A DNA stretch of 34,453 nt from an uncultured Bacilli bacterium (GTDB taxonomy: Bacteria; Bacillota_I; Bacilli_A; RF39; UBA660): the NCBI GenBank assembly GCA_947627995.1, contig CANQYE010000011.1:1-34453 (forward strand), read 5' to 3'. Position 1 is the first letter of the stretch. Every line of letters starts with the position of its first letter. Of the stretch, positions 1-34,453 are shown piece after piece. Below the pieces are notes generated by a model. The model saw nothing but the letters and a program-made list of their open reading frames with translations, searched no databases and was not told the origin of the DNA. A program made the position numbers and the translations under genes.

Positions 1-15
1 ATCTAAGTTTTAAAA

Positions 16-50
16 TAAAAAATATGCATTATATAATAGCATATTTTTTT
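16..50 (-). terminator. Intrinsic terminator after spoIVA
   Basis: An inverted repeat (aaaaaatatgc at 17-27 against gcatattttttt at 39-50) lies about 25 bases beyond the spoIVA stop. Read on the minus strand it gives an AT-rich stem with a T-rich tail. Its position after a long gene supports a terminator. The stem has only one G and one C pair per arm, so it would be weak. Confidence 0.6.
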
Positions 51-75
51 AAATATAATTTTTACTATTTATTTA

Positions 76-1554
76 TTATAATACTATAGCAATTAAATTA
101 TTTGCTCCTTTATTAACGATTTTAGTAATAGTTTGACCTAATTTAAATCTTGTATTTTCTGGCATTATTGAAAGTTTAGCTTGAATACCTTCTTTAACTA
201 TCTCATCTAAACTTCTTCCAAATATTTCACTTTTCCAAATATTATCTGGTTGTACCTCATAATCCTTCATTAGATAATTTATTAATTCTTTACTTTGAAG
301 CTCACTTCCAATAATTGGCTCAAATGTACTTTCTACATCAACTTTAATTAAATGAATCGAACTAGCTAATGCTTTTAATTTAACTCCATATCTATTACCT
401 TGTTTAATAATCTCTGGCGTATCTAATTTCATATCTTTTAAACCTGGGTACACAATTCCATAACCAGTACTTCTAACCATTTTAAGTGCATTTTTAATTT
501 GATCATATTCTTCTTTACCTTCACTAAATTCTGCAAATATTTTTAAAAGCCCTGCTTTAGTTGTAATAGTGGTACCCATAATACTTTGTAAAACATCATT
601 ATACAAAGAATCAGGTGCTTCTAAATTTAATGTTACTATTCCTGTTGATGTATCTACATTAGAAATATATGATTTAGCAATATATTCACTATCTTGAAAA
701 TGATTCATTATGTTTTCCACATCTTTTATTTTATCTACTTCAATAACACTTTCTCGAATTTTTTCTAAATAATGCTTTTTGACTTCATGTTCATTTGCAA
801 GTACATGAATCCATTCTGGCATTTTAACATTTATTTCTAATACTGGAAATTCATAAAGAGCCGTTTTAAGTATTTCATATATTTCTTTTTCATTCATATT
901 TTCAATACTTATTGGCATTACTGGTACATTATGCATTTCCTTAATTTCCTCTGCTAAAGCCCTAGTATCAGAATTATTTGGATGTGATGTGTTTAAGATT
1001 ACAATAAATGGTTTACCCATCATTTTAAGTTCGGTTATTACTTTTTCTTCGGCTTCTTCATAATCTCTTCTTCTAAGTTCTCCAAATGATCCATCACTTG
1101 TAACAACTATACCAATCGTGGAATGATCTTTAATAACTTTCTCTGTACCAACAGCTGCAGCTTCTACAAATGGAATATCTTCATCAAACCATGGTGTTTT
1201 GACCATACGAGGATTACCATTCTCATCTTCATAGCCTGTAGCATTAGGTATAACATATCCAACACAATCTATTAGTCGTATTTTTGATTTAAAATCATCA
1301 ACTTTAATAGTTGCACCATTTGAAGGAACAAATTTAGGCTCTGTTGTCATTATTCCTTTCCCTTGAGCACTTTGAGGAATCTCATCTAAACATCTCTTTT
1401 TTTCATATTCATCCTCAATATTTGGCACTACTAAATTTTCGATAAATCTTTTAATAAAAGTAGATTTACCTGTTCGAACGGCTCCTACTACGCCAAGATA
1501 AATTTCGCCATTTCCTCGTTTTGCAATGGATTCAATAATTTCTGTTTTTTCCAT
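76..1554 (-). CDS. spoIVA: Stage IV sporulation protein A (SpoIVA), spore-coat basement ATPase
   Basis: SpoIVA is the ATPase that polymerises on the forespore surface in the mother cell and anchors the spore coat. The product here is 492 residues, the same length as I recall for Bacillus subtilis SpoIVA. A Walker A motif GAVRTGKS lies at residues 24-31, with the catalytic lysine at 30, as in the family. The N-terminal GTPase-like domain is followed by the middle and C-terminal assembly regions, ending in NNLIAIVL. The frame is open 27 codons further upstream, but ATG at 1554 is preceded by a strong GGGGGA ribosome binding site, and it matches the family start. The gene is followed by a terminator and preceded by a possible mother-cell promoter. 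Its presence is good evidence that the organism sporulates. Confidence 0.97.
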   Translation of the reverse strand: MEKTEIIESIAKRGNGEIYLGVVGAVRTGKSTFIKRFIENLVVPNIEDEYEKKRCLDEIPQSAQGKGIMTTEPKFVPSNGATIKVDDFKSKIRLIDCVGYVIPNATGYEDENGNPRMVKTPWFDEDIPFVEAAAVGTEKVIKDHSTIGIVVTSDGSFGELRRRDYEEAEEKVITELKMMGKPFIVILNTSHPNNSDTRALAEEIKEMHNVPVMPISIENMNEKEIYEILKTALYEFPVLEINVKMPEWIHVLANEHEVKKHYLEKIRESVIEVDKIKDVENIMNHFQDSEYIAKSYISNVDTSTGIVTLNLEAPDSLYNDVLQSIMGTTITTKAGLLKIFAEFSEGKEEYDQIKNALKMVRSTGYGIVYPGLKDMKLDTPEIIKQGNRYGVKLKALASSIHLIKVDVESTFEPIIGSELQSKELINYLMKDYEVQPDNIWKSEIFGRSLDEIVKEGIQAKLSIMPENTRFKLGQTITKIVNKGANNLIAIVL

Positions 1555-1580
1555 TAAAATCCCCCTATCGTTTCTAATTA

Positions 1581-1608
1581 ACAATATGTAATTAAAAAAA
1601 ATATATGA
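1581..1608 (-). promoter_or_regulatory. Possible SigE-type promoter of spoIVA
   Basis: On the minus strand a CATATTGT box (1588-1581) resembles the -10 box of mother-cell sigma-E promoters (CATACANT-like), and an ATATAT element (about 1607-1601) sits at roughly -35 distance. The implied start would leave a leader of about 20 bases before the spoIVA ribosome binding site. spoIVA is SigE-controlled in B. subtilis. In such AT-rich DNA chance matches are frequent, so this is tentative. Confidence 0.3.
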
Positions 1609-1628
1609 AAAAAAACATATATTTTTAA
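1598..1628 (-). terminator. AT-only terminator hairpin after fhs
   Basis: Directly after the fhs stop codon the minus strand reads AAAATATATG, eight T, then CATATATTTTTTTT. That is a 10-bp stem with a T loop and a T tail. It sits between fhs and spoIVA and overlaps the proposed -35 region of spoIVA. The stem is almost all A-T pairs, so strength is uncertain. Confidence 0.45.
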
Positions 1629-1631
1629 AAA

Positions 1632-3188
1632 TCATTCAATTCCTTTTACTATTTCACCATCTATTTTTATTTTTTCATAATTAGGAATTTTAGGAAGACC
1701 CGGCATAGTCATAATATCAGCAAGATAAATACAAATATATCCAGCGCCATTATATAATTTAATATTTTTAATTAAAACATTATAATCTTTTGGATTACCT
1801 AATTTATTCTTATCATCTGAGATAGAAAATTGAGTTTTGGCGATACAAATAGGATATTTATTTAAGCTATTTTTTTCGATTATTTTTATTGCTTCCAACG
1901 CCTCTTTTGTATAATTTATATTTTTACAATTTAAAACTTCTTTCAATATTTTTTCAATTTTTATTTTAATATCGTCTTTTAAAGTATAGATTGGGGGTTT
2001 TTTCTTACTATATTTAGAAACAGAAATTATTTTTTTAGCTAAATCAATTGATCCTAAAGATCCATTATCATATGAAGATGATATAGAAAATAAAACATTA
2101 TTTTTTTGACAATATTTTTCTATAAATTGAATATCTTTTTCTTTATCATTTGGAAATTTATTTAAAGTTACAATAATATTATCTGTAAATTTTTTTAATA
2201 TTTGAATATGTGCTTCTAAATTTTCTATACCTTTTTCTAAAGAATTATATTTATATGCTTTTCCACTATGATATTTTAATGATGGTATATTAGTAACTAA
2301 TAATACAGCATCAGGATACATTTTATTTTGCCTAGAAACAATATCAAAAAATTTTATTCCTCCTAAATCGCTCCCAAAACCAGCTTCAGTGACTACATAA
2401 TCAGCTAAATTTAAGGCTGTGTTTAAAGCGATAACACTATTACATCCATGAGCAATATTTGCAAATGGACCACCATGAATTATCGTTGGAGTCTCTTCTT
2501 TTGTTTGAACTAAATTAGGTTTTAACGCCTCAATCAATAATGAAGCCATTGCATTTTCGATTTTTAATTGTTTAGCAAAAATTGCTTCATTATTTTTAGT
2601 ATAGCCAATTATAATATTCCCACATTTATAAATCAAATCTTTTAAATCTTTAGATAAAGTAAAAATTGCCATTAATTCCGAAGCTGCTGTAATATCAAAT
2701 GGAGCATTATCTATATTGCGTAATGTTCTATCATTAATATCTATACATCTTTTAATAGTAACTTTATTAATTTTTAATTTATTTCCTTGAAAAATATGAT
2801 TATCTACAGCCGCACATAATAAATTGTTAGCTGCTGAGATTGCTGCAAAATCACCAGTAAAATTTAAATTTATTGTATCGCTTGGGACAACTATAGACTT
2901 TCCCCCACCTGTTGCCCCACCTTTGACACCAAATACTGGTCCTAGTGAAGGCTCTCTTAATGTTAATATAGTTTTTTTATTTAATAATTTTAAAGCGTCA
3001 GCAACACCAATACTAACTGTTGTTTTACCTGAACCAATCATTGTACCATTTGTGGCTGTTACTAAAATTAATTTCCCTTTTTTTGATTTATTAATTTTAT
3101 TATAATCAATTTTAGCAATATGTTTTCCATAAGTTGTAATATATTTTTTTATTTTTAACTTTTGTGCAATTTTTTCTATATTTTTCAA
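1632..3188 (-). CDS. fhs: Formate--tetrahydrofolate ligase
   Basis: This cytosolic enzyme makes 10-formyl-tetrahydrofolate from formate, ATP and tetrahydrofolate, feeding purine synthesis and initiator tRNA formylation. The P-loop GSGKTT is at about residues 52-57, and the family signature REPSLGPVFGVKGG follows at about 78-91. Further conserved blocks (NLNFTGDFAAISAANNLL, then NDRTLRNI) match the family. At about 518 residues it is somewhat shorter than the usual 555 or so. The open frame begins with GTG at 3197, but that codon lies inside the GGTGA ribosome binding site; TTG at 3188, five bases after GGTGA, is the better start. The gene has its own extended -10 promoter and stops with TGA, which shows that TGA is not tryptophan here. 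Confidence 0.95.
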   Translation of the reverse strand: MKNIEKIAQKLKIKKYITTYGKHIAKIDYNKINKSKKGKLILVTATNGTMIGSGKTTVSIGVADALKLLNKKTILTLREPSLGPVFGVKGGATGGGKSIVVPSDTINLNFTGDFAAISAANNLLCAAVDNHIFQGNKLKINKVTIKRCIDINDRTLRNIDNAPFDITAASELMAIFTLSKDLKDLIYKCGNIIIGYTKNNEAIFAKQLKIENAMASLLIEALKPNLVQTKEETPTIIHGGPFANIAHGCNSVIALNTALNLADYVVTEAGFGSDLGGIKFFDIVSRQNKMYPDAVLLVTNIPSLKYHSGKAYKYNSLEKGIENLEAHIQILKKFTDNIIVTLNKFPNDKEKDIQFIEKYCQKNNVLFSISSSYDNGSLGSIDLAKKIISVSKYSKKKPPIYTLKDDIKIKIEKILKEVLNCKNINYTKEALEAIKIIEKNSLNKYPICIAKTQFSISDDKNKLGNPKDYNVLIKNIKLYNGAGYICIYLADIMTMPGLPKIPNYEKIKIDGEIVKGIE

Positions 3189-3205
3189 ATTAATCACCTA
3201 TTATT

Positions 3206-3214
3206 ATTATATCA
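3206..3214 (-). promoter_or_regulatory. Extended -10 promoter of fhs
   Basis: On the minus strand TGATATAAT (3214-3206) forms an extended -10 box just upstream of the fhs ribosome binding site. No convincing -35 box is present 17 bases upstream, where the sequence is only an A run. The box lies immediately after the end of spoVIF. Confidence 0.45.
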
Positions 3215-3220
3215 TATTAT

Positions 3221-3463
3221 CTAAAACATTTTTTCCACATTTTGAGGAACTTTATCTTGGATAATAGTATTTATAATTTTATCTTCCTTTTCTTTTGGAA
3301 CCTTTTTCCCAGTTATCGCACTTAAGGTTTGAATAACATATCTTAAATTATTCTCATCTTTAAGATTTCCACTTTGTAATTTTTCGGCAAGAGAAATAAT
3401 TGTTTTTTTATCAACTTTAGTTTTTTTCTCAACTTTTTTAAAAAAATCATCATTAAATTTCAT
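3221..3463 (-). CDS. spoVIF: Stage VI sporulation protein F family small protein
   Basis: An 80-residue protein beginning MKFNDDFFKKVEKKT. It matches the pattern I know for the small SpoVIF family: an F-F-K-x-V/I-E-K-K-T start, a central region L-A-x-x-L-Q-x-x-x-x-K-D-E followed by a valine-rich stretch, and a K-K-V-P-K-E motif. SpoVIF is a mother-cell protein needed for late coat assembly and spore resistance. The frame is open 23 codons upstream, but ATG at 3463 has a perfect AGGAGG ribosome binding site seven bases away. It lies between fhs and a small regulator, close to spoIVA, which fits a sporulation role. Identification rests on recall of the motif pattern, not on a search. Confidence 0.8.
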   Translation of the reverse strand: MKFNDDFFKKVEKKTKVDKKTIISLAEKLQSGNLKDENNLRYVIQTLSAITGKKVPKEKEDKIINTIIQDKVPQNVEKMF

Positions 3464-3506
3464 AAAAAAACCTCCTACATATTTATATGTTAGAGATTTT
3501 TTTATG

Positions 3507-3713
3507 TTAAATATCTTGATAAAAAACTTCATCTGGTTTCAAATTAAAAACATTGCTTATTTTTTTTGCTAAACTATAATATAGATTTCTATAACCATTT
3601 TCAATTTGCCAATAATAAGCTTTACTTATTTTTAATTTTTGAGCCATATCATTATATGAATAACCATTTGAAGATCTAAGCCCTTTTAACTTCTTGAGCT
3701 TTTGTCCCTTCAT
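3507..3713 (-). CDS. Small Xre-type helix-turn-helix regulator
   Basis: A 68-residue protein consisting of a single helix-turn-helix domain: KLKKLKGLRSSNGYSYNDMA, then KLKISKAYYWQIENG, then a short C-terminal tail. This is the Xre/Cro fold of small DNA-binding repressors. An ATG also exists at 3719, but it is one base from the GAGAGGG ribosome binding site; ATG at 3713 has proper spacing and is preferred. The promoter just upstream carries a perfect 7-bp inverted repeat overlapping the -10 box, which suggests autorepression. It is divergent from a second Xre gene at 3846. The target is unknown; it may be chromosomal or a phage or plasmid remnant. Confidence 0.8.
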   Translation of the reverse strand: MKGQKLKKLKGLRSSNGYSYNDMAQKLKISKAYYWQIENGYRNLYYSLAKKISNVFNLKPDEVFYQDI

Positions 3714-3732
3714 AAACATCCCTCTCTATTAA

Positions 3733-3749
3733 AATAATATCGTATTATT
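3733..3749. promoter_or_regulatory. Operator-like palindrome over the xre promoter
   Basis: AATAATA, three bases, then TATTATT: a perfect 7-bp inverted repeat. It covers the -10 box (3734-3739) of the minus-strand regulator. A dyad exactly on the -10 of a small repressor gene is the classical arrangement for autoregulation. Whether the protein encoded next to it binds here is inferred. Confidence 0.5.
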
Positions 3750-3762
3750 GTATTTTTGTCAA
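3734..3762 (-). promoter_or_regulatory. Sigma-A promoter of the minus-strand xre gene
   Basis: TTGACA (3762-3757), a 17-base spacer, and TATTAT (3739-3734) on the minus strand. This is a full consensus -35 with a near-consensus -10. The first transcribed base would fall about 10 bases before the ribosome binding site. Confidence 0.75.
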
Positions 3763-3845
3763 TTTTTATCTAGTTATACTGAGGTAGACTTAATAATATT
3801 TTACAATTATCATTTAATTGGTAAAATTTGGCAAATGGAGGTATT

Positions 3846-4097
3846 ATGAATTTAAGAAAAATTGTAGCAATTAATTTAAAATATTTCAGATATAAAGCTA
3901 AGAAATCACAAGAAAAGTTTTATAATGTAGATGGGCTTAATGCTAAGTACATGTCATCAATTGAAAGAGGCGACTTAAATTTTACAATTGATTTTATTGA
4001 AAATGCAGCAAAAATTTTATGCATACCAGTTAACGAATTATTTAATTTTGATGAAAGAAGGATAATAAAAAGAAAACGAATAGATAGCAAAGTTTAA
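3846..4097 (+). CDS. Xre-family helix-turn-helix regulator
   Basis: An 83-residue protein with one Xre/Cro helix-turn-helix domain: NLKYFRYKAKKSQEKF, a recognition region GLNAKYMSSIERGDLN, and the hydrophobic helix IENAAKILCIPVNELF. It ends in a basic tail (RRIIKRKRIDSK). The frame opens at ATG 3828, but ATG 3846 directly follows a GGAGG ribosome binding site and is chosen. It is divergent from the other Xre gene and convergent with der, with one base between the two stop codons. A shared inverted repeat at the junction probably terminates both. The regulon cannot be read from the sequence. Confidence 0.8.
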   Translation: MNLRKIVAINLKYFRYKAKKSQEKFYNVDGLNAKYMSSIERGDLNFTIDFIENAAKILCIPVNELFNFDERRIIKRKRIDSKV

Positions 4098-4104
4098 TCT
4101 ATTC
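4078..4104. terminator. Bidirectional terminator between xre and der
   Basis: GAATAGAT (4078-4085) and ATCTATTC (4097-4104) form an 8-bp stem around an 11-base loop. The plus strand continues ATTTTTATTTTT and the minus strand continues GTTTTCTTTTTATT. The stem overlaps the last codons of both convergent genes. Confidence 0.6.
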
Positions 4105-5403
4105 ATTTTTATTTTTAAATTGAAATAATATCGGCGTACCAACCAAATCAAAATTTTCTCTAATCTTATTTTCTAAATATCTTTCATAACTAAAATGAAC
4201 TAGTCTTTTGTCATTTACATTGAAGGTAAACTTAGGAGGGTTAGTTGCAGTTTGACTAACAAAGTATATTTTTAGTCTTTTTCCTTTGTATGAAGGCGGA
4301 ACATGTAAAGTTATAGCATCAGTTATAACGTCATTTAATAATGAAGTCTTAATTTCTTGATGAGAATTTTTATAAGCATTTATTATTTCTGGCATTAATA
4401 AATGTAACCTTTTTTTAGTTTTAGCAGATAAAAAAACAGTATTTACATAAGGTATAAATTGAAAATTATTTTTAATATTTTCTTTCCAAATTTTGATATT
4501 CTTATCTTGATTATTAATTACATCCCATTTATTAACAACTAATACCATTGGTTTTTTTGCATCAATTGCATAGGATACAATATGTTTATCATGTTCAATT
4601 ATGCCCGTAAATGCATCAATAACAATAACACAAACATCACTTCTATCAATAGCTTTTAAACTACGAATTAAGCTATACTTTTCTACATTTTCATATATTT
4701 TACCCTTTTTACGCATTCCAGCTGTATCTATTACTGTAAATTTTTGTTTGTTATATGTAAATTCTGTATCTATAGCATCTCTAGTAGTTCCGGCGATGTC
4801 ACTTACTATGCTTCTCTCTTTATCAAGCAAAGCATTTATTAAACTACTTTTTCCTACATTAGGTCGTCCTATAACACAAAACTTTATATTTTCGGTATTT
4901 TCTTCTTCTGAAATGACAAAATCTTTAGTTATTTCTTCTAGTAAATCATTTATTCCTAAATTATGTTCAGCACTGATTTTAATAACATTTTCAAAACCAA
5001 GTGAATAAAATTCATAAAAATTTTCTTCGCTTTTTTTATTATCTGATTTATTTACAGCAACAATTACTTTTTTTTGACATTTAATCAACATATCCTTTAC
5101 TAGTAAATCATCACTAGTTATATTTTCTTTACCATCTACAACGAAAACTATTACATCAGATTCATCTATAGCAAGTTCAGCTTGCATTTTAATACTATTA
5201 TTAAAATCCTCATTACCAAGTTCAATTCCACCAGTATCAATTAAGAAAAAATTATATTCTTTATATGAAACATTACCATAAATTCGGTCACGAGTAACAC
5301 CTGGTGTATCCATAATAATAGATTTTTTTTCTTTAATTAATCGATTAAACAATGTTGACTTACCAACATTCGGCTTTCCAATTAAACAAACTGTTTTTTT
5401 CAT
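4099..5403 (-). CDS. der: Ribosome biogenesis GTPase Der (EngA)
   Basis: Der is an essential GTPase with two G domains that acts in maturation of the 50S ribosomal subunit. Both G1 motifs are intact: GKPNVGKST at residues 9-17 and GRPNVGKSS at 179-187. NKSD (118-121) and a later NKWD give the G4 motifs, and DTGG/DTAG give G3. The C-terminal KH-like domain follows, and the length of 434 residues is normal. ATG at 5403 is preceded by GAGGTG. The gene has an extended -10 promoter in the gap behind the prepilin-like gene and a terminator overlapping its 3' end. Confidence 0.98.
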   Translation of the reverse strand: MKKTVCLIGKPNVGKSTLFNRLIKEKKSIIMDTPGVTRDRIYGNVSYKEYNFFLIDTGGIELGNEDFNNSIKMQAELAIDESDVIVFVVDGKENITSDDLLVKDMLIKCQKKVIVAVNKSDNKKSEENFYEFYSLGFENVIKISAEHNLGINDLLEEITKDFVISEEENTENIKFCVIGRPNVGKSSLINALLDKERSIVSDIAGTTRDAIDTEFTYNKQKFTVIDTAGMRKKGKIYENVEKYSLIRSLKAIDRSDVCVIVIDAFTGIIEHDKHIVSYAIDAKKPMVLVVNKWDVINNQDKNIKIWKENIKNNFQFIPYVNTVFLSAKTKKRLHLLMPEIINAYKNSHQEIKTSLLNDVITDAITLHVPPSYKGKRLKIYFVSQTATNPPKFTFNVNDKRLVHFSYERYLENKIRENFDLVGTPILFQFKNKNE

Positions 5404-5432
5404 CTTGCACCTCTTTTTTTCAAATAAGATAT

Positions 5433-5441
5433 ATTATATCA
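5433..5441 (-). promoter_or_regulatory. Extended -10 promoter of der
   Basis: TGATATAAT on the minus strand (5441-5433) lies in the 49-base gap between the prepilin-like gene and der. The -35 region falls inside the end of the upstream gene and is not consensus. Confidence 0.45.
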
Positions 5442-5452
5442 CAAAATATTTT

Positions 5453-6496
5453 TTATTTTCTATAATTTACATTATATTCTTTAGTTTTTCCATTATTTGA
5501 GACAGTTATTTTAAATGTTAATGAATTATTTTGCACTTCTCCACCATAACTTGCAAATCCTTTTCCAGAAGAGCATCTAGTATCGCTTCCATGAATACAT
5601 ATTTTTATTTGAGCATTTTCTTTTTTTGCGGTTGCTTTTATTCCTCCACCAGCTAAAGAAGAATTAGTAATTTTTTGATTGTAAGTTGTTACAGAAGGTG
5701 AAAAATTTATTTTTTCTAATCCATCGGTAGTTGGTTCTATTGAACTTAAATAAACATCGTCATCAATGATGTCTTCATGTTTAATTGTAATATAAGATGA
5801 ATCCATTTGGCCATTTAAAGTAATCCTAATATTACCGGATAATTCACTACGTCCATTAAAAGCGTCACCTGAAGTAGCTTGTCCAGTGCCTTTTGAACAA
5901 TTGCTAGCAATACATACTTCAACTAATGCTTTTGGATCAACTGATGTAGCTGTTATAGAAATTCCACCATCAGATGTATATCGTGTAAAATGAATCCCAT
6001 CATTATTTTTTACATTTATGTTTTCAAATCCAGTAGCTGTTGAAGTAATACTTTTTAATAATCTACCAATAATACATGAAACATCGGATGCATATACACT
6101 GCCTGCTTCATTTTCTTTTATTGTTATCGAAAATTTTATATTATCCAAATATTCGTCATTTAGAAAACCCGCTTCTTCAGATGGGTATGGATTAGTAATA
6201 TGACTTCCAGTTTCATCTTTTATATCTTCTTTAACATAACCTGAATCTAATAATTCAGTCATTGCTATTGTATAGCTACAACCATTTTCACTATCAAAAC
6301 CAGAACTGCATTCTTCCTCATTATCTAATGCATATAATTTTACTGCTGATTTTAATGTTTCAATCTTTTTTTCATACATACTTTTTTTAATATTATTACT
6401 AATTTTTATAACAGATGGTACAGCAATAGTTAATAATATAGCTAATATTGCAATAACTGCGAGTAATTCAATAAGTGTAAATCCTTTTTTTTTCAT
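5453..6496 (-). CDS. Prepilin-like surface protein with cadherin-like repeats
   Basis: 347 residues. The N terminus KKKG^FTLIELLAVIAILAILL is a type IV prepilin leader: cleavage would fall after Gly5, Glu10 is the conserved +5 glutamate, and residues 6-30 form the hydrophobic helix. A pilin-like region follows, with a likely disulfide (CSSGFDSENGC). From about residue 145 to the end there are two beta-sandwich repeats, each with a paired-cysteine motif (VCIASNCSKGTG and ICIHGSDTRCSSGKG). The second ends in the typical TFKITVSNNGKTKEYNVNY strand pattern of cadherin-like (PF12733-type) domains. The same repeat forms the sortase-anchored protein at the right edge of the window. The gene has its own promoter and is monocistronic; no pilus assembly ATPase or prepilin peptidase lies nearby. 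Assignment to a pilus rather than a pseudopilin is open. Confidence 0.8.
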   Translation of the reverse strand: MKKKGFTLIELLAVIAILAILLTIAVPSVIKISNNIKKSMYEKKIETLKSAVKLYALDNEEECSSGFDSENGCSYTIAMTELLDSGYVKEDIKDETGSHITNPYPSEEAGFLNDEYLDNIKFSITIKENEAGSVYASDVSCIIGRLLKSITSTATGFENINVKNNDGIHFTRYTSDGGISITATSVDPKALVEVCIASNCSKGTGQATSGDAFNGRSELSGNIRITLNGQMDSSYITIKHEDIIDDDVYLSSIEPTTDGLEKINFSPSVTTYNQKITNSSLAGGGIKATAKKENAQIKICIHGSDTRCSSGKGFASYGGEVQNNSLTFKITVSNNGKTKEYNVNYRK

Positions 6497-6513
6497 ATCC
6501 TCACCTAGTTTAA

Positions 6514-6542
6514 ATTATATTATATATTGTTTTCAGTTGCAA
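6514..6542 (-). promoter_or_regulatory. Sigma-A promoter of the prepilin-like gene
   Basis: TTGCAA (6542-6537), 17 bases, TATAAT (6519-6514) on the minus strand, about 18 bases before the start codon. The -10 is consensus and the -35 matches at four of six positions. A terminator for ysxC lies immediately upstream. Confidence 0.65.
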
Positions 6543-6545
6543 ATT

Positions 6546-6572
6546 AAAAAAATCATAATTATGATTTTTTTT
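6546..6572 (-). terminator. Terminator overlapping the ysxC stop codon
   Basis: AAAAAAATCATAA (6546-6558) and TTATGATTTTTTT (6559-6571) are perfectly complementary. On the minus strand this is an A-rich arm, an ATAATTAT centre and a T tail. The ysxC stop codon (6571-6573) is part of the stem. Confidence 0.7.
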
Positions 6573-7158
6573 AAACATTACAATCCGAATCAATTATTGA
6601 GTATATTTCTTCTCTTCCTTTTTTAGTTAAAGAAGAAAAATATACTAAAGAATCATTAGATGTAATTTCCATTGTTTCTCTAATTAATTTATCTTGTTTA
6701 GCTCTTTTTGATAAACTTACTTTATCATATTTAGTAGCAACAATTGTTACATTAATATTATAAAATTTTAAAAAATTATACATTAATAAATCATCTTCAG
6801 TTGGTTTGTGTCGATAATCAATTATCAAAAATGCTCTTTTTAAAATTTTTCGATTTTTTATATAATCTTCAATCATCAATCCAAATTTTTTTTGCACATT
6901 TTTTGAAACATTTGCATAACCATAACCAGGAACATCTATTAAATAAAATGAATTATTTACTAAATAAAAATTTAAAACTTGAGTTTTACCAGGTTTAGAA
7001 CTAGTTCTAGCATAATTTTTGCGACCAATAATAGCATTTATAAAACTACTCTTTCCTACATTACTTCTGCCTACTAATAAAAACTCAGCATACTTTTCTT
7101 CTGGGTATTGGCTTACTCTTACAGCAGTTGTATCCAAAATAGCTGATTCTATTTTCAT
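6571..7158 (-). CDS. ysxC: Ribosome biogenesis GTPase YsxC/EngB
   Basis: A small TrmE-Era-family GTPase that acts in late 50S subunit assembly. The G1 motif GRSNVGKS is at residues 30-37, the G3 motif DVPGYGYA at 75-82, and the G4 motif TKYD follows. The length of 195 residues is typical. The start ATG at 7158 is preceded by GTAGGTGAT. In B. subtilis the gene follows lonA; here it stands alone with its own promoter (TATAAT at 7185-7180) and its own terminator. Confidence 0.97.
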   Translation of the reverse strand: MKIESAILDTTAVRVSQYPEEKYAEFLLVGRSNVGKSSFINAIIGRKNYARTSSKPGKTQVLNFYLVNNSFYLIDVPGYGYANVSKNVQKKFGLMIEDYIKNRKILKRAFLIIDYRHKPTEDDLLMYNFLKFYNINVTIVATKYDKVSLSKRAKQDKLIRETMEITSNDSLVYFSSLTKKGREEIYSIIDSDCNV

Positions 7159-7179
7159 TTATAATCACCTACAATCAAT

Positions 7180-7208
7180 ATTATATTAAAAATTTAAAAA
7201 AAAATCAA
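7180..7208 (-). promoter_or_regulatory. Sigma-A promoter of ysxC
   Basis: TTGATT (7208-7203), 17 bases, TATAAT (7185-7180) on the minus strand, about 20 bases before the ysxC start. The spacer is mostly T and A. Confidence 0.6.
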
Positions 7209-7215
7209 ATTAGAA

Positions 7216-7237
7216 AAGATGGAGTTAAATCCATCTT
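7216..7237 (-). terminator. Terminator spanning the stop of the 119-aa gene
   Basis: AAGATGGA (7216-7223), a six-base loop and TCCATCTT (7230-7237) form an 8-bp perfect stem. On the minus strand it is followed by TTCTAATTTG and then a T run. The stop codon lies in the loop, so the last codons of the gene encode one arm. Confidence 0.65.
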
Positions 7238-7584
7238 GTAATTCTTATTTTACGAGTAGTTCCTTCTTCGTATATATCAAATATTTTTAAAATATTTTCA
7301 ATTATAGCTTTAGCTAAATCAGGAACATTACGATTGATTTTAATTTTAGGAAGACTATTTTTCATTTCACTTCTAAAATAATAATCATCTATATATCGTG
7401 CAACAACTTTATCTAAAACTTTTATTCGATTAATATCTTCAATATTATTAATATCAATTCTAAATATATATTCTTGATAAAGCTCAATTAATTTTTCCGA
7501 TATAAAGTCATTTTCTAAATATTCAAAATTAACTATTTTATAAAAATTAGGACATTGTTTTATTATAAGCTTATTACGTTTCAT
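7225..7584 (-). CDS. Uncharacterised 119-residue protein
   Basis: I do not recognise this protein. It is 119 residues, acidic in the middle and basic at both ends (MKRNKLIIKQ at the start, RKIRITRWI at the end), with no signal peptide, membrane segment or clear metal site. Isoleucine, leucine and aromatic residues are spread regularly, suggesting a folded, mainly helical cytosolic protein. It is clearly a gene: it has a promoter (TTGACA, 17, TAATAT), a ribosome binding site (GGTGACTTAGG before ATG 7584) and a terminator at its stop. Its neighbours are ysxC and rasP, which do not suggest a role. Confidence 0.75.
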   Translation of the reverse strand: MKRNKLIIKQCPNFYKIVNFEYLENDFISEKLIELYQEYIFRIDINNIEDINRIKVLDKVVARYIDDYYFRSEMKNSLPKIKINRNVPDLAKAIIENILKIFDIYEEGTTRKIRITRWI

Positions 7585-7607
7585 CCTAAGTCACCTATCC
7601 TAATTAA

Positions 7608-7636
7608 ATATTACTACGAAATACTTATTTTGTCAA
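7608..7636 (-). promoter_or_regulatory. Sigma-A promoter of the 119-aa gene
   Basis: TTGACA (7636-7631), 17 bases, TAATAT (7613-7608) on the minus strand. The -35 box overlaps the last bases of rasP. Confidence 0.7.
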
Positions 7637-8676
7637 AACAATTTTAATATATCTTTAATTGTAATTATTACCATTAAAAACATTAATAATATAAAGCAGA
7701 TTGAGTGGCAAATATTTTCAATTCGAGAATTTATTGGACTTCCTTTAATCTTTTCTATTATCATAAATAAAACTCGTCCGCCATCAAAAGCAGGTATAGG
7801 TAATATATTAATAAAGCCTAAATTTATGCTCAATAAAGCTATTAAATAAATTACATTTTCTACCCCATATGAAGCACTTTCATCCACTAATGAATACATC
7901 CCAACTGGACCAGATAATGCATTTAAAGATAAATTACCAGTAATTAAATTTACAATGACTAACCACATTTGTTCAATTGTTGCAAAAAATTTTTTAAATG
8001 CATATTTTAATGAAGATAAAACCCCTCTTTCATTAGTTGTTTTAACTTTTACTCCAAACACTTTCGTTTCATTACCTTTTTTATCTTTTTTTATTTGAGG
8101 CGAAATTACATATTTTTTTTCCAATCCATTTTTATCTTCTACAACAAAATTATATTTATTATCTTTATCCTTTAATTGCAAGACTAGCGCTGCTTTATCC
8201 CATGATGATATTTTATAATTATTTATTTTAACAATTTTATCGCCAACTTTAATTCCCGAATTTGCAAATGCACTATCTTTTATAATTTCTGCTACTACTG
8301 GTTCAGTATTTTTAGCACCCCAAATTAAGCTCATAGCAAATAGTAAAACTATTGCTAATATGAAATTCATAGTAACGCCAGCTATAATAACTGATAATCT
8401 TCTTCCCCAACTTTTATTACACATAAAATCTTCTTTAGGAATTTTGTCATCGTCTTCGTAAACTTCTCCAGCCATTTGAACATAACCACCAATTGGAAAA
8501 GCACGAATCGAATATACAATTTTATCTTTGCCTAAATGACTAAATATTTTAGGCCCCATACCTAATGAAAATTCATAAATATGCACATGTGCTTTTTTTG
8601 CCATAATAAAATGGCCTAATTCATGAATAAAAATTAATATTCCTAAAATTATTACTAAAAGTATAAAAGTTAACAT
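7633..8676 (-). CDS. rasP: Site-2-type zinc metalloprotease RasP/RseP
   Basis: An intramembrane protease that cleaves anti-sigma factors and remnant signal peptides within the membrane. The zinc motif HELGH is at residues 18-22 inside the first membrane helix. A single PDZ domain spans about 120-185, and the second catalytic motif N-x-x-P-x-P-x-x-D-G-G is at 290-300. Hydrophobic helices at about 1-25, 95-120, 230-250, 270-295 and the C terminus fit the family. The start ATG at 8676 has AGGAGG upstream. It follows cdsA by nine bases, as in the B. subtilis uppS-cdsA-dxr-rasP cluster, but dxr is absent between them. Confidence 0.97.
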   Translation of the reverse strand: MLTFILLVIILGILIFIHELGHFIMAKKAHVHIYEFSLGMGPKIFSHLGKDKIVYSIRAFPIGGYVQMAGEVYEDDDKIPKEDFMCNKSWGRRLSVIIAGVTMNFILAIVLLFAMSLIWGAKNTEPVVAEIIKDSAFANSGIKVGDKIVKINNYKISSWDKAALVLQLKDKDNKYNFVVEDKNGLEKKYVISPQIKKDKKGNETKVFGVKVKTTNERGVLSSLKYAFKKFFATIEQMWLVIVNLITGNLSLNALSGPVGMYSLVDESASYGVENVIYLIALLSINLGFINILPIPAFDGGRVLFMIIEKIKGSPINSRIENICHSICFILLMFLMVIITIKDILKLF

Positions 8677-8685
8677 ATAAGCCTC

Positions 8686-9456
8686 CTATAAAAATCTTGC
8701 TAATATCATAAATGCCATTGAAGCAAAAATTAAACTATCTAATCGATCTAAAATCCCACCATGTCCGGGTATAATATTAGAAAAATCTTTTTTATTATGT
8801 AATCTTTTGATACTACTAAAAAATAAGTCTCCAATTTGAGCGACAATTGAAATAATTAAAGTAAAAGAACTTAAAAGTAAAATATCTATATTGCTACTTA
8901 TAAAGAATAAATAGTAAATTGATGCTAAAAGCGTTCCCATAATTGTTCCTCCTATTGACCCTTCAATTGTTTTTTTAGGTGAAATAGAAGTTAATTGATG
9001 TTTGCCTATAAACATGCCAATAATTTGAGCAAATGTATCTGTCATAATAGTAATAAATAGCAAATAAATAAAATACTTTAATCCCAAAAATCTTATATTT
9101 ATCAAAGAATTAAAAGATAATCCTATTAATAATATAAACGCTGTTAAATATAATGCATGTTCTGCACTATAAATATTACGATCATTAATAAATACGACTG
9201 GGACTAATAAAGTTAATAACAATATAATTAAACTTATACTTTGATATTTAAAAAATATTAAAAATAAAATATCAATTAGGCCTAAAAATTTAATTATATT
9301 AGGCATATACGTATTTTTGAATTTTAAATCAATAATTTCTTTATATGCTAAAACAGATACTATACCTAATGCTACTTTAAAATAAATTCCTCCTAATATT
9401 ATTAATGGTATAACAATTGCAAGTATAATTAATGCAGTAATTACTTTTTGTTTCAT
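8686..9456 (-). CDS. cdsA: Phosphatidate cytidylyltransferase CdsA
   Basis: This membrane enzyme converts phosphatidic acid and CTP to CDP-diacylglycerol, the precursor of anionic phospholipids. 256 residues with about eight hydrophobic helices. The C-terminal CdsA signature is present at about 209-238: GDLFFSSIKR, then KD, then PGHGGILDRLDS. An SPKKTIEGSIGG motif precedes it (159-170). The start ATG at 9456 has AAAGGAG. It heads a cdsA-rasP operon with a strong promoter just after the khpA terminator. Confidence 0.96.
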   Translation of the reverse strand: MKQKVITALIILAIVIPLIILGGIYFKVALGIVSVLAYKEIIDLKFKNTYMPNIIKFLGLIDILFLIFFKYQSISLIILLLTLLVPVVFINDRNIYSAEHALYLTAFILLIGLSFNSLINIRFLGLKYFIYLLFITIMTDTFAQIIGMFIGKHQLTSISPKKTIEGSIGGTIMGTLLASIYYLFFISSNIDILLLSSFTLIISIVAQIGDLFFSSIKRLHNKKDFSNIIPGHGGILDRLDSLIFASMAFMILARFL

Positions 9457-9487
9457 ATTTTACTCCTTTTGAACTATCTACTATTAA

Positions 9488-9516
9488 AGTATACACAAAA
9501 TTAAATGATTATGCAA
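9488..9516 (-). promoter_or_regulatory. Sigma-A promoter of cdsA-rasP
   Basis: TTGCAT (9516-9511), 17 bases, TATACT (9493-9488) on the minus strand, about 30 bases before the cdsA start. Confidence 0.65.
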
Positions 9517-9545
9517 TTAAATATAAATGGATTTACATATAAAAT

Positions 9546-9572
9546 AAAAAAATTGCAAATTGCAATTTTTAA
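9546..9572 (-). terminator. Terminator overlapping the khpA stop codon
   Basis: AAAAATTGCA (9548-9557), AAT, TGCAATTTTT (9561-9570): a perfect 10-bp stem with a three-base loop, followed by a T run on the minus strand. The khpA stop codon (9569-9571) overlaps the upstream arm. Confidence 0.7.
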
Positions 9573-9814
9573 AAAGAATCAATATTTACTTTAACTTTGT
9601 TCATCTTATGTAAATAAGCATAAGCTTGAATAATTGTTCTAATAGATTTTGCCATATTTCCATTTTTACCAATTACTACTCCCATATCTTTTTCTTGAAC
9701 AATTATTTCTAATATAATTGAATTCTCATCACTAGAAAATTGTTTTACTTTGATCATATCAGGATCACTAACAATTCCTTTAATAAGACTTTCTGCAAAC
9801 GTTACTAAATCCAT
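9569..9814 (-). CDS. khpA: KH-domain RNA-binding protein KhpA
   Basis: An 81-residue single KH domain with the GKNG loop at residues 49-52 (VVIGKNGNMAKSIRT). KhpA is a small RNA-binding protein that pairs with KhpB/Jag and affects cell division and small-RNA metabolism in Firmicutes. It lies four bases after rpsP, the usual rpsP-khpA order, in a two-gene operon closed by a terminator. Start ATG 9814. Confidence 0.95.
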   Translation of the reverse strand: MDLVTFAESLIKGIVSDPDMIKVKQFSSDENSIILEIIVQEKDMGVVIGKNGNMAKSIRTIIQAYAYLHKMNKVKVNIDSF

Positions 9815-9817
9815 AAA

Positions 9818-10093
9818 TTATTTTCCTTCTTTTACTTTAGAATCTGCATATTTTTTCATTATACCATTTTTACTTAAAATATTACGAACAGTTTCAGTTG
9901 GTTGAGCACCATTGTTTAACCATTTTATAACTTTTTCCTCTGATATTTTAATTTCAGCTGGCTCAACTATTGGATTATATGTTCCAATAGTCTCAACAAA
10001 TCTTCCATCTCTTGGACTTCTTGAATCTGCAACAATTATTCTATAAAAAGGTTTCTTTTTTGCTCCCATTCTTTTTAATCTAATTTTTAACAT
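9818..10093 (-). CDS. rpsP: 30S ribosomal protein S16
   Basis: 91 residues beginning [21 protein letters not shown], the characteristic S16 N terminus, followed by [21 protein letters not shown]16 is needed for assembly of the 30S subunit. The start ATG at 10093 has GAAAGGAG. It has a consensus promoter in the short gap behind the sigma factor gene and is cotranscribed with khpA. The trmD-rplS partners common in other Firmicutes do not follow. Confidence 0.98.
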
Positions 10094-10119
10094 TTGTAAA
10101 CTCCTTTCTTACAATCAAT

Positions 10120-10148
10120 ATATTAACCGAAAATAAAAAAGATGTCAA
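10120..10148 (-). promoter_or_regulatory. Sigma-A promoter of rpsP-khpA
   Basis: TTGACA (10148-10143), 17 bases, TAATAT (10125-10120) on the minus strand. The -35 is full consensus. It separates the housekeeping rpsP operon from the sporulation genes upstream. Confidence 0.75.
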
Positions 10149-10158
10149 CTATTTTAGG

Positions 10159-10803
10159 TTAACAATCCATATATGTTCTCATTTTTTTTAAACTTTTTTG
10201 TTCAAGCCTTGATACCATAACTTGCGTTAAATTTAATTCATTAGCTATTTCACTTTGGGTTTTATCTTCAAAATATCGCATTTTTATTATTGATTTAGCT
10301 GGTTCTTCTAAAGTATCCACTGCATCTTGAACAAATATTTTTTCCAATAAATCTTCCTCTTTACTTGGAATTAAATTTTGTAAATTAATATCATTACAAT
10401 CATTATCCAAACTTAATGTTTTTTCACAAGCTAGCATAGTTTCATTAATTATATTAACATCAACTTCTAAAAACATAGCTAAATCATAATTAGTAGGATA
10501 TCTATTTAATTTTTGAGCAAGAATTTCTTTTGTTGAAATCAATTTTTTATACAAATTTAATGTTTCTTTACTAACTTTTATTTCTCTGTTTTTATTTACA
10601 CAATCGTACATCTCTCCAAAGATGTCATTATATGCGTAACTAGAAAATTTACATTTATCATTTTCTTTATATCTATTGTAAGCCTTTGTTAATCCTAATG
10701 CTCCTTGTTGAAATAAATCTTCCTTAGAAAAATTATAAAATTTTGATGCGACTTTATAAATTAAATTTTCATTTTCTTTTAATGTCATCTCTAAACTTTT
10801 CAT
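10159..10803 (-). CDS. sigF: Sporulation-type sigma factor (SigF/SigG family)
   Basis: A 214-residue sigma-70-family factor. Region 2 runs through DLFQQGALGLTKAYNRY (29-45) and the FSSYAYNDIFGEMYD block (53-67). A short region 3 contains LNRYPTNYDLAMFLEV (99-114). Region 4 has the HTH TQSEIANELNLTQVMVSRLE (182-201), whose Q-V-S-R-L-E core is typical of SigF, SigG and SigB. It is about 40 residues shorter than B. subtilis SigF. SigF is favoured over SigG because the gene directly follows a SpoIIAA-like gene and lies beside dacF, as in the B. subtilis dacF-spoIIA operon. The anti-sigma gene spoIIAB, normally in the middle, is missing: only eight bases separate the two genes. Start ATG 10803, AGGAGG ribosome binding site. 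Confidence 0.85.
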   Translation of the reverse strand: MKSLEMTLKENENLIYKVASKFYNFSKEDLFQQGALGLTKAYNRYKENDKCKFSSYAYNDIFGEMYDCVNKNREIKVSKETLNLYKKLISTKEILAQKLNRYPTNYDLAMFLEVDVNIINETMLACEKTLSLDNDCNDINLQNLIPSKEEDLLEKIFVQDAVDTLEEPAKSIIKMRYFEDKTQSEIANELNLTQVMVSRLEQKSLKKMRTYMDC

Positions 10804-10811
10804 AAATCCTC

Positions 10812-11144
10812 CTATAATACGATTGTTTTCAAAACTTCTTTTTCACTTTCTAATTTTAATATTGGTAAACTATTGAAATTTTTATATAAATTGAATGGTA
10901 TATTACAACCACAAAATAAACCTTTATTTTTATTAATTGCTTTAATTTCTTTTAATAAATTTTGTTTAGCAATACTATCTATATAAAATACTTTCGAAAA
11001 ATTATAAACAAGATATTTAACTTTATAATTAATAATTATTGGTAATAAATAGTTATTTAATTTTTTAGAAGTAACTTTGTCTAAATTGCCTTTTAATCTT
11101 ACAAAAAGAATACCTTTTTGAAATTCTAAATTAATTTTTAACAT
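10812..11144 (-). CDS. spoIIAA: SpoIIAA-like anti-anti-sigma factor (STAS domain)
   Basis: A 110-residue single STAS domain. Key family features are visible: LKGNLDKVTSKKL near residues 17-29 (the L-x-G-x-L-D strand) and, after a hydrophobic strand, YIDS at 54-57. Ser57 aligns with Ser58 of B. subtilis SpoIIAA, the residue phosphorylated by SpoIIAB. The residues following it (IAKQ instead of SGLG) are divergent, so phosphorylation control may be altered. In the classical system SpoIIAA frees SigF from SpoIIAB in the forespore. Here it is directly upstream of the sigma factor with no spoIIAB gene. Start ATG 11144 with GGAAGGTG. Confidence 0.85.
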   Translation of the reverse strand: MLKINLEFQKGILFVRLKGNLDKVTSKKLNNYLLPIIINYKVKYLVYNFSKVFYIDSIAKQNLLKEIKAINKNKGLFCGCNIPFNLYKNFNSLPILKLESEKEVLKTIVL

Positions 11145-11216
11145 TTATTCACCTTCCAAAGATAATATAGCGAAATTAAAAAACAATTTAAACACCTTCG
11201 ACAAAATTAGCTAAAT

Positions 11217-11246
11217 AATGTAAAAAATATTTAGAATTTTTGTCAA
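11217..11246 (-). promoter_or_regulatory. Possible sigma-A promoter of spoIIAA-sigF
   Basis: TTGACA (11246-11241), 18 bases, TACATT (11222-11217) on the minus strand, about 70 bases before spoIIAA. In B. subtilis the spoIIA operon uses SigH; no convincing SigH box was seen in this gap. The same 232-base gap must also hold the dacF promoter on the other strand, which I could not place with confidence. Confidence 0.4.
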
Positions 11247-11376
11247 AAAAAAGAAGATTTTAATCTTATAAATTTAATTTTTTCTTAATTTTCTCATTAT
11301 ATAAAAAATAAATTCAAAGATATAAATTTTTTTGTATATAAAAAAATTATTAGCATATTTTTAATTAGGTGAGTTT

Positions 11377-12543
11377 ATGAAAAAAATATTATTTACTTTT
11401 CTTATATTAATTACTATTACTAATAATGTTTGGGCACAAGAAAGTTCAAAAAATAAAACAGATATAGTTAATCATGCGAAAAGCGCAATTTTAATAGAAG
11501 CTTCAACAGGAAAAGTCTTATATGCCAAAAATGAAAATGAAAAATTAGCTCCCGCATCAATGACTAAAATCATGAGTTTACTACTTATTATGGGAAAAAT
11601 TGATAATCATGATATTAAATTAACTGATAAAGTCCCTGTATCAGAAAATGCATCTGGTATGGGTGGAAGTCAAATATTTCTAGAAACTGGATCAAATGTA
11701 AGTGTTAAAGAAATTCTTAAAGGAATTACTATCGCTTCAGCAAATGATGCAGTAGTAGCTATGGCCGAATATATTGGCGGCACAGAAGATGAATTTGTTA
11801 AAATGATGAATAAGAAGGCCAAAGAATTAGGACTTAAAAATACAGAATTTAAAAATTGTCATGGTTTAGATGAAGATAATCATTACTCAAGTGCAAAAGA
11901 TATGGCAATAATAGCAAAAGAACTTATAAAACATGAAGACATTCTAAATTATTCCAAAATATATGAAGATTATTTTACTAAACCGGATGGAAATAAAATA
12001 TGGCTTGTAAACACTAATAAATTAGTAAGATTCTATGATGGCGTCGATGGTCTTAAGACTGGCTATACCAGTAAAGCTGGCTATTGCTTAACAGCGACAG
12101 CTAAAAAAAATAATTTAAGAGTTATAAGCGTAGTTATGGGATCTGATACATCAGCCAATCGAAATAGTGACACAACAAATTTACTCAATTATGCTTTCAG
12201 CAATTACAAAGTTGATACACTTATTTCAAAAAATAAAAATCTTGGAAAAGTAAAAATTAATCGTGGGAAAAAAGAATATGGAAACTTAGTTTTAAAAAAT
12301 GATGCAACAATTTTACTTAAAAACAGTGAAAAAAGCAAAAAATATACATATAAAATTAAAAAAAATAATATAACCGCCCCAATAAAAAAAGGAGAAAAAG
12401 TTGCTACATTACAAATATATTATAAAAATAAGTTGATTAAAGAAGAAGACTTAACAATTAAAGAAGATATTTTAAAAGCTAATTTCTTTGATATTTATTT
12501 AAATACATTAAAACAAATATTTGGCGGGAAAAAACTATTTTAA
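11377..12543 (+). CDS. dacF: D-alanyl-D-alanine carboxypeptidase (DacF-type, S11 family)
   Basis: A penicillin-binding carboxypeptidase that trims the terminal D-Ala from peptidoglycan stem peptides. All three active-site motifs are present: SMTK (Ser61, Lys64), SAN (121-123) and KTG (227-229). Residues 1-20 are a signal peptide ending VWA. The C-terminal domain ends in an amphipathic helix (NFFDIYLNTLKQIF), the membrane anchor of class C penicillin-binding proteins. 388 residues is normal. In B. subtilis dacF is the first gene of the spoIIA operon; here it is beside spoIIAA but on the opposite strand, which supports the DacF assignment over DacA or DacB. Start ATG 11377 with AGGTGAG. A terminator follows. 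Confidence 0.92.
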   Translation: MKKILFTFLILITITNNVWAQESSKNKTDIVNHAKSAILIEASTGKVLYAKNENEKLAPASMTKIMSLLLIMGKIDNHDIKLTDKVPVSENASGMGGSQIFLETGSNVSVKEILKGITIASANDAVVAMAEYIGGTEDEFVKMMNKKAKELGLKNTEFKNCHGLDEDNHYSSAKDMAIIAKELIKHEDILNYSKIYEDYFTKPDGNKIWLVNTNKLVRFYDGVDGLKTGYTSKAGYCLTATAKKNNLRVISVVMGSDTSANRNSDTTNLLNYAFSNYKVDTLISKNKNLGKVKINRGKKEYGNLVLKNDATILLKNSEKSKKYTYKIKKNNITAPIKKGEKVATLQIYYKNKLIKEEDLTIKEDILKANFFDIYLNTLKQIFGGKKLF

Positions 12544-12551
12544 GTCAATAA

Positions 12552-12584
12552 AAAAAATACTATTAATGTTTGATAGTATTTTTT
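12552..12584. terminator. Bidirectional terminator between dacF and pnp
   Basis: AAAAAATACTAT (12552-12563) and ATAGTATTTTTT (12573-12584) form a 12-bp perfect stem with a nine-base loop. T runs follow on both strands, so it can serve the two convergent genes. The pnp stop codon overlaps one arm. Confidence 0.75.
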
Positions 12585-14754
12585 ATTTTTTCCTTTTTTT
12601 GCTATTTTGTTTTTTTTCATTATTATCTTTTTTTATAACATCTTTTCGAGATAAGTTTAATCGTCCCTTGTTATCATAACCTAATGATTTTACTATTATT
12701 TCGTCTCCAATAGATACTACATCTTCTGTTTTTTCTACTCTTTGATCAGAAAGTTTAGAAATATGAACAAGTCCTTCACAACCTGGCCATAATTCTACAA
12801 AACAGCCAAAATTTTCTATCTTAACAACTTTTCCAGTATAAATTTCTCCAGTTTCAACTTCTTTAACGATATTTTCAATCCTTTGATATGTTTTCTCAAT
12901 AACTTCATCATCCATGTGATAAATAATAACATTGCCATCATCATCAATATCAACTTTTACTGCATCTTTATCATTTACCGATTTAACATTACTTGATTCT
13001 AAGATAATTTTTGTAATCATCTCTCCTCCACGGCCGATTACATCTTTGATTTTTTCAGGATCAATTTTCATAGTTTTTACCTTAGGTGCATATGGACTTA
13101 GCTCTTTTCTTGGCTCAGGAATAACATCTGCCATTACTTCTAGTATTTGAAAACGAGCTTTTTTGGCTGCCAAAAGTGCTTCCTTTAATATTTTTTCGGT
13201 TACTCCTTTAATTTTAATATCCATTTGTAAAGCACATATACCTTTTTTAGTACCAGCTACTTTAAAATCCATATCTCCCATATGATCTTCTAAACCTTGA
13301 ATATCTGTTAATATAGTATGCTTTTTCCCATTTGCACTAGTGATTAATCCCATTGCTATACCTGCTACAGGAGCTTTTATAGGAACACCTGCTGCCATTA
13401 ATGATAAACAGCCAGCACAAATACTTGCTTGACTTGATGATCCGTTACTTTCTAAGATTTCTGATACTACTCTTATAGTATAAGGGAATTCTTCTTCACT
13501 TGGAATAACTTGTAAAAGTGCTCTTTCCCCTAATGCTCCATGGCCTATTTCACGACGTCCTGGCGCACCATATCTTCCAGTTTCTCCTACTGAAAAAGCT
13601 GGAAAATTATAATGTAACATAAATCTTTTGGTATCTTCTAATCCAAGTCCATCTAAAATTTGATGTTCCCCTAAAGCACCTAATGTTGTAATACTTAAAC
13701 TTTGAGTTTCTCCTCTTGTAAACATAGCACTACCATGAGTTCTTGGAAGTAAATCAATACTTGCACTTAAAGGTCTTATTTCATCCATTGCTCTTCCATC
13801 TGGGCGAATTTTTTTCTCAGTAATTAATCTTCTTACTTCATTAGCTTCAATCATGTTTAAAACTTTTGTTACTTGTTTTAATATTTCATCTAAATTTTCG
13901 TCTTCTTCATAAATTTTACTAAAGTAATTAATTGCATTTTCTTTAACTTTTTCAATTTCTTCATATTTAGCTAGCTTTTCTTTAATTTGGATAGCTGCTA
14001 ACATATCTTTTGTAGCATACTCTTCAACTTCTTTTTGTAATTTTTCATCAATTTTGGCTAGTTCAACTTCTACTTTTTTAACACCGATCTCTTTAATGAT
14101 TTTTTCTTGAAACTTAACTAACTTTTTAATAGCTTCATGCCCTTTCATTAAAGCTTCAAGCATTACTGATTCGCTTACTTCATGCGCACCAGCTTCAACC
14201 ATATTAATAGCATCTTTTGTTCCAGCTACAGTTAAATTTAATTCACTTTGTTCAAGTTCTTCTGCTGTTGGGTTAATAATATATTCTTTCCCAATTTTAC
14301 CAACAATAACCCCAGCTACAGGACCATCAAATGGAATTTTACTAATACATAAAGATAAACTTGAACCAAATAACGCTGTCATTTCAGGCGTACAATCTTG
14401 ATCTACAGATAAAACAGTATTAATTACTTGCACTTCATTTCGAAAATTTTCATCAAATAGTGGTCTTATTGGTCGATCAATTAGTCTAGAAGCTAGAGTT
14501 GCATTTTCGCTTGGTCTTCCTTCTCTTTTAATAAATCCACCTGGTATTTTACCAACAGAATATAATCTTTCTTGATAATTTACAGTTAGCGGAAAAAAGT
14601 CAGCAGTACTAACATTTTTACTCATCACACAAGTAGATAAAATTACAGTATCTCCATATCTTACCCATATAGAGCCATCAGCTTGCTTTGCCTTTTCACC
14701 ATGTTCTATAATTAATTTTTTTCCATAAAAATTTAATTCAAATGTTTTTTTCAT
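12583..14754 (-). CDS. pnp: Polyribonucleotide nucleotidyltransferase (PNPase)
   Basis: A 3'-5' phosphorolytic exoribonuclease of the RNA degradosome. 723 residues with the full domain set: first RNase PH domain, an all-helical linker, the second RNase PH domain ([15 protein letters not shown] around 340, [11 protein letters not shown] around 400), a KH domain with the GRGGEMI loop and a C-terminal S1 domain ([20 protein letters not shown]). A lysine-rich tail follows. Start ATG 14754 with AAAGGAG. It follows rpsO, the widely conserved rpsO-pnp pair. Only about 17 bases separate the terminator hairpin after rpsO from the start, so it probably depends on read-through. Confidence 0.98.
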
Positions 14755-14771
14755 AATTAACTCCTTTTTAT

Positions 14772-14804
14772 AAAAAAAGACACTAAAAGAATTTAAAAGT
14801 GCCT
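14772..14804 (-). terminator. Terminator between rpsO and pnp
   Basis: On the minus strand GGCACT (14803-14798) pairs with AGTGTC (14784-14779), followed by seven T and TATAAAAAGGAG. The loop is rich in T and A. It begins within the rpsO stop codon. Because no promoter fits between it and pnp, it probably acts as a partial terminator that lowers pnp relative to rpsO. Confidence 0.6.
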
Positions 14805-15072
14805 ATTTTCTAATATTTAATTTTTTAATTACTTCTCTATATCTTACAACGTCATTTACTTTAAGATAATCTAAAAGATTACGTCTTTTTCCAACCATCT
14901 TTTGTAAACCTCTTTTTGAATGATAATCATGAGTATGTTCTTTTAAATGTTCAGTTAACTCATTAATTCTTTTAGTAAGAATAGCAATTTGTACTTCAGA
15001 TTTACCAGTATCTTTTTCATTACCAGCAAATTCTTTTACTAATTGTGCTTTTACTTCTTTACTTAAAGCCAT
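14803..15072 (-). CDS. rpsO: 30S ribosomal protein S15
   Basis: 89 residues with the S15 signature: [20 protein letters not shown] at about 47-66, and the end [13 protein letters not shown]15 binds 16S rRNA early in 30S assembly and often represses its own mRNA. Start ATG 15072 with an AAAGGAGG ribosome binding site. A consensus promoter lies about 90 bases upstream, leaving a leader of about 80 bases that may carry an autoregulatory structure. Confidence 0.98.
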
Positions 15073-15152
15073 AATTATTTTCCTCCTTTATTATTTAACC
15101 GTTTAATCCTAGTAGAAATCCGGAAGACTATTTCAACCAAGAAAAAACTTTC
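15073..15152 (-). promoter_or_regulatory. rpsO leader, possible S15-binding regulatory RNA
   Basis: The leader predicted from the promoter at 15187-15159 is about 80 bases. It contains GAAAT (15136-15132) able to pair with ATTTC across a TCCGGA centre, and further complementary pieces (TAGT with ACTA). S15 leaders are autoregulatory in several bacterial groups with unrelated structures. The pairings here are short, so the structure is only a candidate. Confidence 0.3.
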
Positions 15153-15158
15153 TAATTA

Positions 15159-15187
15159 ATTATATAAAATTTTTCTAGAAATATCAA
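15159..15187 (-). promoter_or_regulatory. Sigma-A promoter of rpsO-pnp
   Basis: TTGATA (15187-15182), 17 bases, TATAAT (15164-15159) on the minus strand. The -10 is consensus and the -35 matches at five of six positions. Confidence 0.8.
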
Positions 15188-15217
15188 CTATTATTAGTTT
15201 TTTTCATAATTTTTTTA

Positions 15218-16960
15218 TCATTTTTTTTCACTGTTTAACAACTTTTCGTATTCATTAAGCAGTGAATTTAAATATTGCATACTTTCTTCAAAAGTTTTAT
15301 AATCTGTTAAATCTATGCCAGTAATTTTTAAAGTATCTAAAGTTGGTAAACTACCACCAATTGTTAAGAACTTCAAATATTTATTTAACATATCATCTTT
15401 ATTATTTTTTATATCATTGGCAATCTTAAGTGCTATTATATGACCAGTGGCGTATTGAAAATTATAAATCCTATATTGATCATAAAATAAATGCAATCTC
15501 ATTTGCCATAAATATTTTATATTTTCATCTATTTCAATTTCTGAATAAAATTCTTTAATTATATTAAAAAATGTTTCATTAATAATATCATTAGTTAAAA
15601 CTTTTTTATCATGTATTAGATCATATAATTTCAAATCAAACTCTAGATAAATAGTTTGTATAAAAACAGAGGCAATATATAATTCTATTCTTTGAGTTAA
15701 TAAGAATTTTTTTTCATCTATAGAATTAGCATTATCAAATAAATAATTATCAAAAATATTTTCATTAACCTTAGAAGCTATTTCTGATAAAAATATAGAA
15801 TAATGAAAATCTTGATATGTTTGGTTATTTTTAACTAGAAAACAATTAACTGCATGTCCAAGCTCATGAGTAGTAGTATATACATCTTTAAGATTCCCTT
15901 TATAATTCATTAAAATCATTGACTTTATATAATTACGAAAATGATAACCACCTAAAAATTTGTTTTTAGCAGGATATATATCTAAACTTCCACTTTCTAG
16001 CACTTTATCTAACGACTCATTATACATTGGACCCATAATAGTTAAAGATTTCTTAATTAAATCTAATCCTTCATCAAATGTTATATTTTTATTAAAATCA
16101 TTTTTTATACTTAAATCATACCAATGAATTTTTTTTAAAGATAAGTCTTCCTTTTTCATGCCCAAATATTTATTTAAAAGGTGTAAATTACTATGAACAG
16201 ATTTTCGTAAATTTTCAATAATTTTTATATCTAAATCATCTTCATTTATTATTTGCTCGATTACTGAAGAATAACCTTTTTTTAAGGCTATTTCATTACA
16301 TAAGCTCATTCTTGTATTAAGTAATTTTGAAATGCTTCTATTAACTTTGGCTAAATTATTTGTATAAATATTAAATACTTTTCTTCTAATTTTACCATCT
16401 GTTTGAGATATATATTTTTGATAATTTTTATTATCAATAACTACCCTTTCTCCATTAATAATTGTTGGTTTATATTCCATTTCAATATTCTGTATCGTAT
16501 TGTATAAAGAATTTATTTCTGGAATTAATTTTGATAAAAAACTTTCATCACTATTCATATTAGTTTTTAATCTTAAAACATCATATAAATGCATTTTATA
16601 TTTTCTTAATCTTTTATCACTTTCAAGCAATTGATCTAAAGATTTATTTTTATCAATAATTTTTTTATTAATTAAAATTTTACAATAATTTTTCCTAGCA
16701 ATTTCGTTATTTATTAAACTTTTATATTGTAAATATTTTTGATTGGCCATATCTAAATCTGAGTTTAATTCAGCATACACTAATAATTTTTCTATTTTAA
16801 AGGATATATCATAATATTTTTCTAACAAAGAAAATATATCAAGATTATTTATTTCATTTGTAAACTCATCTAACTGTTTTTTTACAATATTTAATTGCTT
16901 TTCAAAATCTAAATCGGACTCACAAAATTCTTTAAAATTCCAATTATACTTATTTTTCAT
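15218..16960 (-). CDS. pepF: M3-family oligoendopeptidase (PepF-like)
   Basis: A cytosolic zinc metallopeptidase that degrades oligopeptides. The zinc motif HELGH is at residues 365-369, followed by EIASKVNE with the likely third zinc ligand Glu393. The N-terminal helical PepF domain precedes it. 580 residues is close to the usual 600. The start ATG 16960 is preceded by GGTGAAC. The gene lies behind the ABC transporter gene, separated by a terminator, and rpsO follows. No sign of secretion. PepF versus another M3 oligopeptidase cannot be settled by eye. Confidence 0.9.
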   Translation of the reverse strand: MKNKYNWNFKEFCESDLDFEKQLNIVKKQLDEFTNEINNLDIFSLLEKYYDISFKIEKLLVYAELNSDLDMANQKYLQYKSLINNEIARKNYCKILINKKIIDKNKSLDQLLESDKRLRKYKMHLYDVLRLKTNMNSDESFLSKLIPEINSLYNTIQNIEMEYKPTIINGERVVIDNKNYQKYISQTDGKIRRKVFNIYTNNLAKVNRSISKLLNTRMSLCNEIALKKGYSSVIEQIINEDDLDIKIIENLRKSVHSNLHLLNKYLGMKKEDLSLKKIHWYDLSIKNDFNKNITFDEGLDLIKKSLTIMGPMYNESLDKVLESGSLDIYPAKNKFLGGYHFRNYIKSMILMNYKGNLKDVYTTTHELGHAVNCFLVKNNQTYQDFHYSIFLSEIASKVNENIFDNYLFDNANSIDEKKFLLTQRIELYIASVFIQTIYLEFDLKLYDLIHDKKVLTNDIINETFFNIIKEFYSEIEIDENIKYLWQMRLHLFYDQYRIYNFQYATGHIIALKIANDIKNNKDDMLNKYLKFLTIGGSLPTLDTLKITGIDLTDYKTFEESMQYLNSLLNEYEKLLNSEKK

Positions 16961-16984
16961 TTAGTTCACCATAATTATTTTATC

Positions 16985-17011
16985 ATAAAAAAATAAGGAA
17001 TTCACCTTATT
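16985..17011 (-). terminator. Terminator overlapping the stop of the ABC gene
   Basis: AATAAGG (16992-16998), a six-base loop and CCTTATT (17005-17011) form a 7-bp stem, followed on the minus strand by a run of T. The stop codon of the ABC transporter gene (17007-17009) lies inside the stem. Confidence 0.75.
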
Positions 17012-19316
17012 CTGTTCTTAAAGATTCAACTGGATCTTTTTTACTAGCAATTTTTGCAGGTATAAAACCACCTATTAAAGTTAAGATCATACTAATAATT
17101 ATTAAAATTATTGCATGAATTGGATTTAATTTTGCTACTCCTGCCAATCCTGATAAAGACTCAATAATTGCATTAGCTGGAATAGTAAGAATTAAAGCTA
17201 TTCCTATTCCCAATAAGCCAGAAAATAAACCAATAATAAATGTTTCAGCATTAAATACACGAGTAATATCTTTTTTACGAGCACCTAAAGCTCTTAAAAT
17301 TCCAATTTCTTTTGTTCTTTCTAGTACAGAAATATAAGTAATTATTCCTATCATTATTGATGAAACAATTAATGATATTGATGAAAATGCTATTAAAACA
17401 ATAGTTATTGCACTCATTATATTTCCTGATAAATTTGAAAGTAAACTAGACATATCTGTATATAAAACTTGTTCTGTTTCTACTTTAGATTCATTATAAT
17501 TATCCAGATATTCTAATACTTTATCTTTAGTATCAAAATCTTTTGGATATATATAAATAGCAACTGGAGTAGATTCGGCGCCTAAATAAGCTAAAGCTAA
17601 TTTTTTAGTATTAGTGCTTCCCTTACTTTCATCAAATTTTTGATTTGTTAATACATTAAAATCACTTTTACTTTGTGATTCAACTATTTTAGAATCTTTA
17701 TTTTTTTCAATAATTAAATCAGTTAAGGCTGAAGTATAGACAATACCCGATCCATTAGTTATTATTTCTTTATCTTCTTTTCCGCGAATTATAGCTTTTA
17801 CTTTTAATGAAATACTATTTTTGCTATTATATAAAGATTCATAATCGTTTGAAGGAATATATCTACCATTATATATTTTATAATAATCATCATTAGCAAT
17901 TACTTTTAGCTCTTGATTCATTATTTTATTAAAAGAAACTTCATCATCAGTAAAACCTAATTGTTCTAAAACGTTTTTTGAAACTCTATTTTTGCTATCG
18001 ACTTGTAAAATTAATCCAACTTCATCACTATTTATATTTCCTGCCAAAATATCATAGTTATCTGTTATAATATTAGAAACTTTATTATTTGAGTCTGGTA
18101 AAATGGTCCAGCTTCCACCCATTTGATTATTTGTTTCAACAAGTTTATATCCAGTTTCAGGATTATAATTTATAACATTAAAACCAACACTTTTTTGTAA
18201 TGAGATGCCAGATATTAACGAATTATCCATTTGTTCAATATAATTTACATATTCATCTGTTATATTATTTTCATGAAACATTAATTCTTTCATATCGCTT
18301 AAAGCTATAACAGATTCTTTTTTAGGATATTTTTTTAGCGAATCTTCTTGATTTTGCATTTTTGTTATAGTTTCTTCATCCATTTGAATTGATTGTTCCG
18401 CTACCATTATTGGCATTTTTGAAAGAGACTCTCTTTCAAAATTATCTACTTCAATTTGAAATCCATTTGATAAAGATAAAATTAAGGCAATACCGATAAT
18501 ACCTATTGAAGAAGCAAATGATGTTAAAATCGTTCTTCCTTTTTTTGTTTTTATATTATTTAACGAAAGCTTAAGAGCTGTTAAAAAGCTCATAGAAGTC
18601 TTTTTTATTTTATATTTTTTATCTTCTTTATTTTTGGCTTTTGATTTTGATGAATCTTTTATAATTATTCCATCTTTCATCTCGATAATTCTGTTTGCAT
18701 AATTTTTTGCTAAATCTGGGTTATGAGTAACCATTATAACAAGTTTATCTTTAGCTATTTTTTTTATTAACTCCATGATTTGAACACTTGTCTTGGAATC
18801 TAATGCCCCTGTTGGTTCATCTGCCAAGATAATATCCGGATCATTCGCAAGAGCTCTTGCAATTGCAACTCTTTGCATTTGTCCACCTGAAAGCTGATTT
18901 GGTTTTTTATGAATATGTTTTTCCAAACCAACAAGTTTTAATACTTCTAATGCTTTTTTTCTTCTTTGACGCGTGCTAACACCACTTAAAGTCATACCAA
19001 GTTCTACATTTGAAAGAATATTAATATGTCCAATTAAATTATAATTTTGAAAAATAAAACCAATACAATTATTTCGATAAGCATCCCATTCATTATTTTT
19101 AAATTTCTTCGTAGATTTTTCATTAATTATCAAATCGCCAGAATCATAACGATCTAAGCCTCCTATAATATTTAATAATGTAGTTTTACCACTACCAGAA
19201 GGCCCTAATATTGCTACAAATTCATTTTTTTTAAAATTAACACTAATATTTTTTAAAGCATCTTGCTTAAAATTACCTGTAATATAACTTTTGCTAATTT
19301 TTTTTAGTTCTAACAT
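17007..19316 (-). CDS. Fused ABC transporter ATPase/FtsX-type permease (MacB-like)
   Basis: 769 residues joining an ABC ATPase to an FtsX/MacB-type permease. Walker A GPSGSGKT is at 38-45, the Q-loop glutamine at 90, the signature LSGGQ at 142-146, Walker B ILADEP at 163-168, and the switch histidine at 198. After a lysine-rich linker, one membrane helix at about 260-285 precedes a large extracytoplasmic domain. Three helices near the C terminus (about 635-760) include the FtsX pattern [19 protein letters not shown]. Such transporters move peptides or lipids, or act as mechanotransmitters in antimicrobial-peptide resistance; the substrate is not evident. It is monocistronic, with a promoter and a terminator of its own. 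Start ATG 19316 with AGGAGGG. Confidence 0.92.
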
Positions 19317-19360
19317 TTTTCCCTCCTATAAATAATATGTAATTCAACAAACATATATTT

Positions 19361-19389
19361 ATATTAAGACCAAAATATAGTAAAGTCAA
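19361..19389 (-). promoter_or_regulatory. Sigma-A promoter of the ABC transporter gene
   Basis: TTGACT (19389-19384), 17 bases, TAATAT (19366-19361) on the minus strand. It stands back to back with the tRNA-Arg promoter. Confidence 0.65.
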
Positions 19390-19399
19390 TAAAATAATA

Positions 19400-19428
19400 T
19401 TGATTTTTTTTTTAATAAATTATATAAT
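19400..19428 (+). promoter_or_regulatory. Sigma-A promoter of tRNA-Arg
   Basis: TTGATT (19400-19405), 17 bases, TATAAT (19423-19428). The tRNA begins about 14 bases after the expected start of transcription. Confidence 0.75.
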
Positions 19429-19448
19429 TATATTGAATTTTTAATTAT

Positions 19449-19525
19449 GCGCCCATAGCTCAATTGGATAGAGCGTCTGGCTACGGACCAGGAGGTTGGG
19501 GGTTCGACTCCCTTTGGGCGTACCA
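19449..19525 (+). tRNA. tRNA-Arg (anticodon ACG)
   Basis: 77 bases including an encoded CCA. The acceptor stem GCGCCCA pairs with TGGGCGT. The anticodon arm TCTGG-CTACGGA-CCAGG carries ACG at positions 34-36, read as ICG after adenosine deamination. The T arm contains GGTTCGACTCC. Its own promoter and terminator flank it. Confidence 0.97.
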
Positions 19526-19534
19526 GTTGATACC

Positions 19535-19563
19535 AAACTCGAACTTTTATGGTTCGAGTTTTA
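19535..19563 (+). terminator. Terminator after tRNA-Arg
   Basis: AAACTCGAAC (19535-19544) pairs with GTTCGAGTTT (19552-19561): a 10-bp perfect stem with a seven-base loop and a T-rich 3' side. It begins 10 bases after the tRNA. Confidence 0.8.
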
Positions 19564-19578
19564 AAATATTTTAATTCA

Positions 19579-19587
19579 TGATATAAT
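19579..19587 (+). promoter_or_regulatory. Extended -10 promoter before the frameshifted gene
   Basis: TGATATAAT at 19579-19587 is an extended -10 box; the -35 region (TTTTAA) is poor. It would start a transcript near 19594, just before the candidate structured leader. Confidence 0.4.
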
Positions 19588-19600
19588 TTCTATAGATTTA

Positions 19601-19659
19601 ATTGCTATATAATTAGTTAAGAAAACACACTTGCATATTGGCAAGTTAACAAAAGCAAT
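19601..19659 (+). promoter_or_regulatory. Candidate structured 5' leader
   Basis: Three nested complementary pairs lie between the extended -10 box and the ribosome binding site. ATTGCT (19601-19606) pairs with AGCAAT (19654-19659); GTTA (19616-19619) with TAAC (19647-19650); ACTTGC (19629-19634) with GCAAGT (19641-19646). The AGAGGG ribosome binding site follows at once. I do not recognise it as a known riboswitch class. Chance pairing in AT-rich DNA is possible. Confidence 0.3.
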
Positions 19660-19672
19660 AGAGGGTAAAAAT

Positions 19673-20372
19673 ATGAATTATAATAGTGTTGATATTAAAA
19701 ATATTGATCTTGAACATTCGTTTTTTCATTACACAAATATTAATAATTTAGAAAGTATTTTTAAAAATGGGCTAGAACCTAGAATTGGTTTAAATTCGTT
19801 ATAATTGAAAAAACATCTAAAATCTTTTTTGTAAAGGGAGAAAAAGGTATTTTATTAATATAATGGATGTTTGGTTAAAATGGCTAACAGCTAAATGTGG
19901 TGTCAATAAATTTATATACTGGCTTGGTACAACATATATGAGATGTCCATTTTGTATTAAATCATTGCCTAATATTATTGTTAAAAAAAATTTAAATAAT
20001 GAAAGAAAACGTTATAAAATTTATAATAGTATGAAAGATATATTAGATAATAGTGTATTTTTAATATTAAATTTGGAAGAAAACGTTGATTTTGATTACA
20101 ATGATATTGATGAAGTAAAAGAAAGATATTATGATAGTTTTTTAAAAATGTTATATACCAAAAATAGCAACTTTTTAGATAAAAGAATGGAATATTGGAA
20201 TATGCATACAATTTCAAATAAATACATTGAAAAAGAAAAAATACAAATTTTATGTAATACTTCTGATTATAAAGCAAGTGTAATATTGAAATATTTGATA
20301 GAAAATAATATGGAATATGTAAAAATCAATTGTGATTTTTTAAATGAATATTATAATTATATATATAAATAA
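19673..20372 (+). pseudogene. Twice-frameshifted gene of unknown function
   Basis: Three consecutive reading-frame pieces look like one ancestral protein of about 230 residues. Piece 1 (19673-19804) has a good AGAGGG ribosome binding site and encodes 43 residues, including FHYTNINNLESIFKNGLEPR. Piece 2 (about 19801-19860, another frame) encodes IIEKTSKIFFVKGEKGILLI. Piece 3 (19863-20372, third frame) encodes 169 residues beginning MDVWLKWLTAKCG. From memory, intact relatives in Firmicutes run through these pieces in this order. The FHYT...NL..I...GL pattern recalls the start of ADP-ribosyltransferase-fold proteins such as DarT, but this is a weak similarity. Function unknown. The lesions are not in long homopolymers, so decay is more likely than a sequencing error, which remains possible. 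It ends in a strong terminator. Confidence 0.7.
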
Positions 20373-20411
20373 TAAATTATTGTACTCCTTTTTTAGGCAA
20401 CAATTGATAAA

Positions 20412-20440
20412 AACTTCATTTTAAAATGGAGTTCTTTTTT
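20412..20440. terminator. Bidirectional terminator between the pseudogene and uvsE
   Basis: AACTTCATTTT and AAAATGGAGTT (20412-20433) form an uninterrupted 11-pair hairpin with one G-T pair. The plus strand continues CTTTTTT and the minus strand TTTTTATC. It serves the two convergent units. Confidence 0.75.
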
Positions 20441-20454
20441 AATTAAATATAAAA

Positions 20455-21402
20455 TTAAACTTCAAAAGTTGTATCATCTATAAATTTAAAATTTGTATAA
20501 TATTTTAATTGACGTACTAATTTAAATAAAGCCTCGTCTTTTCCTTTGCACTCTAACATTATATCGATATTTTTATTATATTTTTTTATTCTATTTATGA
20601 AATTAATAAATGCTTTATAATCAATAAATTCACTATGAGCTCTTCTATTTTTTCTATTCTTTGGAGAAGAAAAATGGATTTTAGGAGGTAATTTTTCCTT
20701 ATCCCAAGTTGAAAAAATTCGTTCAAAATAATCATCTATATTTTCTTTATTATTATTACAAATATAATGATGATAATCTAGTACCATCGGAGTTTTTAAT
20801 TCTTCACACAAATTTAAAACATCAATTACGTTATATATTTTATCATCATTTTCTATAATTATTTGTTTTTGAATTTGTCTATCTAATTTTAAAAAGTTTT
20901 TTTTAAAGCGTTCTATAGCTTCTATTTTATTGGGAATTGAACTACCAACATGAATAATTATTTTTCCATTTATATTTAATATATTAAATATTTCATTATT
21001 GAATTTAAGTATTTTCATACTATTGTTTACTACATCCTTTTTATCACTATTTAAAACACAAAATTGATCTGGATGGATATCGATTCGCATTTTAAATTTT
21101 TTTATTATATTTTCAATATCAAGCCATTCTTTTTTAAATGGTCTAATATAATCAAAGATAACTTTTTCATGGGTTGCTAATGGTATCATTGAGTGGGAAA
21201 GTCGAAAAAAATGTATATTATTTATACCATTGTATTTTAAAATTTCTTTTAAATTTACTAAGTTTTTCTTAATTATATTATTCAATTTTTCATTTTGGGA
21301 ATCTACATTTAACTTTTTATAATTTGTAAATGTTAAATTGTGACAATAACTTATATCCTCTATTGTTTTTGATATTGCTACATAACCAAGTCTTACTCTC
21401 AT
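20455..21402 (-). CDS. uvsE: UV damage endonuclease UvsE/UvdE
   Basis: A TIM-barrel, metal-dependent endonuclease that nicks DNA 5' to UV photoproducts, an excision route independent of UvrABC. It starts with the family signature RLGYVAIS. Likely metal ligands and active-site residues are visible: His110 (DIHPDQF), His151 (IIHVGSS), Glu184 (IIEND), His211-212 (DYHHY), His243 (IHFSSP), His256 and Glu284 (MLECKGKD). 315 residues is normal. It follows a DUF6512 gene, and a hairpin between the two covers its GGTGA ribosome binding site. A UV repair enzyme is common in spore formers. Confidence 0.95.
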   Translation of the reverse strand: MRVRLGYVAISKTIEDISYCHNLTFTNYKKLNVDSQNEKLNNIIKKNLVNLKEILKYNGINNIHFFRLSHSMIPLATHEKVIFDYIRPFKKEWLDIENIIKKFKMRIDIHPDQFCVLNSDKKDVVNNSMKILKFNNEIFNILNINGKIIIHVGSSIPNKIEAIERFKKNFLKLDRQIQKQIIIENDDKIYNVIDVLNLCEELKTPMVLDYHHYICNNNKENIDDYFERIFSTWDKEKLPPKIHFSSPKNRKNRRAHSEFIDYKAFINFINRIKKYNKNIDIMLECKGKDEALFKLVRQLKYYTNFKFIDDTTFEV

Positions 21403-21404
21403 TA

Positions 21405-21439
21405 AAAAAATTCACCATTATTATTATGATGAATTTTTT
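21405..21439 (-). terminator. Hairpin covering the uvsE ribosome binding site
   Basis: On the minus strand AAAAAATTCATCAT (21439-21426) pairs with ATGGTGAATTTTTT (21418-21405), with one G-T pair and a seven-base loop. It is a terminator for the DUF6512 gene, with a T run at its end. Its 3' arm contains GGTGA, the only plausible ribosome binding site of uvsE. Confidence 0.65.
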
Positions 21440-21444
21440 AATAA

Positions 21445-21978
21445 TTATTTATTTTTAGCAATGCCATAAATATTTTTATTATAATCAAAAAATATCGGAA
21501 TTTTAATTGGGTTATAAGTTAAATAAATATTAAACAAAATTACTATTAAATATATAATAAAGCCGATTTTTTCTAATTTAGGTTTGTATGTGCTACTTAA
21601 TAAATATTGGTTTAAAATTTGACTAATAATAATAGCTATTAAAAAAATTATAAAAGTTACAATAATATTGTCTTTAGTATTCAAAATCCAAAAATAAACT
21701 GGTGTAAAAATTAGCATTACTAATATGGAACAAAAAATAGCGCTAATACTTGTTGAAAAAATTATATTCTTTTTATTTTTTCGAAAAATAAGCATTGTAA
21801 TTAATCCCCAAATTAAATATGCTCCTATTATTATCTTATTATGTTCCCATATACTTTCATTTACTGGGAAAAATAAACTGGTTATACAATTTGGAAAAAG
21901 CGAATAACCAAAATGTAAAATACCACTTATAATAAATATTAAAAAACTATTTATTATAATTTTCCAAAATCTTTTCAA
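21445..21978 (-). CDS. DUF6512-family integral membrane protein
   Basis: About 177 residues with five hydrophobic helices spread along the chain. It contains FGYSLFPNCITSLFFPVNES followed by IWEHNKI, which matches the pattern I recall for DUF6512, a family of uncharacterised Firmicutes membrane proteins. The frame is open to 21990, where TTG and GTG codons overlap the GGTGA ribosome binding site. The TTG at 21978, five bases after GGTGA, is the likely start, giving MKRFWKIIINS. No function is known. It precedes uvsE, but a terminator hairpin between them argues against simple cotranscription. Confidence 0.75.
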   Translation of the reverse strand: MKRFWKIIINSFLIFIISGILHFGYSLFPNCITSLFFPVNESIWEHNKIIIGAYLIWGLITMLIFRKNKKNIIFSTSISAIFCSILVMLIFTPVYFWILNTKDNIIVTFIIFLIAIIISQILNQYLLSSTYKPKLEKIGFIIYLIVILFNIYLTYNPIKIPIFFDYNKNIYGIAKNK

Positions 21979-22026
21979 ATAAATCACCAATAAATTATAT
22001 GTTAATATTTTAAATTAATGTAAAAG

Positions 22027-22048
22027 AAAAAAACTATTTATTAGTTTT
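22027..22048 (-). terminator. Terminator overlapping the rbfA stop codon
   Basis: AAAACTA (22030-22036) and TAGTTTT (22042-22048) form the stem, with a five-base loop. On the minus strand it is followed by TTTC and more T. The rbfA stop codon (22034-22036) is within the stem. It ends the rimP-nusA-infB operon. Confidence 0.65.
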
Positions 22049-22387
22049 ATCTTTATGTAATTCATTAATAATATTTTCTATATTTTCTCCATAAGCGATT
22101 GATTTATCGTAAATAAATTTAATTGCAGGGGTATGTCGTAATTCAATTCTTTTAGACAATTCAATTCTTAAAAATTTTGTTGCTTCATTTAATTCTTTTT
22201 CTAATTTAGGAATATCCATATTTATTAAACTTGTAAAATAAACTTTTGCAAAAGATAAATCATGAGATACGTCACAACCAGTTATAACTATATTTTTAAG
22301 AATTGAGTCCCTAGATTCTTCCAATATAATGCTGGAAAGCTCTCTACTAATTAAAGATCCAACTTTCTTTGTTTTAATACTATTCAT
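22034..22387 (-). CDS. rbfA: 30S ribosome-binding factor A
   Basis: 117 residues. RbfA binds the 30S subunit during late maturation of the 16S rRNA 5' end. It shows the KH-like fold pattern of the family: an N-terminal SLISRELSSIILEE, VTGCDVSHDLSFAKVYFTSL-like central strands, and the end block LRIELSKRIELRHTPAIKFIYDKS. ATG 22387 lies just after the infB stop with AAAAGGGA as ribosome binding site. It is the last gene of the operon. Confidence 0.97.
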   Translation of the reverse strand: MNSIKTKKVGSLISRELSSIILEESRDSILKNIVITGCDVSHDLSFAKVYFTSLINMDIPKLEKELNEATKFLRIELSKRIELRHTPAIKFIYDKSIAYGENIENIINELHKDKTNK

Positions 22388-22389
22388 GA

Positions 22390-24504
22390 TTAATCCCTTT
22401 TAATTTCAACAACTTCATAAGCTTCAATAATATCATTTTGTTTAATATCATCATAATTTTCTAAAGTTATGCCACAATCTAATCCTTTTTTTACCTCTTT
22501 AACGCTATCTTTTTCTCTTTGTAAAGAAGATAATGCTCCGTCATAAATTATTTTACCATCGCGAATTACTCTTGCTTTACAATTTTGTTTAACTATTCCT
22601 TCAATAACATGACATCCAGCAATTGTTCCTACTTTAGAAAATTTAAATAATTGTCTAACTTCTGCTGACCCAATAATTTTTTCTTCAAATTCAGGATCTA
22701 ATAAACCTTTCATTGCTAGTTCAATTTCTTCTATTAACTTATAAATAATTGTATATAATCTTATTTCTACATTATATTCCTTAGCCATCTCTTTTGTAGA
22801 AGTAGCTGGAGAAACATTAAAACCAATAATAATTGCATCAGAAGCATTTGCTAAAACTATATCACTTTCTGTAATAGTCCCTATTCCACTTCTAATAACT
22901 TTTACCTTTACTCCTTCAACATCTATTTTGGTTAAAGCATTTTTAACTGCTTCTTCACTTCCACGTACATCACATTTTAATATAACATTAATTTCTTTAA
23001 TACCTGACTGAATTTTAGAAAATAAATCATCAAAGTTAACAACTTCTTTTTTAAATTTATTTTCTTTTTCTGCAGCAGCTCTTTTTTCAGCTACTTTCTT
23101 TGCTTGCGATTCATTTTCAAAAGCCATAAATCTATCTCCAGCAGCTGGATTAGCTGATAAACCAGTAATTTCTACAGGCAAAGATGGATAAGCTTCTACT
23201 ATATCTTCACCTAAATCATTTTTCATAGTTCTTACATGACCAAATGCTGTACCGACTACTATTGGATCCCCTAGCCGTAAAGTACCATTTTGAATCAAAA
23301 TTGAAGCAACACCGCCAATTTTTTTATCGACTTTTGATTCGATCACACTACCTACAGCATAGCGAGATGGATTTGCTTTCAAATTTTCCATTTCTGCAAT
23401 AGCTAAAATAGTTTCTAATAATAAATCTATTCCTTCACCTGTTTTAGCAGAAATTTTTACAAATGGATATTTACCACCCCATTCTTCTGGTGTGATTCCT
23501 TTTTCAGCCATTTCAGACATTATACGATCTGGATTAGCATCAGGTTTATCCATTTTATTAACAGCTACTACAATCGGTACTTTTGCTGATAAAGCGTGAT
23601 CGATAGCTTCTTCGGTTTGAGGCATTACTCCATCATCGGCCGCTACAATTATAATAACTATGTCAGTTACACTAGCTCCTCTAGCACGCATTTCAGTAAA
23701 TGCTGCATGTCCTGGTGTATCAATAAAAGTTATCTTTTCATTTTTCCATTGAGTTTGATAAGCACCAATATGTTGTGTTATACCACCAAATTCTCCATTA
23801 ACAACATGTGAAGATCTAATATAATCTAAAAGTGTTGTTTTTCCATGGTCAACATGGCCCATAATTGTTACAACTGGTGGTCTTTTAACTAAAGAATTTT
23901 CATCATCAATTATTTCAAATTCTTCAAAATTAGAAATATCTGTACTTTCTTCTCTTTTTAATGTTTTATTATATTCTGCTGCAATTAACTCAGCTGTATC
24001 AAAATCAATTGATTGATTAATAGTTGCCATAACACCTAATGTAATTAATTTTTTTATAACTTCAGTCGGTGAAACGTTCAGTGAATTACTTAAACTTTGA
24101 ACTGTCATATTTTCATTATATAAAATAATATCTTCATTTTCTAAATCTGTTTCATTACTTTGAAGTTTTTCTTTATTTTTATACATTTCTTTTCTTTTTG
24201 TTTTAAATTCTTCCGTATTTCTCTTTTGTTTATTTTTTTTAGGCTTTATTGCAGTATCTTTTTCATCATCTAAAATATTAGATTGTTCCATAATACTTTC
24301 TACTTTTGAAACTAACTCTTCTTGTTCTTCATTTGTTGCATCATTTTCTGTACTAATTAGCTCTAAAGTGTTATCTAAAATTATTATATCATCTTCTGAA
24401 AGCTCGTCATTTGCACTTTTTACATCAATAGCTAGTTCGTTACATTTTTTTAAAATTTCTGCAACACTTCTTTTAACATCATTGGCATATTCTTTTACTG
24501 TCAT
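22390..24504 (-). CDS. infB: Translation initiation factor IF-2
   Basis: A GTPase that brings initiator tRNA to the 30S subunit and promotes subunit joining. 704 residues. The N-terminal region has two IF2_N-like helical modules (1-55 and 130-182) around a lysine-rich linker. The G domain has GHVDHGKT at 216-223, DTPGHAAFT around 262-270 and NKMDK at 316-320. The domains II to IV follow, with the tRNA-binding C2 domain at the end. Start ATG 24504 with GGAGGTG. In B. subtilis ylxQ precedes and ylxP follows; both are absent here. Confidence 0.98.
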
Positions 24505-24518
24505 ATAAACACCTCCAT

Positions 24519-24776
24519 TTATTTTATTGTTTCAATTAATTCCTCATATATTTTATCTTCTATTTCCATTTCAAAAACTTTATTTAATATTTTCTTTTTT
24601 TTAGCCATTAAAATGGTTTCTTTATTTTTTTTAAGGTATGCTCCTTTACCATTCTGTTTCCCACTAGGATCAACAAATATAATATTATCTTTATTCTTAA
24701 CTATTCTGATTAAATCATTTTTAGGCAATTTCTCTTTTGTTAATACACATGTTCTTAGTATTTCTTTTCGTTTCAT
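24519..24776 (-). CDS. rnpM: YlxR-family RNase P modulator RnpM
   Basis: An 85-residue YlxR-family protein. It shows the LRTCVLTKEKLPKNDLIRIV block (7-26) and the VDPSGKQNGKGAYL block (35-48), which are the conserved surface of the family. YlxR was shown in B. subtilis to bind RNase P RNA and was named RnpM. Encoded in the standard position between nusA and infB. Start ATG 24776, AGGTGAT ribosome binding site. Confidence 0.95.
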   Translation of the reverse strand: MKRKEILRTCVLTKEKLPKNDLIRIVKNKDNIIFVDPSGKQNGKGAYLKKNKETILMAKKKKILNKVFEMEIEDKIYEELIETIK

Positions 24777-24794
24777 TAAATCACCTTCATTGAA

Positions 24795-25910
24795 TTAATT
24801 ATTGTTACCCTCTTCGTTTATTTGAGCCATAGTTTTAATTTCTATTTTATATTTTGTTAATCTACTAGCAAGCTTAATATTTAATCCCTTTTTACCAATG
24901 GCTAAACTTAAATTTTCATCATTAGCAATTACTAATGCTTCTTTCTTCTTTTCATCTGTAATACTAACAATTAAATCTTTAGCTGGACTTAAAGAATTTT
25001 TAATAAATTCTACTGGATCATCATTATACTCAACTAAATCTATTTTCTCACCATTTAATTCTTTTAGAATATTAGCAATTCGATTACCTTTTGCACCAAT
25101 ACAAGAACCAATTGCATCAATATTATTATCTGTAGAATAAACTGCAACTTTACTTCTAACTCCCGCTTCACGTGCTACACCATATAATATAATCGTTCCA
25201 TCATTTACTTCTGGTATTTCTGATTCAAATAATCTTTTTACAAATCCATAGTGCTTACGTGAAACTAAAATTAATGGTCCTTTAGGAGTAGATTCTACTT
25301 TTGTTATATACACTTTAATACTTGAGCCCATTTTAACTACTTCGCCCGGAATCATATCATTTTTAGATAAAATAGCACGTGTTCGTCCTAAATCAACGTA
25401 ATAATTACGAGCATCTTCCATCGCTAATGTTCCAACCATCATTTCATCTTGTTTATCTTCAAACTCGCTAATAATACTACTTTTTTCAGCTTCTCTAATT
25501 TTTTGCATAACTACTTGTTTAGCTGTTCCAGCAGCTACCCTACCAAAATTTGAAGGAGTAACCTCTTTTTCAATAGTTTCACCTACTTTAATATCTGGTA
25601 CAATTTTTTGAGCATCTTCTAGTAATATTTGAGCATCAATATTAATTTCTGGTTCTACTTTAATTGTATTACCCTCTTCATCTATTTTTTCACTGCCCTC
25701 ATCAATTTTGTCAACAACTACTAAATATGAGATAACTTTTATATCTCCAGTATCGGGATTAATATCTACCCTAACATTTGTCTTAGAATCAAAATTTTTT
25801 TTGTATGCTGTTTGTAAGGCAGAACGCATTGCATCTAATACTACTTCTTTTGATATATTCTTTTCTTCTACTATAAAATCTAAAGCTTTTAAAAATTCTT
25901 TACTATTCAT
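24795..25910 (-). CDS. nusA: Transcription termination/antitermination factor NusA
   Basis: Binds RNA polymerase and nascent RNA to control pausing and termination. 371 residues, the Firmicutes length without the C-terminal repeats of Proteobacteria. Domain order: N-terminal polymerase-binding domain (1-130), S1 domain (about 133-200), then KH1 with GSCIGAKGNRIANI and KH2 with AIGKKGLNIKLASRL. The ATG at 25910 shares one base with the rimP stop (TAATG), indicating translational coupling; the ribosome binding site is AGAGGAG. A terminator-like hairpin lies in the operon leader. Confidence 0.98.
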   Translation of the reverse strand: MNSKEFLKALDFIVEEKNISKEVVLDAMRSALQTAYKKNFDSKTNVRVDINPDTGDIKVISYLVVVDKIDEGSEKIDEEGNTIKVEPEINIDAQILLEDAQKIVPDIKVGETIEKEVTPSNFGRVAAGTAKQVVMQKIREAEKSSIISEFEDKQDEMMVGTLAMEDARNYYVDLGRTRAILSKNDMIPGEVVKMGSSIKVYITKVESTPKGPLILVSRKHYGFVKRLFESEIPEVNDGTIILYGVAREAGVRSKVAVYSTDNNIDAIGSCIGAKGNRIANILKELNGEKIDLVEYNDDPVEFIKNSLSPAKDLIVSITDEKKKEALVIANDENLSLAIGKKGLNIKLASRLTKYKIEIKTMAQINEEGNNN

Positions 25911-26167
25911 TATACATCTCCTCTTTCTTTACTAACTACATCTAAAATATATGAATCATCACAAATATTTAATTTATCCACAATTGGATTAATAATATTA
26001 GTTGCTTCAACTATTGAATCTAAATCAATACCATTAACTTTATCAAGAGTTATACGCAAAAAATTATATTGCCCTTCTTTTACAAAGGTAACACTATCAA
26101 CTATAATTTGTAATTCTTGCATAGGTTTTAATATATTTTCTCGTAGTTTTTTTAATTTATTTTCCAT
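25910..26167 (-). CDS. rimP: Truncated RimP, N-terminal domain only
   Basis: RimP is a 30S assembly factor, normally about 150 residues in two domains. This version is 85 residues. It retains the N-terminal domain (KPMQELQIIVDSVTFVKEG, then LRITLDKVNGIDLDSIVEATNII and a final VVSKERGDV where the family has the S-S-P-G-L turn). It ends there and lacks the C-terminal SH3-like domain. The stop overlaps the nusA start, so no downstream frame could restore it. It is the first gene of the rimP-nusA-rnpM-infB-rbfA operon. Start ATG 26167 with GAGGTG. The identity rests on both position and N-domain pattern. Confidence 0.85.
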   Translation of the reverse strand: MENKLKKLRENILKPMQELQIIVDSVTFVKEGQYNFLRITLDKVNGIDLDSIVEATNIINPIVDKLNICDDSYILDVVSKERGDV

Positions 26168-26190
26168 TTTTCACCTCAAATTAATAATAA

Positions 26191-26211
26191 AAGTGGGTTT
26201 ATTGCCCACTT
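26191..26211 (-). promoter_or_regulatory. Terminator-like hairpin in the rimP-nusA leader
   Basis: On the minus strand AAGTGGG (26211-26205), a seven-base loop, CCCACTT (26197-26191), then TTTATTATTAATTT. A strong 7-bp stem with three G-C pairs. It lies downstream of the consensus promoter at 26259-26231 and upstream of the rimP ribosome binding site, so it is in the operon leader. It could also end transcripts from prs. Confidence 0.65.
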
Positions 26212-26230
26212 GTAATTCATCAGTAATTTA

Positions 26231-26259
26231 ATTATATCATTTTTAAAATATTTTAGCAA
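26231..26259 (-). promoter_or_regulatory. Sigma-A promoter of the rimP-nusA-infB operon
   Basis: TTGCTA (26259-26254), 17 bases, TATAAT (26236-26231) on the minus strand. The start would be near 26224, leaving a leader of about 57 bases that contains the hairpin. Confidence 0.75.
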
Positions 26260-26287
26260 GTTTTATTAAAATTATTTAATATTTTAA

Positions 26288-27409
26288 TCAAATTTGATCA
26301 AACTTTTTAGCTAAAATTTTAGAAGGATAACTTTTATCTCTCAATAATTCACTAATACTTTGCCCATTATGTAAATTATATATAATTTTAGCTAAATATT
26401 GTGAACAATCAACAATATTTAACCATTTTTGTTTTTTATAAGTTTCATTAATATAGCTTAAATTAGTAGTATAAATTCCATCAAATTTACCTTGACTATA
26501 ATATCGATTAAATTTATCAATACCATTTGTAAAAAGTGCGAAGGTAGTTATTGCATAAATATGTTCTACACCCCTAGTTTTTAATTCATCAATTACATCA
26601 AATAATGATGATCCTGAAGCTATCATATCATCTATTATAATAGCAGTAGCGCCTTTTATATTACTGCTGCCAGAATAAGAATGTTCGATGATTGGATTTT
26701 TTCCATCTATAATTTTATTATAATCTCTTCTTTTATAAAAACTACCAGCATCTTTTTTTATATAATCACTATTAAAAGAATTTAAATAAAAATTCATTCT
26801 TCCAGTAGCTCCGAAATCCGGTGCTACAAATATAATATTTTTTAATATTTCTAAATCAGTATTATTGATAAATTGCTCTAAAATAGCATTAGTTGCAAAT
26901 ATATTATCAAATTCTGTTTGAAATAAAGCCTGTTGAACGCCTTCATCATGCGCATCACATGTTATTAATCTATTAATACGAGAATCAATATCTAATTCAT
27001 GTAGATAAGTAGCACATGTTAAAGCCTCTCTACCAATTCTTCTATGTTGCCTTCCTGCATATAATAATGGCATTATTATGGATAATCGATTTGCATGGCA
27101 TTTACAAGCACCAATGGCATCTTTTAATTGAGATGCTAAATCATTTGGTGAGGTATGGTTTATAAAACCATGCATATTGTAAGATATTGAATAATTGCCA
27201 ATATCAGTAAAAATATAAACATCTTCATCTCGTATTGAATCTAATAATTCCACTTTGCCATGACCATCATTGAACCAAGTTTCTTTAATGGGAACCATAA
27301 AACTATTATCACTATCATATAAATGAGTAAGATGTTTATCAACTTTTTCTCCTAATTCCAACGCGCTTTTTAAAACTATTAGCTTTAATTTTTTATCATT
27401 ATTATTCAT
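26288..27409 (-). CDS. prs: Ribose-phosphate pyrophosphokinase (long, divergent type)
   Basis: Makes PRPP from ribose 5-phosphate and ATP for purine, pyrimidine, histidine and NAD synthesis. At 373 residues it belongs to the longer clostridial-type variant rather than the classical 315-residue enzyme. Family marks are visible: VYIFTDIGN near 64, MPLLYAGRQHRRIGREALTC at 113-132 (the ATP-binding loop, classically RQDRK...SREP), CDAHDEGVQQAL with the catalytic histidine at 154, and the PRPP loop IIIDDMIASGSS at 257-268. It has a consensus promoter overlapped by a palindrome. Start ATG 27409 with AGGGGAAGTGAT. Confidence 0.88.
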   Translation of the reverse strand: MNNNDKKLKLIVLKSALELGEKVDKHLTHLYDSDNSFMVPIKETWFNDGHGKVELLDSIRDEDVYIFTDIGNYSISYNMHGFINHTSPNDLASQLKDAIGACKCHANRLSIIMPLLYAGRQHRRIGREALTCATYLHELDIDSRINRLITCDAHDEGVQQALFQTEFDNIFATNAILEQFINNTDLEILKNIIFVAPDFGATGRMNFYLNSFNSDYIKKDAGSFYKRRDYNKIIDGKNPIIEHSYSGSSNIKGATAIIIDDMIASGSSLFDVIDELKTRGVEHIYAITTFALFTNGIDKFNRYYSQGKFDGIYTTNLSYINETYKKQKWLNIVDCSQYLAKIIYNLHNGQSISELLRDKSYPSKILAKKFDQI

Positions 27410-27429
27410 TAAATCACTTCCCCTGAAAT

Positions 27430-27446
27430 ATACAATTTGATTGTAT
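27430..27446. promoter_or_regulatory. Palindrome at the prs promoter
   Basis: ATACAAT, TTG, ATTGTAT: a perfect 7-bp inverted repeat that includes the -10 box and reaches the expected transcription start of prs. It could be an operator. Any cognate regulator is unknown. Confidence 0.4.
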
Positions 27447-27468
27447 CAAATAACTATTCCATTTGCAA
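27440..27468 (-). promoter_or_regulatory. Sigma-A promoter of prs
   Basis: TTGCAA (27468-27463), 17 bases, TACAAT (27445-27440) on the minus strand. Confidence 0.65.
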
Positions 27469-27483
27469 ATAATTTTTTGCATT

Positions 27484-27508
27484 TTAAAACCCCATTTTAA
27501 TGGGGTTT
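27484..27508 (-). terminator. Terminator of the tRNA array
   Basis: AAACCCCATT (27487-27496) pairs with AATGGGGTTT (27499-27508) in a 10-bp stem closed by two bases, or 8 bp with a small loop. On the minus strand a TTTAAAA tail follows. It lies 10 bases after tRNA-Lys. Confidence 0.75.
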
Positions 27509-27518
27509 GTAATCAATT

Positions 27519-27594
27519 TGGTGTCCCGCAGGCGATTTGAACGCCTGACCCTTTGATTAAAAGTCAAATGCTCTACCGACTGAGCTAGCGGGAC
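27519..27594 (-). tRNA. tRNA-Lys (anticodon TTT)
   Basis: 76 bases with encoded CCA. The acceptor GTCCCGC pairs with GCGGGAC. The anticodon loop CTTTTAA carries TTT. Last gene of the five-tRNA array. Confidence 0.97.
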
Positions 27595-27607
27595 AAATTA
27601 TATAAAA

Positions 27608-27683
27608 TGGCTGCCTCGGGTGGATTCGAACCACCGGAATGTCAGAGTCAAAGTCTGATGCCTTACCGCTTGGCTACGAGGCA
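27608..27683 (-). tRNA. tRNA-Gln (anticodon TTG)
   Basis: 76 bases with encoded CCA. The acceptor TGCCTCG pairs with CGAGGCA. The anticodon loop CTTTGAC carries TTG. Separated from tRNA-Tyr by three bases. Confidence 0.97.
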
Positions 27684-27686
27684 AAG

Positions 27687-27770
27687 TGGTGGAGGGACAT
27701 GGATTTGAACCATGGAACCCTAAGGAACAGATTTACAGTCTGCCGCGTTTGACCACTTCGCTATCCCTCC
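27687..27770 (-). tRNA. tRNA-Tyr (anticodon GTA)
   Basis: 84 bases with encoded CCA and the long variable arm of bacterial class II tRNAs. The acceptor GGAGGGA is paired. The anticodon loop CTGTAAA carries GTA. Confidence 0.97.
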
Positions 27771-27775
27771 AAAGA

Positions 27776-27851
27776 TGGTGCCGACAGAGGGAGTCGAACC
27801 CCCAACCTACTGATTACAAGTCAGTTGCGCTACCAGTTACGCTATGTCGGC
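27776..27851 (-). tRNA. tRNA-Thr (anticodon TGT)
   Basis: 76 bases with encoded CCA. The acceptor GCCGACA pairs with TGTCGGC. The anticodon loop CTTGTAA carries TGT. Confidence 0.97.
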
Positions 27852-27859
27852 AAAAAAAA

Positions 27860-27936
27860 TGGTGGGCGATATAGGACTCGAACCTATGACCCCCTGCTTG
27901 TAAGGCAGGTGCTCTAACCAACTGAGCTAATCGCCC
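27860..27936 (-). tRNA. tRNA-Val (anticodon TAC)
   Basis: 77 bases with encoded CCA. The acceptor GGGCGAT is paired. The anticodon loop CTTACAA carries TAC. First gene of the array, starting six bases after the T run of the upstream terminator. Confidence 0.97.
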
Positions 27937-27941
27937 AAAAA

Positions 27942-27977
27942 ACTTTTGGACTTAATTAATATATCAAATCCAAAAGT
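27942..27977 (-). terminator. Terminator of the CalY/TasA-like gene, overlapping the tRNA promoter
   Basis: On the minus strand ACTTTTGGA (27977-27969) pairs with TCCAAAAGT (27950-27942) and six T follow, directly before tRNA-Val. The loop of 18 bases contains the -10 box of the tRNA promoter. Confidence 0.7.
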
Positions 27978-27986
27978 ATCTGTCAA
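27958..27986 (-). promoter_or_regulatory. Sigma-A promoter of the tRNA array
   Basis: TTGACA (27986-27981), 17 bases, TATATT (27963-27958) on the minus strand. It is the only good promoter before the five tRNAs. Its spacer contains the first arm of the upstream gene's terminator. Transcripts starting near 27951 lack that arm and so escape termination. Confidence 0.7.
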
Positions 27987-28003
27987 TAAAAATTTAGTTA
28001 TAA

Positions 28004-28630
28004 TTAAATATTTTCAGCTATAACAACTTTTCCAGAAAAACTTTTTCCTTGATTATAATTTTGAGGAACGTCTTTATTTTTAAATCCAATTGTTAACTTA
28101 TAGTATTTACTACCTTTAACTCCTATTGTTTGCCCTGTTACTAAAGACCCAGCTGTAGTTGGAACAGCAGTAGCAGTTTTTACTGAAGTAGTACAAGTTG
28201 CATACGTAGAATCTGTACATGAATTAATTACATAGTATAATTCATCGGCAACACTAATATTTCCAGTATTAGCACATGTTGTATCATTTTGATTAGCTAC
28301 CTTTTGACAGAATCCATTTGTAACCTCAGCTAAATTAATATTTATTGTTCTTTGTGAATTACAAGTAGAAGTAACTCCAAAGTATAAATCTGCGGTAGTA
28401 TCATTACCATTTTTTGGTGCAGCGATATTTGTTAATGATATACTATTTCCACCAGTTTTATAACTTACTGTCATTCCACAAGTTTCAGTTGTAGCGCTGA
28501 CATTTTTAGTAGTTGCATTACCAGTAATAGTTGCACTAAAGTATGCATATGTTGCCCCAATAATCGTAAATAATAATACGGCTACACTAATAGTTATTAA
28601 CAGAATTTCATTTTTATTACTTTTTTTCAT
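28004..28630 (-). CDS. CalY/TasA-like exported cysteine-rich surface protein
   Basis: 208 residues. The N terminus has a short basic stretch, a hydrophobic helix (about 10-28) and then GATYAYFSATITGN, the pattern of SipW-processed TasA/camelysin-type proteins. The mature part is rich in Thr, Ser, Asn and Gly and beta-prone. Six cysteines (ETCGM, STCNS, GFCQK, TTCAN, NSCTD, ATCTT) suggest up to three disulfides; classical TasA and CalY lack such a set. No cell-wall anchor is present. No sipW-type signal peptidase gene lies nearby. It has a promoter and a terminator of its own. A fibre or coat role is inferred from the family, not shown. Confidence 0.7.
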   Translation of the reverse strand: MKKSNKNEILLITISVAVLLFTIIGATYAYFSATITGNATTKNVSATTETCGMTVSYKTGGNSISLTNIAAPKNGNDTTADLYFGVTSTCNSQRTININLAEVTNGFCQKVANQNDTTCANTGNISVADELYYVINSCTDSTYATCTTSVKTATAVPTTAGSLVTGQTIGVKGSKYYKLTIGFKNKDVPQNYNQGKSFSGKVVIAENI

Positions 28631-28657
28631 ATTATTTCCTTTCTATTATCTATAATA

Positions 28658-28686
28658 ATTTTATACTACTATTTTGTTTTTTTCAA
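28658..28686 (-). promoter_or_regulatory. Sigma-A promoter of the CalY/TasA-like gene
   Basis: TTGAAA (28686-28681), 17 bases, TAAAAT (28663-28658) on the minus strand, about 30 bases before the start codon. Confidence 0.55.
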
Positions 28687-28774
28687 TATTATTTATAATT
28701 TTTACATACAAATTTACAATAAATTTTGTTTTTTTTACTTTTATTAATAAAGTTTTTATAATAAATGTAAAACA

Positions 28775-28783
28775 TGTTATAAT
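28775..28783 (+). promoter_or_regulatory. Extended -10 promoter of the femX pair
   Basis: TG at 28775-28776, one base, then TATAAT at 28778-28783. The -35 region (TTTATA) is poor. The ribosome binding site AGGTGAT follows within ten bases of the expected start. Confidence 0.5.
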
Positions 28784-28800
28784 ATTATAGGTGATAATAA

Positions 28801-30021
28801 ATGCAATTTATTACAGATTTAAACGAAAAAGAATATAGAGATTTTTTTAATGGATGCAAAGATGCCCATTTTCTTCAGTCATATTCTTGGGGACAAGCTA
28901 GCAAAAAGAATCGAAATCAAATTCCTTATTATGTTGGAGTTAAAGAAAAAAACAAGTTAATAGCTTGTGCACTATTATTGAAAAAGAAAACTCCGTTAAA
29001 TATGTGCTATTTCTATGCTCCTCGTGGTTTTGTATTCGATATGAATAACAAAAAATTATTATCTTTTTTTACAGAAAATTTAAAAGATTTTTTAAAAAAA
29101 GAAAATGCTATTTATTTGAAAGTAGATCCGGGAATTAAATATCAAACAATTGATAGTAATGCAAATAAAATTGAAGGCAAAAATAATTATAAATTATTTA
29201 ATGAATTAATAAATTTAGGTTATAAGCACACTGGCTTTTATAAATTATACGAGGGAAATCAACCAAGATATACCATAAGGATTGATTTAACTAAACCAAT
29301 AGAAGAAATAAATAAAGAAATGTCAAAAAGTTTTTTAAAAACAGTTAAAAAAAGTTATGATTATAATATATTAGTTAGAAATTCCAGTGATATTAAGACT
29401 TTCTCTGCTTTAATAAATCTTATTAGCCAAAAGAATGGATTTTCTTCATATTCATTAGATTACTATCAAAACTTTTATGATGAATTTATTAAAAATAATG
29501 AAGTAAAAATATTTGAAGCAGTAATTAATCCTAAAAATATAATTAAAGATTTACAAGAAAAAGCAAATAAAATAAAGAATGAATTAAACATAACAACTAA
29601 ACGAAAACAAGATTTGGAAAATATGTTAAAAAAATATAATAAAGATTTAGATTTATTTAGTAAATTTAAAGAAAATGATAATTTAGTAGTTTGTTCTTTA
29701 ATTTGTGCATATACTAAATTTGGCTGTTGGACACTTTATATTGGTAATGATAATATTGGGATGCAAATAAATGCAGTAAATAGATTATATTATGAGGCTT
29801 TATTAGACGCCAAAAAAAATGGATATATGTTTTATGATTTATTTGGAACAGTTGGAGATCCACATACTAATTATAAAAATTTAGCTGGATTGCATGAATT
29901 TAAGAGAAAATTCGGTGGAGAATACTTAGAATTTATTGGTGAATTTGATTTAATTAATAAAAAGTTTTGGTATAAAATACTCCCAATACTTTTAAAAATA
30001 TATCGTAAATTAAGAAGGTAA
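28801..30021 (+). CDS. FemX-type peptidoglycan interpeptide aminoacyltransferase, first copy
   Basis: 406 residues of the FemABX family, which add amino acids from aminoacyl-tRNA to the lipid II stem peptide. The opening FLQSYSWGQASKKNRNQIPYYVG is the typical substrate-site pattern (S-x-x-W-G). The FYAPRGFVFD block follows. The second GNAT-like domain contains a coiled-coil arm at about 240-290, as in FemA. The C-terminal block FYDLFGTVGDPHTNYKNLAG and FKRKFGGEYLEFIGEFDL is family-typical. Start ATG 28801 with AGGTGAT. Four bases separate it from a paralogue. The amino acid added cannot be read from the sequence. Confidence 0.93.
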   Translation: MQFITDLNEKEYRDFFNGCKDAHFLQSYSWGQASKKNRNQIPYYVGVKEKNKLIACALLLKKKTPLNMCYFYAPRGFVFDMNNKKLLSFFTENLKDFLKKENAIYLKVDPGIKYQTIDSNANKIEGKNNYKLFNELINLGYKHTGFYKLYEGNQPRYTIRIDLTKPIEEINKEMSKSFLKTVKKSYDYNILVRNSSDIKTFSALINLISQKNGFSSYSLDYYQNFYDEFIKNNEVKIFEAVINPKNIIKDLQEKANKIKNELNITTKRKQDLENMLKKYNKDLDLFSKFKENDNLVVCSLICAYTKFGCWTLYIGNDNIGMQINAVNRLYYEALLDAKKNGYMFYDLFGTVGDPHTNYKNLAGLHEFKRKFGGEYLEFIGEFDLINKKFWYKILPILLKIYRKLRR

Positions 30022-30025
30022 TATT

Positions 30026-31276
30026 ATGGAATTTTGTGAATTGTCAGAACAAGAATATAATAAATTTATAAAAACTCATCCCCTACTTTCTTCTTATCAA
30101 GTTTTAGGATGGGGGAAATTAAAAAAAGATTATGGATGGATTAATCACTTAGTGGGTATTAAAAATAATAACAAAGTTATTGCAGCAACCTTATTGTTAC
30201 AAAAGCCTACTCCGATTAAAAGAAGCATTTTTTATGCTCCTCGTGGTTTTTTAATTGATTTTGAAGATGAAAAAATATTAAAATTTTTCATAGATAACAT
30301 AAAAGAATATATAAAAAAACATAAAGGTTTTATGTTAAAAATAGATCCAAATTATATCTATCAAATGCGTAACAACAATGGAATCCCTTTTGGCGAAAAA
30401 AAAGATAATGTTATAAATAATCTAAAAAAATTAGGATTTACTCACTTAGGTTTTAATAAAGGCTTTGAAACAATGCAACCAAGATTTCTTTGTCGCTTTA
30501 AACTTGCTAAAAATTATAATGACACAATTAATAGTTTTTCAAAAAGTACAAAAAAACATATACAAAATATTGAAGATTCAGGAGTTAACGTAAGATTGGG
30601 AACAATAGATGATATTGATATTTTCGAAAAAATGTTAAAATGCACTGCTTCTAGAAATAAAATGGTGGTAAGACCAAGTTCATATTATAAAAAAATGTTT
30701 AATTATTTAAATGAGTACTCCAAACTTTTCATTGCGTATATTGATACTAGAAAATTTCTAAACATTATTGAAGATAAAATAGAAAAAGAAAAAATAAATC
30801 ATGCTAAAATAGCTGAAAAGATGAAAAATGAGAAAGTAGGAAAAAATTTAAAAAATCAATTGGACCTATCTAATAAAAAAAGTCTTAAACTGATAGAAGA
30901 GAAAAAATATGCGCAAGAACTTTGTAAAACAAACAAAATAATAAATATTGGTGCTTTATATTCTATTTTTATTAACGATGAAGCTATTACTTTTATGAGT
31001 GGAACAGATGATAAATATCGTAAATTTAATCCTAAATATGCTTTATATAATGCTCATATTAAAGAAGCTTTAAAAGATAATTTTAAATACGTTAATTTTT
31101 ATGGTATTATGGGCGATTTTGATAAACAAAGTCCTAATTATGGAATTTATGAACTCAAAAAAGGATTTAATGTAGAAGTTTTAGAATTAATTGGCGAATT
31201 TGATTTAATAATTAATAAATTTTATTTCTTACTATATAAAATAAGTTTTAATATTTATCATAAATTAAAAAAATAA
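30026..31276 (+). CDS. FemX-type peptidoglycan interpeptide aminoacyltransferase, second copy
   Basis: 416 residues and clearly paralogous to the gene just upstream: LLSSYQVLGWGKLKKDYGW at the start, FYAPRGFLIDFEDEK, a charged coiled-coil arm at about 240-300, and NFYGIMGDF with FNVEVLELIGEFDLI at the end. The second copy probably adds a different or a second residue to the bridge, as FemA and FemB do in Staphylococcus. Start ATG 30026 with AGGTAAT, cotranscribed with the first copy. A bidirectional terminator follows. Confidence 0.92.
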   Translation: MEFCELSEQEYNKFIKTHPLLSSYQVLGWGKLKKDYGWINHLVGIKNNNKVIAATLLLQKPTPIKRSIFYAPRGFLIDFEDEKILKFFIDNIKEYIKKHKGFMLKIDPNYIYQMRNNNGIPFGEKKDNVINNLKKLGFTHLGFNKGFETMQPRFLCRFKLAKNYNDTINSFSKSTKKHIQNIEDSGVNVRLGTIDDIDIFEKMLKCTASRNKMVVRPSSYYKKMFNYLNEYSKLFIAYIDTRKFLNIIEDKIEKEKINHAKIAEKMKNEKVGKNLKNQLDLSNKKSLKLIEEKKYAQELCKTNKIINIGALYSIFINDEAITFMSGTDDKYRKFNPKYALYNAHIKEALKDNFKYVNFYGIMGDFDKQSPNYGIYELKKGFNVEVLELIGEFDLIINKFYFLLYKISFNIYHKLKK

Positions 31277-31298
31277 GTTATCAATGATGATAACTTTT
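31275..31298. terminator. Bidirectional terminator between femX2 and popT
   Basis: AAGTTATCA (31275-31283), ATGA, TGATAACTT (31288-31296): a perfect 9-bp stem. The plus strand has TTTT after it and the minus strand ATTTTTTT. Confidence 0.8.
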
Positions 31299-32129
31299 TT
31301 ATTCGCTTATTTTATAAGTAATAACAAATCCTAGAGCCATAAATAAAAGTCCAACAGCAAAGCCTATTAAGGTAAATGAAGTAATATTTATAACAATACT
31401 AACAATTGAAGAAAATATAAATCCTAAAATGGCGAAGTATGTAACTTTCTCATGTTTTTTAAGTAAATAATTAATAAGCTTAGATACTAATACTATTCCT
31501 ATTAAAATACCTATTCCCAAAGGTATTAAAATTAACATATTATGATATAAATGACTAAAGTTGGTTAAATCACTTATTATTTTTATTATAGGTTTATAAT
31601 ATCCTAATAGCATTAGAACAAAAGATCCGCTAATTCCAGGAATAATCATTGTAGCAGCTGCAATAACACCTACAAAAAACAACATTAAAGCATCTAAAGC
31701 ATTAATTTTATTTAAATCAACATTACTAAATCCATTATTTAAAAATATTAAACTTATAATAAATATAAATGGAACTAAAAAGCTAATAATATATCTTATT
31801 TTAATTTTTTTTACTTTTGCTTTTCTAGTTATTAGTGGAATCCCACCAATTATTAAGCCGATAAAAAATAAAATAGTTTGTATTTCAAATTTATTTAAAC
31901 AATAATTTATTAATTTACTTAGTATTAACAATGATGAAACAGCACCTAAAATAATAGGAATTAAAAACTTTAAATTTTCTTTAAAATCTTGGAATAAATT
32001 TGATAATATTTTTATTAATTTTTCATATATTCCTAAAGATATTGCTAAAGTTCCACCACTTACACCCGGTATTATATTTGCAATACCAATAATAAATCCT
32101 TTAAAAAATAATTTTATATTGTTAATCAT
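31299..32129 (-). CDS. popT: DUF368 membrane protein, undecaprenyl-phosphate translocase
   Basis: 276 residues with about eight hydrophobic helices. Two related motifs mark an internal repeat: NIIPGVSGGTLAISLGIY near the N terminus and MIIPGISGSFVLMLLGYY around 160. This is the DUF368 hallmark. DUF368 proteins were shown to recycle undecaprenyl phosphate across the membrane (PopT), returning the lipid carrier used for peptidoglycan and teichoic acid. Its place between two FemX-type genes and a VanY-type peptidase agrees with cell-wall metabolism. Start ATG 32129 with a weak AAGAAAGAAGG-type ribosome binding site. No promoter was identified. Confidence 0.9.
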   Translation of the reverse strand: MINNIKLFFKGFIIGIANIIPGVSGGTLAISLGIYEKLIKILSNLFQDFKENLKFLIPIILGAVSSLLILSKLINYCLNKFEIQTILFFIGLIIGGIPLITRKAKVKKIKIRYIISFLVPFIFIISLIFLNNGFSNVDLNKINALDALMLFFVGVIAAATMIIPGISGSFVLMLLGYYKPIIKIISDLTNFSHLYHNMLILIPLGIGILIGIVLVSKLINYLLKKHEKVTYFAILGFIFSSIVSIVINITSFTLIGFAVGLLFMALGFVITYKISE

Positions 32130-32217
32130 TTTTAACCTTCTTTCTTTTTAATTATAACAATATTAAAAAAAAATAACAACAATATATATAAATGAATATT
32201 TTAATATTAAATTATAA

Positions 32218-32227
32218 ATGCTATAAT
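32218..32227 (+). promoter_or_regulatory. Extended -10 promoter of the vanY-like gene
   Basis: TG at 32219-32220, one base, TATAAT at 32222-32227. The -35 region is poor. It lies downstream of the first in-frame ATG (32192), which supports ATG 32249 as the true start. Confidence 0.5.
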
Positions 32228-32248
32228 AAAATTGTAGTAGAGGTGCCT

Positions 32249-33208
32249 ATGAAAAAATTAAAATTAAAAAGAAAATATAAAATTTTATTATTTTTTATAA
32301 CTATATTACTAGCTATTATTTTTATAACTTTAATAATTAAAAATATAATTTATAGAAACTCTGATAAATATAAACTTTTAGAACGTGGATATAGTTATAA
32401 AGAAGTTGCTGCCTTTGAAGAAAAATTAAGTAAAAAAAGAATTGAAAAATTAACTACGACCAAAAAAAATGACGTTATTTATAAAATAATAACACAAAAA
32501 TATTATATTTCTAAAAATCTCGATCGATATTTAGCATACCAAGCTTTAAAACCGGAAACTAAAATTAAGGATGTTATTGCTATTGTTAATGTAAATGCTG
32601 ATAATGAATGGTATGATAAAAATACTGTTAAAGAAACTGACATGTCTAAAGGAGATTTAATATTAGTTAATAAATTTAATTATTTAAAACCAGATTATAT
32701 TCCAGATGATCTAGAAACAATATCTATCCAATATGCATATAATGATAATCAAGTTCGAAAACATGTTAACAAAGCTTATATAGAAATGTGGAAGCAAGCA
32801 AAAAGTGATGGTGTTTTGATAATTGCTAGTTCCTCTTTTAGAAAATATGAATGGCAAGATACTTTATTTAAAAGATATACAGTTCAAAAAGGAGAAGCCT
32901 ATGCCGAATCAGTTTCAGCGCGTCCAGGGTATTCTGAACATCAAAGCGGGCTAACAATCGATATATTAACTACTAATACAACAATGGCATCATTTGATCA
33001 AACTGATGCATTTAAATGGTTAGAAAAAAATGCTTATAAGTATGGTTTTATAATTAGATATCCAAAAGGCAAAACGTATTTAACTGGCTATAGTTATGAA
33101 TCTTGGCATTATAGATATGTTGGTAAAGAAGTTGCTTCTAAAATTTATAAAGAAAAAATTACATTTGACGAATACTATGCTTATTATATTGAAAATAAAC
33201 AAAATTAA
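32249..33208 (+). CDS. M15B-family D,D-carboxypeptidase (VanY-like), membrane-anchored
   Basis: 319 residues. A short basic N terminus is followed by one hydrophobic helix at about 10-32, which anchors the protein with its catalytic domain outside. The zinc and catalytic residues of the VanY family are present: SEHQSGLTID (His231, Asp238) and ESWHYRY (Glu284, His287). These enzymes remove the terminal D-Ala of peptidoglycan. The frame opens at 32192, but AGAGGTG precedes ATG 32249, and a promoter lies between the two. Nothing nearby (no vanHAX, vanRS) suggests glycopeptide resistance; a housekeeping role with dacF is more likely. Confidence 0.92.
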   Translation: MKKLKLKRKYKILLFFITILLAIIFITLIIKNIIYRNSDKYKLLERGYSYKEVAAFEEKLSKKRIEKLTTTKKNDVIYKIITQKYYISKNLDRYLAYQALKPETKIKDVIAIVNVNADNEWYDKNTVKETDMSKGDLILVNKFNYLKPDYIPDDLETISIQYAYNDNQVRKHVNKAYIEMWKQAKSDGVLIIASSSFRKYEWQDTLFKRYTVQKGEAYAESVSARPGYSEHQSGLTIDILTTNTTMASFDQTDAFKWLEKNAYKYGFIIRYPKGKTYLTGYSYESWHYRYVGKEVASKIYKEKITFDEYYAYYIENKQN

Positions 33209-33210
33209 TA

Positions 33211-33242
33211 AAAAAAGAATGATTATTTTCATTCTTTTTTTT
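33211..33242. terminator. Bidirectional terminator between vanY and the sortase-anchored gene
   Basis: AAAAAAGAATG (33211-33221), an eight-base loop and CATTCTTTTTT (33230-33240) form an 11-bp stem. T runs follow on both strands. It serves the two convergent genes. Confidence 0.8.
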
Positions 33243-33247
33243 ATTAT

Positions 33248-34453
33248 TTATATTTTAAAAGTTATTTTTTTCGCAATAAATTTATATAATATCAAACAGC
33301 CACCCAAAACAAATATTATACTAATTATATTAACTACCCCTGTTTTGGGATTTTCAATTTTTTCGTTTTGTTTATTTTGAGTATTATTTTGGGTATTATT
33401 ATTTTCATTCTTATTAGTGTTATTATCTTTTACTTCTTCACTATGATTATTTGAAGATTTATAATTTAAAGTTAAATTATATATTTTATTGAAATTACCA
33501 TTTGTTACTTTTATTGTATATTTAGAATTTTTATCAATTTTCTCTATAGTATATTCAACTGAACCCTTATTACTTTTACATGATTTGTTTTCTTGATCAC
33601 AAATCATTATAGTAGCATTTGAATCTGTAGCAACAGCCAATATTTTCCCACTATTCTCTAAAGCATCTATAGAATATTCGGTTTTATTTGAATCAAAATT
33701 AGGTATTTTAAATAAATTAGTTGGGGACGTTAAACTTTTTAATGTTGTATCTCTTTCCTCTTCTTCTTCAACTATTCTATTTACAACTAAGGTATAATCT
33801 TTTTTCTCACTTCCATTTGTTACCATTATGTAAAATGTTATAGAATTAAGATTTCCAAATTGTTCTCCATGAGAAACTGACCCAGTTCCTGATTTGCAAT
33901 TTGTTTCTTTTCCATTTATACATATTTTTACAGTTGCGCTTGAATCTGTCGATGTTGCTGTTATATCTAATCCTAATGCTACAGTCTGTGCTGTATAATT
34001 TGTTTTATCGGATGTTATATTTATATCATTAAATTTTGGGACGATTGATGTTATACTTTTTAATGTTGCATCCTTTTTTTCCTCTTTTTCTACTGTTTTA
34101 TTTACAACTAAGGTATAATTTTTTTCTTCACTTTCATTTGTTACCGTTATAGAAAATGTTATGGAATCAAGATTAGCAAATTGTTCTCCATGAGAAACTG
34201 ATCCGGTTCCTGATTTGCAATTTGATTTATTCCCATTTACACATATTTTTACAGTAGCACTTGGATCTGTTGATGTCGCTGTTATACTTAATCCTGGTTG
34301 TGTTGTTTCTGCTGTATAATTTGTTTTATCTGATGTTATATTTATATTATTAAAGCCCGGTGCTTCCGATGTTATGCTTTTTAATGTTGCATCCTTTTTT
34401 TCCTCTTTTTCTACTGTTTTATTTACAACTAAGGTATAATTTTTTTCTTCACT
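33248..34453 (-). CDS. Sortase-anchored surface protein with cadherin-like repeats (5' end missing)
   Basis: The 3' 1.2 kb of a gene that runs off the right edge; the frame is open throughout, so the ATG at 33826 is internal. At least 400 residues are visible. They contain two nearly identical 107-residue repeats and a diverged third. Each repeat has a LKSITS start, SDKTNYTA, ITATSTD and a KICINGKETNCKSGTGSVSH-type paired-cysteine motif, then an SITFSITVTN...YTLVVN strand pair. This resembles the cadherin-like beta-sandwich (PF12733) pattern. Acidic linkers (VEKEEKKD, VEEEEERD) join them. After an Asn-rich stretch the chain ends with NPKTG (33352-33338), a hydrophobic helix and a basic tail, a sortase sorting signal. 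It is probably wall-bound. No sortase gene is in the window. Confidence 0.85.
   Translation of the reverse strand, partial: SEEKNYTLVVNKTVEKEEKKDATLKSITSEAPGFNNINITSDKTNYTAETTQPGLSITATSTDPSATVKICVNGNKSNCKSGTGSVSHGEQFANLDSITFSITVTNESEEKNYTLVVNKTVEKEEKKDATLKSITSIVPKFNDINITSDKTNYTAQTVALGLDITATSTDSSATVKICINGKETNCKSGTGSVSHGEQFGNLNSITFYIMVTNGSEKKDYTLVVNRIVEEEEERDTTLKSLTSPTNLFKIPNFDSNKTEYSIDALENSGKILAVATDSNATIMICDQENKSCKSNKGSVEYTIEKIDKNSKYTIKVTNGNFNKIYNLTLNYKSSNNHSEEVKDNNTNKNENNNTQNNTQNKQNEKIENPKTGVVNIISIIFVLGGCLILYKFIAKKITFKI
33338..33352 (-). other. NPKTG sortase sorting motif
   Basis: The codons AAT CCC AAA ACA GGG encode NPKTG, 34 residues before the C terminus. It is followed by a hydrophobic helix (VVNIISIIFVLGGCLILY) and a KK-containing tail. 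This is a variant of LPXTG with Asn in the first position. Confidence 0.75.
33812..34453 (-). repeat. Tandem 321-bp repeats (107 residues each)
   Basis: Two copies in phase, 34453-34133 and 34132-33812. They align over their full length without gaps: the same landmark (act after ttcttc) recurs at 34453, 34132 and 33811, each exactly 321 bp apart. A third, more diverged copy follows below 33811. Most differences between the first two copies are single-base. The array continues beyond the window edge. Confidence 0.9.

Follow-up and report, generated by a model that had tools for sequence, protein, structure and literature searches.

In an order of uncultured gut Bacilli with reduced genomes, which judging from genome size, host source, and gene content is very probably the GTDB order RF39, the spoIIA operon has been stripped of the kinase–phosphatase arm of the sigma-F switch, which was lost once, at the base of the order. 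In the window (the whole 34,453-nt stretch of DNA analyzed here), this operon starts with a gene for a SpoIIAA-like STAS protein, directly followed by a gene for a sigma-F-type RNA polymerase sigma factor. Sequence comparisons show that SpoIIAA, SigF, SigG, SpoIIR, and Spo0A have been kept and that SpoIIAB and SpoIIE are missing. Together, the loss of SpoIIAB and SpoIIE, the eroded sites of SpoIIAA, and the retained promoter indicate that the order as a whole has dismantled its partner switch. Based on these losses, residues, and predicted promoter elements, we consider it reasonably probable that the operon has lost its phospho-relay arm, that sigma-F is now set mainly by synthesis driven by phosphorylated Spo0A (Spo0A~P), and that SpoIIAA no longer serves as a phospho-switch.

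Both genes are encoded on the minus strand. The STAS gene (11144 to 10812; 110 aa) is separated from the sigma factor gene (10803 to 10159; 214 aa) by exactly 8 bp (10804..10811), the site occupied by spoIIAB in other Bacilli. The original observation, a STAS–sigma pair without spoIIAB, is thereby confirmed, as this gap leaves no space for the gene. Outgroup loci (L019, L020, L022, L028, and L029) carry the order spoIIAA-spoIIAB-sigF. Comparison of the locus in relatives covered 33 other family genomes with sigF, of which 29 again carry the pair without spoIIAB (30 of 34 counting the window genome); so do 75 of 80 named loci. This recurrence is not explained by chance. The named relatives are uncultured Bacilli, Tenericutes, and Mycoplasmatota genomes, including Candidatus Caccenecus. 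The divergent neighbor of the operon (11377..12543, plus strand) encodes a dacF-like S11 D-Ala-D-Ala carboxypeptidase (PF00768, E=6e-86). It had been proposed to be dacF, displaced to the other strand; the orientation holds, but dacF is indistinguishable from other S11 enzymes. Coupling of the STAS gene to sigF is not obligatory: one relative (G001, L110:5266-7763) has metK between them. Many relatives also encode an unnamed, probable membrane protein of 370–475 aa directly upstream of the STAS gene (L125:1216-2613, and similarly in about ten). This protein contains a motif like RYRFYKEE, has no convincing Pfam or NCBIfam match, and is a candidate partner.

The window STAS protein matches Pfam PF01740 (E=4e-10), and the solved structure closest to it in sequence is SpoIIAA 1th8 (E=5e-7). 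Against the SpoIIAA model TIGR02886 it scores 39.5 bits, below the cut-off of 114.75. An AlphaFold model of the protein (pLDDT 94.4) has its best PDB match in SpoIIAA 1thn (TM 0.92), which is SpoIIAA out of a SpoIIAA–SpoIIAB complex; in this model, the protein still folds like SpoIIAA. The former phospho-site loop reads D56-S57-I58-A59-K60-Q61 (10962..10979, minus strand), the equivalent of D57-S58-S59-G60-L61-G62 in Bacillus subtilis. The altered loop had been read correctly: the window protein, among few relatives with a serine at the phospho-position, continues with Ile-Ala-Lys-Gln and not with Ser-Gly-Leu-Gly. Across 105 family STAS proteins, a set weighted toward the window's own part of the order, the Ser58 column retains Ser in four and Thr in two (6/105) and has lost them in 99/105, while all eight outgroups have Ser. 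Likewise, the Gly62 column is conserved in 0/105 family proteins versus 8/8 outgroups, and Arg at the Arg67 column is found in 0/105 versus 8/8 (the window protein has E66). Arg67 of SpoIIAA is part of both the SpoIIE and the SpoIIAB interfaces (PMC11418112). The alignments thus show the predicted phosphorylation and docking features of SpoIIAA to be lost in nearly all members. Glu is the commonest residue at the Ser58 column (53/105). A phosphomimetic Glu as a fixed state was considered as a general rule and rejected, because Glu is enriched in part of the order only: in a one-per-genus sample of 30 STAS proteins, the column holds N, M, E, L, I, S, K, and others, with Glu in 4/30. The honest statement is that constraint on the Ser58 column appears to have been lost, with Glu recurrent in some clades.

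How sigma-F would be controlled in such a system can be sketched as follows. No anti-sigma kinase would hold sigma-F, its output would come mainly from Spo0A~P-driven synthesis, and it would be active upon binding core RNA polymerase. Restriction to the forespore would be provided by some compartment signal other than the SpoIIAB/SpoIIE relay, so that sigma-F is probably gated by Spo0A-driven synthesis and a further compartment signal. SpoIIAA would play an accessory part: purifying selection would maintain it in some lineages, while others could dispense with it. To our knowledge, the order has no cultured member, and we infer the activity of its sigma-F from genome data. B. subtilis requires SpoIIAB to hold sigma-F inactive before septation, which makes sigma-F that is active on synthesis a demanding claim. 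A broader reading is that the whole order makes endospores with a sigma-F never held by SpoIIAB, confined to the forespore by different means, with SpoIIAA as a phosphorylation-independent regulator; we find this plausible, at just short of an even chance.

The main alternative is that regulation was rewired and not lost, so that the anti-sigma factor is now either the STAS protein or some unrelated one. For example, with Glu keeping it permanently in a phospho-like state, the STAS protein could bind sigma-F directly; or its target could be the GHKL domain of a histidine kinase. In most loci, the STAS gene adjoins sigF with a start/stop overlap or a gap of a few bases, the modeled fold appears intact, and the Glu residues at the phospho-position are clustered on the tree, all of which would suit such a role. 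Moreover, dN/dS of the STAS gene is 0.02–0.34 in close pairs (diverged pairs were saturated and ignored), indicating purifying selection on a protein that is not junk; the strong constraint in some clades implies that it does something, perhaps exactly to sigma-F. A non-homologous anti-sigma factor would escape the homology searches used. However, sigF occurs with its promoter and without an adjoining STAS gene in four family genomes and five of the 80 named loci, and these nine loci require three or more separate changes when placed on the sigma tree. The varied residues of the one-per-genus sample also argue against a fixed mimic, and we know of no STAS protein that binds a sigma factor directly. 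Taken together, we consider rewiring unlikely, though worth serious attention, and favor loss of the relay.

Loss of the relay leaves the promoter, and the operon is shown to start at a conserved, predicted Spo0A-box promoter. In the window, a putative Spo0A box (TTGTCGAA; 11197..11204, minus strand) is located 59 nt upstream of the STAS start codon. An anchored promoter profile places two further conserved elements after the box: first a -35-like TGTTTAAA block (11187..11194, minus strand) and then TATATT, a sigma-A-like -10 element (11164..11169, minus strand). The core 0A box is TGTCGAA (PMC3485338). The window contains a single copy of TTGTCGAA, with 0.62 expected there by chance. Among related loci, the box is found upstream of the operon in 95 of 103, in nearly all of these at about -57 to -65 from the STAS start and in one orientation; shuffled sequences gave a mean of 1.8 (maximum 6), and upstream regions of unrelated ORFs gave 10/221. 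All nine STAS-less loci keep TTGTCGAA upstream of sigF. A Spo0A-like box is also present near spoIIAA in four of five outgroups, so Spo0A control is probably ancestral. Being common to most outgroups, the predicted box alone does not show a changed mechanism. The novelty is that Spo0A control, as predicted from this promoter, is the sole recognized layer of control that remains.

Retention of the promoter is accompanied by retention of other sporulation genes. Within the window's family, sigF is found at the STAS locus in 34 of 37 genomes. SpoIIR is present in all 34 of these, while Spo0A and SigG are encoded in nearly all sigF-bearing genomes, including the window genome. From the other three of the 37, SigG and SpoIIR are missing along with sigF, so the sporulation set is lost as a unit. 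The window itself encodes spoIVA (76..1635, minus strand; TIGR02836, 652 bits, cut-off 459.9), a sign of a retained sporulation program. These observations bear on a second alternative, namely that these lineages have given up sporulation and their operon is decaying. Such decay would fit the small family genomes (0.8–1.7 Mb), the three that have dispensed with the set, and one sporulation predictor, whose predicted spore formers all have spoIIAB and which scores RF39 genomes at 0% (PMC12536801). However, this predictor treats spoIIAB as universal and may therefore be biased against the order. SpoIIR, SigG, and Spo0A stay or go with sigF, reading frames are open in 34 genera, close-pair dN/dS is well under 1, the Spo0A box and the -10 element are conserved across genera, and spoIVA of the window genome exceeds its curated cut-off. 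We therefore regard decay as improbable.

The absence of SpoIIAB was assessed at several levels. In 385 genomes of the order, representing 117 genera and including 306 genomes at ≥90% completeness, no SpoIIAB was found at E≤1e-13. Among the 37 family genomes, none had a match over the profile cut-off, while SpoIIAB was detected in eight class relatives at 156–186 bits. The window genome (969 kb, 94% complete) was searched by protein family for a SpoIIAB/RsbW-type HATPase; no SpoIIAB was found, there was no match to HATPase_c_2 (PF13581), and its only five GHKL proteins are open frames of 587–713 aa. The suggestion that SpoIIAB had moved elsewhere is thus unsupported. SpoIIE is missing as well: its full-length model gave no match above 22 bits in the 37 family genomes, and the phosphatase domain PF07228 gave no credible match in the 34 that carry sigF, while SpoIIE is present in 8/8 SpoIIAB-bearing outgroups. 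In a class-wide sample of 395 genomes, considering only those with SpoIIR, SpoIIAB was found in 0/47 genomes of the window's family, which count as one phylogenetic event and not as 47 independent ones, versus 46/53 others. Several of the seven exceptions outside the family are incomplete genomes. Three class relatives (G475, G623, and G672, from families f16 and f21) have SpoIIR and no SpoIIAB at E≤1e-25, and may represent independent losses or assembly gaps.

Assembly gaps or extreme divergence might hide an existing SpoIIAB in a genome that is 94% complete and a family whose sigma and STAS proteins evolve fast. However, the count is zero across the entire order, the family HATPase matches listed at E≤10 are mostly long, kinase-sized frames, and the STAS residues that would face SpoIIAB are gone too. 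Five short or unusual GHKL frames (L234-L238) were inspected as possible hiding places of SpoIIAB and rejected, as they are truncated or small histidine kinases. This explanation is close to refuted, and we give it very little credence. Of the original interpretation, the idea of a forespore switch with a different mechanism in this lineage is supported. It gains further weight because SpoIIE is missing, most relatives no longer have the phospho-serine, and none has Arg67; a relocated SpoIIAB and a short sigma factor as a signal are the parts that did not hold.

The sigma factor itself contains sigma-70 regions 2, 3, and 4 and is closest to SigF. Its top NCBIfam match is SigF (TIGR02885; 140.8 bits, under the curated cut-off of 321.45), and its top PDB match is the sigma-F of 1l0o. 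In most relatives, sigF is followed by spoVAC, spoVAD, and spoVAE, so that the STAS-sigF-spoVAC-spoVAD-spoVAE context matches the spoIIAA-AB-sigF-spoVAC arrangement of the outgroups. When 68 sigma factors were placed in a tree, the family's 34 sigmas from STAS loci fell on one side of a branch (SH-aLRT 87), and SigG was set apart from the family SigF group with a support of 99. The window genome encodes SigG separately, on another contig (G000:C13). That the window sigma is a stress-type SigB or a second SigG, with sigF elsewhere, would fit its score below the SigF cut-off but is already contradicted by the top match, the separate SigG gene, the spoIIA-like operon context, and the tree, and is extremely improbable. 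B. subtilis SigF is 255 aa long, and the window protein had been called about 40 residues shorter than usual. This is correct relative to B. subtilis; as a clue, length was rejected, since outgroup SigF proteins that occur with SpoIIAB measure 181–241 aa. The column taken as equivalent to E156 of SigG, a SpoIIAB contact, varies (D, T, N, Q) also in outgroup SigF proteins that occur with SpoIIAB.

Compared with the SpoIIAA–SpoIIAB–sigma-F and SpoIIE switch of B. subtilis and clostridia, the order shares a spoIIAA homolog directly upstream of sigF, a Spo0A-linked promoter, SpoVA genes downstream in most relatives, and SpoIIR and SigG in the genome. In contrast, it has neither the anti-sigma kinase nor the PP2C phosphatase, SpoIIAA is dispensable, and the phospho-serine and docking Arg67 are lost in the family. 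The RsbV–RsbW–sigma-B switch shares the STAS and SigB/F/G sigma families, but neither an RsbW-type kinase nor an RsbU-type phosphatase was found here, and the operon context is one of sporulation. The SpoIIAB/SpoIIE relay is the textbook route from the asymmetric septum to two cell fates, and the first cell-fate decision in this order must run by other means. An order that keeps the program without the relay shows what is dispensable, offers a natural comparison for finding the compartment signal, and warns against scoring sporulation via spoIIAB. According to Galperin 2012 (PMC3533761), spoIIAA, spoIIAB, sigF, and spoIIE occur in every spore former among the bacilli and clostridia. For RF39, a gene inventory (Field, Bowerman and Hugenholtz 2024, PMC10868615) already stated that spoIIAB and spoIIE are reduced or missing, in a single sentence that is silent on the retained spoIIAA-sigF operon, the erosion of the phospho-site, the conservation of the promoter, and the losses of SpoIIAA. 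The literature searched yielded no earlier description of the operon, of the loss of the phospho-site, or of the promoter.

Several other features of the window and its genome were recorded. On contig C21 of the window genome (L135:5118-9365; G000:C21, about 13100-17366), an open frame of at least 1416 aa fuses an RpoD-like sigma factor (regions 1.2, 2, 3, and 4) to at least 12 Helicase-associated (PF03457) repeats. A sigma-like ORF of 572 aa comes before it, and four other genomes (G003, G007, G012, and G035) have long sigma frames as well. Within the window, a 119-aa ORF without a Pfam match (7225-7584, minus strand) lies between a YsxC-like GTPase gene and rseP. Finally, positions 5453-6496 (minus strand) encode a 347-aa protein with a prepilin-type N-terminus (GFTLIELLAVIAILAIL) and a repeat-like extracellular part, in a genome of less than one megabase.
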